Below, in pieces: positions 1 through 64,000 of a stretch of DNA of 64,000 bases. How positions within the stretch are numbered: the first letter of the stretch is position 1; every line of letters starts with the position of its first letter. The notes beneath the pieces are model-generated. The model was given only the letters and a program-made list of their open reading frames with translations. It had not been told where the DNA came from and did no database searches. The stretch is taken from NCBI GenBank assembly GCA_945874535.1, contig CAMCGZ010000002.1, forward strand, positions 1 through 64,000, given 5' to 3'. Source of the stretch: Bdellovibrio sp. ZAP7. GTDB lineage: Bacteria; Bdellovibrionota; UBA1018; CAIMNF01. The translations under genes and the position numbers were made by a program.

Positions 1-165
1 GTCGTACTCGAAACCCCTGTACTGCTTGGGGTTCTCAGGATCCACAAACATGTAGGGGGCTCCGGCTTTGGCGTCAGCCGCCCAGCGCAGTTCTCCCGAA
101 GAGGCTTGAGCAGTGGCCCCGGACAAACCCACCCAAATAGAGAAGAGAAAGAGTCGCACCATCAT
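1..165 (-). CDS. Extracellular solute-binding protein, 5' part only
   Basis: Only the first 55 codons lie in the window; the gene continues past base 1. The N-terminus is a typical Sec signal peptide (MMVRLFLFSIWVGLSGATAQA) followed by LRWAADAKAGAPYMFVD and a KQYRGFEYD segment. This matches the opening strand-turn-strand of periplasmic amino-acid-type binding proteins (family 3), where a Y/F-x-F-V-D element and a GFD/GFEYD element bind the ligand. It would act in the periplasm as receptor for an ABC importer or as an orphan sensor. Two ATG codons are in tandem at 165 and 162; I took the first. Family is inferred from 55 residues only, so the ligand cannot be given. Confidence 0.6.
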   Translation of the reverse strand, partial: MMVRLFLFSIWVGLSGATAQASSGELRWAADAKAGAPYMFVDPENPKQYRGFEYD

Positions 166-184
166 TGAGGAAAGCACTCCCACA

Positions 185-212
185 GTGATAGCGCAAAGGG
201 GGGCCAATGCAA
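185..212 (-). promoter_or_regulatory. Candidate sigma-70 promoter for the solute-binding protein
   Basis: On the minus strand TTGCAT (207-212) is followed after 16 bases by TATCAC (185-190). It points at the solute-binding gene starting at 165. The match is moderate and was judged by eye. Confidence 0.3.
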
Positions 213-215
213 AGA

Positions 216-629
216 TTACTTCACGGTCAGAGCCATTTTGAGAACGACGTAACCGGCTTCATTTTCTAGATAAAAACTGTAGTTTCCGTTCGAAATCTTT
301 TCGGCTGGGGTTCCGATGAGAGCGATCTTGTCCATGGAGAACTGAAGACCCGATGGAAGGGGTGTCGGACCGAGGATCTGCACCGAGCGAGGAACCCCTT
401 CGTCACAAGAAATCCGGTTGTCGGTGATCCTTTGCCCCTGGGAGTACACCGGATTGGAGGTCTGGAACCTGCAGTTCTTCATCTTCGAGGCTTCGATCGG
501 GAAGCTCTGAACCGCAGGAAAAGGATTACCCCCAGCCAGTTTGTCTTGGGCGCGTGAACACGCATTGAGCGAAAGGAGGATCAAACCCGCACACAGTCCT
601 CTTACAAGTTGGTTCAAAGTCTGATTCAT
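216..629 (-). CDS. Small lipoprotein with a putative Ig-like (He_PIG) fold
   Basis: About 137 residues. A start at 629 is preferred because GGAGGGGATC lies directly before that ATG; a longer in-frame start at 644 would bury this ribosome site. The N-terminus carries a lipoprotein signal with lipobox LSLNAC, so the mature protein should be lipidated on Cys and membrane anchored. The C-terminal half contains LPSGLQF followed by ALIGTPAE, which is the pattern of bacterial putative-Ig (He_PIG) domains (LPxGLxF...IxGTP). No catalytic motif is visible. It may be a surface adhesion or binding module; function otherwise unknown. Confidence 0.6.
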   Translation of the reverse strand: MNQTLNQLVRGLCAGLILLSLNACSRAQDKLAGGNPFPAVQSFPIEASKMKNCRFQTSNPVYSQGQRITDNRISCDEGVPRSVQILGPTPLPSGLQFSMDKIALIGTPAEKISNGNYSFYLENEAGYVVLKMALTVK

Positions 630-697
630 GATCCCCTCCCGCACGACAGTGTGACACGGGTCATCTTGCCCGACAAGCCTGAAATCAGCTGGGTAAG

Positions 698-1360
698 TCA
701 GCCATGGAAGTCAGCGGGTTTGAATCGATCCGGGTGGGATTCGCCCCAAGCCGCGAGCCCTTGGCAAGCCTGTTCGATTTCCACCAGGTTCCGGAGGTCG
801 GACCAGTCCACCTGGTAGCGATCGGCATTGTAGAGTTGGGGAGAAAGACAAAGATCAGCTAGGGTGGGTTGGTCTCCGATCGAAAATTTTCCGCGGGTCG
901 GAGTGCACAAGGTTTCGTACACCTCGAGACCCTTCCGGATGAAATGCCGTGCCCAGTTTTTCTGTTCCTCGGGGTCGCTGGAGTGGCGGTGCAGAACGGG
1001 GAGGTTCTGGATCGGCTGGATTCCAGCGTTGATCGTTTCAGCCAAAGCCCAACACCGGGCTTTCAGGTAAGGATCTTCCGGCAAGAACGGAGCGGTTCCC
1101 GGGTGTCGGTCCTCGAGATACATCAATATCGCCAGACTTTCAGTCAGACGTCGATGATCCTGATCGGGGATCTCCAGAACCGGAACGAACCCCGCAGGAT
1201 TCCGTTCCAGGTATTCCGCTGATTCGGAGCTTCCGTCGAGGAGACTGATCGCGACCGGCTCGTAGGTAAGGCCTTTCAAAGAGAGTCCGAAACGCACCCT
1301 CCAAGAGGAGGACGATCTCCAGTAATGATACAGACGGTACAGCCCGGGAGCTCCGCTCAT
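698..1360 (-). CDS. maiA: Maleylacetoacetate isomerase (zeta-class GST)
   Basis: 220 residues, the usual size for zeta glutathione transferases. It isomerises maleylacetoacetate to fumarylacetoacetate with glutathione as cofactor, in the cytoplasm. The N-terminal thioredoxin-like domain holds YWRSSSSWRVRFGL, the counterpart of the family signature SSCxWRVRIAL; here the Cys position is Ser, while the leading Ser pair is kept. The N-terminal domain ends near ESLAILMYLEDRHP, where the ES pair binds glutathione. The all-helical C-terminal domain includes SIGDQPTLADLCLSPQLYNA. The start overlaps the end of fahA by 4 bases (ATGA), so the two enzymes of consecutive steps are translationally coupled. 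hmgA, the preceding step, is 36 kb away. Confidence 0.9.
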   Translation of the reverse strand: MSGAPGLYRLYHYWRSSSSWRVRFGLSLKGLTYEPVAISLLDGSSESAEYLERNPAGFVPVLEIPDQDHRRLTESLAILMYLEDRHPGTAPFLPEDPYLKARCWALAETINAGIQPIQNLPVLHRHSSDPEEQKNWARHFIRKGLEVYETLCTPTRGKFSIGDQPTLADLCLSPQLYNADRYQVDWSDLRNLVEIEQACQGLAAWGESHPDRFKPADFHG

Positions 1361-2340
1361 GCTTGTTCCCGGACAATCCGGTTTTCTAAGGTCCCGAGCT
1401 CCTGGACCTCGAGAGTGAAGTCATCACCGGGATGGATCCACACCGGGGCATCCTTCTGCGTGGTGAGATTCAACTCCATGTAACATCCGGTTCCAACGGT
1501 GCCGGATCCGATCACCTCGCCCGGACGCAAGGTCACCCCGTAGGATGCGCGTTCAATGATCTGGGCGAAGGTCCAGTTCATATCCTTCAAGTTCCCGAAG
1601 GAGACCTGCTTGCCGTTATGGAATGCTTTCATGAAGAGGTCGTGGCGGTCACCGTTCGGTCCGGGGATCCGGCGGGACTCGAGCTCATCACGGGTGACGA
1701 GATAAGGCCCGAGGCTGGTGGCAAAATCCTTTCCTTTTGCAGGTCCGAGGTTCAGCTTCATTTCCTGGGTTTGGAATTCGCGTGCTGACCAGTCGTTCAT
1801 GATCATGTATCCGAAAATGTGTTCGTCCGCGCGGGAAGCCGGGATATTGCGCCCTTCTTTACCGATGACGATCGCCACTTCGAGTTCGAAGTCGAGGCGT
1901 TCGAGTGCGCGTTCCATCACGTAAACTTCCCCCGGACCCGTGATGGCCAGGTGGTTGGTGAAATAGAACACGGGGAATTCGTCAAACTCGGGAATCATGG
2001 GGAGGCCGCGCCCCTTGCGAGCGCTCTCCACGTGCTGACGGAATGCGTAGCCGTCGCGGCAGGAAACGGGAGTGTGTACCGGAGAGAGCAACCAGGCTTC
2101 GGACTCGGGCACGATGGCTGACGCGGGGACCAGTCCGGCTTTTGCTTTTTCGATCCATCCTCTGGCCCAAGGGAGGGATTCATCCGCATTCCGGATGAAT
2201 TCGAGCATGTCCCGGGTCCAGGAACGGGAGTCGATAGCGTCAAAATCCAGGATGCGGCCCTTTCCCGGTGCGGTTCCCGGATCGAGCAGAGCTCCGACGT
2301 GATGGGTGCGATCGGCGGCTTTCAATGTCACGAGTTTCAT
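1357..2340 (-). CDS. fahA: Fumarylacetoacetate hydrolase
   Basis: 327 residues, the short bacterial FAH type. It splits fumarylacetoacetate into fumarate and acetoacetate, the last step of tyrosine and homogentisate breakdown. Metal-binding acidic residues typical of the FAH fold are visible in LDFELEVAIVIGKEG and in MIMNDWSARE, followed by KGKDFATSLGPYLV. A ribosome site GGGAGTGAG lies just before the ATG. It is first gene of a two-gene operon with maiA and follows a terminator that closes the HU-like gene, so it probably has its own promoter, though I saw no convincing one in the short gap. Confidence 0.92.
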   Translation of the reverse strand: MKLVTLKAADRTHHVGALLDPGTAPGKGRILDFDAIDSRSWTRDMLEFIRNADESLPWARGWIEKAKAGLVPASAIVPESEAWLLSPVHTPVSCRDGYAFRQHVESARKGRGLPMIPEFDEFPVFYFTNHLAITGPGEVYVMERALERLDFELEVAIVIGKEGRNIPASRADEHIFGYMIMNDWSAREFQTQEMKLNLGPAKGKDFATSLGPYLVTRDELESRRIPGPNGDRHDLFMKAFHNGKQVSFGNLKDMNWTFAQIIERASYGVTLRPGEVIGSGTVGTGCYMELNLTTQKDAPVWIHPGDDFTLEVQELGTLENRIVREQA

Positions 2341-2360
2341 AATGGACTCACTCCCTATGA

Positions 2361-2389
2361 AAAAGGGGACGGAAACTCCGTCCCCTTTT
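2361..2389 (-). terminator. Rho-independent terminator of the HU-like gene
   Basis: A 9-bp perfect stem GGGGACGGA / TCCGTCCCC (2365-2373 with 2377-2385) and a 3-base loop is flanked by AAAA and TTTT. It lies just after the HU-like stop codon and could work in both directions, but genes on both sides run on the minus strand. Confidence 0.85.
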
Positions 2390-2412
2390 CCTGTTTCAAA
2401 GCTAAAATAGGA

Positions 2413-2772
2413 TTACCAGTTTTTCTTGTCTGCGAAGGTGTCCTTCAGGGTCTTCGGGAAGGACCAGCGGGGCTTTTTGGAAGCCGGGCGTGCTTTCACG
2501 TCGATGATTTCACCGGTGAAAGGGTTGGTGCCTTTTCCGGCTTTGCGACCTTTCACTTCACGACGGACGAGTGCGCCGATCACTGGAAAGCGGATCCGCT
2601 CGCCACCGGCGGCCAACTTGGCACCTTTGGTGAAGGTGGTCTCGACCAGTTCCTTGAGTTCGGAGCGCTTGATCTTGATGGAGCCGTTCTTGGACACTTC
2701 TGTGATGCCCATCACGCCTTCGTAGAGCTCATTGATGAAAGAATATTTCTTCTTAGGTGCTTTTTTAGCCAT
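2413..2772 (-). CDS. HU/IHF-family DNA-binding protein with basic extensions
   Basis: 119 residues, longer than the 90-100 of canonical HU. Family features: helical N-terminus with LKELVETTFTKGAKLAAGGERIRFPVIGAL, then GKGTNPFTGEIIDVKARPA, the HU/IHF arm region (cf. GRNPxTGExIxI). Lys-rich N-terminus (MAKKAPKKKY) and a C-terminal extension KPRWSFPKTLKDTF are additional. It likely compacts or bends DNA. A strong ribosome site AAGGAG precedes the ATG, the gene has its own promoter and terminator, and it is therefore monocistronic and probably highly expressed. Confidence 0.85.
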   Translation of the reverse strand: MAKKAPKKKYSFINELYEGVMGITEVSKNGSIKIKRSELKELVETTFTKGAKLAAGGERIRFPVIGALVRREVKGRKAGKGTNPFTGEIIDVKARPASKKPRWSFPKTLKDTFADKKNW

Positions 2773-2792
2773 ATTGTCTCCTTAGTGGTTCA

Positions 2793-2821
2793 TTTTTAGA
2801 AAAGGTTCCACACGGTGGCAA
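2793..2821 (-). promoter_or_regulatory. Promoter of the HU-like gene
   Basis: On the minus strand TTGCCA (2816-2821), a 17-base spacer and TAAAAA (2793-2798) lie 20 bases before the start codon. Spacing and sequence fit a sigma-70 promoter. Confidence 0.5.
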
Positions 2822-2866
2822 GAAAAAAAGTTCGAAAAAAAGCCGGTTTTTTGCGAAAATGTCTGA

Positions 2867-3535
2867 ATGACATCCGTACCTAGGCTGGAAGTGGACCGGA
2901 GAATCCTGTTGTTCGACTTTGACGGAACCATCGTGGTGACGGAGGTTTTGGCGCGTCAGGCGATCCAATCGTACTTTTCCGAACGGAGGATCGAGGTCCC
3001 TGAAACCTTTCCTCAAATGATCGTGGGGAAGACCTGGAAGTTAGCTGTGAAGCAGATGGCGGACGAAGCTCGCCGGCTCGGGTTGGACTTGCCGGGGGAG
3101 GACCTGTTGCGGGAGGAGTTTCAGAGCCGGTATCGGGCGAAGTTCACGGAGGGCGTTCCCCTGGTCCCCGGTTTCTTGGAGCGGTTTCCCGAAATGAAAT
3201 CCAGGGCGGAGTTCGTTGGAATCGTGACGGGCTCGGAGCGACACGAGGTGGAGTCCATTCTTTCTTCATGGGGTCTCGAGAATGCCTTCGAGCGGATCTG
3301 GGCGGCAGGTGAGTACCCTGGGAGTAAGCCGGATCCGGCGCCCTATCTTCAGGCCATGGGAGATCTCGGCGTGGAGCGGGATCGGGTGATCGTTTTTGAG
3401 GATTCTTCGGCAGGGATGGAGTCCGCATATCGAGCCGGGGTCGGGTTTGTGCAGATTTCCCACGAAAGCCACTCGCCACCTTCGGATCCGCGGGCTCTGT
3501 TGACCCTCCGCGACTGGTTCGAGCTCAGGCTTTAA
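2867..3535 (+). CDS. HAD-family phosphatase (phosphoglycolate phosphatase-like)
   Basis: 222 residues, cytoplasmic. All HAD motifs are present in order: motif I LLFDFDGTIV (nucleophile Asp and acid Asp), motif II IVTGSE, the Lys of SKPDPAPYL, and motif IV VIVFEDSSAGMESAYRAG. A helical cap lies between motif I and motif II, so it is subclass I (Gph/PgmB/YcjU-like). Substrate cannot be told. No clear ribosome site precedes the ATG; a later GTG (MDRRILLF) is possible. The gene ends 4 bases inside the opposing barrel gene. Confidence 0.8.
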   Translation: MTSVPRLEVDRRILLFDFDGTIVVTEVLARQAIQSYFSERRIEVPETFPQMIVGKTWKLAVKQMADEARRLGLDLPGEDLLREEFQSRYRAKFTEGVPLVPGFLERFPEMKSRAEFVGIVTGSERHEVESILSSWGLENAFERIWAAGEYPGSKPDPAPYLQAMGDLGVERDRVIVFEDSSAGMESAYRAGVGFVQISHESHSPPSDPRALLTLRDWFELRL

Positions 3536-4149
3536 TCGAAGCGATAAGAGAATCCACCGAGCATGTGAATGGATCTCGCGAAGAGGGTCTTGGTGGTGAC
3601 GGTCGAGAGATCCTGGAAGCCATGTTGATAGCGAGCGTCGAGAATGAGGCTGAAGGAATCGGATAGCCGGAATCTCGCCCGGAGATCGATCAGCAGACCG
3701 AGGTCGAGGGTTTGCATCTGGGCGGTATCGTAGGGCTGGTTCACGGTGTTCACCGCATCGATGTTGCTCACCATCCCTCGCGCGAAGCCGGCATAGCCGC
3801 CAGCCCCGAGGCTCATCGAGTTGTCGAAGTGATAATGAAGGAGGAGGGGAACCTGGATCCACTCGGTTTTACGGGTGTTGGAAATGCCCGAAACCGAGCG
3901 TTCGCTGGCTTCTCTCAGCCAAGAGACACCGCTCTCGAGGCTGAACGGGCTCTCCCAGAGTGGGAGCAGTGCGTTAACTCCAAAGCCATGCCCGGCACTT
4001 CCGGTCCATCCCTGATCCACCCCCTGAATCGACTCCGAAGGCGCCGCGTACAGGAGCCCCCCCCAGGCACTGACCTCGAGAGCATCGGACGGTTGGGCCC
4101 ATCCGAGCAAGATGAGGCAAAAGAGGGGTTTCAGGGACTTCATGGCCAT
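3532..4149 (-). CDS. Outer-membrane beta-barrel protein
   Basis: 205 residues with signal peptide (MKSLKPLFCLILLGWAQPSDA). The mature part alternates polar and hydrophobic residues in strands, with repeated aromatic girdles such as LLLHYHFDNSMSLGAGGYAGFA and RFRLSDSFSLILDARYQHGF, and ends in FSYRFD. This is the pattern of small OmpW/OmpA-like 8-strand barrels with a terminal aromatic close to the C-terminus for Bam recognition. It resembles the porin-family proteins of unknown function common in delta-proteobacteria. Start could be 4149 or 4143 (MAM vs MK). Role unknown. Confidence 0.65.
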   Translation of the reverse strand: MAMKSLKPLFCLILLGWAQPSDALEVSAWGGLLYAAPSESIQGVDQGWTGSAGHGFGVNALLPLWESPFSLESGVSWLREASERSVSGISNTRKTEWIQVPLLLHYHFDNSMSLGAGGYAGFARGMVSNIDAVNTVNQPYDTAQMQTLDLGLLIDLRARFRLSDSFSLILDARYQHGFQDLSTVTTKTLFARSIHMLGGFSYRFD

Positions 4150-4243
4150 AGCTTATGACGTGCATCCCTGATAAGGTAAGTAAAAATTGCCTATTGGTTC
4201 TGGATGCGATCCGTCGCACACTGGAAACAGGAGTTGTTCAGTC

Positions 4244-5020
4244 ATGCAAGATCCCAATACGAACATCAATACCGCGCGTTTGGATGACCTGGTTCATGCG
4301 ATTGGCGAGGCGCGCCGTTCCTTGCAAAACTGGCAGGATAAGCGCACCGAGGCGCTCATCCGCTTGGATTCTTTCGCCTACGATGTCCAGAAGATCGAAG
4401 AAGATCGCGCGCGCATGGAGCAAAAGCTCCTGGATCTGAAGCACGAGGCCCAGTCTCAAGCCAAGATCTACCAGAGTCATGTCGGCGAATTGACCGATCA
4501 GATGCAGCTGCTGAAACTCGAGACTGAGAACCTTCGAAATGAGATTCTCGATAAAAACATGGTGGTGGAATCCCTGCACAAGGAGATCGAAGCCCAGAAG
4601 GTATTGCGCGGGCAATTGGTCCAGCAGCATTCCCAGAAGCAGAGCGAACTCCGTTCCGAACTCGAGGTCAAGTTTGCCAATCAGATTTGGGATCTGAAGA
4701 TGAAGAACGAGAGCGTGGCTGCTCAATTGCTGGATTCTTCCGAGCGTTGCGCAGCAGCCGAAACCCAGGTGGAAAAACTCGAGCGTGAGCTTTCGCAGAT
4801 CCGCAGCCACATGATGGGGATTCTCCAGGCCTCTCCCGATTCCGCTCCTCGCAAGCAAGCCCCTGCCGGAGCGAGTGCTTCCGCAGGTCCTGTGGAACCT
4901 TCCAAGAAAGCCGAACTTGAAACCCAGACCATCCAGTCTGTGGCGGGTGCCGTGGCGGATCCGGGCAACCTCGACGGATCACCCTCGGTAGAAGACTACC
5001 TGAAGCGGCTCGGTTACTGA
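4244..5020 (+). CDS. Coiled-coil protein of unknown function
   Basis: 258 residues starting at MQDPNTNINTARL; an AGGAG ribosome site lies about 10 bases upstream of this ATG, so I rejected a 19-codon extension from a non-ATG codon. Residues about 20-200 are one long heptad-rich coiled coil (for example LQNWQDKRTEALIRLDSF and LLKLETENLRNEILDKN). A Pro/Ala-rich linker follows (ASPDSAPRKQAPAGASASA), and a short conserved-looking tail SVEDYLKRLGY ends the protein. No signal peptide or membrane span. It could be a cytoplasmic scaffold, cell-division or polar organiser protein; I do not recognise a family. Confidence 0.6.
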   Translation: MQDPNTNINTARLDDLVHAIGEARRSLQNWQDKRTEALIRLDSFAYDVQKIEEDRARMEQKLLDLKHEAQSQAKIYQSHVGELTDQMQLLKLETENLRNEILDKNMVVESLHKEIEAQKVLRGQLVQQHSQKQSELRSELEVKFANQIWDLKMKNESVAAQLLDSSERCAAAETQVEKLERELSQIRSHMMGILQASPDSAPRKQAPAGASASAGPVEPSKKAELETQTIQSVAGAVADPGNLDGSPSVEDYLKRLGY

Positions 5021-5035
5021 TCGAACCCGCTGATT

Positions 5036-5269
5036 TTACTCGCCGTCTTTACCGATGGCCTCGACCGGGCAAGCTTCCAAAGCCGCCTGAGCGCGTGCGA
5101 TTTCGTCGGGCGTCGTGGGTTGCTTGAACACGAAGGAATACCCGTGTTCGTCATTGCGGGTGAAGTGATCGGGAGCTTCGGAGCGACAAGCATCACAGTC
5201 GATGCACTGGTCATCCACGTAAAACTTGCCTTTGGAGTTGTCGGGCCACTTCTTTCCTTTTTCTGCCAT
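5036..5269 (-). CDS. Single-cluster [4Fe-4S] ferredoxin
   Basis: 77 residues from MAEKGKKWPDNSKGKF. It is a small soluble electron carrier. Cluster ligands are CIDCDACRSEAP near the N-terminus and CPVEAI near the C-terminus, i.e. C-x2-C-x2-C ... C-P, the pattern of one-cluster ferredoxins. An in-frame extension of 43 residues upstream is possible but its composition does not look coding and it would overlap a divergent promoter. No ribosome site is visible; a good promoter ends 7 bases before the ATG, so the message may be leaderless. The redox partner is unknown and no oxidoreductase gene is adjacent. Confidence 0.85.
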   Translation of the reverse strand: MAEKGKKWPDNSKGKFYVDDQCIDCDACRSEAPDHFTRNDEHGYSFVFKQPTTPDEIARAQAALEACPVEAIGKDGE

Positions 5270-5276
5270 GGGCCGG

Positions 5277-5305
5277 ATCTTACTCACTTCCCGGTCCGAA
5301 GTCAA
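5277..5305 (-). promoter_or_regulatory. Promoter of the ferredoxin gene, probably leaderless
   Basis: Minus strand: TTGACT (5300-5305), 17-base spacer, TAAGAT (5277-5282). The ATG begins 8 bases downstream of the -10 box, close to where transcription should start. Confidence 0.6.
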
Positions 5306-5335
5306 ACAAACGGGCAGAAGGATCAGGATTCCGCC

Positions 5336-5364
5336 TTGATGGCGGGGGATCGGGGGCTTAGAAT
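5336..5364 (+). promoter_or_regulatory. Promoter of the metallophosphoesterase gene
   Basis: TTGATG (5336-5341), 17-base spacer, TAGAAT (5359-5364; five of six consensus bases). The GTG start lies 9 bases after the -10 box, leaving almost no leader. The box is back to back with the ferredoxin promoter. Confidence 0.6.
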
Positions 5365-5372
5365 CGGGCAGA

Positions 5373-6491
5373 GTGGGAGAACACTTCAAAATCATCATCA
5401 GCGATTGCCACCTGTCGGCAGGGCGCTATTTCGACGGAAAGTTCAATCCTCACGAGGACTTTTTCCATGATGGAGAGATGTGCGAATTCTTCGAGTTTTT
5501 CTCGACCGGGATGTACGGTGAGGGGCCTTCGGGGCCGGTCGAAGTCGAGTTGGTGATCAACGGGGATTTCTTCGATTTTTTGAATGTTCCCTACCTGGGG
5601 GAATTCGAGGAGGGGATCACCGAAGAGATCGCCCTGACCAAATGCGAGGCGATTCTGGCGGGCCATCCCCGGGTCATGGCGGGACTCCGGAAGTTTGCTT
5701 CCAAGCCCGGCAAGCGGATCACCTACTTGATCGGCAACCACGATGCGGAGCTGTTTTTCGAGAAGGTCCGGGAGCGGATCACCCGGGAGTGGGATCCGGA
5801 GGGATTCTATCCGAGTCAGAAAGTCCGGATCATCGCAGATACCGACCGGCTCCGCTACGAGCACGGACTTGAGATCCGTCACGGGAATCAGTTCGAGGCG
5901 AGCAATCAACTCGATTTTAAAAATCCCCTGATGGAGCTCAGTAACGGAACCCGGGTGCTCAATATTCCCTGGGGGAGTATTTACATTCTCAAAATCGTGA
6001 ATCGTCTCAAGTGGGAACGGGGTAATCTCGATAAAATCAGGCCACTCAAGATCTTCGCTTTTTTCGGTGTGCTGTTTGACCCCGTCTTCACCTTGAAATT
6101 CATTCTGCTCTCGATGTTCTATTTCCTGAAGACGCGGATCATGAGTCGGTCTCCATCGCTCTTCGGTTTCAGGCGAACCATGCAGACGCTGTCTCAGGAG
6201 CGCTCTTTGTTTCTCGATCTCGAGGACCAGGCCCGGGACCTCCTCCGGGAGGATGCGGAGTTGCACACTGTGATCATGGGGCACACCCACTTGCCGATGC
6301 ATCGCGTGTACGAGCAGGGGCGTCAATACCTCAACAGCGGAACCTGGACCAAGATGGTCTATCTCGATTGGCGGTACATCGGCGAGCCATTCCACCCCAC
6401 ATTCGTTCTGGTGCGCATTCACGACGGAAAAATCCAGGCCGAGCTCAATCAGTGGACCGGAATTCGCAATCCTTACCGGGCACACGCCTGA
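5373..6491 (+). CDS. Calcineurin-like metallophosphoesterase (LpxH-like)
   Basis: 372 residues. All five metallophosphoesterase motifs are visible: DCHL near residue 11 (D-x-H), NGDFFDFL (GD), LIGNHDAEL (GNHD), EIRHGNQFE (H) and IMGHTHLPMH (GHTH). The protein resembles UDP-2,3-diacylglucosamine hydrolases of the LpxH/LpxG group by motif order, but it is longer, with an insertion of about 70 residues between the fourth and fifth motifs containing a hydrophobic stretch (LFDPVFTLKFILLSMFYFL) that could associate with membrane. A role in lipid A synthesis or phospholipid turnover is an inference. GTG start with no ribosome site; see promoter immediately upstream. Confidence 0.8.
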   Translation: MGEHFKIIISDCHLSAGRYFDGKFNPHEDFFHDGEMCEFFEFFSTGMYGEGPSGPVEVELVINGDFFDFLNVPYLGEFEEGITEEIALTKCEAILAGHPRVMAGLRKFASKPGKRITYLIGNHDAELFFEKVRERITREWDPEGFYPSQKVRIIADTDRLRYEHGLEIRHGNQFEASNQLDFKNPLMELSNGTRVLNIPWGSIYILKIVNRLKWERGNLDKIRPLKIFAFFGVLFDPVFTLKFILLSMFYFLKTRIMSRSPSLFGFRRTMQTLSQERSLFLDLEDQARDLLREDAELHTVIMGHTHLPMHRVYEQGRQYLNSGTWTKMVYLDWRYIGEPFHPTFVLVRIHDGKIQAELNQWTGIRNPYRAHA

Positions 6492-6579
6492 TTCACAGTG
6501 GATTGACGGATGTCATTGATTTAATGGCTTTGGTCGTCACAGGCAAGCAGGGGTAGAATGGATTCAAGAGGGGAATCCG

Positions 6580-8343
6580 GTGAGCCGAAGAGTTGAGGTG
6601 CGGATCAGATCCATTCATGTGCTGTTGCTCCTTCTGGTTTTGATTCCAGTCGGGATGAGTTCCTGTTCGAAAAAGAGTGATCCGGTTGCTGTCGTCCCGG
6701 GAGCCAGTTTGCAAACCGGTCGCTACACGCCCGATTCCCTGGTGGTGGGAAATTCTTTGATCAAGGGCACGGTAGCCGTGACCCAATCGGAGCTTTACTA
6801 CACCAACGTGGGCATGGTGCAGTTCGACCAAGCCTGGGGAAGCAAAGAGTTGCTCGTCAGTCTCGGCACTTATGGTGCGGGTGATTTCGGACCCCTTGGT
6901 TCGATGACTCTCGTGGCAGAAACCCAGGATTACCCGCTTTCACAAGGTGGGGCTTATCCGGTTCTGACCGAATTTTACGTGATTCCCACTTCGGGACCGA
7001 CCGTCAACTATGTGAAGTTGAAGGGGGCTTGTGTCAGCGAGGGCATGTGGTCCTGCTCAAGTGGCTACTGTAATGTGAATCCGAATTGTACGATCGACAC
7101 CGGAAGCTCATTCGGGGGGCGGAATGATTGGGACCAGCATCAGATTCCTCCTTACGGCTATGCGACCACCAACGCCTTCCCTCGTTGTGACTCGAGTGTG
7201 AACAGCTGGGATTGCCCGGTTTCAGGAACCCTCCCCGCAGGGCAGTATTTCGCCAAGTATGTCCTGATGTCGGACTCCGGCGGCTCGGTGGACAACCTAC
7301 TCGCCGGGCTCAAAGTCACCGTGATCGTGAAGCGTGATACTGCCACACGTGATTCACTCTCCACGAACGGCGGGGTCAATCTCAATCTGATTCTGGTCGG
7401 GGATGAGAACATCAGTGACTCGCTCAACACCGCCGGGGCGCGCAACCTCGACCTTTTGCTCAAAGAGGTGAACCGCTTGCTAAAGGATGCGAGTGGAGCA
7501 AAAATCGGCATCAACGAGATCAATATTTTCGAATGGTCGAATGCCAACGGGGGTGCCCAGTATGCCCAGGTGGACTATCTCGATCTCGGAAACATGTTCG
7601 AAGTCGGATCGAAGGCGGATGCGCTCTTGGCCAGTTCCGGCAATGCCATCAACATCTTCTTAGTGAGTGACATCATGTACTCCAGCTCGAGCTTGCGGAT
7701 TCTTGGGGTTTCGGGCGGGATTCTCGGGCCTCCCATTCATGGTACCCAGACCAGTGGTTTGGCGTTCTCCAGCGGTGGGGAGCTGGCCGCCTACAATCCG
7801 AAGTGCACCATCAGCAACTGCAATAAAAAGCACCAGGAGAACGATTTTTTGGAGATGGCAGCGACCATCGCCCACGAACTCGGGCATTACCTCGGCTTGA
7901 ATCACCCTACTGAAAACTCTTCAGGGGCGACCCAAAGCCACGATTTTTTGAACGACACCCCCCGCTGCATCAAGAGTGCGGGCGGAAATATGAGTCAACG
8001 TGTGTGCTACATCACCGATACGACTTCCCAGTCTTCCCCGCTTGGTGGAAACACCTGCAAGGCCGCCTGCGATGCTGTCACGGTGCTCGATTACATGATT
8101 GCTTCTCCTGTTTCAGCCGCAATCGATCTGGCTCCTGCGTCCCAGACCGGTGCCTTTTTGGATGGCAATTCCGACATGCCCCGTGAATTCTGCCCCGCAG
8201 TGAAGGAATGCCAGTTCAATCATGTGATGTGGTACACGACCAAAAACCGCCAACTGAGTGCGAGCGGAGTCTGGTCGGAGGACGGGAATCTCTTTTCTGC
8301 CCAGTCGTCAGCGATGTTGCAGTGGAGCCCCTTGGTACGTTGA
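6580..8343 (+). CDS. Zinc metalloprotease lipoprotein, metzincin type
   Basis: 587 residues. GTG start chosen because GAGGGG lies 6 bases upstream. A lipoprotein signal ends in PVGMSSC (Cys29). Around residue 431 is TIAHELGHYLGLNHP, the extended zinc motif HExxHxxGxxH of metzincins, and LDYMIASP downstream may supply the Met-turn. Cys-rich segments (CSSGYCNVNPNC; CTISNCNKKH) suggest disulphides in the exported part. It is probably a surface or periplasmic protease. The stop codon overlaps the start of the next gene (TGATG), so it is coupled to the HEAT-like protein. Closest named family may be the pappalysin/M43 group, where GLxH motifs are similar; not certain. Confidence 0.75.
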   Translation: MSRRVEVRIRSIHVLLLLLVLIPVGMSSCSKKSDPVAVVPGASLQTGRYTPDSLVVGNSLIKGTVAVTQSELYYTNVGMVQFDQAWGSKELLVSLGTYGAGDFGPLGSMTLVAETQDYPLSQGGAYPVLTEFYVIPTSGPTVNYVKLKGACVSEGMWSCSSGYCNVNPNCTIDTGSSFGGRNDWDQHQIPPYGYATTNAFPRCDSSVNSWDCPVSGTLPAGQYFAKYVLMSDSGGSVDNLLAGLKVTVIVKRDTATRDSLSTNGGVNLNLILVGDENISDSLNTAGARNLDLLLKEVNRLLKDASGAKIGINEINIFEWSNANGGAQYAQVDYLDLGNMFEVGSKADALLASSGNAINIFLVSDIMYSSSSLRILGVSGGILGPPIHGTQTSGLAFSSGGELAAYNPKCTISNCNKKHQENDFLEMAATIAHELGHYLGLNHPTENSSGATQSHDFLNDTPRCIKSAGGNMSQRVCYITDTTSQSSPLGGNTCKAACDAVTVLDYMIASPVSAAIDLAPASQTGAFLDGNSDMPREFCPAVKECQFNHVMWYTTKNRQLSASGVWSEDGNLFSAQSSAMLQWSPLVR

Positions 8344-9233
8344 TGATCAAGTCCGGATTCCTCTGTCTTGCGTTGTGGATGGGGTGGGCAGTCGGGATAC
8401 CGGATGCGTGGGCGCTTACGCCTGATGAGATCCGGAGCGAGATCCGTGGCCAAATGTCACAGCGGCACCCCGGACCAACGGGTCCCTTCTGGGATCGATT
8501 GGGCGTCGAAGCATTACCCGTTGTCCGTCAGATGTATCAAGAGACGAAATCCTCCTACGAAAAAAGCTGGCTCATCGACGGCTTGTCTCACTTCAGCGAT
8601 CCGTCTGTGGGTGAAATCCTCCGTAATGATGCCGAAAAAGAGCAGAACCCGGTGATGAAAAAAAAGCTGCTTTCGGCCTATGTGCAGTCGCAAGGCGATG
8701 CCGCGCTCGGATTCATCGAACCGCACCTTTCCTCATCCGATCCTCATATCCGGAAGGCTTTGGCCCGGGCGATCCGGGACCATGTGAGTCCGGATCAAGC
8801 CGCGCCGATTCTTGCACGATTCAAGGCGAATGAAAAAGAGGACTGGGTGCTGAGGACCCTGGAAGAAAAAAAAGATCCGGGTCTGAACAGGCGGAAGCGT
8901 CTTGAAGTCGCTGAGAACGCCGGGGGCGCACCGAAGAGACCGGGTCCGGTTCTTCTCAAACCCTTGACCGAGAAGGAGCTTGTCGGGGATTGGACGGGGA
9001 TCGAGGTGAGTCCCAAGCGATCGGGAAGTGCCAAGGTGTCCTTCACGAAGTCGGAAGATCCGAAGCAACCCCAGTGGAAAGTGGAGTTAAAGTCACCTAA
9101 AGGTCCGAAACGCACCTACTTGCAGCCCGAGTTCGAATGGAGCACTTTTCAAACCGCACAAGAACACTGGCTGGAAATCCGCATTAAACAGGAAGACACT
9201 GTATTCCTGGCACGTAAACCTGCAAAAAAATGA
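8343..9233 (+). CDS. Exported HEAT-repeat-like protein
   Basis: 296 residues starting at MIKSGFLCLALWMGWAVG, a signal peptide cleaved near DAWA. The start ATG overlaps the stop of the metalloprotease by one base. Residues about 45-190 are helical with HEAT-like periodicity (VGEILRNDAEKEQNPVMKKK; ALGFIEPHLSSSDPHIRKAL). A Lys/Pro linker leads to a C-terminal beta-rich domain of about 90 residues (LVGDWTGIEVSPKRSG ... FLARKPAKK). HEAT repeats usually bind proteins, so it could be a partner or inhibitor of the protease; this is inference from coupling only. Confidence 0.6.
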   Translation: MIKSGFLCLALWMGWAVGIPDAWALTPDEIRSEIRGQMSQRHPGPTGPFWDRLGVEALPVVRQMYQETKSSYEKSWLIDGLSHFSDPSVGEILRNDAEKEQNPVMKKKLLSAYVQSQGDAALGFIEPHLSSSDPHIRKALARAIRDHVSPDQAAPILARFKANEKEDWVLRTLEEKKDPGLNRRKRLEVAENAGGAPKRPGPVLLKPLTEKELVGDWTGIEVSPKRSGSAKVSFTKSEDPKQPQWKVELKSPKGPKRTYLQPEFEWSTFQTAQEHWLEIRIKQEDTVFLARKPAKK

Positions 9234-9240
9234 GGGCAAC

Positions 9241-9579
9241 ATGAACGAATACGATGATGGACGCATCTGGTTCCGCAAAAAAGGCGGTGTGGTCACGGTC
9301 GGACTCACGGAAAAAGGACTCGAAGAGATCGGCGGCATCCAGTCGGTTTCGCTCCCGACCGAAGGGGAAGACCTCTACCAAGACGACGTGATCTGTGAAA
9401 TCGAGGGAGAGAAACAGAACTTCGAACTCATTAGCCCGGTGGACGGCGGTGTTGCAGAGGTGAATGACGCCCTCATCGATGAACCTTCGCTCCTGAAGGA
9501 AGATCCACTCGATGAGGGATGGATGGTGAAGATCCGCGTGCAATCCCGCGGGGGCGATGATTCCGACTCCGAGGATTAA
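9241..9579 (+). CDS. GcvH-like lipoyl-carrier domain protein
   Basis: 112 residues. The sequence follows the glycine cleavage H protein fold: VGLTEKGLEEIGGIQSVSLP, then EIEGEKQNFELISPVDGGV and AEVNDALIDEPSLLKEDP and GWMVKI. In GcvH the lipoylated Lys sits in ESVKAxSDxxSPVxGxVxEVN; here Lys58 aligns with that residue although the flanks differ. No gcvT, gcvP or lipoate genes are near, so this may be a GcvH paralogue serving as lipoyl relay or a separate acyl carrier. It follows the HEAT-like gene by 7 bases and is probably co-transcribed. Acidic C-terminus (GDDSDSED). Confidence 0.7.
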   Translation: MNEYDDGRIWFRKKGGVVTVGLTEKGLEEIGGIQSVSLPTEGEDLYQDDVICEIEGEKQNFELISPVDGGVAEVNDALIDEPSLLKEDPLDEGWMVKIRVQSRGGDDSDSED

Positions 9580-10136
9580 GGCCGGGGTTCGGGTTGGGTC
9601 ACTGAAGCCGGGGCACGGTTCTCGGTCCAGATTTTCTGGATCAAGGCGCCGGTCAGGCTCGCATTCAGGATAAAGACCGTGATGGCCGCTGCCACCCAGG
9701 CGGGTTGCAACGGTGCACTCTTGATGACTCTCGTTCCGAAGAACAGGTCGTGGAGCGCGAGCTTGTCCTTGCGAAAAGCGCTCATGACAAACCCTCCGAA
9801 AAACAAAGCAACCGAGACGGTTTTTCCGACAGTCTCGCGGAGAATGCTCCGGAAGAAACCGGGATGATGCCCCAGGTGGCGGACTCGGATTCCGAAGGTC
9901 CATTTTCCCGGAGTGGCCCCTCTTCGTGAATAAAAGAACCCGAAGTAAAGCATGGTGAAGACCAGGTTCACGGCGGACCAGACCCAGGGAGGAGCCTGCA
10001 AGCTCCTGAAGGCGAGCTGCACCAGGTTGACCGCGACCATCACCGTGGCCAGGTCGACCAGAAAGGCCGCCAAGCGGATCCAGAAGCCTGCGGGCGTGGC
10101 CGGGTAATGTCGAAAAGGGGGTGGGTTGGGAATCAT
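9576..10136 (-). CDS. RDD-family membrane protein
   Basis: 186 residues with about four transmembrane segments. Family hallmarks: GFWIRLAAFLVDLATVMVAV (first span with Arg and Asp), RRGATPGKWTFGIRV, and RETVGKTVS with LHDLFFGTRVI. RDD proteins sit in the inner membrane; some are linked to sodium/proton exchange or transport but most are uncharacterised. The gene meets the GcvH-like gene tail to tail with a 4-base overlap, and its start lies 62 bases after a terminator. Confidence 0.8.
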   Translation of the reverse strand: MIPNPPPFRHYPATPAGFWIRLAAFLVDLATVMVAVNLVQLAFRSLQAPPWVWSAVNLVFTMLYFGFFYSRRGATPGKWTFGIRVRHLGHHPGFFRSILRETVGKTVSVALFFGGFVMSAFRKDKLALHDLFFGTRVIKSAPLQPAWVAAAITVFILNASLTGALIQKIWTENRAPASVTQPEPRP

Positions 10137-10198
10137 GATGAGGAAACTCCTTTCGGGTCTCTTCGGTAGTTTGGGTCAAAAACTTGACTCCCTGGAGC

Positions 10199-10231
10199 AA
10201 AAAAAGCGGGGACCCCGTGAGGCCCCCGCTT
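10199..10231 (-). terminator. Terminator after the clostripain-family gene
   Basis: On the minus strand a GC-rich hairpin (GCGGGGGCC / GGTCCCCGC with small loop TCACGG) is followed by seven T residues, 20 bases after the stop codon. Confidence 0.85.
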
Positions 10232-10251
10232 CTTGCGTCCCTTCGGACGTT

Positions 10252-11433
10252 TTACTTCAGCATCGATTTCAGAACATCACCCCAGCGGGTGGTCTGATCG
10301 AAGCTCAGTTGCGAATAGAGATCCGCATGCTGGGCATATTCATAGCGGGAGGTCGGGATCCAGATGGCCATTCCGTAGGCCTTCGGGAAACGATAAGTGT
10401 CATTGGCGATGATGAAGTCGCCGGTCGAAGTCGCAAGACGGCTCAGGATGCCGGTATCGAGCGAGGAGATTCCAGCGTTCTTCACATTATTCAGAAAGTC
10501 GATGAAGTCGACATAGTCCGAGTTGGTGAAGCTCTGGGCGTTTTCAGCGGCTTTCAGGACCTGCTTCACCGCGGTGGCATTCAGGTTCTTGAAAGAGTCC
10601 GCAAACTCACGGATATTGCGGGTCAGCGGGGCCAGGCGATCGAGATCGAATGCCGAGAAGGTCACGGCGCTCGAGGATCCCTGGTAGGACTTCACGTATT
10701 CCTTTGAGAGAGCCTTAGCCACTTCTTGAGGACTCGCAACTTGAAGTGCGTTCCAACGGGCCAGGAAGGTGTCGTAGGGCCAGCCTGCACCCGGCTCGAC
10801 TTCTTCAGATCCTGCGAAGACGCTGACCGAGTCTTTCATCTCGTGAGCGACTTCCACCATGGCCATCAGGCACGCATCGGAGGCATAAAGGTCCACTTTA
10901 TGTCCGAGGATTTTGGCGGATTCGGACATGGCCAGCGCCAGTTGCTTGGTGGTCATGCGATTTCCGGAAAGATCGTCGTAGCTGATGTCCATCGGCTGGA
11001 TGATGCTGCCGTCACGCTTTCCGTGCCAGCCGCTTCCGTGGTTCCATACATCGACAAATACTTTCTGAGCCGGGTATTTTTGATTGGACCAGCGAACGAA
11101 TTCGACCAGGGTCTTCCAGTCGCCCATGTCGACTCGACCGAGATTTTCGATCACGGGGGAGGTGACTTTGTTGAAGTCATTGTCCTTGCGGATCACGAGG
11201 CGCTTGACCGTTTTGGTCTGCAGGCTCGCCCACTGAACGATCACATTCACGCGGTCGGTGGATCCGATCTTCTCCATCTGGTTGATGTTGAGAGCGCCGA
11301 ACTGGTCGAGGTTGTTGAAGCCGTTCAGATAGACCAGGAAGGTCCATTCTTTGGGCTGGCTGAAGCCCTGGGCGTGTGCCTGGCCGGTGAGGCCGATAAA
11401 GATCGCAAACAGGGCGATGAAAGATCGAAGCAT
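10252..11433 (-). CDS. Clostripain-like cysteine peptidase (family C11), exported
   Basis: 393 residues from MLRSFIALFAIFIGL; GGAGGAATTCTC just before this ATG fixes the start against a 22-codon upstream extension. Signal peptide cleaved near AHAQG. The C11 core is clear: WTFLVYLNGFNNLDQFG, then VFVDVWNHGSGWHG carrying the catalytic His, and LYASDACLMAMVEVAHEM carrying the catalytic Cys after the DAC motif, followed by EEVEPGAGWPYD. It would cut after Arg or Lys in the periplasm or outside. Ordinary clostripains autoprocess; no obvious pro-loop is identifiable here. Monocistronic, with its own terminator. Confidence 0.9.
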   Translation of the reverse strand: MLRSFIALFAIFIGLTGQAHAQGFSQPKEWTFLVYLNGFNNLDQFGALNINQMEKIGSTDRVNVIVQWASLQTKTVKRLVIRKDNDFNKVTSPVIENLGRVDMGDWKTLVEFVRWSNQKYPAQKVFVDVWNHGSGWHGKRDGSIIQPMDISYDDLSGNRMTTKQLALAMSESAKILGHKVDLYASDACLMAMVEVAHEMKDSVSVFAGSEEVEPGAGWPYDTFLARWNALQVASPQEVAKALSKEYVKSYQGSSSAVTFSAFDLDRLAPLTRNIREFADSFKNLNATAVKQVLKAAENAQSFTNSDYVDFIDFLNNVKNAGISSLDTGILSRLATSTGDFIIANDTYRFPKAYGMAIWIPTSRYEYAQHADLYSQLSFDQTTRWGDVLKSMLK

Positions 11434-11546
11434 GAGAATTCCTCCGTTGAATTCGTTTGGTTCGGGCATTTGAGGATTCATCCTGAATCCTGGGAACAAT
11501 GCATTTCGATCAGTGTCCCATGAAGGGAAGGGTCGGAAAAGGAGAA

Positions 11547-11954
11547 TCAGGAACGCTCAAGAGCGCTTCTGTCGAATCCATGGGGAAGTAACTCGTGATG
11601 AGTGTGGGTCTTGACGGTTCCGGTCTTGTTGACCAGGTGCACGTGACAGGATTTTGCCACAAACTCGTTGATCACCTGACGGCAGATTCCGCAAGGCGAC
11701 CAGGGTGGATCCGCTTCTGTGGCAACCGCCACTTCGGTGATCTCGATACCGGGGCCTTCTTCGCTCACCGCTTTCCAGACCGCGACCCGTTCAGCACACA
11801 CAGTTCCGCCGAATGAGGAGTTTTCGATATTGCAGCCGGTGTAGATTTTTCCATTTGAAAGGCGGATGGCCGCTCCCACCTGTTTCTTGCTGTATGGAGA
11901 GTAGGAGTGATCCATCGCACGGATGGCAAGACTCTTCAGGGTCTCATCGATCAT
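11547..11954 (-). CDS. cdd: Cytidine deaminase
   Basis: 135 residues, the short homotetrameric class. It deaminates cytidine and deoxycytidine to uridine and deoxyuridine. Zinc-binding and catalytic motifs are present: CNIENSSFGGTVCAERVAV (C-A-E with proton-shuttling Glu) and PPWSPCGICRQVI (P-C-x-x-C). It is the last gene of deoC-deoB-deoA-cdd and its ATG overlaps the stop of deoA by 4 bases. In this operon it feeds pyrimidine nucleosides to the phosphorylase. Confidence 0.95.
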   Translation of the reverse strand: MIDETLKSLAIRAMDHSYSPYSKKQVGAAIRLSNGKIYTGCNIENSSFGGTVCAERVAVWKAVSEEGPGIEITEVAVATEADPPWSPCGICRQVINEFVAKSCHVHLVNKTGTVKTHTHHELLPHGFDRSALERS

Positions 11955-13294
11955 TTGACGTTCGCCTCCAGGATCAGTTTCGGCGCAGGTTTTTTCGCGG
12001 CGCTGATTTTGATCATAGAGTGGATCTGGGACCTGATCAAATCGAAATCAGTATGCTTGTTTCCGAAGACCGTGACCAGGGTGTCATCCGGCTTCACCAG
12101 CGCTCCGAGTTTCTTGTGGAAGAAAAGTCCGACCGAGTGATCGATCGGTTCGCCCACACGGTTCCGGCCCGCACCCAGCTGGATCAGGAGCCTGCCGATT
12201 TCTTCGGACTGCATTTCGGTCACGTATCCTTTTTTGCCGCATCGGATGTCCACAACCTTGTCGGACTTCATGTAGCGCCAGGGTTCATCGAGCGTCGAAG
12301 CATCGCCACCTTGTGCTGCGACCATTTCCTTGAACTTCTTCCATGCGGATCCGTCTTCGAGTTTCTTCGAAGCCAGTTTCCTTCCTTCGGCGTGCGACTT
12401 CACTACTTTTCCGATCTCGAGCATGTGAGCACAAAGATGCAGGGTGAGTTCGCGGAGGTCGGATGAGCGGAGCTGATAAGGGTTCAGGTCCTCGTTCTTC
12501 ATGACCTCGATGCATTCGTAAATCTCAAGAGCGTTCCCGGCGGCGTAGCCGAGGGGTTGGTCCATGTTGGTCAGGGTAGCCCGTAATTCCACCTTTGAGC
12601 GTTTGGCCACGGCCCGGAGGGTCCGGGCCAGGGTCATGGCTTCGGTCTTCTTTTTCATGAAGGCGCCATTTCCGACTTTGATGTCCATGACCAGACCGTT
12701 CGCACCTTCAGCGATTTTCTTCGAGAGGATGGACGAGGTGATGAGCGGAATGCATTCGATCGTGGCGGTCACATCCCTGAGAGCGTAAAAGATCCGGTCC
12801 GCAGGAGCGATTTTTTCGCTTTGAGAAATGATGGCGCATCCCACCTCACTCAGAACCCGGGAAAACTCCTCACGCGAGAGGACCGTCCGGTATCCGGGGA
12901 TGGCTTCGAGCTTGTCGATCGTACCGCCAGTGTGACCGAGTCCCCGGCCGGCCATCATCGGGACCTTGAGGCCGCAGGCGGCGGCAAGGGGAGCCAGGAT
13001 GATCGAGACTTTGTCGCCAATACCGCCAGTCGAGTGTTTGTCGACTTTGGCTCCCTTGATTTTTGAAAGGTCGACTGTTTCCCCGGAATCGACCATGGCT
13101 CGGGTGAGATTGGCGGTTTCGTCGAAGGTCATTCCTGTGAAATAGGTAGCCATCAGGAAGGCGCTCAGCTGGTAATCGGGAATCTCCTTCGATACCGCTC
13201 CGCGGATGATCCGCTCGATTTCTTGCGGGGTGAGGGGCGAGTTGTCGCGTTTTTTCTGGATGAGTTGTGGAATGGACAGGAGGGTCGGTGTCAT
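11951..13294 (-). CDS. deoA: Pyrimidine-nucleoside (thymidine) phosphorylase
   Basis: 447 residues. It phosphorolyses thymidine or uridine to the base and (deoxy)ribose-1-phosphate. The phosphate-binding KHSTGGIGDK and the family signature MAGRGLGHTGGTIDKLE are intact, with helical N-terminal domain (LIQKKRDNSPLTPQEIERII) and C-terminal alpha/beta barrel-sandwich region. Length and sequence fit both DeoA and the broader-specificity Pdp; the surrounding deo genes favour DeoA-type use. Twelve bases separate it from deoB. Confidence 0.93.
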   Translation of the reverse strand: MTPTLLSIPQLIQKKRDNSPLTPQEIERIIRGAVSKEIPDYQLSAFLMATYFTGMTFDETANLTRAMVDSGETVDLSKIKGAKVDKHSTGGIGDKVSIILAPLAAACGLKVPMMAGRGLGHTGGTIDKLEAIPGYRTVLSREEFSRVLSEVGCAIISQSEKIAPADRIFYALRDVTATIECIPLITSSILSKKIAEGANGLVMDIKVGNGAFMKKKTEAMTLARTLRAVAKRSKVELRATLTNMDQPLGYAAGNALEIYECIEVMKNEDLNPYQLRSSDLRELTLHLCAHMLEIGKVVKSHAEGRKLASKKLEDGSAWKKFKEMVAAQGGDASTLDEPWRYMKSDKVVDIRCGKKGYVTEMQSEEIGRLLIQLGAGRNRVGEPIDHSVGLFFHKKLGALVKPDDTLVTVFGNKHTDFDLIRSQIHSMIKISAAKKPAPKLILEANVK

Positions 13295-13306
13295 GAGGAC
13301 CTGCTT

Positions 13307-14503
13307 TCAAAAAAGAGTGTTGAGGAAAGATGCGTTCTCAGAGGGGCTCTTGCCGATCAAGGCCTCTTCGATGGTGGCGCCCATGTCTGCGAAGGATTCG
13401 CGGATGCCGAGATCGACCGGGCGATTCATATTCGGAGACCAGGCCAGCACCGGGACGAATTCGCGAGTGTGGTCGGTTCCACGGTAAGTGGGGTCATTGC
13501 CATGATCCGCGGTGAGGATGAAAAGATCCTCTGCCCGCGCCTTGGCCATCATCGCACCGAGTGCGAGATCGAATTCCTCGAGTGCCGAGGCAAAGCCCGG
13601 AACATCCCGACGGTGTCCGTAAAGCATGTCGAAGTCGATCAAGTTGACATAGATGAGTCCGGCCGGTTCACGGTCCATGCATTCGAGCATGACCCGCAGT
13701 CCGTCGGTATTCCCTTTGGTGTCGATGTTGCGTGGAACTCCGACTCCGGCGAAAATGTTCGAAATCTTCCCGACGCCAAGGACGGGCACTCCCGCCTCCG
13801 TCAGTCGATCGAGCACGGTGGGACCGAAGGGGAGTTGGGCGTAATCCTTCCGGTTGTAGGTGCGCTTGAAGGGAACCCCCCGGGCGGGGTCTCCGATGAA
13901 TGGGCGCGCAATCACCCTGCCGAGATTCAATTCGTCACAAATTTTCCGGGCGGATTTGCAGACCTCGTAGAGGCGGTCGAGACCGAAGGTTTCTTCGTGT
14001 GCGGCTACCTGCCAAACGCTGTCGGCCGAGGTGTAAAGAATCGGTTTACCCGTACGCATGTGTTCCGGACCGAGTTTCTCAATGATGTCTGTGCCGCTGG
14101 CCGCATGATTGCCGAGGATTCCCGGCAGGCCGTTTTCATGGATCCAGCGCTCGACCACGGCATCGGGGAAGCCCGTTTCATAAACCGGGAAGGCCTCTTT
14201 CACCACGAGTCCGGCCATTTCCCAGTGTCCCGAGGTGGTGTCTTTCCCGGCCGATTGCTCTCGGGCTTTTCCGTACCCGCCGAGGATCCGGTCCGGTCCT
14301 GATGTTCCTGCCACCGGGGTGATCCTGGACATTCCCATGCCGAGCAAATTCGGAATTTGAAGCGCACGGCCCCGGGTTTTCAGCACCGATTCGGCTAAAT
14401 TCGTAAGAGTGTTCGATCCGGTATCCCCGAAGGCCGGGGCATCCGGGGCTTCGCCCACACCGAGTCCATCCATCACAATCCAGAATACCCGCTTGATCAT
14501 CAA
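13307..14503 (-). CDS. deoB: Phosphopentomutase
   Basis: 398 residues. It converts (deoxy)ribose-1-phosphate to the 5-phosphate. Alkaline-phosphatase-fold metal residues are visible in [20 protein letters not shown], the phosphorylated Thr region [12 protein letters not shown], and [19 protein letters not shown]. It overlaps the end of deoC by 4 bases. With deoA and deoC it forms the full route from deoxynucleosides to acetaldehyde and glyceraldehyde-3-phosphate. Confidence 0.95.
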
Positions 14504-15198
14504 TAAGCTCCCGAGGCGCTCAGGCCCTGCAAAATGCTCACTCCGCTTGATGTCCCCAGTCGGTCGGCTCCGGCCTCGATCAGGGTCATGGCCGAGGCAA
14601 GATCCCGGATCCCGCCAGATGCCTTGATCCGCGTGGTGGGGCGGAGGAGATTCCTGAGCATGCGGATGTCCTCCACTGTGGCGCCACTCACCGGAACTCC
14701 TGTGGCGAACCCGGTGGAGGTTTTTACAAAAGCGGCTCCTGCTCGCTCGGCCGCGAGAGCCGCGGCGGTCTTTTCTTCCTGGGTCAGGTAAGCGGTCTCG
14801 ATGATGACTTTGACCGGGATGGCTCCGCAGGCCCGGACGGTTTCAGAAATATCAGACTCGACCTCGCTCCACATGCTGCTTTTGATCCGGCTCAGATTCA
14901 CGACCAGATCGATCTCTGAGACTCCTTCGTCGATGGCGCGGCGCGCTTCGAAGGCTTTGGAGGAAGGGTGTGAGTAGCCCAACGGAAAGCCGACCACGGT
15001 GATGGTTCCAACATCCGTACCCTTCAGCATCCGGACCGCATCGCTCACCCAGCACGGAGGGATGCAGACGGTGGCAAAACGCCACTCTGCCGCCTCGCGA
15101 CAGAGTGTTTCCAGCTCTGTCCGGTTCAGGGTTGGCTTGAGAAGCGTGTGGTCGATTTTGCGCGCGATTTCGGGATTCCAACTGACTGACTGAGTCAT
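14500..15198 (-). CDS. deoC: Deoxyribose-phosphate aldolase
   Basis: 232 residues from [20 protein letters not shown]. It cleaves 2-deoxyribose-5-phosphate. The TIM-barrel motifs are present: [19 protein letters not shown], the Schiff-base Lys in AFVKTSTGF and the second Lys in [11 protein letters not shown] longer reading frame reaches 15234, but that ATG lies directly on the predicted -10 box, so the downstream ATG is preferred. First gene of the operon. Confidence 0.93.
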
Positions 15199-15215
15199 AA
15201 GTGATTTTTTTGAGA

Positions 15216-15242
15216 TTGATGTTCTCCAGCCCATGCTATACT
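15216..15242 (+). promoter_or_regulatory. Candidate extended -10 promoter for the RNase E/G leader
   Basis: TGCTATACT (15234-15242) is an extended -10 box; TTGATG (15216-15221) is a short-spaced (15) -35 candidate. Transcription from here would start near 15249 and give a leader of about 340 bases before the RNase start codon. Confidence 0.4.
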
Positions 15243-15263
15243 CTGTTTCCAGGCCTAAGTGAA
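15235..15263 (-). promoter_or_regulatory. Candidate promoter of the deoC operon
   Basis: Minus strand TTCACT (15258-15263), 17-base spacer, TATAGC (15235-15240). It overlaps the -10 box of a divergent promoter on the other strand, so the two promoters would compete. Moderate consensus match. Confidence 0.35.
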
Positions 15264-15587
15264 GAATAGGCTAAAGATTTAGTGGTTTTAATGGTCCTTG
15301 TCCGGGTCCGGGAGAGCAAACACCTACGAACGAACACCAGCTCCCGTTCGGTTCAATGACCGCAACAACAGGCAAGAAAACAAGAGTCTTCGCAATATCT
15401 TAGTGCGAATGGATTCAGTAAAGCTTCAAGGCTCCCCAGTATGGAATGTCTCCGATTCAATCAGGCCGTATTTCAAAGAGGATGCAGAGTACTGCGTCCA
15501 TGCGCCCTGCTTCGGGGGATGATCCCGGGGGAACCGCTCGGAAGTCTCTGAATCCGCTCTGAGTCCTTGCCACATTCGAGGTGGCTC
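15249..15587 (+). promoter_or_regulatory. Long 5' leader of the RNase E/G gene
   Basis: About 340 bases separate the predicted transcription start from the RNase E/G start codon, and no convincing gene lies in between: a 75-codon open frame at 15298-15522 has no ribosome site and no recognisable sequence. In Escherichia coli the rne leader of about 360 bases lets RNase E control its own mRNA. The equivalent position and length here suggest the same, but I could not identify the conserved rne hairpins by eye. Confidence 0.4.
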
Positions 15588-18506
15588 ATGGCTAAAGAAC
15601 TGATTATCAATGCAACCCTTCCCGAAGTCCGGATCGCTCTTTTGGAAGAGGGCCGGATTCAGGAACTCCTGATTGAACGGCAAAGCGAAAAAGGAATCGT
15701 AGGAAACATTTACAAAGGACGGGTCACCCGGGTGCTCCCCGGCATGCAGGCCGCTTTTGTGGATGTGGGTCTGGAGAAGGCCGCATTTTTGTACGTGGAT
15801 GATATTTATGTTCATCCGGCGGTGATGGGCGAGGAAACCGAGATCGAGAACGAGCCCGAAAGTGAAGACGAGTCCACCCAGGAGGGCGAGGGTGCCATCC
15901 GCGCTTTTGCGGCCCCCGAAGATGGGGATGATGTTGCAGCGATCACCACGGTCGAGCAAGACGAGTCTTACGGTGAGGGAGAGGGAGACAGTTCCACCCT
16001 GGAATCGCATGCTTCCGAGCATGCCGAACAGGAGCTCACCCGTGATGAATTCGCTGAAGTGGTCCAGGATGCGGTGATGGACCAGGATTCCGAGGACTTC
16101 GAAGAGTCGGAAGAGTCGGAAGAGTCGGAAGAGGGTGACGACACCGACGACCTGGAAGAAGGTGACGAAGGGGAAGAGGGTGCTGAGGAAGGTGCCGCTT
16201 CCGGTGAGGTGTCGGCTGAAGGGGAAGTCCAAGCGGGCGATAACCAGGCTGGATCACTTCAAGCACTGAATGGTGATACCCGCCGCCGTCGCGGTCGTCG
16301 TCGTCGTCGCGGTCGCGGACGGAACGGTGAGAATCGTGGACGTCAGCAGTTCGCCGGAGGCGAGTCCAATGAGGACCCGAACCTGATTCCGGATTCGGTC
16401 AATGAGAACCTGAACGACTCCGCGAGTCTTCAAAGCGATCGCGCTGCGATGTCAGGTGTCGAGGAGGGACCTCAGTCCCAGAATTCCAAATCCAAGAAGC
16501 CACGCCCGGAGTTCCGCGAACAACGCGGACGTGACCGTCGTATCAAGTCGAAGAACATGCGTCCCCGGACCCAAGCGAACATCGCTGATCTGCTCAAAGA
16601 AGGGCAGGAAGTGATTGTCCAGGTCGCGAAAGACCCGATTGCAACCAAGGGTGCGCGCCTGACCTGTCACGTGAGTCTTCCCGGACGTCACCTCGTTTGC
16701 ATGCCTTCCATTGATCACGTCGGAGTGAGCCGCCGGATCGAACGCGACGACGAACGCCGTCGTCTTCGTGATTTCGTCGAAAAAAACCGTCCTCGCAAGA
16801 TGGGCTTCATTGTCCGGACCGCGAGCGGAGGAAAAGACCCTGAATCGTGGATCAAGCAGGATATCGATTATCTCTCCAAGCTCTGGGGAGAGATCCGTAC
16901 CCGGGCCGATGATGTCAGTGCGCCTTCACTGGTATACGAAGACCTGAACTCCACGCTTCGGGCGATTCGTGATTGGGTGAATGAGGATATCGACAGGATC
17001 ATTGTCGACACCCGCTACCATTACAATGAATTACAGGCGTTCGCAGAGCGCTTCATGCCGTCTTTGATCGAGAAGATCGAGTTATATCAGGGCGATATTC
17101 CCGTGTTCGATGCTTACGGCTTGTCGAGCGAGCTCACACGCTCACTCGAACGTCGCGTTTGGTTGAAGAGCGGTGGCTACATCGTGATCGATCAGGCCGA
17201 AGCCTTGGTCGCAATCGATGTGAATACCGGGCGGTTTGTCGGGAAGAAGAATCTCGAAGATACGATTCTCAAGACCAACCTGGAAGCCGCTGAAGAAATC
17301 GCTTACCAGCTCCGTCTGCGGAACTGTGGCGGGATCATCATCGTCGATTTCATCGACATGGAACGCGAAGAGAACAAAATGCGTGTCTACCGCGCACTCG
17401 ATGAGGCACTCAAGAAAGATCGCGCCCGACCTTCCATCCAGAAAATCTCGGAGCTCGGCCTGGTCGAGATGACCCGGAAACGTACCCGGGATACCTTGGT
17501 GCGCTCTTTGTGCGAACCTTGTTCGCACTGCGAAGGGCGCGGGTACATGAAGAGCAATTCCACCGTGGCTTACGAGATCCTCCGGGAGATCGAGAGACTG
17601 AGTGTGGATCGTGAGGCGAAGAAGATTCTGGTTTCGGCCCATGAGGCAGTGATCAATATCCTCGCCATCGAATTGAGGGATGCGCTCGATCAGCTCGAGC
17701 GTCGGTATAACAAGTCCGTTTATCTCCAAACCGTGATGGAATACCATGCCGAGCAGTTCGAGGTGGTGTCCGACCGTGCTCCCAACCGGAAGCAGACGGT
17801 GGACCTGGCCCGTCAACTCCGGATGGAGCGCGAGCGCAGTGATCGTCGCGAAAAGTCGAAGCGGGGTCGTGACGACAACCGTTCGGCCCGTGGTCCGGAT
17901 CAAGAAAGAGGACGGGATCAAGAGAGAAATCAGGATCGGAACCAGGATAGGAATCAAGACCGGAATCGCGATCGGAATCGTGATCGGGATGGTTCCGGCC
18001 ATCAGGGTAAGGTTGCTCCCCAGTTGCCGGCAACGAAACCGAGCGGAAGCTTCATCACCACCCGTGCCGCTGTTCCCGCTGGCGAGGCCGCTCCTGCCGT
18101 GACCGCTCAGGCGGTAATCACTCCTGCAGAAACTTCGGAATCGGAGTGGCGTGAACCGGTTGCTCCGGCCAATCCGGGCATTGAGCCCCGCAACTTCAAT
18201 GAAATGGATGATGAAGATCAACTGGCATACCTCCGGGCCCAGGCGGCCCAGGATGCTGCGATCGCGGGTGCCGGTGGCAAGCCTCCGGTCAATGCGGAGC
18301 AAGGTGGAAACAGCTCCGGACAAAAATGGGGACGCCAGAGGAACAGGAACCGCAATCGCGGACGAGGAGGCAATTCCAACGGAGCGAATCCGAATGGCGG
18401 CCGATTCCGTCCCCAGGATGAGCGGAGCGGGAACGCCGAGCCTCCTGTGAGTGCCGGGACTTCCTTTGATCCTGCTGGAGGTCAAGGAGAGGGTTCGAGT
18501 TCATGA
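15588..18506 (+). CDS. rne: Ribonuclease E/G with a giant insertion in its S1 domain
   Basis: 972 residues. GAGGTGGCTC before the ATG sets the start at MAKELIINATLPEVRIAL. It cuts single-stranded RNA in mRNA decay and rRNA/tRNA processing. The S1 domain begins GNIYKGRVTRVLPGMQAAFVDVG (about 40-62), is interrupted from about 83 to 328 by an acidic stretch (FEESEESEESEEGDD), an RG-rich stretch (RRRRGRRRRRGRGRNG) and a basic linker, and resumes at LLKEGQEVIVQVAKDPIATKGARLT. Catalytic Asp544 (VAIDVNTG) and Asp587 (IIIVDFIDM) keep the 43-residue spacing of E. coli Asp303/Asp346. Zn-link cysteines are in CEPCSHCEGRG. The C-terminus has RDQ/RNQD repeats and an RG-rich tail, likely for RNA or degradosome binding. 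It overlaps prmA by 4 bases. Confidence 0.92.
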   Translation: MAKELIINATLPEVRIALLEEGRIQELLIERQSEKGIVGNIYKGRVTRVLPGMQAAFVDVGLEKAAFLYVDDIYVHPAVMGEETEIENEPESEDESTQEGEGAIRAFAAPEDGDDVAAITTVEQDESYGEGEGDSSTLESHASEHAEQELTRDEFAEVVQDAVMDQDSEDFEESEESEESEEGDDTDDLEEGDEGEEGAEEGAASGEVSAEGEVQAGDNQAGSLQALNGDTRRRRGRRRRRGRGRNGENRGRQQFAGGESNEDPNLIPDSVNENLNDSASLQSDRAAMSGVEEGPQSQNSKSKKPRPEFREQRGRDRRIKSKNMRPRTQANIADLLKEGQEVIVQVAKDPIATKGARLTCHVSLPGRHLVCMPSIDHVGVSRRIERDDERRRLRDFVEKNRPRKMGFIVRTASGGKDPESWIKQDIDYLSKLWGEIRTRADDVSAPSLVYEDLNSTLRAIRDWVNEDIDRIIVDTRYHYNELQAFAERFMPSLIEKIELYQGDIPVFDAYGLSSELTRSLERRVWLKSGGYIVIDQAEALVAIDVNTGRFVGKKNLEDTILKTNLEAAEEIAYQLRLRNCGGIIIVDFIDMEREENKMRVYRALDEALKKDRARPSIQKISELGLVEMTRKRTRDTLVRSLCEPCSHCEGRGYMKSNSTVAYEILREIERLSVDREAKKILVSAHEAVINILAIELRDALDQLERRYNKSVYLQTVMEYHAEQFEVVSDRAPNRKQTVDLARQLRMERERSDRREKSKRGRDDNRSARGPDQERGRDQERNQDRNQDRNQDRNRDRNRDRDGSGHQGKVAPQLPATKPSGSFITTRAAVPAGEAAPAVTAQAVITPAETSESEWREPVAPANPGIEPRNFNEMDDEDQLAYLRAQAAQDAAIAGAGGKPPVNAEQGGNSSGQKWGRQRNRNRNRGRGGNSNGANPNGGRFRPQDERSGNAEPPVSAGTSFDPAGGQGEGSSS

Positions 18507-19525
18507 TGTTCTCTGTCGCCTTCGAGCTCGGTGCCGAGGTCCGATTGGGCCGGGACCGGGGTGAAGGATCCCACACCCGTGAGGATGCGATCGCGCGATT
18601 CAATGATTTCTGCTCCGGGCTCGGAGTGGAGAATCCGGACAGCGAGAGTGCTTTTCTGGGGTTGACCGAAGGTGTCCTTCTGGCTGAAGAGGCCCACGAA
18701 CGCGGATATGAAACCGAATCCTGGGTGCTCGACGAAGGGATGGCACCCCACGAACGCGATTGGCTGTCACAAGAGAAAGAACTGACTCTTTTGGCCTATT
18801 TCCGTGACGAAGCTTCTGCCCGTTCCGCCATGGACTGGTTGCTGAGTGAGTACCACCTTCGCTCGGTGCCGAGACTGAAGGCTGAGGAAGAGCAGGATTG
18901 GAACGCGACTTGGAAAGCGGCTTTCAGCGGAATCGAAGTGGATGAGTTTTTGAAGGTATTGCCTCCCTGGAGTGAAGAGTGGGCATCTGCGCAGGAGTCC
19001 GGTCGGACCGAGGGGATTCTTGTGATCAATCCCGGTGCCGGGTTCGGTACCGGAACCCATGAGACCACCCAATTGTGTTTGAAGGTTCTTCGCTCTCTCG
19101 GCAGTCTGGAAGGCAAGACAGTGCTGGATTTCGGCTCGGGCTCGGGGATCCTCGGGATCCAGGCGGCACGCCAAGGTGCTCGGGTTTACTGTGTCGAGAT
19201 CGATCCCCTGGCGAATGAAAATGCTCGTGAGAACGCCGATCTGAACGGGGTTGCCGAGCGGATCCGTTTTCTCGATGAGATCCCTTCGGAGATCCATGGC
19301 GGGCGAGTCGATGTGTTGCTCGCGAATATCCTCCGCCCGATTCTGATCCGTTTCTCGCCTTTGATTCGCGATTGTTTGAAGCCGAAGTCGGAACTGGTGC
19401 TTTCGGGTTTGATCGAGTCCGATCTCGATGAGGTCATCCGGACCTACCAGGAGGGGGGAAGTCCTTTTGAACTGACCCGCCTCGAGAAAAACGAATGGAG
19501 AGCGCTCCGTCTGAGAAGGATTTGA
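18503..19525 (+). CDS. prmA: Ribosomal protein L11 methyltransferase
   Basis: 340 residues. It trimethylates L11 with S-adenosylmethionine. The N-terminal substrate domain is followed by WNATWKAAFSGIEV and then the diagnostic PGAGFGTGTHETTQLCLK, the SAM-binding VLDFGSGSGILGIQAARQGA with acidic VEIDPLANENAREN, and the motif DVLLANILRPIL. The start lies inside the stop of the RNase gene (ATGA), so both are one operon, linking RNA turnover with ribosome modification. Confidence 0.92.
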   Translation: MMFSVAFELGAEVRLGRDRGEGSHTREDAIARFNDFCSGLGVENPDSESAFLGLTEGVLLAEEAHERGYETESWVLDEGMAPHERDWLSQEKELTLLAYFRDEASARSAMDWLLSEYHLRSVPRLKAEEEQDWNATWKAAFSGIEVDEFLKVLPPWSEEWASAQESGRTEGILVINPGAGFGTGTHETTQLCLKVLRSLGSLEGKTVLDFGSGSGILGIQAARQGARVYCVEIDPLANENARENADLNGVAERIRFLDEIPSEIHGGRVDVLLANILRPILIRFSPLIRDCLKPKSELVLSGLIESDLDEVIRTYQEGGSPFELTRLEKNEWRALRLRRI

Positions 19526-19530
19526 AAATC

Positions 19531-20391
19531 ATGCCGAATCAGTTCAAATTGCACGTTGTTCCTCCTCCTGCCCCTCTCGAATGGACCCATCCCCGTCAGC
19601 TCTTCAAGAAGACGCTCTGGCACCATTTGATCCAGGACTCCCACCCGATCGGGCATTTTTACATTGAAATGGAATCCGAGAAGTCCAATGCCTACGGAGT
19701 GAGCCGGGTGATTACGGGAATGAGCCGCCAGAACCGGAACCTCTCCACCTTGAAGGTGGCTTTGGAACAGATCGGTATGGGGACTTTTTTTTACGATTTT
19801 CCGGGCAAACTCGACTCCGGTGTCGATGCTCGTCGAGGCGTCGAATGGGCCCGTCAAAAGGGACGTCTGAAAACCGTGGTGGTCCCGCTGTCGTCAGAGC
19901 AGGCTGGCTTGCTCTTTGATGAATTGCACCAGTGGGTTCTGAACGGTTCTTTCCTTCATTACGGAGGCGGGCACCAGATCTTACTCGGGCAAGGTTCGGG
20001 TTGTGCTGAGATGGGGGCCCACTTTTTCAACCTCGCTCTTGGCAAGAAGGCGGTTCCAGAGAGCTGGATCCGAAAGGTTTACGCCCCGAATCGCCTCATC
20101 GGGGGTGGAAACACCGGGCGTAAAGTAGGGATGTTGAAGCTGTATCTCGAAGGTCTCGAGTGGGCAAAGGGTCCGGAAGATGGCCGCCTGATCGCCACCC
20201 CGGATATGGAACTCACCTGGGATTGGCTCGAGAAAAATCATCCTGGCAAGCAGGTGGTGACTCTGACTCCGGAGGATTTTCCGGGGACGCTGGAGCCGGT
20301 CGAACGGATCCGTTTCACAGCGGGTTACCCGGTCGCGTCCGAGGAGACTTTGCGCGAGCAGTGGGCGCGGCTCCGGCTGGACCCGGCCTGA
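19531..20391 (+). CDS. Conserved-looking protein of unknown function
   Basis: 286 residues from MPNQFKLHVVPPPAPL; AAGGA 10 bases upstream fixes this start, 5 bases after the prmA stop. No signal peptide. Visible elements: HPIGHFYIEMESEKSN (a His next to a beta strand), YGVSRVITGMSRQN, a Gly/Cys motif YGGGHQILLGQGSGCAEMGAHF split over two segments, and RLIGGGNTGRKVGML. The combination of a His strand and a GxGSGCAEMG stretch hints at a papain-like or acyl-transfer Cys/His enzyme, but I cannot name a family. Its last 77 bases overlap the opposing dipeptidase gene. Confidence 0.55.
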   Translation: MPNQFKLHVVPPPAPLEWTHPRQLFKKTLWHHLIQDSHPIGHFYIEMESEKSNAYGVSRVITGMSRQNRNLSTLKVALEQIGMGTFFYDFPGKLDSGVDARRGVEWARQKGRLKTVVVPLSSEQAGLLFDELHQWVLNGSFLHYGGGHQILLGQGSGCAEMGAHFFNLALGKKAVPESWIRKVYAPNRLIGGGNTGRKVGMLKLYLEGLEWAKGPEDGRLIATPDMELTWDWLEKNHPGKQVVTLTPEDFPGTLEPVERIRFTAGYPVASEETLREQWARLRLDPA

Positions 20392-21538
20392 CCCGGTCCC
20401 ACAGTTGCAGAAAGTGATCGATCACTCTCCGGTCTGTTCGGACCAGCGTGGAGAGGTGGGCGTATTCGAAATAGCCGGCAATCGATGGGTTTTCGCAAGG
20501 AGGCGACAGTCCCTGCAGAGGGGCGTTCGCATCCGACCCGAGTGCGACCCGATGGGCTCCGATTTCGAGCTTGAGACTCTCATGGGTTTTCCTGAAAGCA
20601 GTGAGTCCGCTCTGACAACCGTGCCGATCCGTTTCAGGCTGGAGCATTTCTTCGCTCGGAATGAGCCCCACGACTCCGTCCAATCCTGCCCGGATCTCGC
20701 GGACCAGAGTGGGGGAGAGGCCCCTCTCCGCACGGAACCCGCTCCGGACAGCGGTGTGCGTGACCAGGATCGGGAGGTTCCGTTCGCGCATCACCGGAAT
20801 TAGACGTTCGATCGCGAGATCGTTCGCATGTGAAAGATCCACCCAAACTTGTTTCCGCATCAATGACTCGATCAGTTCCATGCCGAGATCCGAAACACCG
20901 ACCGGACTCCGGCAGATCCCCTCGGGGCACGCACCTCCGCTCCGGATCCAAGAGGTGAGGAACGACCCTGGCGTATTCAGGATCGCGGCCCAGGGGCGCA
21001 TGAGGGCGACTCCTCCGAATCGATCTTCGGTCAGATGAAACGGCGTCAGAATGGCCAGTCCCCGATCGATCCACCTGTCGAGGTCAGTTGGAGTACGGAT
21101 CGCACCATAGGCACCTTCGATCGAGAGGATCAGAACTTTCTTACCCGACTTCAATGCGGTGCGAGCCTCTGACGGAGAGCGGGCCAGGACCCAGTGAGAG
21201 CCCGGAGTATCGACAAATTCGATGAGTTGCCGGTATTCCTCTTCGAGTGCCTCTGTGACATTCGATTCGCGCCCTGGGAGGTGAAGGTGGCTCAACCAGG
21301 GATGACCGTACAGGGCGACGACGATCAATTCAGGACTGTTTGATTGCGCCAAGGAGGTCTTGCTGGCCTTGGTCCGGATCCGGGAGGTCCAATCCAGGCT
21401 CCGGGGGGGTGTCTGAAAGTCACCGATCAATCCCGGGCCCATCCCCGGCTTCATCAGCAAGTGGGCGTGGAGATCGACCTGTGCCGAGGCAGCCGGAAAC
21501 CAGCCCGAAAAGAGGGCGATGATGCAGAGCGGGAACAT
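20315..21538 (-). CDS. Membrane dipeptidase, family M19
   Basis: 407 residues with a short signal peptide (MFPLCIIALFSGWFPAASA). M19 amidohydrolase motifs: VDLHAHLLM (HxH), LILSIEGAYGAI (bridging Glu), VWVDLSHANDLAI (His), PILVTHTAVRSGF (His) and VALGSDANAPL (Asp). It would hydrolyse dipeptides, possibly of mixed chirality, outside the cytoplasm. The C-terminal 25 residues (RVRPGPAGAAPTARAKSP) are encoded in the overlap with the neighbouring gene and may be a late extension. A start codon directly follows an extended -10 box. Confidence 0.85.
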   Translation of the reverse strand: MFPLCIIALFSGWFPAASAQVDLHAHLLMKPGMGPGLIGDFQTPPRSLDWTSRIRTKASKTSLAQSNSPELIVVALYGHPWLSHLHLPGRESNVTEALEEEYRQLIEFVDTPGSHWVLARSPSEARTALKSGKKVLILSIEGAYGAIRTPTDLDRWIDRGLAILTPFHLTEDRFGGVALMRPWAAILNTPGSFLTSWIRSGGACPEGICRSPVGVSDLGMELIESLMRKQVWVDLSHANDLAIERLIPVMRERNLPILVTHTAVRSGFRAERGLSPTLVREIRAGLDGVVGLIPSEEMLQPETDRHGCQSGLTAFRKTHESLKLEIGAHRVALGSDANAPLQGLSPPCENPSIAGYFEYAHLSTLVRTDRRVIDHFLQLWDRVRPGPAGAAPTARAKSPRTRPGNPL

Positions 21539-21544
21539 GCTCCC

Positions 21545-21553
21545 AGTCTAGCA
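21545..21553 (-). promoter_or_regulatory. Extended -10 box of the M19 dipeptidase gene
   Basis: Minus strand TGCTAGACT; six bases separate the box from the ATG at 21538, so the predicted first transcribed base is the A of the start codon. Confidence 0.4.
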
Positions 21554-21559
21554 TGGGGT

Positions 21560-21589
21560 TTGACAAAGAGGGGGCCTTTCCGATTTAAT
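21560..21589 (+). promoter_or_regulatory. Promoter of the oligopeptide-binding protein gene, probably leaderless
   Basis: A perfect TTGACA (21560-21565), 18-base spacer and TTTAAT (21584-21589). Six bases (TACCCC) then lead to the ATG at 21596, with no ribosome site in between. Confidence 0.65.
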
Positions 21590-21595
21590 TACCCC

Positions 21596-23266
21596 ATGAA
21601 AATCAGCATCTTGATCCTCCTCACCCTTGGTCTGATCCCGCTTCATGCAGATGCGGCCACCTCTTATGAGAAGTTTCCAACCCAGAAAAAGGGCGGGACC
21701 TTCACTGATGTGGCGGGAATGACTCCTCGAACCATGGTTCCGATGCTTGCGACCGATGTCGAGTCGATGGAAATGGGGAGCTTGTTTTACCTGCCCTTGT
21801 TCAGCAAGGACGGGCAAACTTGGGAGGATTATCCTTCGTTGGCCGAGAAGCTCGAAATTTCAAAGGATCGTAAAGTTTATACCTACACCTTGAATGCCAA
21901 GGCACGCTGGTCCGACGGCACCCCGGTGAGCGCTGAAGATGTGGAGTTCACCTTTCAAAAGCTCATGGATCCGAAGACCGAGGCGGCCGCTTTACGGTCC
22001 TATTTCGACGGTGTGCAGTTCGAAAAAGTCGACGCGAGGACATTCCGGTTCAAAATCGAGAAACCCAAATTCAATACTCTGACTTCTTTCAATGAATTCC
22101 AGCCGCTGCAGAAGAAACAATTCCAGGGCGAGTCCGATTTCAACAAAACCAAAGAAGGCTTGAAACCGGTGGGTAACGGACCCTTCCGTTTCAAATCCCT
22201 GTCGCGCGATCAGCGGGTGGTGGTGGAGCGCGATCAGAGTTGGTGGGCCAAGGATCTTCCTGCCTTCAAATCCCGGTACAATTTCGATGTCCTCCAGTTC
22301 AAAATCATTCAAGACCCGACTCTCCGCTACGAGAAATTGCTGCAAGGAGAAATCGACCAGACCATCTTGACCTCCGACCAGTTCGTGACCCAGGTGAACG
22401 GAGTCGATCGCGAGCGTTTCGGTAAATCTCCTCAGGATGGAAAGAAAGTCTGGGCCGACAAGCTCAAGTCTTCGGGGCCGATGGGATGGCTCGGAATCGC
22501 CCTGAATCTCAAAAATCCGATGCTTTCGTCGCTCAAGACCCGCAAGGGGCTTGCCTACCTGGTCGATTATTCGGCCATCACCGAGAAGGCGTTTTACGGA
22601 ACCATGGAACAGTCCGTGTCACCGTTCAATTCGGCCTCCGAAAACGTTCACCCGTCGCTCCGGGGTCAGGAGAATCGATACCGGTTCGATCCGAAAAAAG
22701 CCGCCGAGCTGTTTGAACAGGATGGTTGGAAGAAAGACCCGGCTTCTCCGGTGCTGGTCAAGGAGATCGCTGGCAAGAAGGTTCCTTTCAAACTTCAGCT
22801 CAAATTCCCTCTCGCGAGTCCGGCCCAGAGCAAGTCGGCCCAGATGCTGAAAGAAGTGTTCAAGAAGCAGGGCGTGGAGCTCGAGCTGCGTGCCATGGAT
22901 TCCACCGCGATCTATAAGGATTTTGAAGATTCGAATTTCGAGGCCATGATGATGGGATGGTCAGGGACTATGGAGCCGGACCCGAAGCAAATCTGGTCGA
23001 GTGAATCGATGAAGGGTGGTTCGAACAAGGTCTATTACTCGAACCCGAAAGTGGATGCCTTGATCCTGAAGGCCAATTTCGAGTTCAACCGAAAAGCACG
23101 GACCAAGATGCTCCAAGAGATCGGAAAGATCCTTTACGAGGAGCTCCCTTATATTTTTGTGTGCGAACGTCACTTCGTGCTCCAGGGGATGAATTCCCGG
23201 ATCAAATCCCCGATCTGGATCGAGAAATTCGGCTCTTCCTCAGCCAAGGAGATGTTTTATGAGTAA
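21596..23266 (+). CDS. Peptide ABC-type substrate-binding protein (family 5)
   Basis: 556 residues from MKISILILLTLGLIPLHADA (signal peptide). The order of SBP family 5 motifs is clear: YPSLAEKLEISKDRKVYTY, LNAKARWSDGTPVSAEDVEF, then NGPFRFKSLSRDQRVVVERD and KGLAYLVDYSAITEKAF. It captures oligopeptides or similar ligands in the periplasm. No permease or ATPase genes lie beside it. The 3' end overlaps thrS by 8 bases, an unusual partner. Start chosen at the ATG with signal sequence; the frame stays open upstream but that part is non-coding in composition. Confidence 0.88.
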   Translation: MKISILILLTLGLIPLHADAATSYEKFPTQKKGGTFTDVAGMTPRTMVPMLATDVESMEMGSLFYLPLFSKDGQTWEDYPSLAEKLEISKDRKVYTYTLNAKARWSDGTPVSAEDVEFTFQKLMDPKTEAAALRSYFDGVQFEKVDARTFRFKIEKPKFNTLTSFNEFQPLQKKQFQGESDFNKTKEGLKPVGNGPFRFKSLSRDQRVVVERDQSWWAKDLPAFKSRYNFDVLQFKIIQDPTLRYEKLLQGEIDQTILTSDQFVTQVNGVDRERFGKSPQDGKKVWADKLKSSGPMGWLGIALNLKNPMLSSLKTRKGLAYLVDYSAITEKAFYGTMEQSVSPFNSASENVHPSLRGQENRYRFDPKKAAELFEQDGWKKDPASPVLVKEIAGKKVPFKLQLKFPLASPAQSKSAQMLKEVFKKQGVELELRAMDSTAIYKDFEDSNFEAMMMGWSGTMEPDPKQIWSSESMKGGSNKVYYSNPKVDALILKANFEFNRKARTKMLQEIGKILYEELPYIFVCERHFVLQGMNSRIKSPIWIEKFGSSSAKEMFYE

Positions 23267-25085
23267 TTCTGAAATGTTGAACGAGATCACAGAACCGACC
23301 GAACTGAACGAGCTTGAGACGGTTCGCCACTCTTGCGCCCACGTGATGGCCCACGCCATCCAGCGACTCTGGAAGGATGCCAAATTCGGTATCGGACCCA
23401 CGGTTGAAGACGGTTTTTATTACGATGTGGAGTTGCCGGTCCAGCTCACCACCGATGATCTGAAAAAGATCGAAAAAGAAATGAACCGGATCATCGGAGA
23501 CGGAAAGGAATTCGTCCGCTCTGAACTTCCGGTCAGTGAGGCGATCGAGAAGTTCAAGGTCCTGAACCAACCCTTCAAGATCGAGATCATCGAGACTCTC
23601 CGGGATCAGTTCGGTGCCTCTACGGTGAGCACCTACACGGAGGGCGATTTTGTCGACCTTTGCCGCGGACCTCACATCGAGCGCGCTTCCAAAATCAAGG
23701 CTTTCAAGCTCATGTCGCTCGCCGGAGCCTATTGGCGCGGTAGCGAGAAAAACCCCATGCTCCAGCGGATCTACGGTACCGCTTTTTTGAGCCGTGAAGC
23801 GCTCGATGAACATTTGCACCTTCTCGAAGAAGCCAAGCGCCGGGACCACCGGAAGCTCGGAAAAGAGCTCGATCTCTTTGCTTTCCATCCAGAAGCGCCT
23901 GCGAGCCCGTTTTTCCACCCGAAGGGGACGATTGTCTACAACCGCCTCGTACAGTACGTGCGGGACATGTATGCCTACTATGGCTACGACGAGGTGATCA
24001 CGCCGCAGATTTTCGATACCGTTCTGTGGAAGACTTCCGGACATTACGACAACTACAAGGATGATATGTTCTTCGTCGCCAAGGGAGTAGAATCCGCGCA
24101 GGGTGGGAAGCCAGCCGAGGGCGAGCGGGAGTTCGCTGTCAAACCGATGAACTGCCCGGCCTCCACCTATATCTTCTCGGCCCACAAACGCTCCTACCGG
24201 GACCTGCCACTCCGACTGGCGGACTTCGGAAGACTCCACCGGAACGAACTTTCCGGTGTGACTGCAGGTCTCACCCGGGTCCGGACATTCTGTCAGGACG
24301 ACGCCCACGTGTATTGCACACTGGACCAGGTGGAGGCCGAGATCGGGAAGATCCTCGATATGGTGGTGAAGACCTATACCATTTTCGATTTCAAGGTCGA
24401 TGACCTCGAGATTTTCCTGTCGACCCGTCCCGAAAAACGGATCGGATCTGACGAGATTTGGGATCGTGCCGAGGGTGCCTTGCGAAAGATCCTGGATCAA
24501 ACCGGGCGCAAGTACGGATTGGATGAGGGCGGAGGCGCGTTCTATGGCCCGAAAATCGATATCAAGGTGAAGGACGCGCTCAAAAGGAAGTGGCAGCTCG
24601 CAACTGTGCAGCTCGATTTCAATTTGCCCGAGCGCTTTGACTGCTCCTATGTGGGCTCAGACAATGCGGCACACCGTCCGGTGGTGATCCACAAGGCGGT
24701 ACTCGGATCTCTCGAGAGATTTCTCGGGGTACTGATCGAGCATGTGGCGGGGGCATTCCCGTTCTGGCTCGCACCGGTGCAATGTCGTCTCATTCCGATC
24801 ACTGATGCTCACATTCCTTACTGTGAGGAGATGGGTAAGCGACTGCGTGCACTCGGGGTCCGTTTCGAGATCGACTCGCGTAATGAGAAGATGGGGCTCA
24901 AGACCCGTGAGGCTCAGATGTCGAAAATCCCATTGATGCTCGTGGCCGGGGATGTGGAGATGCAAAGTTCCACATTCGCAGTCAGGAAGTACGGATCACG
25001 CGATTCGGAAACCCTCGGAGTCGATGCCATTCTCGCTCAGATGGAAGAGTGGAATTCGCTTCCGAAGAAGCCGTTTCAGCTCTGA
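23259..25085 (+). CDS. thrS: Threonyl-tRNA synthetase without TGS domain
   Basis: 608 residues. Charges tRNA-Thr. The editing (N2) domain starts almost at once with RHSCAHVMAHAIQRLW and contains CRGPHIERA; the TGS domain (about the first 60 residues of E. coli ThrS) is absent. The class II catalytic core shows motif 2 DFGRLHRNELSGVTAGLTRVR, Zn-binding MNCPAS and His residues, and motif 3 GSLERFLGVLIEH; an anticodon-binding domain follows (PVQCRLIPITDAHIPYCEEM). The ATG lies inside the end of the substrate-binding gene. It ends overlapping the HD-GYP gene by 10 bases. Confidence 0.95.
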   Translation: MSNSEMLNEITEPTELNELETVRHSCAHVMAHAIQRLWKDAKFGIGPTVEDGFYYDVELPVQLTTDDLKKIEKEMNRIIGDGKEFVRSELPVSEAIEKFKVLNQPFKIEIIETLRDQFGASTVSTYTEGDFVDLCRGPHIERASKIKAFKLMSLAGAYWRGSEKNPMLQRIYGTAFLSREALDEHLHLLEEAKRRDHRKLGKELDLFAFHPEAPASPFFHPKGTIVYNRLVQYVRDMYAYYGYDEVITPQIFDTVLWKTSGHYDNYKDDMFFVAKGVESAQGGKPAEGEREFAVKPMNCPASTYIFSAHKRSYRDLPLRLADFGRLHRNELSGVTAGLTRVRTFCQDDAHVYCTLDQVEAEIGKILDMVVKTYTIFDFKVDDLEIFLSTRPEKRIGSDEIWDRAEGALRKILDQTGRKYGLDEGGGAFYGPKIDIKVKDALKRKWQLATVQLDFNLPERFDCSYVGSDNAAHRPVVIHKAVLGSLERFLGVLIEHVAGAFPFWLAPVQCRLIPITDAHIPYCEEMGKRLRALGVRFEIDSRNEKMGLKTREAQMSKIPLMLVAGDVEMQSSTFAVRKYGSRDSETLGVDAILAQMEEWNSLPKKPFQL

Positions 25086-26458
25086 GGCGGATGGACGTTC
25101 CCGGCAGCTGACGGTTCCGGAAAGAGCTGAAGCAATTGCTTCAAGAGTTCCGGATTGTACCGGATGTTGGAGGGGTCGCTCACTTGCAATGATCGCAGAT
25201 GGGAGACCGCCTGGTGGGGGGTCATGAGCGGTTGCCCTTCCTTGAGACGCGTCAGGTAGTCGAATGCGTCAGCCAAAGCGAGCACCTGGGCTTCTTTACA
25301 AATCCGGTCTCCGAAAAACCCGTTCGGATATCCGGTGCCGTTGTAAAGTTCGTGATGCTGGAGGATGGCTTTGGTGACAATCTCGGGGACGACGATCTTG
25401 CGGGATTTGATCAGTTCCACCGAGATTTCAGGATGTTTTTTGTAGGTTTCGAGTTGTTCCTTGCTCATCTGCTCCGGATCGAGCACTTGGATTTCGGCAG
25501 GGAGCTCCGCGATCCCGATATCATGAAGAAGTCCCGCGAGAGCGAGTTCCTCGGGTTTTCCGATGCCGAGTCCCATCGAGAACAGGGCGGCCAGTGTCGA
25601 GACATTCGCCGAGTGTGAATAACCGTCCCCGCGTTCACCGAGCAGGGTCTGGATTCTCGAGTACCAGTCGTTCTCTGCGCCCTGGATGATGTAGGATTTC
25701 ACAATCTCGCCGCAATCTTTCATGATCGAAGCACCGGTCTCGAAGGAGGCTGCCTGGTCTGAAAAAAGCCCCCCGATCAGATCTCGAACCGCTCCCGAGA
25801 GGCGCTCTTTTTTTTCAGTCGCACTCAGACTGTCGGAATTGCCCAAAGTATGCAAACGCTTCGCCGAGTAAGCGTAAAATTGTTTGATCTGGTCGGCTGG
25901 AACCTGGATGTTGCTGAACTTGCTCTGCTTGATTCTTTCAACACGGAATTCATCGAGGGCGTCACCCGGGTTGCTCAGTTTCACATATCGGTTATTGGCC
26001 GGCAGGAAGATGCTGGTTTCAAAGTCGAGTTCCTGCCCGGGCTCAAGATCGATGATTTTCACGGGCCGATAGGATCTGAGTTTGCCCTTGCTGGCCTGGG
26101 CCAGGGCGTCCGCTACCGAAGTCCGGAGATTGGTGATGTCCATCGGCATCAGAAATGCGTCTGAGAATCCGTTTTTGATGAAGGTCTTCCGTTCAAATCC
26201 CTCTCGTTTGTCCCAAACCAGGAAGATCGCGGTCTCTGGATATTGCATCCGGAGGGATTGAGCGAGCTCATTTGCCGGAAAAGAAGGTGTGGCGGGCCCC
26301 GAGATGACGAGGCAGGGGGCCTCAGACTGTTCTTTCAGAACCTCGTCCATGTCCATCGGGATTTCTTTCACTTGGACACGTGAAAGGGAGTCGGCGAGGA
26401 GTTTCTTGATCTCCTCTCCGAGTGCGACCGTCAGGACGATCAGCTGCTCATCCGACAT
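25076..26458 (-). CDS. HD-GYP domain protein with receiver-like N-terminus
   Basis: 460 residues. Residues about 1-120 look like a degenerate receiver domain (IKNGFSDAFLMPMDITNL replaces the usual Lys-containing end; no clear phosphoacceptor Asp). A middle region of about 150 residues is unassigned. The C-terminal HD-GYP domain has HSANV, LLHDIGIAELP, KKHPEISVELI, and HHELYNGTGYPNGFFG, i.e. HD and GYP motifs intact, so it should hydrolyse cyclic-di-GMP. It follows cheY by 7 bases on the same strand and is probably co-transcribed. Confidence 0.85.
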   Translation of the reverse strand: MSDEQLIVLTVALGEEIKKLLADSLSRVQVKEIPMDMDEVLKEQSEAPCLVISGPATPSFPANELAQSLRMQYPETAIFLVWDKREGFERKTFIKNGFSDAFLMPMDITNLRTSVADALAQASKGKLRSYRPVKIIDLEPGQELDFETSIFLPANNRYVKLSNPGDALDEFRVERIKQSKFSNIQVPADQIKQFYAYSAKRLHTLGNSDSLSATEKKERLSGAVRDLIGGLFSDQAASFETGASIMKDCGEIVKSYIIQGAENDWYSRIQTLLGERGDGYSHSANVSTLAALFSMGLGIGKPEELALAGLLHDIGIAELPAEIQVLDPEQMSKEQLETYKKHPEISVELIKSRKIVVPEIVTKAILQHHELYNGTGYPNGFFGDRICKEAQVLALADAFDYLTRLKEGQPLMTPHQAVSHLRSLQVSDPSNIRYNPELLKQLLQLFPEPSAAGNVHPPQS

Positions 26459-26465
26459 CCGGGGA

Positions 26466-26861
26466 TCAACCTCCGCGTTTCTTGTAGACCGCTTCGAGCT
26501 TTTCGATCAATTGATCTTTGCCGAAAGGTTTCACCACGTAGTTGTCCACGCCCGACTTGATCGCTTCGAGAACCTGGTGTTGTTCGGCCTCTGCGGTGAC
26601 CATGATGAAGGGGGTGTTCTTGAAACGGCTGTCAGCACGGATCCTTTTGACCAGGTCCAGTCCCGAACAGTTGGGCATGTTCCAATCTGAAATCACGAGT
26701 CCGATGGGAGGCGAGGAGCTCTGAATGGCTTCCCAAGCCTGAATCCCGTCGGCGGCCTCAACGAGATTCTGGAAGCCGATATCTTTACAGGTCTTGCTGA
26801 CCAGCTTCCGCATGGTCATCATGTCGTCGACAATGAGCACTTTGGTGGTGTTGCTGAACAT
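26466..26861 (-). CDS. cheY: CheY-type single-domain response regulator
   Basis: 131 residues. Receiver residues are complete: acidic pair in VLIVDDMMTMRK, phosphoacceptor Asp in LVISDWNMPNCSGLDL, Thr in FIMVTAEAEQ and Lys in DNYVVKPFG. It would be phosphorylated by CheA and act on the flagellar switch or on partner proteins. An upstream GTG (26867) is possible, but the ATG lies 6 bases after a TACACT box and lacks a ribosome site. The che kinase operon is 2 kb away on the other strand. Confidence 0.9.
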   Translation of the reverse strand: MFSNTTKVLIVDDMMTMRKLVSKTCKDIGFQNLVEAADGIQAWEAIQSSSPPIGLVISDWNMPNCSGLDLVKRIRADSRFKNTPFIMVTAEAEQHQVLEAIKSGVDNYVVKPFGKDQLIEKLEAVYKKRGG

Positions 26862-26982
26862 AATCACAGTGTAGGGCAGGCGGAGACTTTATGGGATCTT
26901 TTCTTTTCTGATCAAGACTTTCCCCGTTGGCAGTCAAAAGTTTGCCATCGCGCAAGGGATCACAGTCGGGCACAATGGGGAT

Positions 26983-27417
26983 ATGGCCAAAACCACTGAT
27001 AAAAGAAGCAAGACCCGGGTTCCCCTAAAAGGCAAAGTGAGGCACTCGGAATACCAAGTGCTCGGCACGCCGGTTTTTCATGAAAATGCCGCAATCGATC
27101 TTTCCGGCGGAGGCATTTCCTTTGAGACCTCCCGGGAGTACCGTGTGGGAAATCTGGTTCTGCTCGAAGTCGAGCTCGAAGGGGACCGCCTGCAACTTTT
27201 GGTGTGTGTGGCTTGGATCAAGAAAACAGGGCCCGGTGCCTACCAAGTGGGGGCAGAGCTCATGGCTCTGGATCCTGCGCACAAAGCCCGGCTGAAGGGG
27301 CATCTTGACCGAATGAGTCACGCACGCCCCGTCCGTAAGAAAAAAACAGCGCGGAAGAAGGCAGTAACTAAGAAAGCGGTCGCCAAGAAAAAACCAGCTA
27401 AACGCAAATCGCTGTAG
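26983..27417 (+). CDS. PilZ domain protein with histone-like basic tail
   Basis: 144 residues. The PilZ c-di-GMP-binding signature is recognisable: RSKTRVPLKGKVRHS (R-x3-R element) and DLSGGGISFETS (D/N-x-S-x-x-G). A beta-barrel pattern runs to about residue 110. The last 30 residues (RKKKTARKKAVTKKAVAKK and on) are almost pure Lys/Ala/Arg, as in histone H1 or HC-like bacterial proteins, suggesting binding of nucleic acid or another polyanion. It is divergent from cheY/HD-GYP, so a c-di-GMP-degrading and a c-di-GMP-binding protein sit together. Confidence 0.8.
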   Translation: MAKTTDKRSKTRVPLKGKVRHSEYQVLGTPVFHENAAIDLSGGGISFETSREYRVGNLVLLEVELEGDRLQLLVCVAWIKKTGPGAYQVGAELMALDPAHKARLKGHLDRMSHARPVRKKKTARKKAVTKKAVAKKKPAKRKSL

Positions 27418-27527
27418 TTCCGCGTGATCGGCGTTTTCATATAGAAAACAGCAAACCCGGCGAAGGTCATGAAGAGATTTGCGAATGCCAAGAGCAAGAT
27501 CGGATTCCAGTGCTTGAAGGACCTGGC

Positions 27528-28463
27528 TCACGAGCTCCTGAGTTCGAGGGGCAAGGTGATCCTCGTTCGGCCCCGTGATCTGGGAAACTCTACCGGCGCT
27601 TCCAAAAGGATGGATCTCAGCAGTTTCCGATCGAAGCGATGACCGAGTCCATCGAGCAGGTGATCGCTCAATACATTGATCGACTCAGGTTTTCCGGACG
27701 CGTTGATTTCGAGTCTCAATGTCAACAAACCGGTATGGGAATACTCTGAGAGACGCTCGAGGACGCAGCCTGCAAACGCATCCATGGGTCGCAAGGCCTG
27801 TTTCATTCCCAGACTGCCCTCAATCATCGGTCTGGGCTCGGTGAACCAGCCATGGATCACCAATCGTGAATCCAGGATGGAGGGGACGCCATCCACACGT
27901 TCGACGCCGTGGGGGAAGCGAGGATCGAAAACCGTGAGCCGGTTGAACTCCGGAGCTATTTTCTCGAGGAGATCGGACTCCTCGTGGGAGGTGTCATCGT
28001 GAGTCTCTGCTAGACAACGGATGAGGGTGGGTCGCGCGAGCAGAGTTTCCCCTCCTCGAAAGACTCGGTTTTTCCAGCGAGTCAGTGAAAAGACAAAGCT
28101 GAACGGGCCGTGTGGCACATCAGTGTGAAGGCGTTGTTGGCAACCGTCCACATAGGCACTCAGCCAAGGGTGCGAAATCATCTGGCACCCGAGGTTCTCG
28201 CGACCCCATTCCGTCAGTTGTCGGAGGAATGGAAGGTAAGAGGCATTGCTAAAAAAACCCGCAGCGGGTGTCCGGAGCAGTCGGTATTGATCCCCTCGGT
28301 TCCAGAAGTCCCAGCAAAATCGTTTGGAGTCGGCACGGACTGAGTCCTCGAATCGGGAGTCAAACTCCTTTCGCAAGGTCTCCGCACCCGAATGGAACCG
28401 GGAATGGATTTCGAATGGCGAGTACTTGGATTGCCGGAAACGGACGGGTATGATCGGGTGCAT
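27528..28463 (-). CDS. 2-oxoglutarate/Fe(II) oxygenase fused to a TonB-C-like domain
   Basis: 311 residues if started at ATG 28463 (the longer frame to 28613 reads as antisense of the opposing gene). The jelly-roll core shows the iron facial triad: H-x-D in RLHTDVPHGPFSF (His113, Asp115), the distal His185 in RFPHGVERVDG, and an Arg about 15 residues later for 2-oxoglutarate. After about residue 240 the sequence changes to LLTLRLEINASGKPESINVL followed by DRKLLRSILLEAPVEFPRSR and RITLPLEL, which follows the TonB/AgmX C-terminal fold (strand, SxG turn, helix, FP, strand). The substrate is unknown. Domain 2 is a by-eye assignment. Confidence 0.65.
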   Translation of the reverse strand: MHPIIPVRFRQSKYSPFEIHSRFHSGAETLRKEFDSRFEDSVRADSKRFCWDFWNRGDQYRLLRTPAAGFFSNASYLPFLRQLTEWGRENLGCQMISHPWLSAYVDGCQQRLHTDVPHGPFSFVFSLTRWKNRVFRGGETLLARPTLIRCLAETHDDTSHEESDLLEKIAPEFNRLTVFDPRFPHGVERVDGVPSILDSRLVIHGWFTEPRPMIEGSLGMKQALRPMDAFAGCVLERLSEYSHTGLLTLRLEINASGKPESINVLSDHLLDGLGHRFDRKLLRSILLEAPVEFPRSRGRTRITLPLELRSS

Positions 28464-28767
28464 GCCTGATGAAAAATTAACACAGCCGGTCCGGAATGCA
28501 TCTTGGAAATGGCTGTTTGGGAGCGCTGTATTCGGAATGATGGTCTCAGGAGTCGGGGTGAGTCTCCTTCTTCCACGGTTTTTCTCCTGGTACTTCGAGC
28601 CACCCGCATCCATCGGAGTTTCGTGTTCCGGGGCGGTTCGGTGGGCGGTAGAACGGGTGCTTCAAATTCAGATTTTGGCGTTGATTTTAGGGGGATTCTT
28701 TGGATTTTCTTTAGCCCTACTGATTCGCTCGCGTCAAAAAAGGCACGGGTCATCCAAAGTCGCCTAG
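28462..28767 (+). CDS. Small two-span membrane protein
   Basis: 101 residues from MPDEKLTQPVRNASWKWLF (an ATG four codons upstream at 28450 is an alternative). Two hydrophobic segments, about residues 18-40 and 68-90 (VLQIQILALILGGFFGFSLA), are linked by a periplasmic loop with a Cys; the C-terminus RSRQKRHG is basic and therefore cytoplasmic. It faces the oxygenase gene head to head with the start codons touching. It sits just ahead of the cheA promoter. No family recognised. Confidence 0.5.
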   Translation: MPDEKLTQPVRNASWKWLFGSAVFGMMVSGVGVSLLLPRFFSWYFEPPASIGVSCSGAVRWAVERVLQIQILALILGGFFGFSLALLIRSRQKRHGSSKVA

Positions 28768-28770
28768 TCT

Positions 28771-28798
28771 TCAAGTCCGGAGAGACTCTTGCCGATAA
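28771..28798 (+). promoter_or_regulatory. Sigma-28 (FliA)-type promoter of the che operon
   Basis: TCAAGTCC (28771-28778), 12-base spacer, GCCGATAA (28791-28798). The -10 element equals the enterobacterial FliA consensus, and the -35 element equals the one before motA in six positions. Transcription would start near 28806, 14 bases before cheA. Confidence 0.75.
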
Positions 28799-28819
28799 GT
28801 TTTCGGAGAGAGGACCCTC

Positions 28820-30562
28820 ATGGACGATTTCGAGAAGGAATTAAAACTCGGATTTCTGGAAGAAGCCAGCCAACTGCTTGCAGATGCGGAGCAGTGCTTC
28901 CTTGCGCTCGAGTCGAATCCGCAAGACGGTCCCATGCTCGACAAGATTTTCCGCCTGGCTCACAACCTGAAAGGGAGTTCGAAAGCGGTCGGTTTCGAGG
29001 ACATCGGGGTGTTCACCCACCGCTTCGAGAGTTTTTTGCTGAAAGTGAAAAACGGCGAGATCGCGGTCAGCTCCTCGGTGATCAGTCTCTTGCTCGTCTG
29101 TAACGACCACATCCGGTCCATGGTCGATACCCTGAAGGGTGACTTGGACGCAAGAATCGACAGCTCGGCCTTGATGGAACGGATCGAGAGTGCGAGTCAA
29201 GGTGAAATCGCACACGAAACGGCTCCTGAAACAGTCCACGAGACCGTTGAGGAAGAGAATTTTGAAGCCCCCACCCCGGAAGAGGTGGAGTTACTCCGCC
29301 TGGTGAACCACTCTTTCGATCATGAAATTGCGCCGGTCATCGAATCGGCTCCGATCGTCAAGGCGGCTCCGGTCGCTACCGCTGCTTCGGCGCCCGAGGA
29401 GTTGATCCGTGTCTCGCTTGCCCGACTCGAGAAACTCATCAACTCGGTCGGTGAATTGGTGATTTTACAAACCGTTTTGCGGGAGCAATCCCTCAGTTCG
29501 AACGCCCACTTGCTACGGAAGACCATTCATCAGATGGGCAAAGTCACCAAAGAGGTTCAAGACATTTCGATGAGCCTTCGAATGGTTCCATTGCGGCAGA
29601 CCTTCCAGAAAATGCAGCGGATCGTACGCGACACTTCCGGAATGCTCGGAAAAAAGGTGGGACTCTTGACCTCGGGAGACGACACCGAGCTCGATAAAAC
29701 CGTCCTCGAGAATATCAGCGATCCCTTGGTCCACCTCATCCGTAACGCTTGTGATCATGGCGTCGAGTCCCCTGAAACCCGTCTTTCCAAAGGAAAACCG
29801 GAATCCGGGACAGTGAAATTAAACGCTTACCATCAAAGCGGCAAGCTCGTGATCGAGGTCAAAGACGATGGCGGTGGCATCGATGGTGCCAAACTGACTG
29901 CAAAAGCGATTGAAAAAGGCATTCTGAAGCCCGGTACGGTGTTGCCCGAGCAGGAGGCGATCCACCTGATCTTCCATCCGGGATTCTCGACCAAGGCCCA
30001 AGTGACCGAAGTATCGGGTCGTGGTGTGGGAATGGATGTCGTGAAAACCAATATCGAAGCCCTTCAAGGGGAGGTCCAGGTCGAAACCGTTCTGGGCGAA
30101 GGAACGACCTTCAAGGTCATTCTGCCTCTGACCTTGGCCATCATCGACGGCATGGTGGTTCAGAACGAGGGCTGCAGGTTCGTGGTTCCGCTCTCGCACG
30201 TTCATGAAACTCTCAAGCCCGGGATGGAGGATGTGAAGCACACCACCACCATGGGAGAAGTCCTGCTGCTGAGAGGGGAGAATCTCCCGCTTTACCGGCT
30301 GAACACTCTGCTTGGTCACAAACAGGCGGCGATGAAGGCTGCGAACCAGCAAATCGCCATGGTGATCCGGTATGCCGGAAACCCTTTCGCAGTGCTGGTC
30401 GACGATATTCTCGGCCAACAGCAGGTGGTGATCAAAGAAGTGGGCCAAGAAATCCAGAACCTGAAATGGATGAGCGGAAGCGCGATCCTCGGTGATGGAA
30501 AGCCTGCGATCATCATCGAGATGAACGAACTTGTCAAACCCGCAAAACGAGGAGCTGCTTGA
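28820..30562 (+). CDS. cheA: Chemotaxis histidine kinase CheA without P2 domain
   Basis: 580 residues. P1/Hpt domain residues 1-105 with phosphorylation site His48 in FRLAHNLKGSSKAVG. A Glu/Pro/Ala-rich linker of about 90 residues follows where the CheY-binding P2 domain usually sits; no folded P2 is visible. P3 dimerisation helices start at VSLARLEKLINSVGELVIL, the P4 ATPase has HLIRNACDHGVE, DDGGGIDG, GFSTKAQVTEVSGRGVGMDV, and P5 CheW-like domain ends the protein. It phosphorylates CheY and the two CheB-type receivers. GAGAGGACCCTC precedes the ATG. Confidence 0.95.
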   Translation: MDDFEKELKLGFLEEASQLLADAEQCFLALESNPQDGPMLDKIFRLAHNLKGSSKAVGFEDIGVFTHRFESFLLKVKNGEIAVSSSVISLLLVCNDHIRSMVDTLKGDLDARIDSSALMERIESASQGEIAHETAPETVHETVEEENFEAPTPEEVELLRLVNHSFDHEIAPVIESAPIVKAAPVATAASAPEELIRVSLARLEKLINSVGELVILQTVLREQSLSSNAHLLRKTIHQMGKVTKEVQDISMSLRMVPLRQTFQKMQRIVRDTSGMLGKKVGLLTSGDDTELDKTVLENISDPLVHLIRNACDHGVESPETRLSKGKPESGTVKLNAYHQSGKLVIEVKDDGGGIDGAKLTAKAIEKGILKPGTVLPEQEAIHLIFHPGFSTKAQVTEVSGRGVGMDVVKTNIEALQGEVQVETVLGEGTTFKVILPLTLAIIDGMVVQNEGCRFVVPLSHVHETLKPGMEDVKHTTTMGEVLLLRGENLPLYRLNTLLGHKQAAMKAANQQIAMVIRYAGNPFAVLVDDILGQQQVVIKEVGQEIQNLKWMSGSAILGDGKPAIIIEMNELVKPAKRGAA

Positions 30563-30563
30563 T

Positions 30564-31061
30564 ATGAGTCATGCTAAAAACGCCAATTCCAACCGTGAAC
30601 GTTTCCTTTCTTTTTCACTCGGCTGCGAAGAATACGCAGTCCCTCTGCTGGCGGTACGGGAAGTCATTGCTCTTCCGGAGTACACTCCGGTGCCTTATAC
30701 CCCGTCCTATTTCTTGGGCATCATGAATCTTCGGGGTCAGGTGATCTCGATCATGGATTTGCGTCAGAAGCTCGGGATCAAGCCCGGCGCGAACACCGAA
30801 ACCGCGGTCATCATCTGTGATCTGAACGGGGCTTCGATCGGGGTGGTGGTGGACTCGGTGAACACCGTGTTGAATCCGGATGCTGCTGACGTTTCGGACA
30901 AGCCCGAAATCCAATCCAATCGTCCGACCGATTACATCACCGGCGTTTACCGGAAAGATAAGAAACTGATTCTATTCCTCGACCTGTCCCGCTCTTTGAG
31001 CCTAGAAGATCACGCTGCAGTCCGGAAGTCCGCGGAAGTCCGCGCTCCTAAGGCGGCTTGA
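30564..31061 (+). CDS. cheW: Chemotaxis coupling protein CheW
   Basis: 165 residues from MSHAKNANSNRERFLSFSLG. It links CheA to chemoreceptors. The CheW SH3-like double barrel is recognisable: EEYAVPLLAVREVIALPEYT, FLGIMNLRGQVISIMDLRQKLG and GVVVDSVNTVL. GGAG in the end of cheA serves as ribosome site and only one base separates the two genes. Confidence 0.95.
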   Translation: MSHAKNANSNRERFLSFSLGCEEYAVPLLAVREVIALPEYTPVPYTPSYFLGIMNLRGQVISIMDLRQKLGIKPGANTETAVIICDLNGASIGVVVDSVNTVLNPDAADVSDKPEIQSNRPTDYITGVYRKDKKLILFLDLSRSLSLEDHAAVRKSAEVRAPKAA

Positions 31062-31065
31062 TCAG

Positions 31066-32907
31066 ATGGGACAGGCACTTCCGGCATTACGTTATCCCGA
31101 TCTTTATTCGCACCTTTCTGAGCAGGTGATGAAACTGACGGGCGTCCAGCTCGGTGAGAAACAGCGATCTATGGTGGAGGCACGCCTTCACAAGCGGATT
31201 CATGAGCTCGGTTTCAAGAATGTCGGGGAGTACCAGTCTTACTACGAGTCTCATGAAAAAGAGGAGATCCAGTCGATCGTCGGCTTGCTGACGACCCACT
31301 ATACCTATTTTTTCAGGGAGTTCGCTCACTTCGAATACATTGCCGAGAAGGTACTGCCTGAGTTGGTGCCGCTGGTCCGGCAGCGCCCGGACAAGACCCT
31401 GCAGGTCTGGTCCGCGGCTGTTTCGAGGGGGCAAGAGGCTTATTCTCTCGCAATGTTCCTGCATCACCATTTGAAGAGCTATGGCGGCGATATCCAGGTC
31501 AAGATCTTCGGAACCGACGTGGATGAGCAATCGGTCAAGATCGCAGCCAATGGTGTCTATCCACGCAAAGAGATCAGTGAGGCACCCTTGACCTATCTTG
31601 CGGATCATTGGGCCAGAGGGACAGGCGAGATCTCCGAGTTCGTCAAAGCCCGTGCTCCTCTCCGAAAGATGGTGGAATTCCAGACGGCAAACCTGCTCGA
31701 CTTCCGTGACCGCCTTGGAGAACGGAAGTTCGACCTCATCTTCTGCCGGAATGTTTTCATTTACTTCAGTCCCGAACAAATCAGATCCTCCACAGAAAGG
31801 ATGATCAAGCACCTTCATCCCCACGGGCATTTCTTCATCGGAATGTCGGAATCTTTGTCCGGCCTCGGCTTTGATTTGAAATGCAAGGGGCCATCGGTTT
31901 ACCGGTTTCCCGAGAAGTCTCCGGCTCCGGTAGTGGAGCTGAAGAAGTCTCTGCCTCCGGTCACTGCCGTTCCGAATGTGATCAAAGTCCTTTGCGTGGA
32001 CGACTCATCGAGTATCCATTCCTTGCTGAAGCAGATCTTGAAGCCGGATCAAGGATTCGAGATTGTCGGGCAAGCCATGAACGGGCTCGAGGCGGTCGAC
32101 AAGCTCAAGAAGTTGAAGCATGTCGATGTGATCACGCTCGATATCCACATGCCTGAGATGACGGGTATCGAGTACCTCGAGAAGCACTTCGGGCCCGGGC
32201 ACCCACCGGTGGTCATGGTCAGCTCGGTTTCCAGGGACCAGTCGGAACTCCCGCTCCGGACCCTCAAACTCGGCGCTTCGGACTATGTCGAGAAGCCCGC
32301 ATTGAACGCACTTCAGGAGCGAGGCGAGGAATTGCGAGCCAAGCTGAAAACCGCGGTGCTCGGCCGGAATCAGTCGGAACGTTCCTTGCGTCTCGATGAG
32401 GAATTCAGAAAGAAAATTGTGATCACCGCTCCGGAGAGGAAAGTCCGGGTGCTCGCCTCTGGTCTCGCACATTTGAAAAAGACCGGTCAGTTCTTGAAAG
32501 ATCTCGACGGTATTCAGCCTCCTGTTCACATTCTTTTCGAAGGTGTGGCAGGGAATTTGCCTGAAATCGCCCGTGAGCTCTCTTTTTTGAGCGGGAAGAA
32601 GGTTACCTTCACCGAGGATGTCAGCCTGAAGGCCAGGCCCGGAGAGATCCGGGTGCTGGATTTCAAAAAAGGGATCCAGTTCATCTCTAAAGTCCATGCA
32701 GGTGACCGGATTTCGCTGGCGGTGCTCGGGGAGTGGGGGAAAATCTCGGCGCTCGAGCTGAAAGGTCTCCGCCCTGCCCAGATTTTGCTCGAAGACCTCG
32801 GAAACGGCAAGGGTGCGGAACACCTTCAACACATAGCCAGTGATGTGTTTCCCAGCACGAGTTTCCCTTTCCTGGGCAGTGAGTTTTTTGCCAAGGGGGA
32901 TGCTTGA
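31066..32907 (+). CDS. cheR: CheR methyltransferase fused to a CheB-like receiver and a dead methylesterase domain
   Basis: 613 residues, three modules. Residues 1-282: CheR with N-terminal helical domain, TTHYTYFFREFAHFEYI, SAM site VWSAAVSRGQEAYSLAM, IFGTDVDEQSV and FDLIFCRNVFIYF. Residues 306-430: receiver with VLCVDDSSS, phosphoacceptor Asp359 (VITLDIHMPEMTG) and DYVEKPA. Residues 458-613 follow CheB methylesterase throughout, but the three catalytic positions are lost: ASGLAHLKK replaces GxSTGG, ILFEGVAGN replaces VQHIP, and ILLEDLGNGKGAEHL replaces ILTGMGNDGAAGL. So the methylesterase part should be inactive and may bind receptors or regulate CheR. It is 4 bases after cheW and overlaps cheB. 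Confidence 0.85.
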   Translation: MGQALPALRYPDLYSHLSEQVMKLTGVQLGEKQRSMVEARLHKRIHELGFKNVGEYQSYYESHEKEEIQSIVGLLTTHYTYFFREFAHFEYIAEKVLPELVPLVRQRPDKTLQVWSAAVSRGQEAYSLAMFLHHHLKSYGGDIQVKIFGTDVDEQSVKIAANGVYPRKEISEAPLTYLADHWARGTGEISEFVKARAPLRKMVEFQTANLLDFRDRLGERKFDLIFCRNVFIYFSPEQIRSSTERMIKHLHPHGHFFIGMSESLSGLGFDLKCKGPSVYRFPEKSPAPVVELKKSLPPVTAVPNVIKVLCVDDSSSIHSLLKQILKPDQGFEIVGQAMNGLEAVDKLKKLKHVDVITLDIHMPEMTGIEYLEKHFGPGHPPVVMVSSVSRDQSELPLRTLKLGASDYVEKPALNALQERGEELRAKLKTAVLGRNQSERSLRLDEEFRKKIVITAPERKVRVLASGLAHLKKTGQFLKDLDGIQPPVHILFEGVAGNLPEIARELSFLSGKKVTFTEDVSLKARPGEIRVLDFKKGIQFISKVHAGDRISLAVLGEWGKISALELKGLRPAQILLEDLGNGKGAEHLQHIASDVFPSTSFPFLGSEFFAKGDA

Positions 32908-34295
32908 AGCTCAAACACCTTGAGCTGATTTCAGTTAAGAGCGGACACCCCGGGGTGCTCTCGCTTTTTGACGGCGTGTTGTGGATCGCGCACGGACCGA
33001 AAGAGTCTGCTGCGGTCTGGGTGAATGCCCGTTCTGCAAACCATGCTGATTATGGCATGGCCTACCGCGCGCTCGAGGGGGCCCTCGGCGAAATCCTGTG
33101 CTGCAAGTTGGCTGGTGAGGAAGGGACCCTCCGGAAGATTGAGTCCTGGATGCGCGAGCAGGAGCGTCCGCTTGCCAACGTCGCCATTCGGAACGGATCC
33201 TTCGAGGTGGAATTCAGTCCGGCTGAAAACCGGGTCCGCATCTCAAGGAAGCTCCGCGTTTTGGTGGTGGACGACAGTAAAACCATTCGGAACCTCCTGA
33301 CCAAGATTCTCAATTCGGATAGTTCGGTTGAGGTGATCGGAGCGGCCGATCGTCCGTCCGAGGCACTTCGGCTCATCGAGAGTTTGAAGCCCGATGTGGT
33401 GACCCTCGATTTGCACATGCCCGAGATGAACGGGCTCGAGTTTCTCCGGAAGTTCCTTCCCAGTCATCCGATTCCTACGGTGATGGTGTCAGCAGTGAGT
33501 CTGGAAGAAGGCTCGGAGGTTCTCCAGTGTCTGGAAGCCGGTGCTGTCGATTACATCCAGAAACCGAGCGCTACCGAGATTTCCGAAATTTCCCCGCTGT
33601 TGATCGAGAAAGTCAAAATGGCCGCCGGTGTGAAGGTGAAGATTTCGACTTTGCCCGGTCAAGCAGCCCGGCCCCATCGACGCAAGACCGGTACGGCCGG
33701 ATCCATGGAACGCGATCAATTGCTGGTGATCGGTTCATCGACCGGAGGCACAGAAGCCCTTCGAAAGATCCTCATCGAGCTACCGGATCAGGTTCCTCCG
33801 ACTTTGATTGTGCAGCACATTCCAGCCATTTTCTCCAAGGCCTTTGCCGAGAGGATGAACGACCTCTGTCCGTTCCGTGTGAAAGAGGCCGAAGACGGGG
33901 ATGAAATTCGTCCGGATCATGTGTTCATCGCACCGGGTGGCAAGCAGATGAAGATCCGCAAGCGGGCCGATGGCAAGAAGTTCATTGTCATCAATGACGC
34001 CCCCCCGATGAATCGCCATAAACCTTCGGTTGATTACCTGTTCCATTCGGTTGCCGAGACCGTGGGCGGGGAGTGTGTCGGAGTGATTTTGACGGGCATG
34101 GGAAATGACGGGGCTGCCGGATTGAAGCGCCTGAGGGATGCCGGAGCACGGACCATCGCGCAAGATGAGAAAACCTGTGTGGTTTTCGGTATGCCGCGGG
34201 AGGCAATCCTCCTCGGCGCCGCGGAGGAGATCCTTCCACTTCAAGAAATCCCCGGTTGCTTGGTGCGCTGGTTCAGTCAGAAAAAAGCCGCCTGA
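32904..34295 (+). CDS. cheB: Chemotaxis methylesterase CheB with an extra N-terminal domain
   Basis: 463 residues from a TTG start that overlaps the cheR stop (TTGA), with AAGGGGG in front. Residues 1-115 form an unassigned alpha/beta domain (VLWIAHGPKESAAVWVNARS; ADYGMAYRALEGALGEI); it may be a divergent CheD-like domain lacking the catalytic Cys. Receiver 117-225: VLVVDDSKTIR, Asp169 in VVTLDLHMPEMNG, DYIQKPS. Methylesterase 270-463: Ser279 in IGSSTGGTEAL, His305 in VQHIPAIF, Asp402 in LTGMGNDGAAGL, all intact. It removes methyl or amide groups from chemoreceptors when phosphorylated. Confidence 0.92.
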   Translation: MKLKHLELISVKSGHPGVLSLFDGVLWIAHGPKESAAVWVNARSANHADYGMAYRALEGALGEILCCKLAGEEGTLRKIESWMREQERPLANVAIRNGSFEVEFSPAENRVRISRKLRVLVVDDSKTIRNLLTKILNSDSSVEVIGAADRPSEALRLIESLKPDVVTLDLHMPEMNGLEFLRKFLPSHPIPTVMVSAVSLEEGSEVLQCLEAGAVDYIQKPSATEISEISPLLIEKVKMAAGVKVKISTLPGQAARPHRRKTGTAGSMERDQLLVIGSSTGGTEALRKILIELPDQVPPTLIVQHIPAIFSKAFAERMNDLCPFRVKEAEDGDEIRPDHVFIAPGGKQMKIRKRADGKKFIVINDAPPMNRHKPSVDYLFHSVAETVGGECVGVILTGMGNDGAAGLKRLRDAGARTIAQDEKTCVVFGMPREAILLGAAEEILPLQEIPGCLVRWFSQKKAA

Positions 34296-34368
34296 GCGAC
34301 CGTACTTCGAGGTTTCTCCAGGTTCCAATTCCTGCGTTTTCAGCTTATCCTCACGTCAGGGGGCCAGG

Positions 34369-35277
34369 ATGCTGAAGCGGTTTTTGATGGAGACGGATTG
34401 GGAGCAGTTGAAGACGGTCATCCGTGCTCTCGACCGTGTTGAACTCCTGGAAGTTCCCGGACTCGAGGATCGGATCGACAATCTCCGGATTGAACTCAAT
34501 TCGGCCGGGTTCGATCGTTGGGGATTGCATCCCGAAACTCTTCGCAAGTTCGCACCCTATCTTTACTTCCTCTACAAAAAGTACTTTCGCGTCGAGACAG
34601 CGGGACTCGATCAGATCCCGGAAGGTCGTGTTCTGTTCATCGGCAATCACGGAGGGCAAGTCCCGATTGATGCGATGATGGCCGGTCTGGCGTTGTTCAT
34701 CGAAGGGCAGCCTCCCCGTGTCGCACGGGCGATGGTCGAACGTTGGGTGCCGACGGTTCCTTTTGTGAGTTCGCTCTTCACACGCATCGGAGCGATGGTC
34801 GGTGATCCGATGAATTGCAGGGAGTTGCTTCAGCACGATCAGTCCGTTCTGGTTTTCCCGGAAGGGGTGAGGGGATCCGGGAAACTTTTCAAGGACCGTT
34901 ATCAGCTGCAGCGTTTCGGAACCGGATTCATGCGTCTGGCACTCGAGACCGGGACCCCGATTGTTCCGGTAGCCATCATCGGAACAGAAGAAACCTACCC
35001 GAGTGTGTTCAACTTCGAGTTACTGGCAAAGGCGGTAGGGGCTCCTTACTTCCCCGTGACGCCTTTTTTCCCGCTTCTTGGTCCACTCGGCTTGCTGCCA
35101 CTGCCCTCGAAAATCACCGTCCGTTTCGGGAAGCCACTTCGATTCACCGGTGAATCGGATGAGTCCGAAGAGTCGATCCGGGCAAAAGTCCAGACCGTAA
35201 AGGAAGCCCTACAAGAGGAAATCGATACCGGTCTCAAACTCCGCGGTGAGAACATCTTCACGGGAGCGGCAAAATGA
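34369..35277 (+). CDS. PlsC-type phospholipid/glycerol acyltransferase
   Basis: 302 residues from MLKRFLMETDWEQLKTV, with AGGGGGCCAGG before the ATG. After a 100-residue N-terminal region lies the acyltransferase block: FIGNHGGQVPIDAMM (His...Asp catalytic pair), MVGDPMNCRELL, VLVFPEGVRGSGK (substrate phosphate-binding) and IVPVAIIGTEETYP. It probably esterifies a glycerolipid at the inner membrane. It overlaps the following epimerase gene by 4 bases, so lipid and sugar or lipid-head steps may be coupled. Confidence 0.85.
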   Translation: MLKRFLMETDWEQLKTVIRALDRVELLEVPGLEDRIDNLRIELNSAGFDRWGLHPETLRKFAPYLYFLYKKYFRVETAGLDQIPEGRVLFIGNHGGQVPIDAMMAGLALFIEGQPPRVARAMVERWVPTVPFVSSLFTRIGAMVGDPMNCRELLQHDQSVLVFPEGVRGSGKLFKDRYQLQRFGTGFMRLALETGTPIVPVAIIGTEETYPSVFNFELLAKAVGAPYFPVTPFFPLLGPLGLLPLPSKITVRFGKPLRFTGESDESEESIRAKVQTVKEALQEEIDTGLKLRGENIFTGAAK

Positions 35278-36242
35278 AGATTCTGATCACCGGCGCATCC
35301 GGGGCCATCGCACGTTTGGTAGCCGGCGCACTTTCTCCGAAATACGAACTCACCGGGGTCGATCCCCGTCCTGCTCCGAGTGAGACCCATTTTCCCGGGG
35401 AATTCATTGTCGCGGATTATCACAGTCGGAAGCTCGATGAGGTTTTCCGCCATCACCGTTTTGATGCTGTCATGCATCTCGGACGCATTCGTGAAAGCCA
35501 GAAGTATTCGCCCCAGTACCGGTTCCAGATGAATGTGGTCGGCACCCAGAAATTGCTCGATCTTTGCAAGATCGGCGGCGTGAAGAATCTGATCATCTTG
35601 AGCACCTACCACGTTTATGGGGCTCACAAGCTGAATCCGCTCTCCTTGACCGAGTCCGCTCCCTTGCGGGCTTCGCAAAGTTTTCCTGAATTGGCTGACG
35701 CCGTGGAACTCGATCACGCCGCTGTGAATTTCATGTGGCGGGAGCGTGAGATCCGGACCACCATCCTCCGTCCCACGAATGTCATCGGCAAACATGTCCG
35801 GAATACGATCTGCTCCTTGCTCCGTTCGGGTATTTGCCCGCGTGTTTTCGGATTCGATCCGCTCATGCAGTTCATCGACGAAAAAGACCTCGCCCGTGCG
35901 CTGATTCTCGCGCTTGAGAATCAAATCCCCGGTGTGTTCAATGTGGGCGGGGAGGGTGTGATTGCTCTCTCTCACGCCATTCGCCGTGCTGAAGCTGTTT
36001 CGGTTCCCATTCCCCCGCTGGTTTCTGCCTCATTCGTGAGATTGCTTTCGGAAGTGAGCGGTATTCCGTTCCCGCCCTACCTGGTGGAATACTTCAAATA
36101 TCCGACCGTGGTGAATGACGACGCCTTCCGGAAGGCCTTCGGGTACGTTCCGAAAGTAAAGACCACCACCAGTCTTCGAAACCTCGGACCGATCAGTGAG
36201 CGACCCCGTTTGGCGCTGAGCTCGCAGGATGAGTCGGTTTGA
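35274..36242 (+). CDS. NAD-dependent epimerase/dehydratase (extended SDR)
   Basis: 322 residues. Rossmann start MKILITGASGAIARLVAGAL (GxxGxxA-type), acidic residue in GVDPRPAPSE, MHLGRIRES, and IILSTYHVYGAHKLNPLSL with a YHVYG variant where canonical SDRs have the Y-x3-K dyad; NVGG near the C-terminus. Substrate could be a sugar nucleotide or a lipid-linked group. Translational coupling with the acyltransferase gene suggests a joint envelope pathway. The C-terminal region contains an uncharacterised helical part (FVRLLSEVSGIPFPPYLVEY). Confidence 0.75.
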   Translation: MKILITGASGAIARLVAGALSPKYELTGVDPRPAPSETHFPGEFIVADYHSRKLDEVFRHHRFDAVMHLGRIRESQKYSPQYRFQMNVVGTQKLLDLCKIGGVKNLIILSTYHVYGAHKLNPLSLTESAPLRASQSFPELADAVELDHAAVNFMWREREIRTTILRPTNVIGKHVRNTICSLLRSGICPRVFGFDPLMQFIDEKDLARALILALENQIPGVFNVGGEGVIALSHAIRRAEAVSVPIPPLVSASFVRLLSEVSGIPFPPYLVEYFKYPTVVNDDAFRKAFGYVPKVKTTTSLRNLGPISERPRLALSSQDESV

Positions 36243-36357
36243 TTGTTTTAAAAGCCATTTATTTCAAAACCTTATGATGTATTGATCCATCTGTGAATGC
36301 AGGCAGGGCATTGAGTTTAGGGTTTCTTTACGCGGCCAGTCATGATAAAAGACTTCC

Positions 36358-37647
36358 GTGAAAGCTTTCGGTCCTGGTCTCATCCGACTCTGCCTCCTCC
36401 TGCCCTTGCTGGCGGGTCTTTCAGCTTGCGGGCAGAAGGGGATGTTTCCGAAAGGGGTCCAGCCGGTGCAAATCGACCGGATGCGGGGGCCGGATCGGGC
36501 GGCCCGCATCGCCGAGGCGAGGATGGCTGCTACGAAAGGTGAGCTTCGTTGTGATTTCGAGGGAGAATGCCATTCTTCAGTAGCTCTGATTTCGATTGTC
36601 ACGGATCAGGGCCTGGCCCGTTGCAGTGGAGTCCTGATATCGGAAGATGAGGTCCTCACCAACGATCATTGTGTCGGTTTGAGTCTGAGCGCCGCTGCCC
36701 GTCCCGATCGTTTTGAGGAGATTCCCTGTGAGGGAGACATCTTTGCCAGTTTCGCCGCTCACGGGGAAGCGGGGGCGGTCAGAGCGGAATGCCAGTCGAT
36801 CCGATTCCGTTCCGGAGAGCGTGGAATCCGGAGTGTGGATTACGCGGTGATCCGGTTGAAGCAAAAGGTTCCGGGCCGGCCACTTATCGGATTTTCGAAG
36901 AAAGGGCTCTCGAACGAAGATGAGGTGGGTATTTTTCGCGTCCAGATGGATGGCGATACCGGATTCGGTGGAACTCAAAGCCTGTTGCGCTGTCAGGCGA
37001 GTCACCGCACCTTCGTGTATCCTCAGCTCGATAGCGCCGATGCTCCCTTGATGACTCTCGGAGATTGTCCGATTGTTCTCGGGAACTCGGGGGCACCCGC
37101 TTTCAATTCAGCCGGTGAACTGTCTGGAATCATCCAAGGGTACCTGGCGGTCCGGCAAATCGAAACCCTGGAGAATGAGCTTCGGGAGCACCTCCTGGAT
37201 GGGGCCTATGGCCTGACCGGAGTCGCCACCCAGATCCATTGTCTCGACCGGATTGGACCGGGTTCGCCGGCATCCTGCACAGAACTTCCCGCGCTCGAGG
37301 CGATGAGCGTGAAAGACTTCTTGTCCAAGTATCGAACCGATAGCCCCGGGGATCTCCCTGCAGTGGAAGACGGCTCGAAGTGGTACGGAGTCTCGACCGT
37401 GGATGAGAATTCCCGGAGTTACCGTTCCGGACCGGTTTGCGTATCGCGCAACCACACAGTTGAGTCTTTCTTGTCCGCCGAAGTGACTTACCATTCCGGA
37501 ATCGACTCCCGCTTGCAGGTGAAGTGGAGACTCAGCGATGATGAAGCCCGTTCCATTTTGCTGAACAGAACGCGAGAGGACTCGGGTCTCGTTTTATTCG
37601 GTTCGGGAAGTGTCAGTCTCGGGATACCGGCTTGCCAGGCGATTTGA
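36358..37647 (+). CDS. Trypsin-like serine protease lipoprotein
   Basis: 429 residues from GTG. Lipobox LLAGLSAC (Cys24) makes it a lipoprotein. The S1 triad is visible: His in VLTNDHCVG, Asp in VDYAVIRLK, Ser in VLGNSGAPAFNSAGELSGI. Between the two barrels there are several Cys (ECQSIRF; LLRCQAS; GDCPI) likely paired. A C-terminal domain of about 110 residues is beta-rich (VCVSRNHTVESFLSAEVTYH). It would cut proteins in the periplasm or at the cell surface. The last 35 bases overlap nth. ATAAAA lies 7 bases before the start. Confidence 0.8.
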   Translation: MKAFGPGLIRLCLLLPLLAGLSACGQKGMFPKGVQPVQIDRMRGPDRAARIAEARMAATKGELRCDFEGECHSSVALISIVTDQGLARCSGVLISEDEVLTNDHCVGLSLSAAARPDRFEEIPCEGDIFASFAAHGEAGAVRAECQSIRFRSGERGIRSVDYAVIRLKQKVPGRPLIGFSKKGLSNEDEVGIFRVQMDGDTGFGGTQSLLRCQASHRTFVYPQLDSADAPLMTLGDCPIVLGNSGAPAFNSAGELSGIIQGYLAVRQIETLENELREHLLDGAYGLTGVATQIHCLDRIGPGSPASCTELPALEAMSVKDFLSKYRTDSPGDLPAVEDGSKWYGVSTVDENSRSYRSGPVCVSRNHTVESFLSAEVTYHSGIDSRLQVKWRLSDDEARSILLNRTREDSGLVLFGSGSVSLGIPACQAI

Positions 37648-38278
37648 GATTCAACTCGCGACAAAGGGGGCAGGTCTTTCCGTCGCAGGTGCGGGCTCCG
37701 CAGTACTCCCGTCCGTAAAAGATGATCTGGAGCGAGACGGTGTTCCAGGCGCCCTCAGAGAATACTTTTTTCAGATCGGCTTCGGTTTCCTCCACATTCT
37801 TACCCGATGAGAGCTTCCATCGCTTGGCGAGCCGGTGAACATGGGTGTCTACAGGGAAAGCCGGAATGTGAAACATCTGGCTCATGACCACCGATGCGGT
37901 CTTGTGTCCGACTCCCGGTAGAGCCTCCAGCTCCTCGAAGGTCCGGGGCACTTCGCCCCCATGCAGGTCGAGCAGCATTTGAGAGAGTTTCTTCAGGTTC
38001 TTGGCCTTGGTCGGAGCGAGGCCGCAGGTTTTGATAAAAGAGAGGATCTGTTGTGCGCTCAGCGCCGCCATCGATTTCGGGTCCGGTGCCCGGGCGAATA
38101 AAGCCGGGGTGACCAGATTCACCCGCGCGTCCGTGGTTTGCGCCGACAAGGCCACGGCCACCAGTAAGGTGAAAGCATCCCGATGATCCAGAGGAGGCTT
38201 TGGGTTCGGGTACAGTCGTACCAGCTCAGCACCGATGATGGCTGCCCTTCGCTTCCGTTCTTTCAGGGATAGGCTCAT
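37613..38278 (-). CDS. nth: Endonuclease III with unusual iron-sulphur cysteine spacing
   Basis: 221 residues from MSLSLKERKRRAAI. It removes oxidised pyrimidines and nicks the abasic site. Helix-hairpin-helix LPGVGHKTASVV holds the catalytic Lys, and FPVDTHVHRLAKRW the catalytic Asp. The cluster region reads GREYCGARTCDGKTCPLC, i.e. C-x4-C-x4-C-x2-C, whereas the standard cluster is C-x6-C-x2-C-x5-C. The ATG overlaps the stop of hmgA by 4 bases, an odd partnership between tyrosine catabolism and DNA repair. Confidence 0.92.
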   Translation of the reverse strand: MSLSLKERKRRAAIIGAELVRLYPNPKPPLDHRDAFTLLVAVALSAQTTDARVNLVTPALFARAPDPKSMAALSAQQILSFIKTCGLAPTKAKNLKKLSQMLLDLHGGEVPRTFEELEALPGVGHKTASVVMSQMFHIPAFPVDTHVHRLAKRWKLSSGKNVEETEADLKKVFSEGAWNTVSLQIIFYGREYCGARTCDGKTCPLCRELNLKSPGKPVSRD

Positions 38279-39567
38279 TTTCCGAGTCCCGGCTTCAATC
38301 CTTCCCAGCATTTCCGGTAATCCCGGTCCAGGAGGTCCGTACGCTTCATGGCCTGTTCAGACGGCCAGAAGGGGTACTGGCTTTCCCACATGAAGGCGAG
38401 GGTGTTCTCATAGCGAATCGGATCGAGCTTGGCTTCCGAGGCTTTCCGGAAGGCGTCGGCGTCGGGTCCGTGCCCGGTGAAGGCATTGTGCAGGCTCGCT
38501 CCCCCCGGCAGGAATCCTTCTTCCTTAGCGTCGTATTTGCCTTCGATCAGGCCCATGAATTCATTCATGACATTCCGATGGTAGTAGGGGGGGCGGAAGG
38601 TGTGTTCGGCCACCATCCAGCGGGGAGGGAAGATCACGAAGTCCACGTTTGCCGTGCCCGGAACGGCGCTCGGCGAAGTCATCACAGTGAAGATCGAAGG
38701 ATCCGGATGATCGAAGGAGACCGTATTGATGGTATTGAATCGGTCGAGATTGTAGCGGTAAGGGACGTAGTTCCCGCGCCAGGCCACCGTATCGAGCGGA
38801 GAAGCTTCGAGAACGGTTCTCCAGAGTGAACCCTGGTAGCGTGCGAACAACTCGTGCTCGCCTGTCACTTCCTCGAAAGTGGCCGTCGGAATCTCGAAAT
38901 CCGAGGGATTCGCCAAACCGTTCGCTCCGATAGGACCGAGTTCCGGCAACTGGAAGGGGGCACCGAAATTCTCACAGACATATCCGCGTGCCGACGGGGA
39001 TCCATCCGCCAGGTCGACTCTGAATTTCATGCCGCGTGGGATGACGGCAATCCACCTGGGAGCCACTTCGAGCACACCGAGCTCGGTCCGCACCACGAGG
39101 GTTCCGCTCTCAGGAACGATCATCATCTCCGCATCAGCATTGTAAAGGTGCTTCCGATCCATGCTCCGGTTCAATGCGTAGAGGTGGAGTGCGCAGCCCG
39201 TATTGGCGAACGGGCTCCCGTTCATGGCATATGTGAATAACGATTCGAGAAAATCCTTGGATTGCGAGGCATGCGGGAACGGCTGGAAGCGAAGGGCCTC
39301 CGGTGTCCGAATGAAGTTCCCCTGACCCGGATCGCTGATCCAGGTGGCGTGTCCGGTCTCTGCAAACGCTCCTTGAGCCACCGAGGGCCGGATCTTGTAG
39401 AGCCAAGTCTTCAGATTCCGGTGACGGGGGGCGGTGAAGGCGGTTCCACTCAGCTGTTCGGCATAGAGCCCCCGAGCGACCTGTTGGGGTGAGTTCTGAC
39501 CGACAGGAAGCACGCCGGGAAGGGCTTCCGATTCCAGGTGATTACCGAGTCCGGATAGGAGTTTCAT
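38275..39567 (-). CDS. hmgA: Homogentisate 1,2-dioxygenase
   Basis: 430 residues from MKLLSGLGNHLESEALPG. It opens the homogentisate ring to maleylacetoacetate, the step before MaiA. The cupin iron site is recognisable near the C-terminus: RNVMNEFMGLIEGKYDA (His-Glu pair region) and HNAFTGHGPDADAF (His). NHLESEALPGVLPVGQNSPQ at the start is also typical. A 12-codon upstream extension is rejected because a good promoter ends 7 bases before the chosen ATG; there is no ribosome site, so the mRNA is likely leaderless. Followed by nth. Confidence 0.95.
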   Translation of the reverse strand: MKLLSGLGNHLESEALPGVLPVGQNSPQQVARGLYAEQLSGTAFTAPRHRNLKTWLYKIRPSVAQGAFAETGHATWISDPGQGNFIRTPEALRFQPFPHASQSKDFLESLFTYAMNGSPFANTGCALHLYALNRSMDRKHLYNADAEMMIVPESGTLVVRTELGVLEVAPRWIAVIPRGMKFRVDLADGSPSARGYVCENFGAPFQLPELGPIGANGLANPSDFEIPTATFEEVTGEHELFARYQGSLWRTVLEASPLDTVAWRGNYVPYRYNLDRFNTINTVSFDHPDPSIFTVMTSPSAVPGTANVDFVIFPPRWMVAEHTFRPPYYHRNVMNEFMGLIEGKYDAKEEGFLPGGASLHNAFTGHGPDADAFRKASEAKLDPIRYENTLAFMWESQYPFWPSEQAMKRTDLLDRDYRKCWEGLKPGLGK

Positions 39568-39574
39568 GGGAAAA

Positions 39575-39603
39575 ACTCTAGCGGAGTCAAAGGGTTGTCG
39601 CAA
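39575..39603 (-). promoter_or_regulatory. Promoter of hmgA-nth, probably leaderless
   Basis: Minus strand TTGCGA (39598-39603), exact 17-base spacer, TAGAGT (39575-39580), then TTTTCCC and the ATG. No purine-rich ribosome site is present. Confidence 0.6.
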
Positions 39604-39647
39604 TCATTTTTGCGTCATTCCGGACGGGTTTCGGCTATTCTAAGAAG

Positions 39648-40163
39648 GTGGGTCTGTGGAGTGTCATCGGAATCATTCTAGGGTTCGGGCAAGTGTCCTC
39701 GGCCGGGGTCCATCCGTCCGGGCTCAAGTACCTGGCTTCGGGGAGCCCCGGTTGTTTTGAGTGGATCCGGAGTCGGGCTTCCGCTCCTGCGGATACTGCC
39801 CGTCTTCCTGAATCCTGTCGCCAGCTGCGTACCGATTACCATCGGGTTTTGGAATCCATCCACGGAGAAAGAAAGTCCCTTCTGGGACAAGTCGGCAAGG
39901 TGCTGCAATCGGCTCGCTCGGATCAAAGCCCCTACGAAGCGATTCTTTTTTCAGTTCTCTTGAATGAGCGGAGTTTGCTTCCTGCACTCAAGAATCGTGA
40001 AAAGTTCGAAAAAAAGAAGAATCTCCGTTTCCAGTACGCATCAGCTGCGATCGGGCGCCTGGAGCGAGGTCAATGTCCAATCGGGCTTCAGTCGGTCAGT
40101 GAGTTACGAGAGCTCTGTCAGGCCAGAGATTCGGTTCTTTCCAGGGCGGGAGTGACTCCATGA
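39648..40163 (+). CDS. Exported protein of unknown function
   Basis: 171 residues from a GTG six bases after TATTCT. The N-terminus MGLWSVIGIILGFGQVSSA is a signal peptide. The mature protein is basic and mostly helical (DYHRVLESIHGERKSLLGQV; ILFSVLLNERSLLPALK) with Cys pairs at PGCFEW/ESCRQL and GQCPIG/ELCQAR. It overlaps the next exported protein gene by 4 bases. No family recognised. Confidence 0.5.
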   Translation: MGLWSVIGIILGFGQVSSAGVHPSGLKYLASGSPGCFEWIRSRASAPADTARLPESCRQLRTDYHRVLESIHGERKSLLGQVGKVLQSARSDQSPYEAILFSVLLNERSLLPALKNREKFEKKKNLRFQYASAAIGRLERGQCPIGLQSVSELRELCQARDSVLSRAGVTP

Positions 40164-41896
40164 AACTCACCGGTTGGGTCCTGATCGGAATCGGTTTCAT
40201 GCTGCAGAATGCGAGGGCGGATCTCTGTTCGGAGAAAACCGTCGAACTCGAAAAGTCCGGAGTCCGGGTGATTTCCTGCTCGAAAGTGGATTTCGGCGTG
40301 AAGGCGATCTCCGGAGATTATCAGAAGCTTCAAACTCAGCCCGTGGGTGTCAAGCCCGTGAAGATCCGTGAATCGAATCCGGATGGCAGCCCGGGAGTCT
40401 TCGTCCACGTGAACGAAGCCCCCGGTATCAAAAACTCCGTCTATTTCAATCCGGTGGTGTCTCGGGAATCCGCGCCCGTCGGGGAAGGGTTCAGTCTTAT
40501 TCAGAAGTACACCACCGCCCTGCAGTACCGGTATCCCGAAGATCCCGAGCTCGTGGCATGGATGGCCGATCCCAACGGCATGTTGAAGGACTTGGTTCCT
40601 CAACCGGATGCGAGTGCAATGTCGGGGCGGTGTCGCGTTTGGTCTGCATGGAGTCTCGATCCCGAAATCCAAGCATCCTTGAACCGGATGTCAAAAGGGA
40701 TCCTTTGCAATGAGATGATCCCTTTCACCCGGGGAGAGTTAAAAGAGCTTCTGACCGTGCTCTATCCCTCGCCCCCTTTCAGTCAGAGAAAATTCCTGGG
40801 ACAACTCTATTTCCATCCGGTCCAGTATCCAGCTGATGTCGAGGACGCCAATTTGACGCTGGCCAAACTGGGAGAACTGGGTGGGGGCACGGACTTCACT
40901 CCGGATCTGGTGCTCAAGATGGCTGCCGAGGCGAGAGCCCGCGGTGAAAACATGATCATCGATATCGATCCCGGCCGCGAAATCTGGAACCAACCTGTCG
41001 AGTGGGTGATCGATATCGCGTTCCAGGATCCGTCTTCAGAGCCGACTGCCGGGCGGACCTCGGCCGAGCTCATGAGTTCCGTTCCGGATGGTGTGGCACT
41101 CTTGAAAAATCTCCGGAAATTGGAAACGGAATTGACGGCTCTCGCATTGCGGGGAGGTCGGGAAACCTTGCAGGGGATCTGCCCGCTTCGAGTCTCGGTG
41201 GGGCTCACTTGTGCCCAAGGAAGCCAAAGATTGAGTGAACAGGCCGATGCCTTGAGCGAGGTCAGAAACGCTGCTCTGACGCGCGGATGGATTCAAGTCG
41301 GGAGAGACTTACAGGTCCGCCACAAAATACTGATCTCATACGGAGTCGAGGGACCCTTTGGTAAATCAGATGATCTGCCCGGGGCGGTTCGCGAGCTCGA
41401 TTATGCCGAGATCGGGGACCGCAAGGTTTGGTCGCCTGCCTCGGTGCCGCTCAGCCAGATTTGTGATCAGGGGTTTTCGCGTGAGGAGCGGAACAGTATT
41501 CTCTCGAGATTCGATGTGGATGCCGAGTGTGCCCGGTTCAAGAAGGGCGAGATCCGCGACCGAAAAATCATTTCAGGTGCCCTCCCGCCCAAAAAATTCG
41601 AAACCTATGTGGCAAAAGCCGGATTCGGGCATGACGCTGAATCGGCGCTCAAAAAACGGGCCTATGAGCGCCTGCTCGACATGATGAACCGGTGTGAGGT
41701 GTTTGATGATGCGGCGGCTTTCCTCGATCAAATGAATCAGGCTCTCGCCGACAATGCGCTCGACGAGTCCGAGATCGGTTCGCTGAGTTCAAAATACCGG
41801 GAGATATCACGGTTTCTCGATCCGGGCTTTTTAAGATCGGAACTGGATGGCTCCGATAATGGAAAGAGAATTCGAAAAGTACTGCTCGGAGACTGA
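40160..41896 (+). CDS. Large exported protein of unknown function
   Basis: 578 residues with signal peptide MKLTGWVLIGIGFMLQNARA. It starts inside the stop of the preceding small exported protein. The sequence contains scattered Cys (DLCSEKTVEL; VISCSKVDFG; GRCRVWSAW), FIPGREIWNQPVEW-like acidic-aromatic stretches (IDIDPGREIWNQPVEW), and a helical C-terminal part ending in DGSDNGKRIRKVLLGD. I see no known enzyme motif. Together the pair may form one secreted unit; their only company is the opposing SGNH/hydrolase pair. Confidence 0.5.
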   Translation: MKLTGWVLIGIGFMLQNARADLCSEKTVELEKSGVRVISCSKVDFGVKAISGDYQKLQTQPVGVKPVKIRESNPDGSPGVFVHVNEAPGIKNSVYFNPVVSRESAPVGEGFSLIQKYTTALQYRYPEDPELVAWMADPNGMLKDLVPQPDASAMSGRCRVWSAWSLDPEIQASLNRMSKGILCNEMIPFTRGELKELLTVLYPSPPFSQRKFLGQLYFHPVQYPADVEDANLTLAKLGELGGGTDFTPDLVLKMAAEARARGENMIIDIDPGREIWNQPVEWVIDIAFQDPSSEPTAGRTSAELMSSVPDGVALLKNLRKLETELTALALRGGRETLQGICPLRVSVGLTCAQGSQRLSEQADALSEVRNAALTRGWIQVGRDLQVRHKILISYGVEGPFGKSDDLPGAVRELDYAEIGDRKVWSPASVPLSQICDQGFSREERNSILSRFDVDAECARFKKGEIRDRKIISGALPPKKFETYVAKAGFGHDAESALKKRAYERLLDMMNRCEVFDDAAAFLDQMNQALADNALDESEIGSLSSKYREISRFLDPGFLRSELDGSDNGKRIRKVLLGD

Positions 41897-41901
41897 GAGT
41901 C

Positions 41902-42570
41902 TCAGAGCGACTCGATGACTTTGTAAACCTGCGATGCCCATTCTTTTGCAATGGGGATCATGCTCGAGGTGCTGTAATGGACACCGTCTCCGCCGGTATC
42001 CGGGTAGCGGGTGAATTGCAGGCTGTCGAACCACTGGCAACGTGCGCTGACGAGTTTCTCCAAGCGTGCGACCAGGAGCTTCCGCTCTTCACGGTATTTT
42101 CTAGAATCGGGCGGACTCACCCAGAGACACTTGGCTCCCGTCGAATCGATGTCTTGCAGGAGTTGCTCGGTATCCCTGACGAGGGTGGCATCCGGATATC
42201 CCACCATGTAATTGGCCCCGAGTTCGACGATGATCAGATCCGGCTTCTTCTCGCTGAGCAGTCCGGAGAGCAGGGGAGTGGGGGCCTTCAGGGTCTCGGT
42301 CATCTTTCCGGATGCATCGATTTTGAGGAATCCACAGGGGGTCGACGTCCCCGTGTAGAACCACCGGATGATCGAACCGCAACTGGCCACGGTCCGGACT
42401 TCGCGACTCGGATCCGAGCGGAGTAGGGAATCGAGAGTTTTACCGAAAGCCCCGACCGAATGGGAATCCCCGATCAACAAAACAGTGGGATTCGATTCAG
42501 CAGAACAAAATCCTCCGGTGAATGTCGAAGTGGTCAAAATCAACAGAGCGAAAGCGGTACGGGGTTTCAT
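41902..42570 (-). CDS. Exported SGNH/GDSL-type hydrolase
   Basis: 222 residues from MKPRTAFALLILTTSTFTGG (signal peptide); GGAGACCCTG lies before the ATG. SGNH blocks: VLLIGDSHSVGAFG (Ser), VASCGSI (Gly), IVELGANYMVGYP (Asn), and GGDGVHYSTSSM (Asp and His). Members remove acyl or acetyl groups from sugars or lipids, often on cell-wall polymers. Its ATG overlaps the stop of the alpha/beta hydrolase gene by one base, so both are made together. Confidence 0.75.
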   Translation of the reverse strand: MKPRTAFALLILTTSTFTGGFCSAESNPTVLLIGDSHSVGAFGKTLDSLLRSDPSREVRTVASCGSIIRWFYTGTSTPCGFLKIDASGKMTETLKAPTPLLSGLLSEKKPDLIIVELGANYMVGYPDATLVRDTEQLLQDIDSTGAKCLWVSPPDSRKYREERKLLVARLEKLVSARCQWFDSLQFTRYPDTGGDGVHYSTSSMIPIAKEWASQVYKVIESL

Positions 42571-43406
42571 CAGGGTCTCCTCTGGCGCGTGTCCCATCGT
42601 GCTGGGACGATTGAATAATGGTCGAAGCTCTGGTCGTTCCGGATTTCCCTGATCAAGGTCGCGGCGGAAGTCCTCACAGTCCGCGTGAAGCCGTCGACTT
42701 CGGCCGGACCCGGGATTGAAATGGATCGGGAGTGCTTTGCGGTCGGCGAGGTGACCGAAACCACTTCAAGTGTTCTCGGATTCAGCGGGTCGTTGATGCG
42801 AGTGACCCAGGTCTTGAAAAAAGCCGCAGTACCCGGGTCATAAGTCGCATCGAGTAGAATCACCCGGTCGAGCAAGGTGTCGTCCGGATCGATCGCTTGT
42901 GCCGCGATGGCCCCCCCGCCACTGTGGGCGCTCAGGGTCCAGGGCAGATCTTGAGTGCGAATCATTCCTGTCACCGCATTTTTCCATTTGGTGAAATCAG
43001 CCGAATTTTTGAACAGCGCCTTGTAGTCGTCGACGTGCCCGCGACTCAGAGGCATGATCACGGTATCGGCTGAGGGTTCACAGACATCACGATGCAGACC
43101 GTAGGCCAGCACCATTTTGAGCGCATCGCGAGCAGCGGGTGTTTTCCCGGAGGGCCATGCAAAATCATACGAAGGATTCAGAGCCTCTCCCGAGGGTTTA
43201 TGACTCCACCCGTGAAGGTGGATCCGGAACCGTTGAACGGGTGCCTCAGGAACTGAAATCCAGGCTGTCGGTCGCGAATACCCGCCGGTCGGCTCGAGCA
43301 AACAGAGTTCGGCCGAACAAGGAGAGCCCGGAACGGGGGTGCAACTCACATCCGTGACGGCCTCGGCCCGGACGATCCAGGGTAAGAGTATCAGTAATGC
43401 CAACAT
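42570..43406 (-). CDS. Exported alpha/beta-hydrolase-like protein
   Basis: 278 residues with a short signal peptide (MLALLILLPWIVRAEA). RFRIHLHGWSH is the oxyanion-hole strand, and WTLSAHSGGGAIAA the nucleophile elbow (S-x-S-G-G variant of GxSxG, here AHSGGG). VILLDATYDPG may give the acid. A His near the C-terminus (DQSFDHYSIVPARW) completes a plausible triad. Probably an esterase acting outside the cytoplasm; substrate unknown. First gene of a two-gene unit with the SGNH hydrolase. Confidence 0.65.
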   Translation of the reverse strand: MLALLILLPWIVRAEAVTDVSCTPVPGSPCSAELCLLEPTGGYSRPTAWISVPEAPVQRFRIHLHGWSHKPSGEALNPSYDFAWPSGKTPAARDALKMVLAYGLHRDVCEPSADTVIMPLSRGHVDDYKALFKNSADFTKWKNAVTGMIRTQDLPWTLSAHSGGGAIAAQAIDPDDTLLDRVILLDATYDPGTAAFFKTWVTRINDPLNPRTLEVVSVTSPTAKHSRSISIPGPAEVDGFTRTVRTSAATLIREIRNDQSFDHYSIVPARWDTRQRRP

Positions 43407-43508
43407 GCGCCCCGCACGATACCAAGACCGTAGTCAGAAGAAAACCCGGTAATTATTCAATTATTACAATTATTTGAATCTACTGTTCGATGAAAGCTCT
43501 CACCCCTG

Positions 43509-43536
43509 TCAAGTTTTTGCGTTCGAGGACCGATAC
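43509..43536 (+). promoter_or_regulatory. Sigma-28 (FliA)-type promoter of motAB
   Basis: TCAAGTTT (43509-43516), 12-base spacer, ACCGATAC (43529-43536). Same spacing and -35 core as the cheA promoter. Transcription would start near 43544, just ahead of the GAGGAG ribosome site of motA. Confidence 0.7.
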
Positions 43537-43553
43537 TAGGAAGAGGAGAAACT

Positions 43554-44411
43554 ATGGTAATCGTCGGCGGGATCATCGTGATCGGATGCGTGCTCGGGGG
43601 CTATGTGCTCCACCATGGGAATATCATGGTGTTGAACCAACCCACCGAATTCCTCATCATTTTCGGTGCGGCAGCAGGAGCTCTGGTGATCGGCAACTCG
43701 CCGGCCCAGATCAAGGCGATCATTCATTCGATTCTAAATGCCTTGAAGTCCAAGCCGAATACCAAGGAACAATACCTGGAATTGCTCATGTGTCTTTATG
43801 AGCTTTGCAAAGTGGTGAAAACCAACCCGCTTTCTCTAGAACCCCATGTCGAAAACCCCGGCTCTTCAGAAATCTTCAAACGCTATCCCGGTGTGCTTGC
43901 GAATCACCATGCGCTCCATTTCCTGTGCGATACCTTGAAAGTCCAGGTGTCCTCACCGATGAGTCCTTACGATCTCGAAGATCTGATGGATAAGGATATC
44001 AAATCTGCGCACGAGGAAGAACTTCACGCACCGACCATCATCTCCAAGCTTGGGGACGCGATGCCGGGTCTCGGGATCGTCGCTGCGGTTCTCGGGGTCG
44101 TGATCACCATGGGCGCTCTCTCCGAAGGTAAGGAAGCGATCGGTAAGAACGTCGCGGCCGCTCTCGTCGGAACCTTCATCGGGATCTTGATTTCTTACGG
44201 ATTCATGCAGCCTCTGGCCACCAAAATTGAAGCGGACATCCATGATGCCGGCAAGTACATCGATGTGATCAAATCGGCAGTCCTGGCGTTGGCCAAGGAG
44301 TGCGCTCCGAAGGTGTGTGTGGAGTTCGCTCGTCGTACGGTTCCTCCGGGAGTCCGTCCGAGCTTCGATGAAGTCGATAAAGCCACCTCCGGCCAAAAGG
44401 CCGCAGCGTGA
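43554..44411 (+). CDS. motA: Flagellar motor stator protein MotA
   Basis: 285 residues. Four transmembrane spans: VIVGGIIVIGCVLGGYVL, FLIIFGAAAGALVIG, PGLGIVAAVLGVVITMGAL and AAALVGTFIGILISYGFMQP. The cytoplasmic loop has conserved charged and Pro residues for rotor contact. With MotB it forms the proton (or sodium) channel that drives flagellar rotation. GAGGAG precedes the ATG by 6 bases; motB follows after 14 bases. Confidence 0.95.
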   Translation: MVIVGGIIVIGCVLGGYVLHHGNIMVLNQPTEFLIIFGAAAGALVIGNSPAQIKAIIHSILNALKSKPNTKEQYLELLMCLYELCKVVKTNPLSLEPHVENPGSSEIFKRYPGVLANHHALHFLCDTLKVQVSSPMSPYDLEDLMDKDIKSAHEEELHAPTIISKLGDAMPGLGIVAAVLGVVITMGALSEGKEAIGKNVAAALVGTFIGILISYGFMQPLATKIEADIHDAGKYIDVIKSAVLALAKECAPKVCVEFARRTVPPGVRPSFDEVDKATSGQKAAA

Positions 44412-44425
44412 TCGGAGACTGAATC

Positions 44426-45208
44426 GTGGCAAAGGACAAAGAAAAAGGCGTCACCATTGTCATCAAGAAAGTCCAGGGCGGGCATGGCGGTGGCCATGGT
44501 GGAGCCTGGAAGGTGGCCTACGCCGATTTCGTGACCGCCATGATGGCCTTCTTTCTGGTGCTCTGGCTCACCAGCGCTGACGAAGAGACCAAGTCGATTG
44601 TTTCACACTACTTCAATCATCCGAACACCCCTTACAACAAGGGAAGAGATGAGAAAACCACTGAGGCCATCCCGCTCGGGGAACGTTACGGCCAAGGGGA
44701 TTCGATGAACAAAGGGGCCGAAGGTGCGGTGCCCGATGATCTGGTTCAGCAGCCTCTGAAAGATCTGAAAGACGAAGTCGAATCCAAACTGGGCGACGTC
44801 ACCTTCGGACTCGAGCTCGATTCGGATGTCGAGGTCCTGAAGTTCTCCATTCCGGGCGATGACTTGTTCGTACCGGGCGGCACGGAACTGAAGAAAGAAG
44901 CCCATAAACGGCTTGAGCAACTCTCCATAATTTTCCAGAAGGTCCAAGGAAATGTGCTGATTGAAGGACACCTAGACAAAAAACCACCGGTTTCGGGTGA
45001 AGACCCCTATCTGTTTTCGACCGAGCGTGCGATTTCGGTCATGAATTATTTTGTGAAGAATCAACGGATGGACGAGGCTCGCTTCTGCCCCCGCGGTATC
45101 GCCTCACGGCGTGCATGGAGCATGAACAGCCGTGGGATCGCTTCGGATGATTCCCGGAATCGCAGGGTGGAGTTCACCGTTTCGCTCCGGAATATCTGTC
45201 AGGAGTAG
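44426..45208 (+). CDS. motB: Flagellar motor stator protein MotB
   Basis: 260 residues from GTG, with GGAG 8 bases upstream. The single span WKVAYADFVTAMMAFFLVLW carries the essential ion-binding Asp. The periplasmic part contains an OmpA-like peptidoglycan-binding domain (NVLIEGHLDKKPPVSGEDPY; FSTERAISVMNYFVKNQRM; ASDDSRNRRVEFTV), anchoring the stator. GHGGGHGG near the N-terminus is a His/Gly stretch found in many delta-proteobacterial MotB. Ends overlapping the LysR gene by 10 bases. Confidence 0.95.
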   Translation: MAKDKEKGVTIVIKKVQGGHGGGHGGAWKVAYADFVTAMMAFFLVLWLTSADEETKSIVSHYFNHPNTPYNKGRDEKTTEAIPLGERYGQGDSMNKGAEGAVPDDLVQQPLKDLKDEVESKLGDVTFGLELDSDVEVLKFSIPGDDLFVPGGTELKKEAHKRLEQLSIIFQKVQGNVLIEGHLDKKPPVSGEDPYLFSTERAISVMNYFVKNQRMDEARFCPRGIASRRAWSMNSRGIASDDSRNRRVEFTVSLRNICQE

Positions 45209-46068
45209 GATTCTCCGAGTTTCAAGAGCTCATGAATGAACTTCTTGTGCGGGTGACTCCTGCGCCAGGCGAGGTAGAGCGTCCGGTTCGATCCTTTGCC
45301 GAGGGGTGTGAAGCGTAGGGCTCCGGCTTCCACTGCTTTTTTACAAGTGTGAAGGGGGAGTACGGTCGCGGTCTTCGGATTGGCCGCGACAAATCCGGCG
45401 AGAGCTGCCAGATCATTCCAATAGAGTCGATAAACCGGTGGAGCCATTTTCTGGCGCCGGACCAACCACTCGTCGACTGGATTCGTCTGACTCGAAAGGG
45501 TGCACCAAGCCCAGGCTGCCAGGGTGGACCTGCGCTCGGGATCCAATGTGGACCCCGGGTGTGAGACGATTCCCCACTGCTCCGTGAATACGGGTTTACA
45601 AATGAAGTCACTCAGATCTTCCTGGTGTTCCAGGATCCCCGCATCGAGTCCCGCCTGAACCAACTCGAATGATACCCGAGACAGCGCCGAGACGTGAACA
45701 TCGAGGCACAAACCGGGATGAGCCTGGTTCCGTCCGGTCCACCAGGGGAGCAGCACCTCCCGCATGAAGATCTGGGGTCCCACAATGCCGAAGTGTTCGG
45801 GTTCATCCTGGTGTTGGTGCAGTTTTCTGATACCGGAGCCCCAGGATAACAGCAGTTGTTCGGCCATGCGGGCCAGTTCGCGGGCCGCCGGGGTGGGCTC
45901 GAGTCCGCGAGGTCCTCTGCGATCGAAGAGTCTCACTCCGAGCTCGGCTTCCAGGTTCTGCAGTCGCTTGGAAAGCGCCGATTGTGTCATCCGGAATCGG
46001 TCGGAGGTCCGACTCATGTGAGGGTCCTCCACGAGGCTTTTCAGAATCTCCAGATTCTTTAATTCCAT
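45199..46068 (-). CDS. LysR-family transcriptional regulator
   Basis: 289 residues. N-terminal winged helix: NLEILKSLVEDPHMSRTSDR and FRMTQSALSKRLQNLEAELG, then VRLFDRRGPRGLEPTPAA, the LysR HTH signature. The effector domain runs from about residue 95. Its divergent neighbour at 46133 is a plausible target. The ATG lies 6 bases after TATTAT with no ribosome site. Confidence 0.9.
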   Translation of the reverse strand: MELKNLEILKSLVEDPHMSRTSDRFRMTQSALSKRLQNLEAELGVRLFDRRGPRGLEPTPAARELARMAEQLLLSWGSGIRKLHQHQDEPEHFGIVGPQIFMREVLLPWWTGRNQAHPGLCLDVHVSALSRVSFELVQAGLDAGILEHQEDLSDFICKPVFTEQWGIVSHPGSTLDPERRSTLAAWAWCTLSSQTNPVDEWLVRRQKMAPPVYRLYWNDLAALAGFVAANPKTATVLPLHTCKKAVEAGALRFTPLGKGSNRTLYLAWRRSHPHKKFIHELLKLGESYS

Positions 46069-46074
46069 ATAGGA

Positions 46075-46107
46075 ATAATAATATCACATAAAATGACTTT
46101 TACTCAT
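46075..46107. promoter_or_regulatory. lysR -10 box and a T-N11-A type palindrome
   Basis: Minus-strand TATTAT (46075-46080) sits 6 bases before the lysR ATG. At 46093-46107, ATGA-N7-TCAT is a perfect inverted repeat of the T-N11-A form bound by LysR regulators. The interval between the divergent genes is AT-rich compared with the surroundings. Confidence 0.45.
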
Positions 46108-46132
46108 ATCCAATCAGGGGTAAAAGGGGGCC

Positions 46133-46606
46133 ATGAAAGTTCAAGTTCTGATCCTCCTCGGTCTCCTCACTCTTCTTCAGTCTCCGGCTCGCGCGGACGA
46201 ATCCGGCATTTCTCCCAGAATCCTAAGCTATCTGATCGACCGGGTCCGGAACTGCGTGGTTCTGCCTTACACCCTGAACGATCGGAATCAAAAAGTTTAT
46301 CATGCCCTCCAGAGTCATTGTCCTGAGGTGAAGGTGACTGCTCCCGGAGTGGCCCGTGCCCGTGTTGCGGCCCATCCCTTCGAGATCCGGATCGCGGAGT
46401 CGTCCTACTCGGATGGGGATTTTTTCGATGTCGAGTTTGCTGATCTTCGCACCGGTGAGAAGTCGCGTTTTGAAGGCATCCTCGCTTTCGGAGACGTGCT
46501 TCTGGCAGTGCTGGGTGGCCGGACCGAAGGTTTGAACGAGAAACTCGTCCAGCCCGGGCCCGCTCTTGAAGCCGGGAATCGCAATCTTCTCAGAAGCCGC
46601 TTTTGA
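46133..46606 (+). CDS. Exported protein of unknown function, divergent from lysR
   Basis: 157 residues with signal peptide MKVQVLILLGLLTLLQSPARA and an AAAAGGGGG ribosome site. The mature part is a beta-rich domain (VKVTAPGVARARVAAHPFEI; SYSDGDFFDVEFADLRTG) with two Cys (RNCVV, SHCPE) likely to form a disulphide. No known family. It overlaps the thioesterase gene tail to tail by 17 bases. Regulation by the divergent LysR protein is plausible. Confidence 0.55.
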   Translation: MKVQVLILLGLLTLLQSPARADESGISPRILSYLIDRVRNCVVLPYTLNDRNQKVYHALQSHCPEVKVTAPGVARARVAAHPFEIRIAESSYSDGDFFDVEFADLRTGEKSRFEGILAFGDVLLAVLGGRTEGLNEKLVQPGPALEAGNRNLLRSRF

Positions 46607-47081
46607 ATCTCGCGAGCTGCTCTTCACTCAAGATGTGAAAAATCCCCTGACCGGAAACGAAGGGAACCCCTTCGGTATTGAAGACGGTGGAATGGATCTC
46701 GAGTGTTCGTGATTCGACGCTCACCAAGCGGGTGAGCACTCTCGCATCGAGCGAGATCGGAATCGCTCTGGCATAATGAATCTGCAGAGATCGGGTCACG
46801 CAGGTGTGGTCGCGGTCCCACGCAAGAACCCCCATGACTTCATCGATCAAACCCGCTGATGCGCCTCCATGCACATGGCCCGGAGGACCTTCAGCCCGGG
46901 GCTTGAAAGTCACCCGGGTCAGAAGCCAATCCGGGCTTGTTGGAGATTTCCAATGGGAAACCTCGTAGAGCGGGCTATCGGGACCTGAGACAAAGCTTCT
47001 TTCCCAATTTAGAAATCTCGGTCGGGTGGGAAAGTCGAACTCCGACAACGGCCTGAACTCGACCTGCCAGGGCAGGCTCAC
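46590..47081 (-). CDS. Hotdog-fold thioesterase (PaaI-like)
   Basis: 163 residues. The hotdog core contains GPPGHVHGGASAGLIDEVMG, where the HGG(A/x)xxxLxD element supplies the catalytic acid and CoA site, followed by CVTRSLQIHYARAIPISL and LARFKSGF at the end. It would hydrolyse an acyl-CoA or acyl-carrier thioester in the cytoplasm. GTG start overlapping the stop of the preceding exported-protein gene (GTGA). Confidence 0.8.
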   Translation of the reverse strand: MSLPWQVEFRPLSEFDFPTRPRFLNWERSFVSGPDSPLYEVSHWKSPTSPDWLLTRVTFKPRAEGPPGHVHGGASAGLIDEVMGVLAWDRDHTCVTRSLQIHYARAIPISLDARVLTRLVSVESRTLEIHSTVFNTEGVPFVSGQGIFHILSEEQLARFKSGF

Positions 47082-47458
47082 GGCTCGTCCCGTTCGAAGA
47101 GACTCGGACGATAGAACTCGCGGTATTCGTGGTAGAGCGTGACCTCACAGCCTTTTTCCATTTCAAATCCCTGACCGGAGTCGAGGATCGTCATCTCCAC
47201 CCGGGCCTCGGCCATTTCTGAGGTGCAGGGATAATGGCGCAGTCTCAAGACCTGGACCTTGATGGACGGGAGCGGTTCAGAATGATTGACCGCGAATTTA
47301 GCGCCTTTTTCAAACCGAAGAGCAGGGGTGACGGTCACAGGTGCGGCCAGGTGTACCAGGATTCCGGGCTCGAGATCGACCCAATTCAGGAGTGGAGTCG
47401 AAGCAAGCGCTTGGCTGGTGAAGAATCCTTGGGCGATGAAGGTCAGTAAGAGACTCAT
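47078..47458 (-). CDS. Small exported protein of unknown function
   Basis: 126 residues. MSLLLTFIAQGFFTSQALA is a signal peptide. The mature domain is beta-rich with two Cys (YPCTSEM; KGCEVTL). It overlaps the thioesterase gene by 4 bases and is the first gene of the pair. No family recognised. Confidence 0.5.
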   Translation of the reverse strand: MSLLLTFIAQGFFTSQALASTPLLNWVDLEPGILVHLAAPVTVTPALRFEKGAKFAVNHSEPLPSIKVQVLRLRHYPCTSEMAEARVEMTILDSGQGFEMEKGCEVTLYHEYREFYRPSLFERDEP

Positions 47459-47481
47459 GTGAGCATCATAGGAGAAGGAAG

Positions 47482-47791
47482 CCCGGGATAAAAGCCCAGG
47501 CGCGTCATGAGATTTGTCCCGGGTGGAGGGGATTTCGTCCCATGGTCTGGGCTCTCTTCGGTTAAAAACTCAGTGATTCGAGCCCTGCTCCGGTGGCATC
47601 GCTCTTGCTTTTGATTCAGGCGGCACGAGCGGCTGGAAGGCAGGTGGTGTGCTTATGGAGAAATCCAAAGATGACTGAGTGTCTTGTTCGTGATCGCCGG
47701 GCCTTGAGCCCGGAATGGCGGTTGAACCAGTGATTCGATCGCTGCCCGGCCCGGAGCCATGAGGTTCCGGGCCGGGCTCATCATCATTTTT
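47482..47791 (+). ncRNA. Hairpin-rich leader or small RNA before the CBS/baeRF genes
   Basis: The 350 bases between divergent genes hold no convincing reading frame but several inverted repeats: CCCGGGA (47482-47488) with TCCCGGG (47517-47523); AGCCCAG (47493-47499) with CTGGGCT (47547-47553), mutually exclusive with the first; CCGGGC (47697-47702) with GCCCGG (47708-47713); and a terminator-like stem. This looks like a structured 5' leader or an independent small RNA. No promoter was found with confidence. Confidence 0.4.
47744..47791 (+). terminator. Terminator-like hairpin 20 bases before the CBS gene
   Basis: A 12-bp perfect stem GCCCGGCCCGGA / TCCGGGCCGGGC (47744-47755 with 47766-47777), loop closable by three more pairs, is followed by TCATCATCATTTTT. 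It lies just upstream of the ribosome site of the CBS gene, so it could end a small RNA or work as an attenuator. Confidence 0.55.
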
Positions 47792-47810
47792 GAGCCAATG
47801 GGAGTGAATT

Positions 47811-48269
47811 GTGATTCTTGAGAAAATTGCCAATCGGAAAGTGGTCACCGTTTCGGGATCTGAGAATTTGAAGGAAGCTTCAAAACTGATGCGTGACCGG
47901 CACGTGGGAAGTCTGGTCGTGGTCAAAAAAGAAGGACTCCGGGAGATCCCGGTAGGAGTGCTCACCGATCGTGACATTGTCGTGTCCACGTGTGCATTCG
48001 GCATCCCTCCGGATGGAGTCCTGGTCCGTGATGTCATGTCCTCCGAGTTTGTTTCGGCGAAGATCAGCGACAGTTTTTATCATGTACTGAACCTGATGAA
48101 GGAGCACGGGATCCACCGGATTCCCCTGGTGGACGGGACGGGCAGCATTTCGGGAATCGTGACCAGTCATGAGTTACTGGCTGTTCTGGCTGATGAGCTC
48201 GAATTGGTGGTCAAAGTTTCTGACCGCCAGCACGAGGTGGAATCCGAACGACGTCCACACTTGCTGTGA
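47811..48269 (+). CDS. Two-CBS-domain protein
   Basis: 152 residues from GTG, with GGAG 7 bases upstream. Two CBS motifs: KVVTVSGSENLKEASKLMRD / GSLVVVKKEG / GVLTDRDIV and DVMSSEFVSAKISDSFYHVL / GIHRIPLVDGTGSISGIVTS. CBS pairs bind adenosyl nucleotides and act as energy sensors. It is seven bases ahead of the baeRF-type gene; both stand behind the structured leader and are probably one operon. Confidence 0.85.
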   Translation: MILEKIANRKVVTVSGSENLKEASKLMRDRHVGSLVVVKKEGLREIPVGVLTDRDIVVSTCAFGIPPDGVLVRDVMSSEFVSAKISDSFYHVLNLMKEHGIHRIPLVDGTGSISGIVTSHELLAVLADELELVVKVSDRQHEVESERRPHLL

Positions 48270-48276
48270 GGATTCC

Positions 48277-48783
48277 ATGAGAACAGGTGCGGGGAACTAT
48301 TTCAGAGATCATACAGTGAAAGAGCGGAAGTCCCGGTGGTTCGTCTTTGCCAACCAGACCGGCGCGGTTTTTTACCGGGATCTCCCGGACCAGCACTTCC
48401 AGTTTGTGGACCGATTGGAGAATCCAGCCGGAAGCCGGATGGAAAGCGATTTCGATTCCGATCGTCCGGGGTCGGGCATGTCGAGTGCGGGTGGCGGGAC
48501 CATCCGGCATTCCCTCGACCGGACCTTCCACCATGCCGAATGGAATGTGGAGCATTTCGCAGGTGCGGTGGCGCGAAGGCTCGAGGAAGCCCTCGGGCAC
48601 CGCGAGTTCACCGAATTGGTCATGGTGGCGGAACCCCGATTCCTAGGGGTGCTCCGTTCGAAGTTGAGCCCGGGCGTGAAGGAACGGGTCCGACACGAAG
48701 TCCATCGCGAGCTGATTCAGGGGTCCGACGAGGAACTCAGGACGGCGGCAATCCGGGCCATCCGGAACTCGAGAAAGCAATAA
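48277..48783 (+). CDS. Host-attachment-protein/baeRF-family protein
   Basis: 168 residues from MRTGAGNYFRDHTVKERKSRW; GAGGATTCC precedes the ATG. Family features: SRWFVFANQTGAVFYRD at the start, an internal HSLDRTFHHAEWNVEHFAGAV helix, and VMVAEPRFLGVLRSKLSPGV with KERVRHEVHRELI. This matches proteins annotated as required for attachment to host cells (Host_attach), structurally related to the release-factor-like baeRF group. Their molecular role is unclear; in several bacteria they are stress-linked, which fits the CBS partner. Confidence 0.75.
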   Translation: MRTGAGNYFRDHTVKERKSRWFVFANQTGAVFYRDLPDQHFQFVDRLENPAGSRMESDFDSDRPGSGMSSAGGGTIRHSLDRTFHHAEWNVEHFAGAVARRLEEALGHREFTELVMVAEPRFLGVLRSKLSPGVKERVRHEVHRELIQGSDEELRTAAIRAIRNSRKQ

Positions 48784-48865
48784 CGCACCCCACTGAAGGG
48801 CATGCAGAAAGCGGTTGAAACTCCGCATCCCTTCAGAGACACTCTCGCCACTGGGGGAATTCAAA

Positions 48866-50281
48866 ATGAAATCATTCACCGTTCTATTGCTCGCCTTCGC
48901 TCTTCTTTCGGGCCGTCCTGTAGAGGCACACACTGCTGGAAACCGTCTGGTTCGGGTTCAACTTTCCGACTACCGCGAGGGGATGAAGCGCATCCAGGGC
49001 CAGTCGATCGATGTGGCCGGTGTGAATCTCGATACCCGCGAGGCCGACTTGCTGGTGAACTCCGCCCAGTCTGAGTGGCTGTCCCGGAACGGCTACCTCT
49101 TCCGCGAAGTCCTGGAAAAGGTCGATTTATCCGCTCCCGATTCCCGTTATCAGAACCCGACCAAGATTGAGTCGGCGATGAAGCAGTATGCGGCCGCCTA
49201 TCCTTCGATCACCAAACTGGTTTCGATCGGGAAGTCGTTACAGGGGCGCGATATCTGGGCGATCCAGATCACCGAGAATGCTTCGAAGGCTTCGGCCTCC
49301 AAGCCACATGTGTTTTTCAACTCCATGCACCACGCCCGTGAGGTGATGACCTCCGAAGTGGGTCTCGATATCATCGATCAGCTCCTTCAGGGGTACGGGA
49401 AGGATCCCCAGATCACCCAATGGCTCCGGAACTATGTGATCGATGTGGTTCCCATGTTCAACGTGGATGGTAACAATCTGGTCTGGACCAGTGATTCCAT
49501 GTGGCGCAAGAATGCCCGTGGCGGGTACGGCGTCGATATCAATCGGAACTACCCTTACGCTTGGAACAGCTGCCGCGGTTCGAGCGGTTCGCGCTGGGCC
49601 CAGGACTTTCGGGGAGACAGTGCCGGATCCGAGCCCGAAACCCAGGTCATGATGAATTTTGTTTCGAGCATCCGTCCTGTGTTTTCGATCTCCTACCATT
49701 CTTACAGCGAAATCGTGATCTATCCCTACGGGTGTGACGGTCAAAAGACCGAGACCCATGAGGTCGTCGAAAAAATCGGAAAAGAACTGGCCACCAAACT
49801 CGTGAAGGATGACGGTCGTGGGACTTACCGCGCCGGTACCGCACCTGAGCTTCTCTACTCGGTGGATGGCGGGGACATCGACTGGCACTATGCTGTGGCC
49901 GGTGTGATTCCTTACGTGATCGAGGTCAATTCGACTTCCCAGGGTTTCCAGCCTTCTTATGCCCAGTGGCGGGATAAGACGGTGGCGGGTCAGCGTGCCG
50001 GTTGGAAGTACCTCCTTTCTCGAATGGACGGCGCGTCTGTTTACGGGCAGGTCCGTGGACCGAGTGGGATGGGCGTGCAAAATGCCATTCTCGAAGTGCG
50101 TTCCGTAGGGGGTACCTTCAAACAAAAGGTCCGCCCTGCAGCAGAGGGTTTCTTCACGGTCATTCTGAACCCGGGTCAATACGAGATCAGTGTAGAAGCT
50201 TCGGGCTTGAAGCGCTCGAGCAAGGTCGTGACTGTGGGAGAATCGCGTCTCCGTACCGACCTGTCTCTCTCGAACCTTTAA
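48866..50281 (+). CDS. Zinc carboxypeptidase (family M14), exported
   Basis: 471 residues from MKSFTVLLLAFALLSGRPVEA (signal peptide). A pro-region leads to the catalytic domain starting near YQNPTKIESAMKQYAAAYPS. Zinc ligands: HHAREVMTSE (H-x2-E), and His in ISYHSYSEIVIYPYG; catalytic Glu in PYVIEVNSTSQ; VDINRNYPYAW is the conserved substrate segment. A C-terminal beta domain (VYGQVRGPSGMGVQNAILEV) resembles a carboxypeptidase regulatory domain. It would trim peptides outside the cytoplasm. Ends overlapping DUF2288 by 4 bases. Confidence 0.9.
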   Translation: MKSFTVLLLAFALLSGRPVEAHTAGNRLVRVQLSDYREGMKRIQGQSIDVAGVNLDTREADLLVNSAQSEWLSRNGYLFREVLEKVDLSAPDSRYQNPTKIESAMKQYAAAYPSITKLVSIGKSLQGRDIWAIQITENASKASASKPHVFFNSMHHAREVMTSEVGLDIIDQLLQGYGKDPQITQWLRNYVIDVVPMFNVDGNNLVWTSDSMWRKNARGGYGVDINRNYPYAWNSCRGSSGSRWAQDFRGDSAGSEPETQVMMNFVSSIRPVFSISYHSYSEIVIYPYGCDGQKTETHEVVEKIGKELATKLVKDDGRGTYRAGTAPELLYSVDGGDIDWHYAVAGVIPYVIEVNSTSQGFQPSYAQWRDKTVAGQRAGWKYLLSRMDGASVYGQVRGPSGMGVQNAILEVRSVGGTFKQKVRPAAEGFFTVILNPGQYEISVEASGLKRSSKVVTVGESRLRTDLSLSNL

Positions 50282-50592
50282 TTTCCGAACTTTTGTATCA
50301 GGACAAAGGGATGGACTACCACGCACAGGAATGTGCGCTCGGGGGTCTTCTCCCAGTCTGAAAGCATCGCTAGATCGGGCTTGGTGACCTCACCGGACTC
50401 GATCCATGCTTTTACCCGGCCTTCTTCGTTCCTTGCCACGGCTAGAGCGACCTCAATCAGCTCGAGTGTCGTAGCCACCACGATGACCGAATCTTTGGTC
50501 ATCTGCTTGCGGATGAGGGACCACTCGGCCGGGCCGAGGGACTTCTCGAGTTCAGCCAGAAGGGAATCGGATTCAGGTTCTTTGGTGGCCAT
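50278..50592 (-). CDS. DUF2288-family protein
   Basis: 104 residues, small and cytoplasmic. Matches the DUF2288 pattern: LEKSLGPAEWSLIRKQM, DSVIVVATTLELIEVALAVA, VKAWIESGEVTKPDLAMLSDW and FLCVVVHPFVLIQ at the end. Function unknown. Its start lies 20 bases inside the 3' end of the sensor kinase gene, so the two are translated together. Confidence 0.8.
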   Translation of the reverse strand: MATKEPESDSLLAELEKSLGPAEWSLIRKQMTKDSVIVVATTLELIEVALAVARNEEGRVKAWIESGEVTKPDLAMLSDWEKTPERTFLCVVVHPFVLIQKFGN

Positions 50593-52189
50593 GGCGTTTT
50601 GGCAAGGTCACCACGAAGGTGGTGTTGGGCTGGGTCCGGTCGAGCTGGAAATCCCCTTGATGGGACTTCACGATCCCGAGTGAAATGCTGAGCCCGAGCC
50701 CGGTGCCCTTGCCGACCTCCTTGGTGGTGAAGAAGGGCTCGAGAATTTTTTTCGCAACATCAGCCGGAATTCCTTTTCCGGAATCGGAGACCCGGATCTC
50801 CACGCGTTCCCCGATGTCCTGAACCGACACCCGGACCCACTTCTCTTCGAGTTCTTGAACGGCATCAAAAGCATTGTTCAGAAGGTTCAGGATGACTTGG
50901 GAAATCTGAGTGGACTGGCACTCGATCATCAGTCCGGCCGGTGCCGGATCAATCCTGAGCTCGGTTCCGTAACTGCGAAAGCGGGAATGGCAAAAGCTCA
51001 CCGTATCTTCGAGGATGTCCTGAATGCCTTTCCTCTCGTAGGAGTCCCGATTTCCGTCTCTGGAGAAAATCTGGAGACCCTTCACAATCCGGGCAATCCG
51101 GTTCGAGGTCTGCTCGATCACCTCGACACCTTTCAGTACGGCATCCAAAGCTGGTCGGTCCTTCGCAAGCATGAGTTTCAGGTGCTGGGCTTTTCCAAGG
51201 ATGATCGTCAGAGGATTATTGATCTCATGGGCGATTCCCGCGGACATCTCCCCCAGGCTCGACATTTTTGAAATGTGAAGCATCTGGATCTCTTTTTCAC
51301 GGACCTCGGTCACATCCCAATTCGCACCGACCAGGCGTTCGACCGATCCATCCGGAGCAAAAGTGCAACGTGCACTCGCTGCGATCCGTTTCACTATTCC
51401 CCCGGGGGTCACTACTCTGAATTCGGCTTTGAAGTCCTTGCGGAGACGGATGGCTTCGGAAAGCTCATTTTGAACCCTGCCCACATCGTCAGGGTAGAGG
51501 GTTTTTTCGAACGCCTCATAGGCTCCGCTGAATTCGCCTTTCGGGATTTCGTAAAGGTCGTACATGTACTCATCCCAGATCAGGACGTTTTTCTTCAGGT
51601 CCCAGTCCCAGATCCCGAATTTGAGCGAGCGGATGGCCTGATCCAGACGCTCCCGGTTCTTATCCAGCGCCTTCATGTGCACGATATTCTCGTAGGTGAT
51701 GGAAACGATCCTGCAGACGAACTCGAGGTAGGCACGGTGATCGGTATTGAAAGCGTTTTCTTTGTCCGACACGACCCCGATCGTGCCCACGCACTCTCCT
51801 TGAAACAGGATCGGACAATAAAGTCGGGAGGAGAGATGGAGCCGTTTCTGGTACTCCATTTGTGGCTCCGGATCATTGCCGCTCATCCAGGTGGTCTTGT
51901 TCCGGATCACCCAGCCCGGATGCCGGTCCATGGCAGTGGCTTCGGCCGCCGCACGCTCTTGAGGAGAAAGCCCCTCGGCATGAATCAAATCGAGAGCGCC
52001 TGTCTCCTGATTGATAAAGTAGAATCCATTTGACCTGAATTCGAGGTTTTTACGCAGAACATCCAAAATCGCACGCCCGAGATCATCCAGACTGGTCGTC
52101 TCGATGATCTGACTCAGCAAGGGAGAGAGCTGCTCGAGGGTCTGGGCCAGGGCCCCTGCGGGCAGGTGTGGATTGGAGAATGAGCTCAT
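50573..52189 (-). CDS. Soluble hybrid-free sensor histidine kinase (GAF-PAS-HisKA-HATPase)
   Basis: 538 residues from MSSFSNPHLPAGALAQTLEQ; the ATG overlaps the stop of the GlcG-like gene. No membrane span. Domains in order: GAF (about 30-195; YCPILFQGECVGTIGVVSD), PAS/PAC (about 205-325; FGIWDWDLKKNVLIWDEYMY and AEFRVVTPGGIVKRIAASAR), HisKA with phosphosite in SAGIAHEINNPLTIIL, and HATPase with LNLLNNAFDAVQELEE, DSGKGIP and FFTTKEVGKGTGLGLSIS. No response regulator is adjacent, so the partner is unknown. Confidence 0.9.
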   Translation of the reverse strand: MSSFSNPHLPAGALAQTLEQLSPLLSQIIETTSLDDLGRAILDVLRKNLEFRSNGFYFINQETGALDLIHAEGLSPQERAAAEATAMDRHPGWVIRNKTTWMSGNDPEPQMEYQKRLHLSSRLYCPILFQGECVGTIGVVSDKENAFNTDHRAYLEFVCRIVSITYENIVHMKALDKNRERLDQAIRSLKFGIWDWDLKKNVLIWDEYMYDLYEIPKGEFSGAYEAFEKTLYPDDVGRVQNELSEAIRLRKDFKAEFRVVTPGGIVKRIAASARCTFAPDGSVERLVGANWDVTEVREKEIQMLHISKMSSLGEMSAGIAHEINNPLTIILGKAQHLKLMLAKDRPALDAVLKGVEVIEQTSNRIARIVKGLQIFSRDGNRDSYERKGIQDILEDTVSFCHSRFRSYGTELRIDPAPAGLMIECQSTQISQVILNLLNNAFDAVQELEEKWVRVSVQDIGERVEIRVSDSGKGIPADVAKKILEPFFTTKEVGKGTGLGLSISLGIVKSHQGDFQLDRTQPNTTFVVTLPKRHGHQRT

Positions 52190-52632
52190 GCGCCGAATTC
52201 GTGATCCAACTTTTGAAGGGCTTCCAGGGCCGCTTTCACGCACTTTTCATCCTGGGCATAATGTCCACCACTCACTCCGATGGCACCGATCAGGGTACCC
52301 TTGGCCTTGAGGGGCGAGCCTCCGCCAAGGAGGATGAAGTCCGGTAGGTGTTGTGCACCTTGGAGAAGGATCGGATCGTCTTTGATGAACTGGTACCAGG
52401 TGTCGCCCGTAGGAAGCCCGAAGCCCATTGCAGTCTTGGCCTTCTTGATCGAGCCCTCGAGGCTCACATGGGCTGCATCATCCATCGAGGCGAAGGCCCG
52501 GAGACGGCCAGCATGGTCCAGAACAGCAACCGAGATCCTCATGCCGGTTTCTGCCGCATGGGCTATCGCTTGATCCACCAGAAACCGGGCAGCATCGAGT
52601 GTCAGGACAGGACGGGAGGTGTTCGATTTCAT
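52186..52632 (-). CDS. GlcG/HbpS-family protein
   Basis: 148 residues from MKSNTSRPVLTLDAARFLVD; GGAGACCCCG precedes the ATG, and a longer frame upstream lies within the next gene. Family features: VAVLDHAGRLRAFASMDDAA, TAMGFGLPTG, LLGGGSPLKAKGTLIGAIGVSGG. Related proteins bind haem or small molecules (HbpS in Streptomyces modulates a sensor kinase). Its coupling to the downstream sensor kinase invites the same idea: an input module for that kinase. Confidence 0.8.
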   Translation of the reverse strand: MKSNTSRPVLTLDAARFLVDQAIAHAAETGMRISVAVLDHAGRLRAFASMDDAAHVSLEGSIKKAKTAMGFGLPTGDTWYQFIKDDPILLQGAQHLPDFILLGGGSPLKAKGTLIGAIGVSGGHYAQDEKCVKAALEALQKLDHEFGA

Positions 52633-52655
52633 CGGGGTCTCCATGGAACAGGGGT

Positions 52656-54020
52656 TTAGAGCAGGGATTGAAGCATCTCTGGATGCAGTTTTTGATGAAT
52701 CTCGTGCGAATCCCTGACAGGGAGAGTGCTTTCGAAATTCCGTGTGCCGTAAGTGTAGCGTTTGAAGTCTTCTACGAAGGAGGACTGATAGTACTCGCCC
52801 ATCCACCCGATGAATTCCTCGATGTGGAAGGGACGGAAAACCCGTGTCGCAATCAAATGGCGCATGAATGGCTTCAGGCCGCCTTTGGAGCGAGTCTTGC
52901 CGTCGAGGTAGCTCATGAAGCGTTCACCGAAGGAATAGGCGGCACGGTCGGTGGAGCGGGTGTAGTAAGGGTGGGAGGACATTCCGGTGCTGCCGGAAAG
53001 GCTACCGATGGCCTGGTAGCCGTCATCGCGCCAGGAGGCAAGGGCCTCATCGACCCAACCGGCATTTCCGTTTGCAGGCATCATTCCCCGAGCAAAGTAA
53101 GAATGAAACAATTCGTGTCCCACGGCCGAAAAGTCAGTCATGGTCGCTCCACAGTATTCCATTCCGCCTGCACCGGCCAAATACACGGTGATGGAGGGAT
53201 GAGGGAAGGGACCGTAATCGCGCTCGAGCTCGGCAATCACCGAGGTGACCCGGTCTTTCAGACGATCGAGCGATGACGAGAAGACGCCACCGTTCGTATA
53301 CAGCACCACCGGCAATTCGCGGCCGTCAATCGAACGGAGGCCGAAACGGAGCTCCGGATACAGCCCTTTCGGAGCCGTGTGGAAAAAGATGCTCGAAGAG
53401 GTGAAGTGCGAAGGGTAACGGATTTCGTAGGTGGTGGAGTCGTAGCGGTGGACGGTTCCGTTGGTGTAGATCGCTTGTTCCGCCTGGAGGCCTTTGAATC
53501 GGAGGATCAGGGTCATTTTCACCTGGTCGAATTCAAGGTTGGCAGGGAGGTAGCGTTCGAGAAAGCGACGGTCTTCCAGGTCGGAGGTCCAGAAGGCGCT
53601 CTTCACTCCGTCCTGGCGGAACTCAACCAGATCCGTCAGAGGAAGAGTCACATCCAGCTGGTGGACTCCCGGTTGGGTGGGGCGGTCGATGACTCTGATG
53701 GAGCTTTCCTGGTTCGGGGTACGGGTCAGTGTCGCGCTGACTGCTTGTCCGTCCAATGAAAGGGTGGTGGGGTCTTTCACCGAATCGAATACCGGATACC
53801 CGGATTCAATGGTCAGGAACCGGATCTGGGCCTTGACCAGCGCTTGTTTGGCGCCGAAATCATAGGTGACCTCGTAAAGGGCTTCTTCAAAATCCGCAAA
53901 AACCGCTTTCGAATCGCGGTAGGGAAAGGGTTTGGGAAGGTGCTTCAAGTCCTGATCGGAAGCATGGGCACCGGCAGCAAGGCTGGACAGGGTCAGCAAC
54001 GCAAGAATGATGAAACGCAT
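52656..54020 (-). CDS. M1-like gluzincin peptidase, exported
   Basis: 454 residues from MRFIILALLTLSSLAAGAHA (signal peptide); AAAGGGGGATCC precedes the ATG. Beta-rich N-terminal domain (residues about 40-220), then GGMEYCGATMTD, the GxMEN-like substrate element in changed form (GGMEY), and VGHELFHSYFARGMMPANGN with the HExxH zinc motif and downstream WVDEALASW giving the third ligand Glu. Resembles a glycyl-aminopeptidase/M61-like architecture. Gene is 23 bases upstream of the GlcG-like gene, same strand. Confidence 0.8.
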   Translation of the reverse strand: MRFIILALLTLSSLAAGAHASDQDLKHLPKPFPYRDSKAVFADFEEALYEVTYDFGAKQALVKAQIRFLTIESGYPVFDSVKDPTTLSLDGQAVSATLTRTPNQESSIRVIDRPTQPGVHQLDVTLPLTDLVEFRQDGVKSAFWTSDLEDRRFLERYLPANLEFDQVKMTLILRFKGLQAEQAIYTNGTVHRYDSTTYEIRYPSHFTSSSIFFHTAPKGLYPELRFGLRSIDGRELPVVLYTNGGVFSSSLDRLKDRVTSVIAELERDYGPFPHPSITVYLAGAGGMEYCGATMTDFSAVGHELFHSYFARGMMPANGNAGWVDEALASWRDDGYQAIGSLSGSTGMSSHPYYTRSTDRAAYSFGERFMSYLDGKTRSKGGLKPFMRHLIATRVFRPFHIEEFIGWMGEYYQSSFVEDFKRYTYGTRNFESTLPVRDSHEIHQKLHPEMLQSLL

Positions 54021-54078
54021 GGATCCCCCTTTAGGTCGGTTCAATCCTGCTCATCAGACCAAAGGAAGACCTGACTGT

Positions 54079-54279
54079 CTAGCTGTTTTGAGGGGGGGAA
54101 TCGTCGTCAGACTTCTTTTTTTCAGCGATTCGATCCTGGGACTCGATCCCATTGAAGGAGTCTTTGAAGTTTTTGATCGACTGACCGAGAGAGCGCCCCA
54201 GATCGGGTAGCCGCTTTGGTCCGAAAATCAACAATACGACCCCGATGATCAGCAGGTGCTCGAATGATATTCCAAACAT
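54079..54279 (-). CDS. tatA: Twin-arginine translocase subunit TatA
   Basis: 66 residues. Single N-terminal span ISFEHLLIIGVVLLIFG, hinge FGPKRLPDLGRSLGQSIKNF and amphipathic helix, then a charged tail (AEKKKSDDDSPPQ). This is the pore-forming TatA/TatE type. GGGAGAGACCC precedes the ATG. No tatB or tatC is in the window; tatA alone is common in this kind of genome. Confidence 0.92.
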   Translation of the reverse strand: MFGISFEHLLIIGVVLLIFGPKRLPDLGRSLGQSIKNFKDSFNGIESQDRIAEKKKSDDDSPPQNS

Positions 54280-54315
54280 GGGTCTCTCCCTCTTAGATTC
54301 AGTTTATCACGGAAT

Positions 54316-55647
54316 TCACTGACCGGCCACTTGGAGTCCGGTGAACCGGATTTCGGGAGCGAAGAACCCTCTTCCCGTGGTCGGTAGCAGGGTCTGACCC
54401 ACTCCCGATACATTCCGGATCAGATCGAAAAAGTTTCCGGAGAGGGTGATGCCCTTCACTCCCTGGATGACTTTGCCGTCACGCAGAAGCTCGCCGCTCG
54501 CTGCAAGGGAGAAGGCGCCCGATGAGGCATTGACCCCGGCGTGCAAGCCGTCCAGAGCGAAAATTCTGAGAACGGTTCCGGCAGTCAAACGATCCGAAGG
54601 GGTGGTTCCGGGATCGATCACCAATTGGGTCAGGCCTGTACCGAGTTGCCCTTTGGGACTCCGGCTGGCGTGGCCTGTGGACTTGACCCCGAAATGGCGG
54701 GCTGTTGCCGAATTGTGATAAAGAGAAACGAGTCGACCGTGCTCGATCAGAGTGAGGTCGGTTTTGGGCGCACCTTCCGCATCGGTCAGAATGTGATAAA
54801 AACCGTCTGAGTATCGGGGAAGATCCCGAAGCGTCAGTTCCGGGTGGGCGATGATCTCGCCCAGTGAATTCCCGAAACGGCTGTAGCCGTCCTTGACTGC
54901 TTTACCAGAGAACAAGCCGGTGAAGCAGCTGAAGAGCCCTTGGAAGCAATCCGGTTCGAAGATCACATCGTACTTGCCGGTCGGAACCGGTCGGGCCTCG
55001 AGCAATGTTCCCGTAAACTGCAGGGTCTCTTGGATGGCGGTCTCCGGAGAAAGCTCCCCGAAGGTTCTCGCGCTGTTGCTCCGGTAGAACAAGGCTTGTT
55101 TGTCGCCGTCTTTCAGAAGCGCCGAGGTGTAGCAATTGAAAGATTTTTCCCGTTCATAAACCCGGAGCCCCAGGTGGTTTCCATAAAAAGAGTGTGACTC
55201 TCCTTCAGAGTAGCCATTGTACGGCACAGCCTGGGTACGGAGATCCCTCCGTTTGATTTCATCTTCAAGACGGAGGGTGAGTTTGATTTTCTCATCCAGC
55301 GGAGTCGAATCTTCACGGTAGGTCTTGGTGTTGTTGTCGATCACCGCCGCTCCGCCCAGGGTGATGCTTTGGTTTTCGTCAGGTTCGACCGCATCGGTGA
55401 GCCGGATGGCGCTCTCCACCATGGAGCGGAGTGAATCTGTCGAAAGATCTTCCGAAAAACTGATGCCCACCCGGTGGTCCCGGATCACCCGAACGCCAAT
55501 CAAACGGGATGAGGTGACCTTGTAAGTCTCGATCCGTCCTTGTTGTGCCGAGAGCGAAAGGGCGTTTCCTTCATTGAGAATCACGTCAGATTCATCGGCC
55601 CCGAGTTTTTTGGCCCAATCGAGAGTGGTTTCAATTTCAGGCCTCAT
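54316..55647 (-). CDS. pmbA: TldE/PmbA metalloprotease-complex subunit
   Basis: 443 residues. MRPEIETTLDWAKKLGADES opens the protein; the ATG overlaps the stop of tldD (ATGA) and GGGAGGTGCGAA is the ribosome site. It lacks the HExxxH of TldD, as is normal for the PmbA partner. GLFSCFTGLFSGKAVKDGYS and HASRSPKGQLGTGLTQL are conserved regions. With TldD it forms a heterodimeric protease that processes ribosomally made peptides and unfolded substrates. Confidence 0.9.
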   Translation of the reverse strand: MRPEIETTLDWAKKLGADESDVILNEGNALSLSAQQGRIETYKVTSSRLIGVRVIRDHRVGISFSEDLSTDSLRSMVESAIRLTDAVEPDENQSITLGGAAVIDNNTKTYREDSTPLDEKIKLTLRLEDEIKRRDLRTQAVPYNGYSEGESHSFYGNHLGLRVYEREKSFNCYTSALLKDGDKQALFYRSNSARTFGELSPETAIQETLQFTGTLLEARPVPTGKYDVIFEPDCFQGLFSCFTGLFSGKAVKDGYSRFGNSLGEIIAHPELTLRDLPRYSDGFYHILTDAEGAPKTDLTLIEHGRLVSLYHNSATARHFGVKSTGHASRSPKGQLGTGLTQLVIDPGTTPSDRLTAGTVLRIFALDGLHAGVNASSGAFSLAASGELLRDGKVIQGVKGITLSGNFFDLIRNVSGVGQTLLPTTGRGFFAPEIRFTGLQVAGQ

Positions 55648-57026
55648 TTCGCACCTCCCACCAGAATCTCGTCCACCTTGAGCGCGGGCTGTCCGACACT
55701 CGCAGGGATACTTCCACTCACAGAACCGCACATGCCAGCCATGATCTCGAAGTTATCCGCCACCATCGAGATTTGCTTCAAAGTCTCGGGACCGGTGCCG
55801 ATCAGGGTCGCGCCTTTCACGGGGCGCGAGATCTTTCCGTTTTCGATCAGGTAGCCCTCTTGAACCGAGAAGTTGAATTCACCGGTTCCGGTCTTGACCG
55901 ACCCGCCCCCCATCGAACGCGCATAAAGCCCGCGATCGATGCTCGCAATCAATTCTTCAAAGCGATGAGGACCGGGTTCAATAAAGGTGTTTCGCATCCT
56001 CGAAGCTGGAGCGTAGCGGTAACTTTGCCTCCGGGCGGATCCGGTGCGGGGATGCCCGGTTTTGAGGTTTCCTACGTAGTCGGCCATGAAGTTTTCGAGA
56101 CGGCCGTTTTTGATCAACTGGGTCCGCTGGGTGGGCATTCCCTCGTCGTCGATCGAGAGGGTTCCCCAGGCGCCCGGGATGGTTCCGTCATCGACGGCAT
56201 TCACAGCCGGGTGAGCGATCAATTCGCCTTTTTTATCCCAGAAAACCGAGGCTTTTTTCTCGACCGAGGTCGTCTCCAGTAAGTGGCCGCAGGCCTCATG
56301 GAAAATGACTCCTCCGAACGCGTGATCGATCACCACGGGCATGGTTCCGGCGGGACAGGGTTCGGCGTGGAGGGAGGTCACAGATCGACGGGCGATTTCA
56401 TTTGCGATGAAGGCCGGGTCGAGGCTTTCGGCATATTCCCAACCCATGGCCGCACCGGGCCCGTAAAAAGCCGAATCCTTCTGGTCTCCGTCCGTGGCAA
56501 CAGCCTCCGATCCGATCCGGGTGTAGAGCCTGAGATCGGTGGCATGGAGGCCGTGTGAATTGAACAGTTCGATTTCCTGATGCCGCTCAAGAGAATGGGC
56601 CGATACCTGGGAGATTTCGCGGCTCTGTTTCCGGGTCAGCTCGTCGATCTTCCGGAGCAGGCGGATTCTCGCTTCGAGATCGGATCCGATCGCAGAGGGA
56701 GTGAGTGAACGACGGGAGGCTGCTTCCGATCGAAAGGCGATCGGAGCGGCGTGGGCGGGAGCCCGCTGGTCCGGTGCGCAGAGTAAGCGGATGACCCGGA
56801 TCAGTTCGTCTTCATCCGGCGAATTGGTATACCCGTAAAGGACTTTGGTCCCGAAGAGGACCCGGAGGCCAATTCCGAAATCGATTCCGTCAGTAATTTG
56901 ATCCACCTTGCTCGATTTCAGGTTCACCGAGAGGGTTCGATTCCGCTCGACGAACAGATCCGCGAAGTCGGCACCGAGGGAAAGGGCGCAATCGATCACT
57001 TTTTTTGCAGTCACTTCATTCAGCAT
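55644..57026 (-). CDS. tldD: TldD metalloprotease subunit
   Basis: 460 residues from MLNEVTAKKVIDCALSLGAD. The frame is open much further upstream, but the real start is set by similarity and by TATACT placed 6 bases before the ATG. Zinc site GGVIFHEACGHLLETTSV (HExxxH) and NGRLENFMADYVGNLKTGHP are typical; AGMCGSVSGSIPASVGQPAL near the end carries a ligand Cys. No ribosome site is seen, so the tldD-pmbA mRNA is probably leaderless. Confidence 0.93.
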   Translation of the reverse strand: MLNEVTAKKVIDCALSLGADFADLFVERNRTLSVNLKSSKVDQITDGIDFGIGLRVLFGTKVLYGYTNSPDEDELIRVIRLLCAPDQRAPAHAAPIAFRSEAASRRSLTPSAIGSDLEARIRLLRKIDELTRKQSREISQVSAHSLERHQEIELFNSHGLHATDLRLYTRIGSEAVATDGDQKDSAFYGPGAAMGWEYAESLDPAFIANEIARRSVTSLHAEPCPAGTMPVVIDHAFGGVIFHEACGHLLETTSVEKKASVFWDKKGELIAHPAVNAVDDGTIPGAWGTLSIDDEGMPTQRTQLIKNGRLENFMADYVGNLKTGHPRTGSARRQSYRYAPASRMRNTFIEPGPHRFEELIASIDRGLYARSMGGGSVKTGTGEFNFSVQEGYLIENGKISRPVKGATLIGTGPETLKQISMVADNFEIMAGMCGSVSGSIPASVGQPALKVDEILVGGAK

Positions 57027-57032
57027 GGAGAA

Positions 57033-57038
57033 AGTATA
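57033..57038 (-). promoter_or_regulatory. -10 box of the tldD-pmbA operon
   Basis: Minus-strand TATACT (57033-57038), five of six consensus bases, ends 6 bases before the tldD ATG. No good -35 element was seen at 17-18 bases. Confidence 0.5.
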
Positions 57039-57077
57039 GCGAGGGTGCGATGCGACAGAAAAGAACAATAGAGAGGA

Positions 57078-57107
57078 TTGTACAAAAGCATGGGCTTTCG
57101 TTAGACT
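57078..57107 (+). promoter_or_regulatory. Promoter of the pnt operon
   Basis: TTGTAC (57078-57083), 18-base spacer, TAGACT (57102-57107). Transcription would start near 57114, leaving a 15-base leader with GGAG before pntA. Confidence 0.5.
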
Positions 57108-57128
57108 TTTCCCAATGGAGAGCCGTCT

Positions 57129-58238
57129 ATGAGAATCGCGATGTTCAAAGAAACGCGCACCGGCGAACACCGGGTCGCACTCACACCCCAGGTGTGTGCC
57201 CAATTGAAAAAGATGGGGCATGAGGTCTCGATCGAGAAAGGTGCGGGTGCCACCGCCCATTTTTCTGATGCGAGCTACGAACAGGTCGGAGTCCGTGTGG
57301 TGGATGGCGGAGCCGCATTGCTGAAAGAAGCGACGGTATTTGTCCAGATCAACATTCCCGAGGCCAACCGCGTGATCGAATTGCCGGAAGGATCGGTCTG
57401 GGTTTCCATCCTTCAGCACCGCACTTCCAACGAAGTGGTTCAAGCTTTGAATTCCAGAAAAGTCTCGGCGTTTTCGCTCGATGCGATTCCGAGAATCTCG
57501 CGTGCGCAGAGCATGGACGTGCTGAGCTCCCAAGCCAACTTGGCCGGTTACCGGGCGGTGATCGAAGGGGCCTCCGTAATGGATAAGATTTTTCCAATGC
57601 TGATGACTGCGGCTGGAACCGTGACCCCGTCTAAAGTGCTCGTATTCGGAGCCGGTGTCGCAGGACTTCAGGCGATTGCCACCGCCAAGCGCCTGGGTGC
57701 GGTGGTGGAAGCCACGGATGTGCGTCCTGAAACCAAAGAACAAGTGCAGAGTCTGGGCGGAAAGTTCATCGAGGTCCAAGGGGCTTCGGTGGGAAGCGAG
57801 GGCGGATACGCCAAAGAGGCTTCCGAGGAATACCGGAAAGCCCAGCGTGCGGCCGTGAACAAATCTCTGGCTCAAGCGGATCTGGTGATCACCACCGCGC
57901 TGGTTCCCGGGCGTAAAGCTCCGATCCTGGTCGACGACGAGCAGTTGTCCCTGATGAAATCAGGGTCGGTGCTGGTCGATATGGCAGCGGAGCAGGGCGG
58001 GAATTGTAGCAAGACCCGTCCCGGCGAGGTTTTCGAAGTGAACGGAGTCCGGATCGTGGGAGCGCTCAATCTGCCTTCCCGCCTGGCAAGCAATGCGAGC
58101 GAGCTCTTCGCCAGGAACCTACTCGAATTGTTCAAATTGATCGCCCCGAAAGGCGAAATGATTTTTGACCTGAAGGACGAGATCGTCCAGGGGTGTCTGA
58201 TCTGCCATCAGGGCGAGATCCGGCATTCTGCGAACTGA
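57129..58238 (+). CDS. pntA: NAD(P) transhydrogenase alpha-1 subunit
   Basis: 369 residues, the soluble NAD-binding dI part of proton-translocating transhydrogenase; the three-subunit (Rhodospirillum-like) split is used here. Features: KETRTGEHRVALTPQVCAQL, the dinucleotide fold VLVFGAGVAGLQAIATAKRL, VEATDVRPETKEQVQSLGG, and LVDMAAEQGGNCSKTRPGE. GGAG eight bases before the ATG. It transfers hydride between NADH and NADP+ coupled to proton movement, supplying NADPH. Confidence 0.95.
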   Translation: MRIAMFKETRTGEHRVALTPQVCAQLKKMGHEVSIEKGAGATAHFSDASYEQVGVRVVDGGAALLKEATVFVQINIPEANRVIELPEGSVWVSILQHRTSNEVVQALNSRKVSAFSLDAIPRISRAQSMDVLSSQANLAGYRAVIEGASVMDKIFPMLMTAAGTVTPSKVLVFGAGVAGLQAIATAKRLGAVVEATDVRPETKEQVQSLGGKFIEVQGASVGSEGGYAKEASEEYRKAQRAAVNKSLAQADLVITTALVPGRKAPILVDDEQLSLMKSGSVLVDMAAEQGGNCSKTRPGEVFEVNGVRIVGALNLPSRLASNASELFARNLLELFKLIAPKGEMIFDLKDEIVQGCLICHQGEIRHSAN

Positions 58239-58245
58239 GGTGGAT

Positions 58246-58572
58246 ATGGAACTGTTGAATTGGATCGGTGAGAATATCACCTTCGTTTACCTGATTGTTT
58301 TGATGATTTTCGTCGGGATCGAGCTGATCTCCCACGTGCCGAGCGTGCTCCACACTCCGCTCATGAGCGGTGCGAACGCCATTCACGGGGTGGTTCTCAT
58401 CGGAGCCATCATCGTCCTCGGTAAGGCGGGCGAAGAAGACTGGATCAGTAAGACCGTCGGGTTCCTGGGCGTGATTGTCGGGACTCTGAACGTGATCGGC
58501 GGGTTCGTGGTCACCGACCGCATGCTCGAGATGTTCAAAAAGAAGCCGGGTAAAGGAGGGGCGAAGTCATGA
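58246..58572 (+). CDS. NAD(P) transhydrogenase alpha-2 subunit
   Basis: 108 residues from MELLNWIGENITFVYLIVLM; GAGGTGGAT lies before this ATG. Three transmembrane spans are visible, including FVGIELISHVPSVLHTPLMSG, the conserved segment of the alpha-chain membrane part, and AIHGVVLIGAIIVLG. It is the membrane anchor (PntA2, also called PntAB). It overlaps pntB by 4 bases. Confidence 0.92.
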   Translation: MELLNWIGENITFVYLIVLMIFVGIELISHVPSVLHTPLMSGANAIHGVVLIGAIIVLGKAGEEDWISKTVGFLGVIVGTLNVIGGFVVTDRMLEMFKKKPGKGGAKS

Positions 58573-59960
58573 GTCATTTGCTTGAGTTGGCGTACCTCTT
58601 CGGTTCGATTGCTTTTGTGGTCGGTCTCAAAATGATGGGACAGCCCGATTCCGCGCGGAAGGGCAACTGGGTCGCAGCTGCCGGCATGGCTGTTGCTGTT
58701 TTTGGAACCTGCTTTCTGGGTGAAGAAGGATTCCGGGTGATCGGGAATCTGAGTTGGATCGCTCTGGCCATCGTGATCGGGACCATTGTCGGCACCATCA
58801 TGGCCAAGCGGGTCCAGATGACCGCCATGCCCGAGATGGTCTCTCTCTTCAACGGGATGGGGGGCCTGTGTGCGGCATTGATCTCGGTCATCGAGTGGCG
58901 GGCTATTCAGGCCAGTGGTGAGCTCCTCACCGTGGGGCACTATCTCCCGATCATCGCCGGTCTGATCATCGGTACCGTATCCTTCACTGGCAGTATGGTC
59001 GCCTGGGGCAAGTTGAACGGGTCTGTCGGAGACTTCCGTTTCCAAGGTCAGCAGTTCATCAATGCCATCCTCCTGGTCGGAGTAATTGGCGCATCCGTAA
59101 TGACTTTCCGCGGAGGAGACCTGGGCACGCTCTGGTTCCTGATCACCATTGCCATTTCAATTGTGTACGGTCTCTTTTTCGTGTTTCCGATCGGGGGGGC
59201 GGATATGCCGGTTGTGATTTCACTCCTGAACTCTTTCACCGGTGTCGCGGCGGCATGTGGCGGGTTTTTGTATCACAATAACGTCATGCTCATGGGCGGG
59301 GTGTTAGTCGGTTCCGCCGGAACCATCCTCACCGTGGTGATGTGCAAGGCCATGAACCGTTCCCTCACGAATGTGCTGATCGGTCTCGCGGGCTCGAGCT
59401 CCTCCGGCGGGGGCAAGTCGGTGACCGGTTCTGTGCGTGAAGTTCAGGCGACGGATGTGGCGGTCATGATGAAGTACGCCCAAAAGGTGATCATCGTACC
59501 GGGCTACGGACTTGCTGTGGCCCAGGCCCAGCACGTCTGTCACGAGCTCGAAAGCATGCTCGAGGCCGAGGGGGTCGATGTGAAATATGCGATTCACCCT
59601 GTTGCCGGTCGGATGCCCGGACACATGAACGTCCTGCTTGCAGAGAGCAATGTCAGTTACGACAAGCTGGTCGAGATGGAACACATCAACTCGGAGTTTT
59701 CGACGACGGATGCTGTTTTGATCGTGGGTGCCAACGACGTGGTGAATCCTGCTGCCAAAACCGATCCGAGCAGTCCCATATTCGGGATGCCGATCCTCGA
59801 TGTGGACCAATCCAAACAGATCATCGTGCTCAAGCGCTCCATGAAGTCGGGTTATGCCGGAATCGAGAACGAGCTCTTCTTCAACTCCAAGTGCGGAATG
59901 CTGTTCGGAGACGCCAAAGAGAGTTTGCAAAAACTGGTCAATGAGCTGAAGACCGTTTGA
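58569..59960 (+). CDS. pntB: NAD(P) transhydrogenase beta subunit
   Basis: 463 residues. N-terminal half has about eight transmembrane spans (LLELAYLFGSIAFVVGLKMM; NAILLVGVIGASVMTF) and the C-terminal half the NADP-binding domain: VIIVPGYGLAVAQAQHVCHE, KYAIHPVAGRMPGHMNVLLA, NDVVNPAAKTDPSSPIFGMP and SMKSGYAGIEN. It forms the proton channel and NADP site. Ends inside the start of the MFS gene (TTGA). Confidence 0.95.
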   Translation: MSHLLELAYLFGSIAFVVGLKMMGQPDSARKGNWVAAAGMAVAVFGTCFLGEEGFRVIGNLSWIALAIVIGTIVGTIMAKRVQMTAMPEMVSLFNGMGGLCAALISVIEWRAIQASGELLTVGHYLPIIAGLIIGTVSFTGSMVAWGKLNGSVGDFRFQGQQFINAILLVGVIGASVMTFRGGDLGTLWFLITIAISIVYGLFFVFPIGGADMPVVISLLNSFTGVAAACGGFLYHNNVMLMGGVLVGSAGTILTVVMCKAMNRSLTNVLIGLAGSSSSGGGKSVTGSVREVQATDVAVMMKYAQKVIIVPGYGLAVAQAQHVCHELESMLEAEGVDVKYAIHPVAGRMPGHMNVLLAESNVSYDKLVEMEHINSEFSTTDAVLIVGANDVVNPAAKTDPSSPIFGMPILDVDQSKQIIVLKRSMKSGYAGIENELFFNSKCGMLFGDAKESLQKLVNELKTV

Positions 59961-61168
59961 TCCGGGCCCTGTTCGATCGTTCCATTTTCGCACTTTGGTT
60001 CGGGCAGGTCCTGTCCGGAGTAGGGGACGAGATTTACCGGGTGGCGTTCACCTGGATTTGCGTGCAGGAAGTCGGTAAAGATGCCGGCGGGCTTTCTTCC
60101 CTGTTGGTATTATCCGGGCTCGTCGGTGCCACCTTTGTGCCACGGTGGTTCGGTGCACTTCCGAGTGGCCGGGTCCTGGTCCGGCTCGATCTGTATCGCG
60201 CCGGGATTTGCCTCGTACCCGTGATTTTCTACCCGTTTCCCGAGTACCGGTTTCCGGCACTGCTGATCGCGACGATTCTTCTTTTCGGACTCAGTTCGGC
60301 TTTTGAACCCGTTCTGATGGAGTATGTTCCGAGGGTGGCTCGGACTCCGGAATTGCTCCGGGGTGCCAATGGTCTCATGGCCACCACCTATCGGCTGGCC
60401 AGGGTGCTCGGTCCGTCTATGGTGGGGATGCTCACTGCTTGGATTCCTCTCGTTCACTTTTTCACAGTGAATGCTTTGAGCTTTGTCGGATCGGCTGTGA
60501 GCATTCGCTCGATCCGTTTCAGTGGCGAGAGCATCGATTCGGGTCTGCGCTCGACTCCGGGGCTTCTCGGAACGTGGCGCTTGGTTCGGAACGTTCCGGC
60601 CATTCATCGGAGTCTGTGGGCCAAGTGTGTGAGTGGAGGCGCGTGGAGTCTCTCCTACGGTGTGGGGCTGGCTTTGTTGGTTGAAGAAATGAGGCCGGGG
60701 CAGGTGGCGACCTTCGGGACCCTGATCGCAGCTTACGGGGTCGGAAATCTTGCTGGAGCGATTGGAATCGGAAGCCTTCGAAGAAAACATCCCGAGCTCT
60801 GGATCTATGCCGGCTTGGTTTGGCTCGGGGTTGGATTCCTGTTTCTCAGTGGGACTCGGGACCTGATTTTGCTTCACTGGGTGATCGGATTCACTGCCAT
60901 GGGTGGACCGGTGAATGATCTTCCGTTTGTGGATCTGGCTCAACAGCACTTTCGCCCGGTGGAACTGGCAGGAGTCTTCCGGATCAAAGTGATTCTCGAT
61001 TCACTGATCACCTTGTTATTCTTTGCGGTCTCTCCTTGGGCGTTTCAGGTTCTGGGAGTCCGGAGGGTCATCGCCATCTGCGGTGCGGTCATGCTGCTGA
61101 GCGGAATACTGTCGGTTTTTGCCCGCAATTCAGTCAAAATCGGGCAGGGTGCCGAGGACACAGTCTGA
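59957..61168 (+). CDS. MFS transporter, probable drug/metabolite exporter
   Basis: 403 residues with about 10-12 hydrophobic segments. TTG start overlaps the pntB stop. SIFALWFGQVLSGVGDEIYR resembles the first span of MFS_3-type permeases (DUF894/enterobactin-exporter group), and PRVARTPELLRGANGLMATT with RLARVLGPSMVGML matches the loop and fifth-span motif of that group. It could export a small molecule. Function and substrate are inferences; coupling to the transhydrogenase is notable but may be incidental. Confidence 0.75.
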   Translation: MIRALFDRSIFALWFGQVLSGVGDEIYRVAFTWICVQEVGKDAGGLSSLLVLSGLVGATFVPRWFGALPSGRVLVRLDLYRAGICLVPVIFYPFPEYRFPALLIATILLFGLSSAFEPVLMEYVPRVARTPELLRGANGLMATTYRLARVLGPSMVGMLTAWIPLVHFFTVNALSFVGSAVSIRSIRFSGESIDSGLRSTPGLLGTWRLVRNVPAIHRSLWAKCVSGGAWSLSYGVGLALLVEEMRPGQVATFGTLIAAYGVGNLAGAIGIGSLRRKHPELWIYAGLVWLGVGFLFLSGTRDLILLHWVIGFTAMGGPVNDLPFVDLAQQHFRPVELAGVFRIKVILDSLITLLFFAVSPWAFQVLGVRRVIAICGAVMLLSGILSVFARNSVKIGQGAEDTV

Positions 61169-61187
61169 TTTTTCAGGTGTTTTTTTT
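61159..61187 (+). terminator. Weak terminator at the end of the MFS gene
   Basis: A short hairpin (CAC-AGT-CTGA / TCAG-GTG) spans the stop codon and is followed by a run of eight T residues. The stem is weak, so read-through to the stronger terminator at 61553 is possible. Confidence 0.35.
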
Positions 61188-61220
61188 GAAGGGATGCTCC
61201 ACATTTTTCGCAAAAATTAG

Positions 61221-61249
61221 TTGACCGTTTCAATCAACAATGAGATTCT
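61221..61249 (+). promoter_or_regulatory. Promoter of the candidate structured RNA
   Basis: TTGACC (61221-61226), exact 17-base spacer ending in TGA (extended -10), then GATTCT (61244-61249). The predicted start is near 61256. GTTGA-N9-TCAAC (61220-61238) overlaps the -35 element and might be an operator. Confidence 0.5.
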
Positions 61250-61255
61250 GATTTC

Positions 61256-61588
61256 ACGGAGGACGGTATGAGAAAAACCGCAGCACAACAGCTGTCTCAT
61301 GACGCACGAGACGATAAGCATCAGTTCCACGACGCGGGGCCCCCACGGTAAGCCCAGCGTGAGATGACCACCAGACGTCGGTGGGTCTCATGGACCGCAG
61401 ATTCGAGCCCGGCCAGGTTCGAAGAGATGCGGCGAGTGTACACACAATTGAATAATGTTTGAGAGGGGAATAGTTGGAGTCGGGAGCCGGAAGAAAACTC
61501 GTAAGGCGATGATCCACCCCACACCCCCCTGAATAGTAGTCGTGATGACTCTAAGGGCCCGAGCGCAAGCTTCGGGCCCTTTTTTTAT
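61256..61588 (+). ncRNA. Candidate structured small RNA of about 330 bases
   Basis: The gap between the MFS gene and ung contains four consecutive hairpins: 61268-61300 (ATGAGA and CAGC pair with GCTG and TCTCAT); 61332-61360 (ACGC and GGGC with GCCC and GCGT); 61361-61389 (GAGA and CCACC with GGTGG and TCTC); 61395-61432 (CCGCA and an 8-bp inner stem TTCGAGCC / GGTTCGAA, then TGCGG). Each has a basal stem, an asymmetric internal loop and an inner stem. A promoter lies upstream and a strong terminator downstream. The sequence does not show the hallmarks of tmRNA, RNase P RNA, SRP RNA or 6S RNA. A 27-codon frame (61268-61351) with GGAGGACGGT in front lies over the first hairpins and might be a leader peptide instead. 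Confidence 0.55.
61553..61588 (+). terminator. Strong Rho-independent terminator
   Basis: Stem AAGGGCCCG-AGC closed by a GCAA tetraloop with one bulged T on the 3' side, followed by seven T residues, then ATTTT. It works only in the + direction; on the minus strand, downstream of ung, the U-tract is missing. Confidence 0.9.
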
Positions 61589-62262
61589 TTTAAACTGATG
61601 CGGGCCCACTCGATCGGATCGTGGCCCAAATCCCTGAGTGCTTCGTTGGTTTTGGAGTAAATCCGGCTTCCGAAGAATCCCCGATACGCAGAGAGAGGAG
61701 AGGGGTGAGGGGCTTCGATGATCCGGTGTCGGGTGGGATCGATTCGAGTGCGGAGCTTGGCAGCATGGCCTCCGAGTAAAAGAAACACCATTCCTGTCTC
61801 GCGGCGATTCAAGGCTTCTACTACACCATGAGTGAATTCAGTCCAGCCGGATTCGGCGTGAGAAAGGGGTTCGCCCCTGCGAACGGTCAATAAGGTGTTC
61901 AAAAGCAACACGCCCTGTTCCGCCCAGCCGGTCAGGTCCGATTCGTCTCGGGAGAGGGTACATTGAAGGTCCGTTTGAAGTTCTTTGAGAAGATTTTTCA
62001 GACTCGGGGGTTTTTTTGAGAGGGAATTCGGAACCGCAAAGCTGAGACCCATGGCCTGGGATTCACCATGATAGGGGTCCTGGCCGATCAACACGACTTT
62101 GACCCGATGGAAATCAGTCAGCCTGAAGGTGTGGAACAGATGATCCGGATCCGGATGAATGAGATATCCGGATTCGGTCTCGATTGCGAGAAAGCGCCTC
62201 AGTCGATTAAAATCCGGGTCGTTTAACGGACCACTCAAAGCTTTCTTCCAATTCTCGGACAT
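61585..62262 (-). CDS. ung: Uracil-DNA glycosylase, family 1
   Basis: 225 residues from MSENWKKALSGPLNDPDFNR; an in-frame GTG 10 codons upstream is possible. It removes uracil from DNA. Motifs: VLIGQDPYHGESQAMGLSFA (water-activating Asp), GVLLLNTLLTVR (uracil-binding), and HPSPLSAYRGFFGS (catalytic His and Leu-insertion loop). Second base-excision gene in the window besides nth. The stop codon sits in the tail of the opposing terminator. Confidence 0.95.
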   Translation of the reverse strand: MSENWKKALSGPLNDPDFNRLRRFLAIETESGYLIHPDPDHLFHTFRLTDFHRVKVVLIGQDPYHGESQAMGLSFAVPNSLSKKPPSLKNLLKELQTDLQCTLSRDESDLTGWAEQGVLLLNTLLTVRRGEPLSHAESGWTEFTHGVVEALNRRETGMVFLLLGGHAAKLRTRIDPTRHRIIEAPHPSPLSAYRGFFGSRIYSKTNEALRDLGHDPIEWARISLK

Positions 62263-62288
62263 TTGGTTCTCGACCAATGTATCCAGAT

Positions 62289-63608
62289 TCACGGTTGGTC
62301 TCCGAGTGGAATCTTGAAGCGACTCACCGGGCCTGATGAAGTGATGCCCGGGGCAAAGATGCAGGTGATTCTCCATTTCCAGATTCCAGGACCAGGTGGT
62401 GGCATGGCTACAAAGTTTTCGTTGGTTTCGAAGGTCTGCCCAGAGCTTTGAAAACTGAGTTCATTTCTAGTGACTTCGATCCGGAATCGTGGACAAGCGG
62501 GCATCTCTTTCCATCCGAGCAAAAACCGTCTCGAGAAGAACCGGAGTTGATCCGGGGTGAATTCAGCCTGATCGGACGGGGTGACTGCTTGGGGAGGCGG
62601 TAGGCTCCAGCTGAATCGAACAGGTTTTGAGCGTACCGTTTCTCCGTTTTTCATGTCCGCCTCAATTTGAACCTCCCAATCACTGGCAGTCCGCAATGGA
62701 ATCGGGAGTTCCACATTCTCGCGCTCAGTTTCGATGATGTTTTCAGAGCCTGAATCACGGACTCGAACCCGGTAAGGAGAGAGACGTCCATATCCGAGTG
62801 ACTTCCATTTGAAGCTGAAATTCTGCTCAGAGATCGGCAAACCGGAACTCAGTGGCCCGGAAGCCGGAGCATTGAGAATTCGGATCTCTTCGACGGGAGG
62901 GCGGAGTGCCAGAGTGAGCCGGGAAAGCAAAGGGCGTTCTTGAACCACCGGAATTGATTTTTCGGCTTCAGGGGATTCGCTCCTGTCGACTCGGGGTAGG
63001 GTGACCAATGTACTCTTCGCCTCCTCGGTTTTTTCAGGTTCCGGGAGTTCAGCTGAAATGAATTGAGGAGGGGGTTCTGGAGCGGAGAGTGGGATTGGGA
63101 GCGGAGGTGGAGGAGGAGGCAGTGCCTCGAAGATGACTTCGCCCCGGGTATTTTCCACCATCACGGGAGCTCCGTCCGGGCGGACAGCGGCTTTGACAGT
63201 CCCACTCTCGAGTGTGATCTTGATCTTGCGTTTGACTCCACCGAAACCGAGTGTTCTCACGGGTTCGATACGGATCAAGGATTCCGGTCCGAGTTCCAGG
63301 AGGTTTCCATCAGTCAAATGGACTCTGGCCGAGGCGCCCTTGCCCGTCAGGATCCGGTCTCCGACGAAAAGCGCATCCCCCGGATTGACTGAAGAGAATG
63401 AGATGGAAGCCTCTCCCCGTTTCCGGACCGCCCTCTTCTGCCGAATGACCTCGCCGATCGGGCTCTGACTCATCAGGTCTTTCCCCGACCCCATCCGTGA
63501 GGTGAGCCGAAATCCGCTCACTTCAATCAGGATCGGGAGGATGATGAGTGCGAGACCGAGAATCAGGATGGATCGCTCGTCGAATGAAAATCTCAAACGA
63601 TCAAGCAC
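62289..63608 (-). CDS. FecR-domain protein with proline-rich linker
   Basis: 439 residues from GTG, overlapping the stop of the phosphatase gene. One span near the N-terminus (SILILGLALIILPILIEVSG). Residues about 50-160 form a FecR-like domain: GEASISFSSVNPGDALFVGD, DRILTGKGASARVHLTDGN and ITLESGTVKAAVRPDGA. A poly-Pro segment (LPPPPPPLPIPLSAPEPPPQ) joins it to beta-rich modules with WxLPPPQ motifs. It is anchored in the inner membrane with its bulk in the periplasm. The coupling to a SpoIIE-type phosphatase suggests a stress-sensing pair. Confidence 0.75.
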   Translation of the reverse strand: MLDRLRFSFDERSILILGLALIILPILIEVSGFRLTSRMGSGKDLMSQSPIGEVIRQKRAVRKRGEASISFSSVNPGDALFVGDRILTGKGASARVHLTDGNLLELGPESLIRIEPVRTLGFGGVKRKIKITLESGTVKAAVRPDGAPVMVENTRGEVIFEALPPPPPPLPIPLSAPEPPPQFISAELPEPEKTEEAKSTLVTLPRVDRSESPEAEKSIPVVQERPLLSRLTLALRPPVEEIRILNAPASGPLSSGLPISEQNFSFKWKSLGYGRLSPYRVRVRDSGSENIIETERENVELPIPLRTASDWEVQIEADMKNGETVRSKPVRFSWSLPPPQAVTPSDQAEFTPDQLRFFSRRFLLGWKEMPACPRFRIEVTRNELSFQSSGQTFETNENFVAMPPPGPGIWKWRITCIFAPGITSSGPVSRFKIPLGDQP

Positions 63609-64000
63609 GAACGGAACCCCCGCCAGTCACTTTGCCACGGAACAAAACGTAGGTCAGATCGTCAGCGGGGATCAAATCCCCGTAGAATCCGCCCAGATCG
63701 CCAACCAGGTTCCGGTGCAAAACGGACCAATCCGATGTTTGATCAGAGAGTAAATCCATCACCCGACGTTTACCGAAAGGGAGATCGTCTTTGCCGGTGT
63801 TTTCGAGCAAACCATCCGTATAAAGAAACAGGGCATCATCATTACCCCAGGACAGGGTGGCGTCTTCTGAGGGCTCGAACTGGGTCGCCTCGCCGAGTCT
63901 GGATCCCATCCCCCGAAGGGTCTCAAAACGGACTTTCTCGCGGTCGCCCGCCCTCCGGATGATCCAAGGGGAATGGTGTCCGGCGTTCGAATAGGTGAGA
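63601..64000 (-). CDS. SpoIIE/RsbU-type serine phosphatase, C-terminal part
   Basis: The gene runs off the window; about 133 C-terminal residues are present. LTYSNAGHHSPWIIRRAGD opens the visible part and is the typical YxNAGHxP motif of PP2C-like SpoIIE phosphatases; ALFLYTDGLLENT and PADDLTYVLF supply metal-binding Asp residues. These enzymes dephosphorylate anti-anti-sigma factors in partner-switching. The N-terminal sensor part is not visible. Confidence 0.85.
   Translation of the reverse strand, partial: LTYSNAGHHSPWIIRRAGDREKVRFETLRGMGSRLGEATQFEPSEDATLSWGNDDALFLYTDGLLENTGKDDLPFGKRRVMDLLSDQTSDWSVLHRNLVGDLGGFYGDLIPADDLTYVLFRGKVTGGGSVRA

Follow-up and report, generated by a model that had tools for sequence, protein, structure and literature searches.

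A family of free-standing RNAs in one order of the Bdellovibrionota in which a short reading frame ending in Gly-Pro-Pro lies at a fixed distance from hairpins with palindromic loops

The window, a stretch of 64,000 nucleotides, comes from an uncultivated freshwater member of the Bdellovibrionota. Between a gene for an MFS transporter (59957–61168) and a convergent gene for uracil-DNA glycosylase on the minus strand (61585–62376) lies an RNA unit on the plus strand, which is composed, from 5′ to 3′, of a promoter-like element, a Shine-Dalgarno (SD) sequence, a short open reading frame (ORF), two hairpins, a less conserved 3′ part and a terminator. The promoter-like element (61221–61249) consists of a −35 hexamer TTGACC (61221–61226) and a −10 hexamer GATTCT (61244–61249) separated by a 17-nucleotide spacer, and TTGACC is retained 5′ of the SD sequence GGAGG in nearly all copies of the RNA within the genus. 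The intrinsic terminator (61555–61586) has a G+C-rich stem, a GCAA loop of the GNRA class and seven uridines, and a terminator is found in nearly all homologues inspected. Each unit, with its own terminator and, within the genus, a conserved promoter, stands alone. Both signals had been named in the original prediction, made from the letters of the window, which described a structured RNA, equipped with a promoter and a terminator, in a gene-free gap. The structured RNA is real, but it is not purely noncoding: a conserved 27-codon ORF with a consensus SD sequence occupies part of the gap, which is thus not free of genes. The predicted folding energy of −117.3 kcal/mol lies below that of shuffled sequences (−103.3 ± 4.9 kcal/mol; z = −2.87), none of 100 of which reached it.

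The same prediction placed four successive two-tier hairpins in the gap. Conservation among relatives is strong and accompanied by compensatory changes, and covariation across genera bears out two of the four, hairpin 1 (61358–61392; outer stem CGUGAG/CUCAUG, inner stem CCACC/GGUGG) and hairpin 2 (61395–61432). The 5′-most stems fall inside the translated-looking ORF (61268–61351), and the 3′ stems, which comprise a pairing of G-rich with C-rich sequence and an AGUC–GACU hairpin, are seen within the genus only. Behind hairpin 2 follows an A/U-rich stretch, ACACAATTGAATAAT (61442–61456), which was recognized by eye in alignments and has AAAUUAAAUA-like counterparts in many homologues. Farther downstream (61480–61530), most copies of the genus show hardly any change in GGGAGCC...GGCGAUGAUC and the C-rich CCCC-A-CCCCCC, neither of which occurs elsewhere. 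Many distant copies carry a third hairpin with a GNRA loop 3′ of hairpin 2 (for example CCGAC-GGGA-GUCGG; L097, L100, L125, L128 and L129), often after the AAAUUAAAUA-like stretch.

Of 58 related genomes searched at the DNA level, 12 have the RNA, that of the window among them, and often in two copies. The second copy in the window's genome (contig C11, 74366–74718) and the conserved position of that other copy beside smc had been overlooked previously, as had the conserved GPP[R/K] end of the short ORF, the constant spacing between ORF and hairpin 1, and the palindromic loops. A first covariance model, R1, which represents the core, matched in 29 of 55 genomes of the order. The second model, R2, was built on 30 diverse copies and includes the GPP columns as sequence, leaving out the reading frame, the ribosome-binding site and the palindromic pairing; it matched in 37 genomes, all of the same order, and gave no match at E ≤ 0.001 in the 314 genomes from the rest of the phylum, which served as a negative control. 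In total, about 57 copies are distributed over 37 of the 55 genomes of this order (freshwater metagenome-assembled genomes), with one to four in each. Two copies, L041 and L044 (CALPVV020000039.1 and CALPVV020000043.1), stand in a record titled Nitrosovibrio sp. Nv4 that looks mislabelled.

No Rfam family matched the window or 20 homologous loci at the gathering threshold, and relaxed searches returned terminator-like sub-threshold matches only, so the RNA keeps its unassigned status. The match to BjrC68 (RF02353) reaches 30.1 bits, where 39 are required, and spans the terminator end only. Neither tmRNA (RF00023) nor 6S RNA (RF00013) matches the locus, and both occur elsewhere in these genomes or their close relatives, so that their earlier exclusion was correct: a separate tmRNA scores above the cut-off in 22 of 30 relatives, with sub-threshold matches only in the window's own genome, and a separate 6S RNA is present in that genome (contig C11, 2057–2233) and in 28 of 30 genomes. 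GOLLD, ROOL and OLE likewise have no match above threshold in the window or the 20 loci. An exact pattern of the distant type found no match in viral contigs and hence no sign of phage origin there. A different pattern, run on genome contigs, also matched records of Nakamurella, Streptomyces, Terrimicrobiaceae and 'Alphaproteobacteria'; these do not fit the covariance model and were taken as chance. The merRNA of Bdellovibrio bacteriovorus (PMC3627812) is likewise a stand-alone structured RNA of this phylum that regulates no downstream gene, but it contains a c-di-GMP riboswitch, whereas no Rfam riboswitch matches the present RNA. A described counterpart was not found in the literature, although most subscription journals and preprints lay outside the search, so that novelty is unproven. 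Sequence comparison establishes the family, its terminator, the ORF, the GPP motif, the fixed spacing, the stems and the palindromic loops, and this is almost certainly a real family of transcribed RNAs.

The SD sequence GGAGG (61258–61262), which nearly every copy of the genus and most distant copies share, precedes an ATG at 61268 that opens a frame of 27 codons, MRKTAAQQLSHDARDDKHQFHDAGPPR, closed by a stop codon. Within the genus the peptide reads roughly MRxNAARxLSxDAKDEKxxVHxxGPPR, differences are concentrated at third codon positions (pN/pS 0.55), and one copy (L012) bears an in-frame deletion of three nucleotides. In distant genera the N-terminus is largely unrelated, yet the SD-led ORF again closes with GPP[R/K], zero to two further codons and the stop; the position after GPP is occupied by D, N or G in three copies. 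Under a strict SD rule, an SD-led start is open to the motif in the frame of the ORF at 33 of 45 loci, as compared with 1 of 45 in each of the other frames. These features argue that the ORF is very probably translated. Two loci upstream of smc (L146 in G015 and L144 in G017) have SD-led short ORFs ending in ETGPPLH and SGQPP, respectively, before the stop codon, without the two-hairpin core; their occurrence in two families suggests that the ORF arose before the hairpin module or can exist apart from it.

The Gly-Pro-Pro-Arg codons (61337–61348) form a candidate programmed ribosome pause. GPP is kept in 43 of the 45 loci checked. Because all four Gly codons and all four codons for the first Pro occur, selection acts on the amino acids; the second Pro is always encoded by CCA or CCG. 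Second copies in three genomes of one subclade (L017, L102 and L103, in G007, G002 and G004) have lost the motif, which is replaced by EDPR in L017 and absent from the other two, and have kept the hairpins and palindromic loops, so a pause would not be needed by every copy. To our knowledge, GPP is not a proven strong arrest motif. Diprolyl motifs pause ribosomes, with XPP/Y stalling coming after the last proline (PMC4176338), and we regard a pause at GPP as slightly favoured. The ORF resembles the arrest peptides ApdA, ApdP, ApcA and SecM in being small, in varying at its N-terminus and in bearing a short motif that contains Pro close to the C-terminus. Arrest of the RAPP type occurs one codon earlier than XPP/Y stalling and needs the Arg (PMC10951233, PMC12992588). 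We rejected an arrest peptide of this type (R-A/G-P-P) for the present motif, xGPP[R/K], which has no essential preceding Arg: in the listed peptides GPP is preceded by A, V, T, S, I, K, H or other residues, and not by Arg. Further differences from the RAPP/RGPP peptides are that no secretion signal is seen and that there is often no downstream gene to regulate.

Between the GPP codons and hairpin 1, all 56 of the 56 copies are free of insertions and deletions. This spacing is unchanged even though most other genera have their stop codon two codons farther downstream than the genus does. If the second Pro codon begins at +1, pairing in hairpin 1 begins at +16. In toeprinting, +16 is the usual leading edge of a bacterial ribosome, here one with the second Pro codon in its P site, so a ribosome paused at this point would leave hairpin 1 folded. 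Coupling of a pause to the folding of hairpin 1 and to dimerisation (see below) is a serious possibility, if one to which we give a little less than even odds. The conserved SD sequence, start codon, reading frame and GPP[R/K], together with the pN/pS value in the genus, would also be expected of a plain small-protein gene whose hairpins are a stabilising 3′ untranslated region. We consider this improbable: outside the C-terminal motif the peptide is wholly different between many genera and its length ranges from 17 to 35 codons, the distance from GPP to the hairpin is held while the stop codon moves, and hairpin stems and loop symmetry are both maintained by compensatory change.

That maintenance is extensive. 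Across 30 diverse copies, 92.7% of cells in hairpins 1 and 2 and the loop palindrome are paired, and the covariation score of 0.680 exceeds those of shuffled alignments (0.283 ± 0.016) and of slid structures (0.115–0.179). In hairpin 1 the paired fraction is 97.1%, with changes on both sides in five of the seven outer pairs; in hairpin 2 both helices covary. The apical loop of hairpin 1 contains the palindrome GACGUC (61374–61379), whose variants in other copies include GAUAUC, GGUACC, GGCGUC, GGUGCC, GAGCUC, CACGUG, GAUGUC, UACGUG, GGGCCC, GAAUUC and AGGCUU, all self-complementary when G-U pairs are counted. In an offset scan, a full palindrome ends exactly 6 nucleotides 5′ of the 3′ arm in 49 of 56 copies; other offsets yield palindromes in at most five copies (0–5), with the exceptions of offsets 3 (21 copies) and 1 (11 copies). 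Five further copies have a 7-nucleotide palindrome with a central A (GAGACUC, AGGACCU), and two, L088 and the second copy of L082, have neither form in hairpin 1. Among the distinct hexamers, 12 of 14 are palindromic, a count reached in none of 200,000 column shuffles. The hexamer columns are paired as a palindrome in 97.8% of cells, and 23 cells are changed on both sides, against 7.0 ± 3.8 in expectation. The apical loop of hairpin 2 holds a second palindrome, GGCC (61411–61414), or GAUC or CGCG in a few copies, always palindromic; here 98.2% of cells are paired, with 6 both-side changes against 0.4 expected. Palindromes located anywhere in hairpin 1 are not significant for individual sequences, and since the 24-nucleotide loop region often contains a 6-nucleotide palindrome by itself, only the fixed-offset and covariation tests count. 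Relatedness of the genus copies causes the shuffles to overstate significance, which the distinct-hexamer test and later loci lessen but do not remove. Ten loci inspected once the idea had formed (L121–L130, of which nine belong to genomes or copies that R2 was the first to report) again have the start codon, the GPP ending and palindromic or near-palindromic loops.

A 6-nucleotide palindrome is unable to pair with itself within one molecule, and its natural explanation is pairing between two. The self-complementary apical loop, conserved by compensatory change, is what characterizes a kissing loop, and the RNA is thus likely to form a homodimer through at least one such contact, the hexamer of hairpin 1 and the GGCC of hairpin 2 being the two candidates. 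Natural homodimeric RNAs have rarely been observed (PMC7357161). Palindromic six-nucleotide apical loops able to self-pair between molecules dimerise HIV-1 RNA, at its dimerisation initiation site, and oskar RNA, in its 3′ UTR (PMC7357161). The present RNA, whose dimerisation is indicated by covariation only, differs in being bacterial and stand-alone and in carrying a tandem pair of these hairpins immediately after an ORF that looks translated. GOLLD, ROOL and OLE are also structured bacterial RNAs with intermolecular contacts, kissing loops included, that are conserved by covariation (PMC12286853), but these are large, ornate RNAs that form dimers or nanocages, whereas the unit described here has about 330 nucleotides and an ORF. 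A stand-alone transcription unit with a terminator and, in the genus, a conserved C-rich stretch could also belong to an ordinary regulatory RNA that pairs with target mRNAs through its loops or that stretch, the ORF merely stabilising it. Self-complementarity would not be expected to persist in loops with diverse targets, and the C-rich stretch is missing outside the genus; we hold this account, too, to be improbable.

In many genera one copy lies just upstream of smc in the same orientation, sometimes with another gene between. The arrangement of short ORF, structure and terminator resembles an attenuator, and an SD-led ORF lacking the core also precedes smc in G015 and G017. These observations favour a leader or attenuator of the next gene, originally smc, in which the GPP pause would decide between termination and read-through. 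Neighbouring genes, called as longest open frames, speak against it. The next gene is convergent for the window copy and at least seven others (L084, L078, L089, L090, L092, L095 and L128), so that at least eight copies have no cis target there, and the RNA in general is not the leader of its next gene. We therefore rejected an smc leader that needs a co-oriented gene behind every copy. In addition, smc is divergent from the adjoining copy in L101, one or more genes intervene in L088, L124 and L129, and attenuation would not explain the palindromic loops. Other copies are found near pnt genes and at unrelated places. An attenuator is thus unlikely as a general account, though a slightly better contender than the two rejected above; given the conserved adjacency, a cis role of the smc-adjoining copy is possible.

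None of the three rivals, the smc leader, the small-protein gene and the antisense RNA, accounts for both the palindromic loops and the fixed spacing. The locus is best explained as an RNA gene that stands on its own, belongs to a new family and has two parts that we infer to be coupled. For this reading, which takes the family, the ORF and dimerisation together with coupling as the leading, unproven mechanism, we estimate a probability of roughly 0.6. A ribosome would bind the strong SD sequence, translate the short ORF and, on reaching Gly-Pro-Pro, likely pause just short of hairpin 1. While paused it would leave hairpin 1 folded; advancing, it would melt it. Kissing contacts between like hairpins, 1 to 1 and 2 to 2, could join two copies of the RNA. 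Translation of the ORF would in this way gate folding and dimerisation, and through them the activity or lifetime of a trans-acting RNA. Such a pause-gated function in trans, with its putative target and cellular role, is a tentative proposal, somewhat more doubtful than pause-coupled dimerisation in the cell itself. If it is true, RNA quaternary structure would be controlled by whether a tiny ORF is translated; we found no described case in the literature of a dimerisation module at exact ribosome-length distance behind a conserved diprolyl motif. The same elements might instead tie ribosomes together, with one ribosome paused at GPP on each RNA and the kissing hairpins 1 and 2 joining two such complexes. 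Such a pairing or storage of ribosomes by RNA, which might serve a resting stage, is the least probable of the readings considered and would be a long shot.

Copies in the same genome often share a loop palindrome, even where sister genomes have a different one. Thus L008 and L017, and L009 and L103, have GAUAUC, as compared with GACGUC in L004 and L016. Heterodimers or gene conversion could lie behind this sharing, from which G002 departs.
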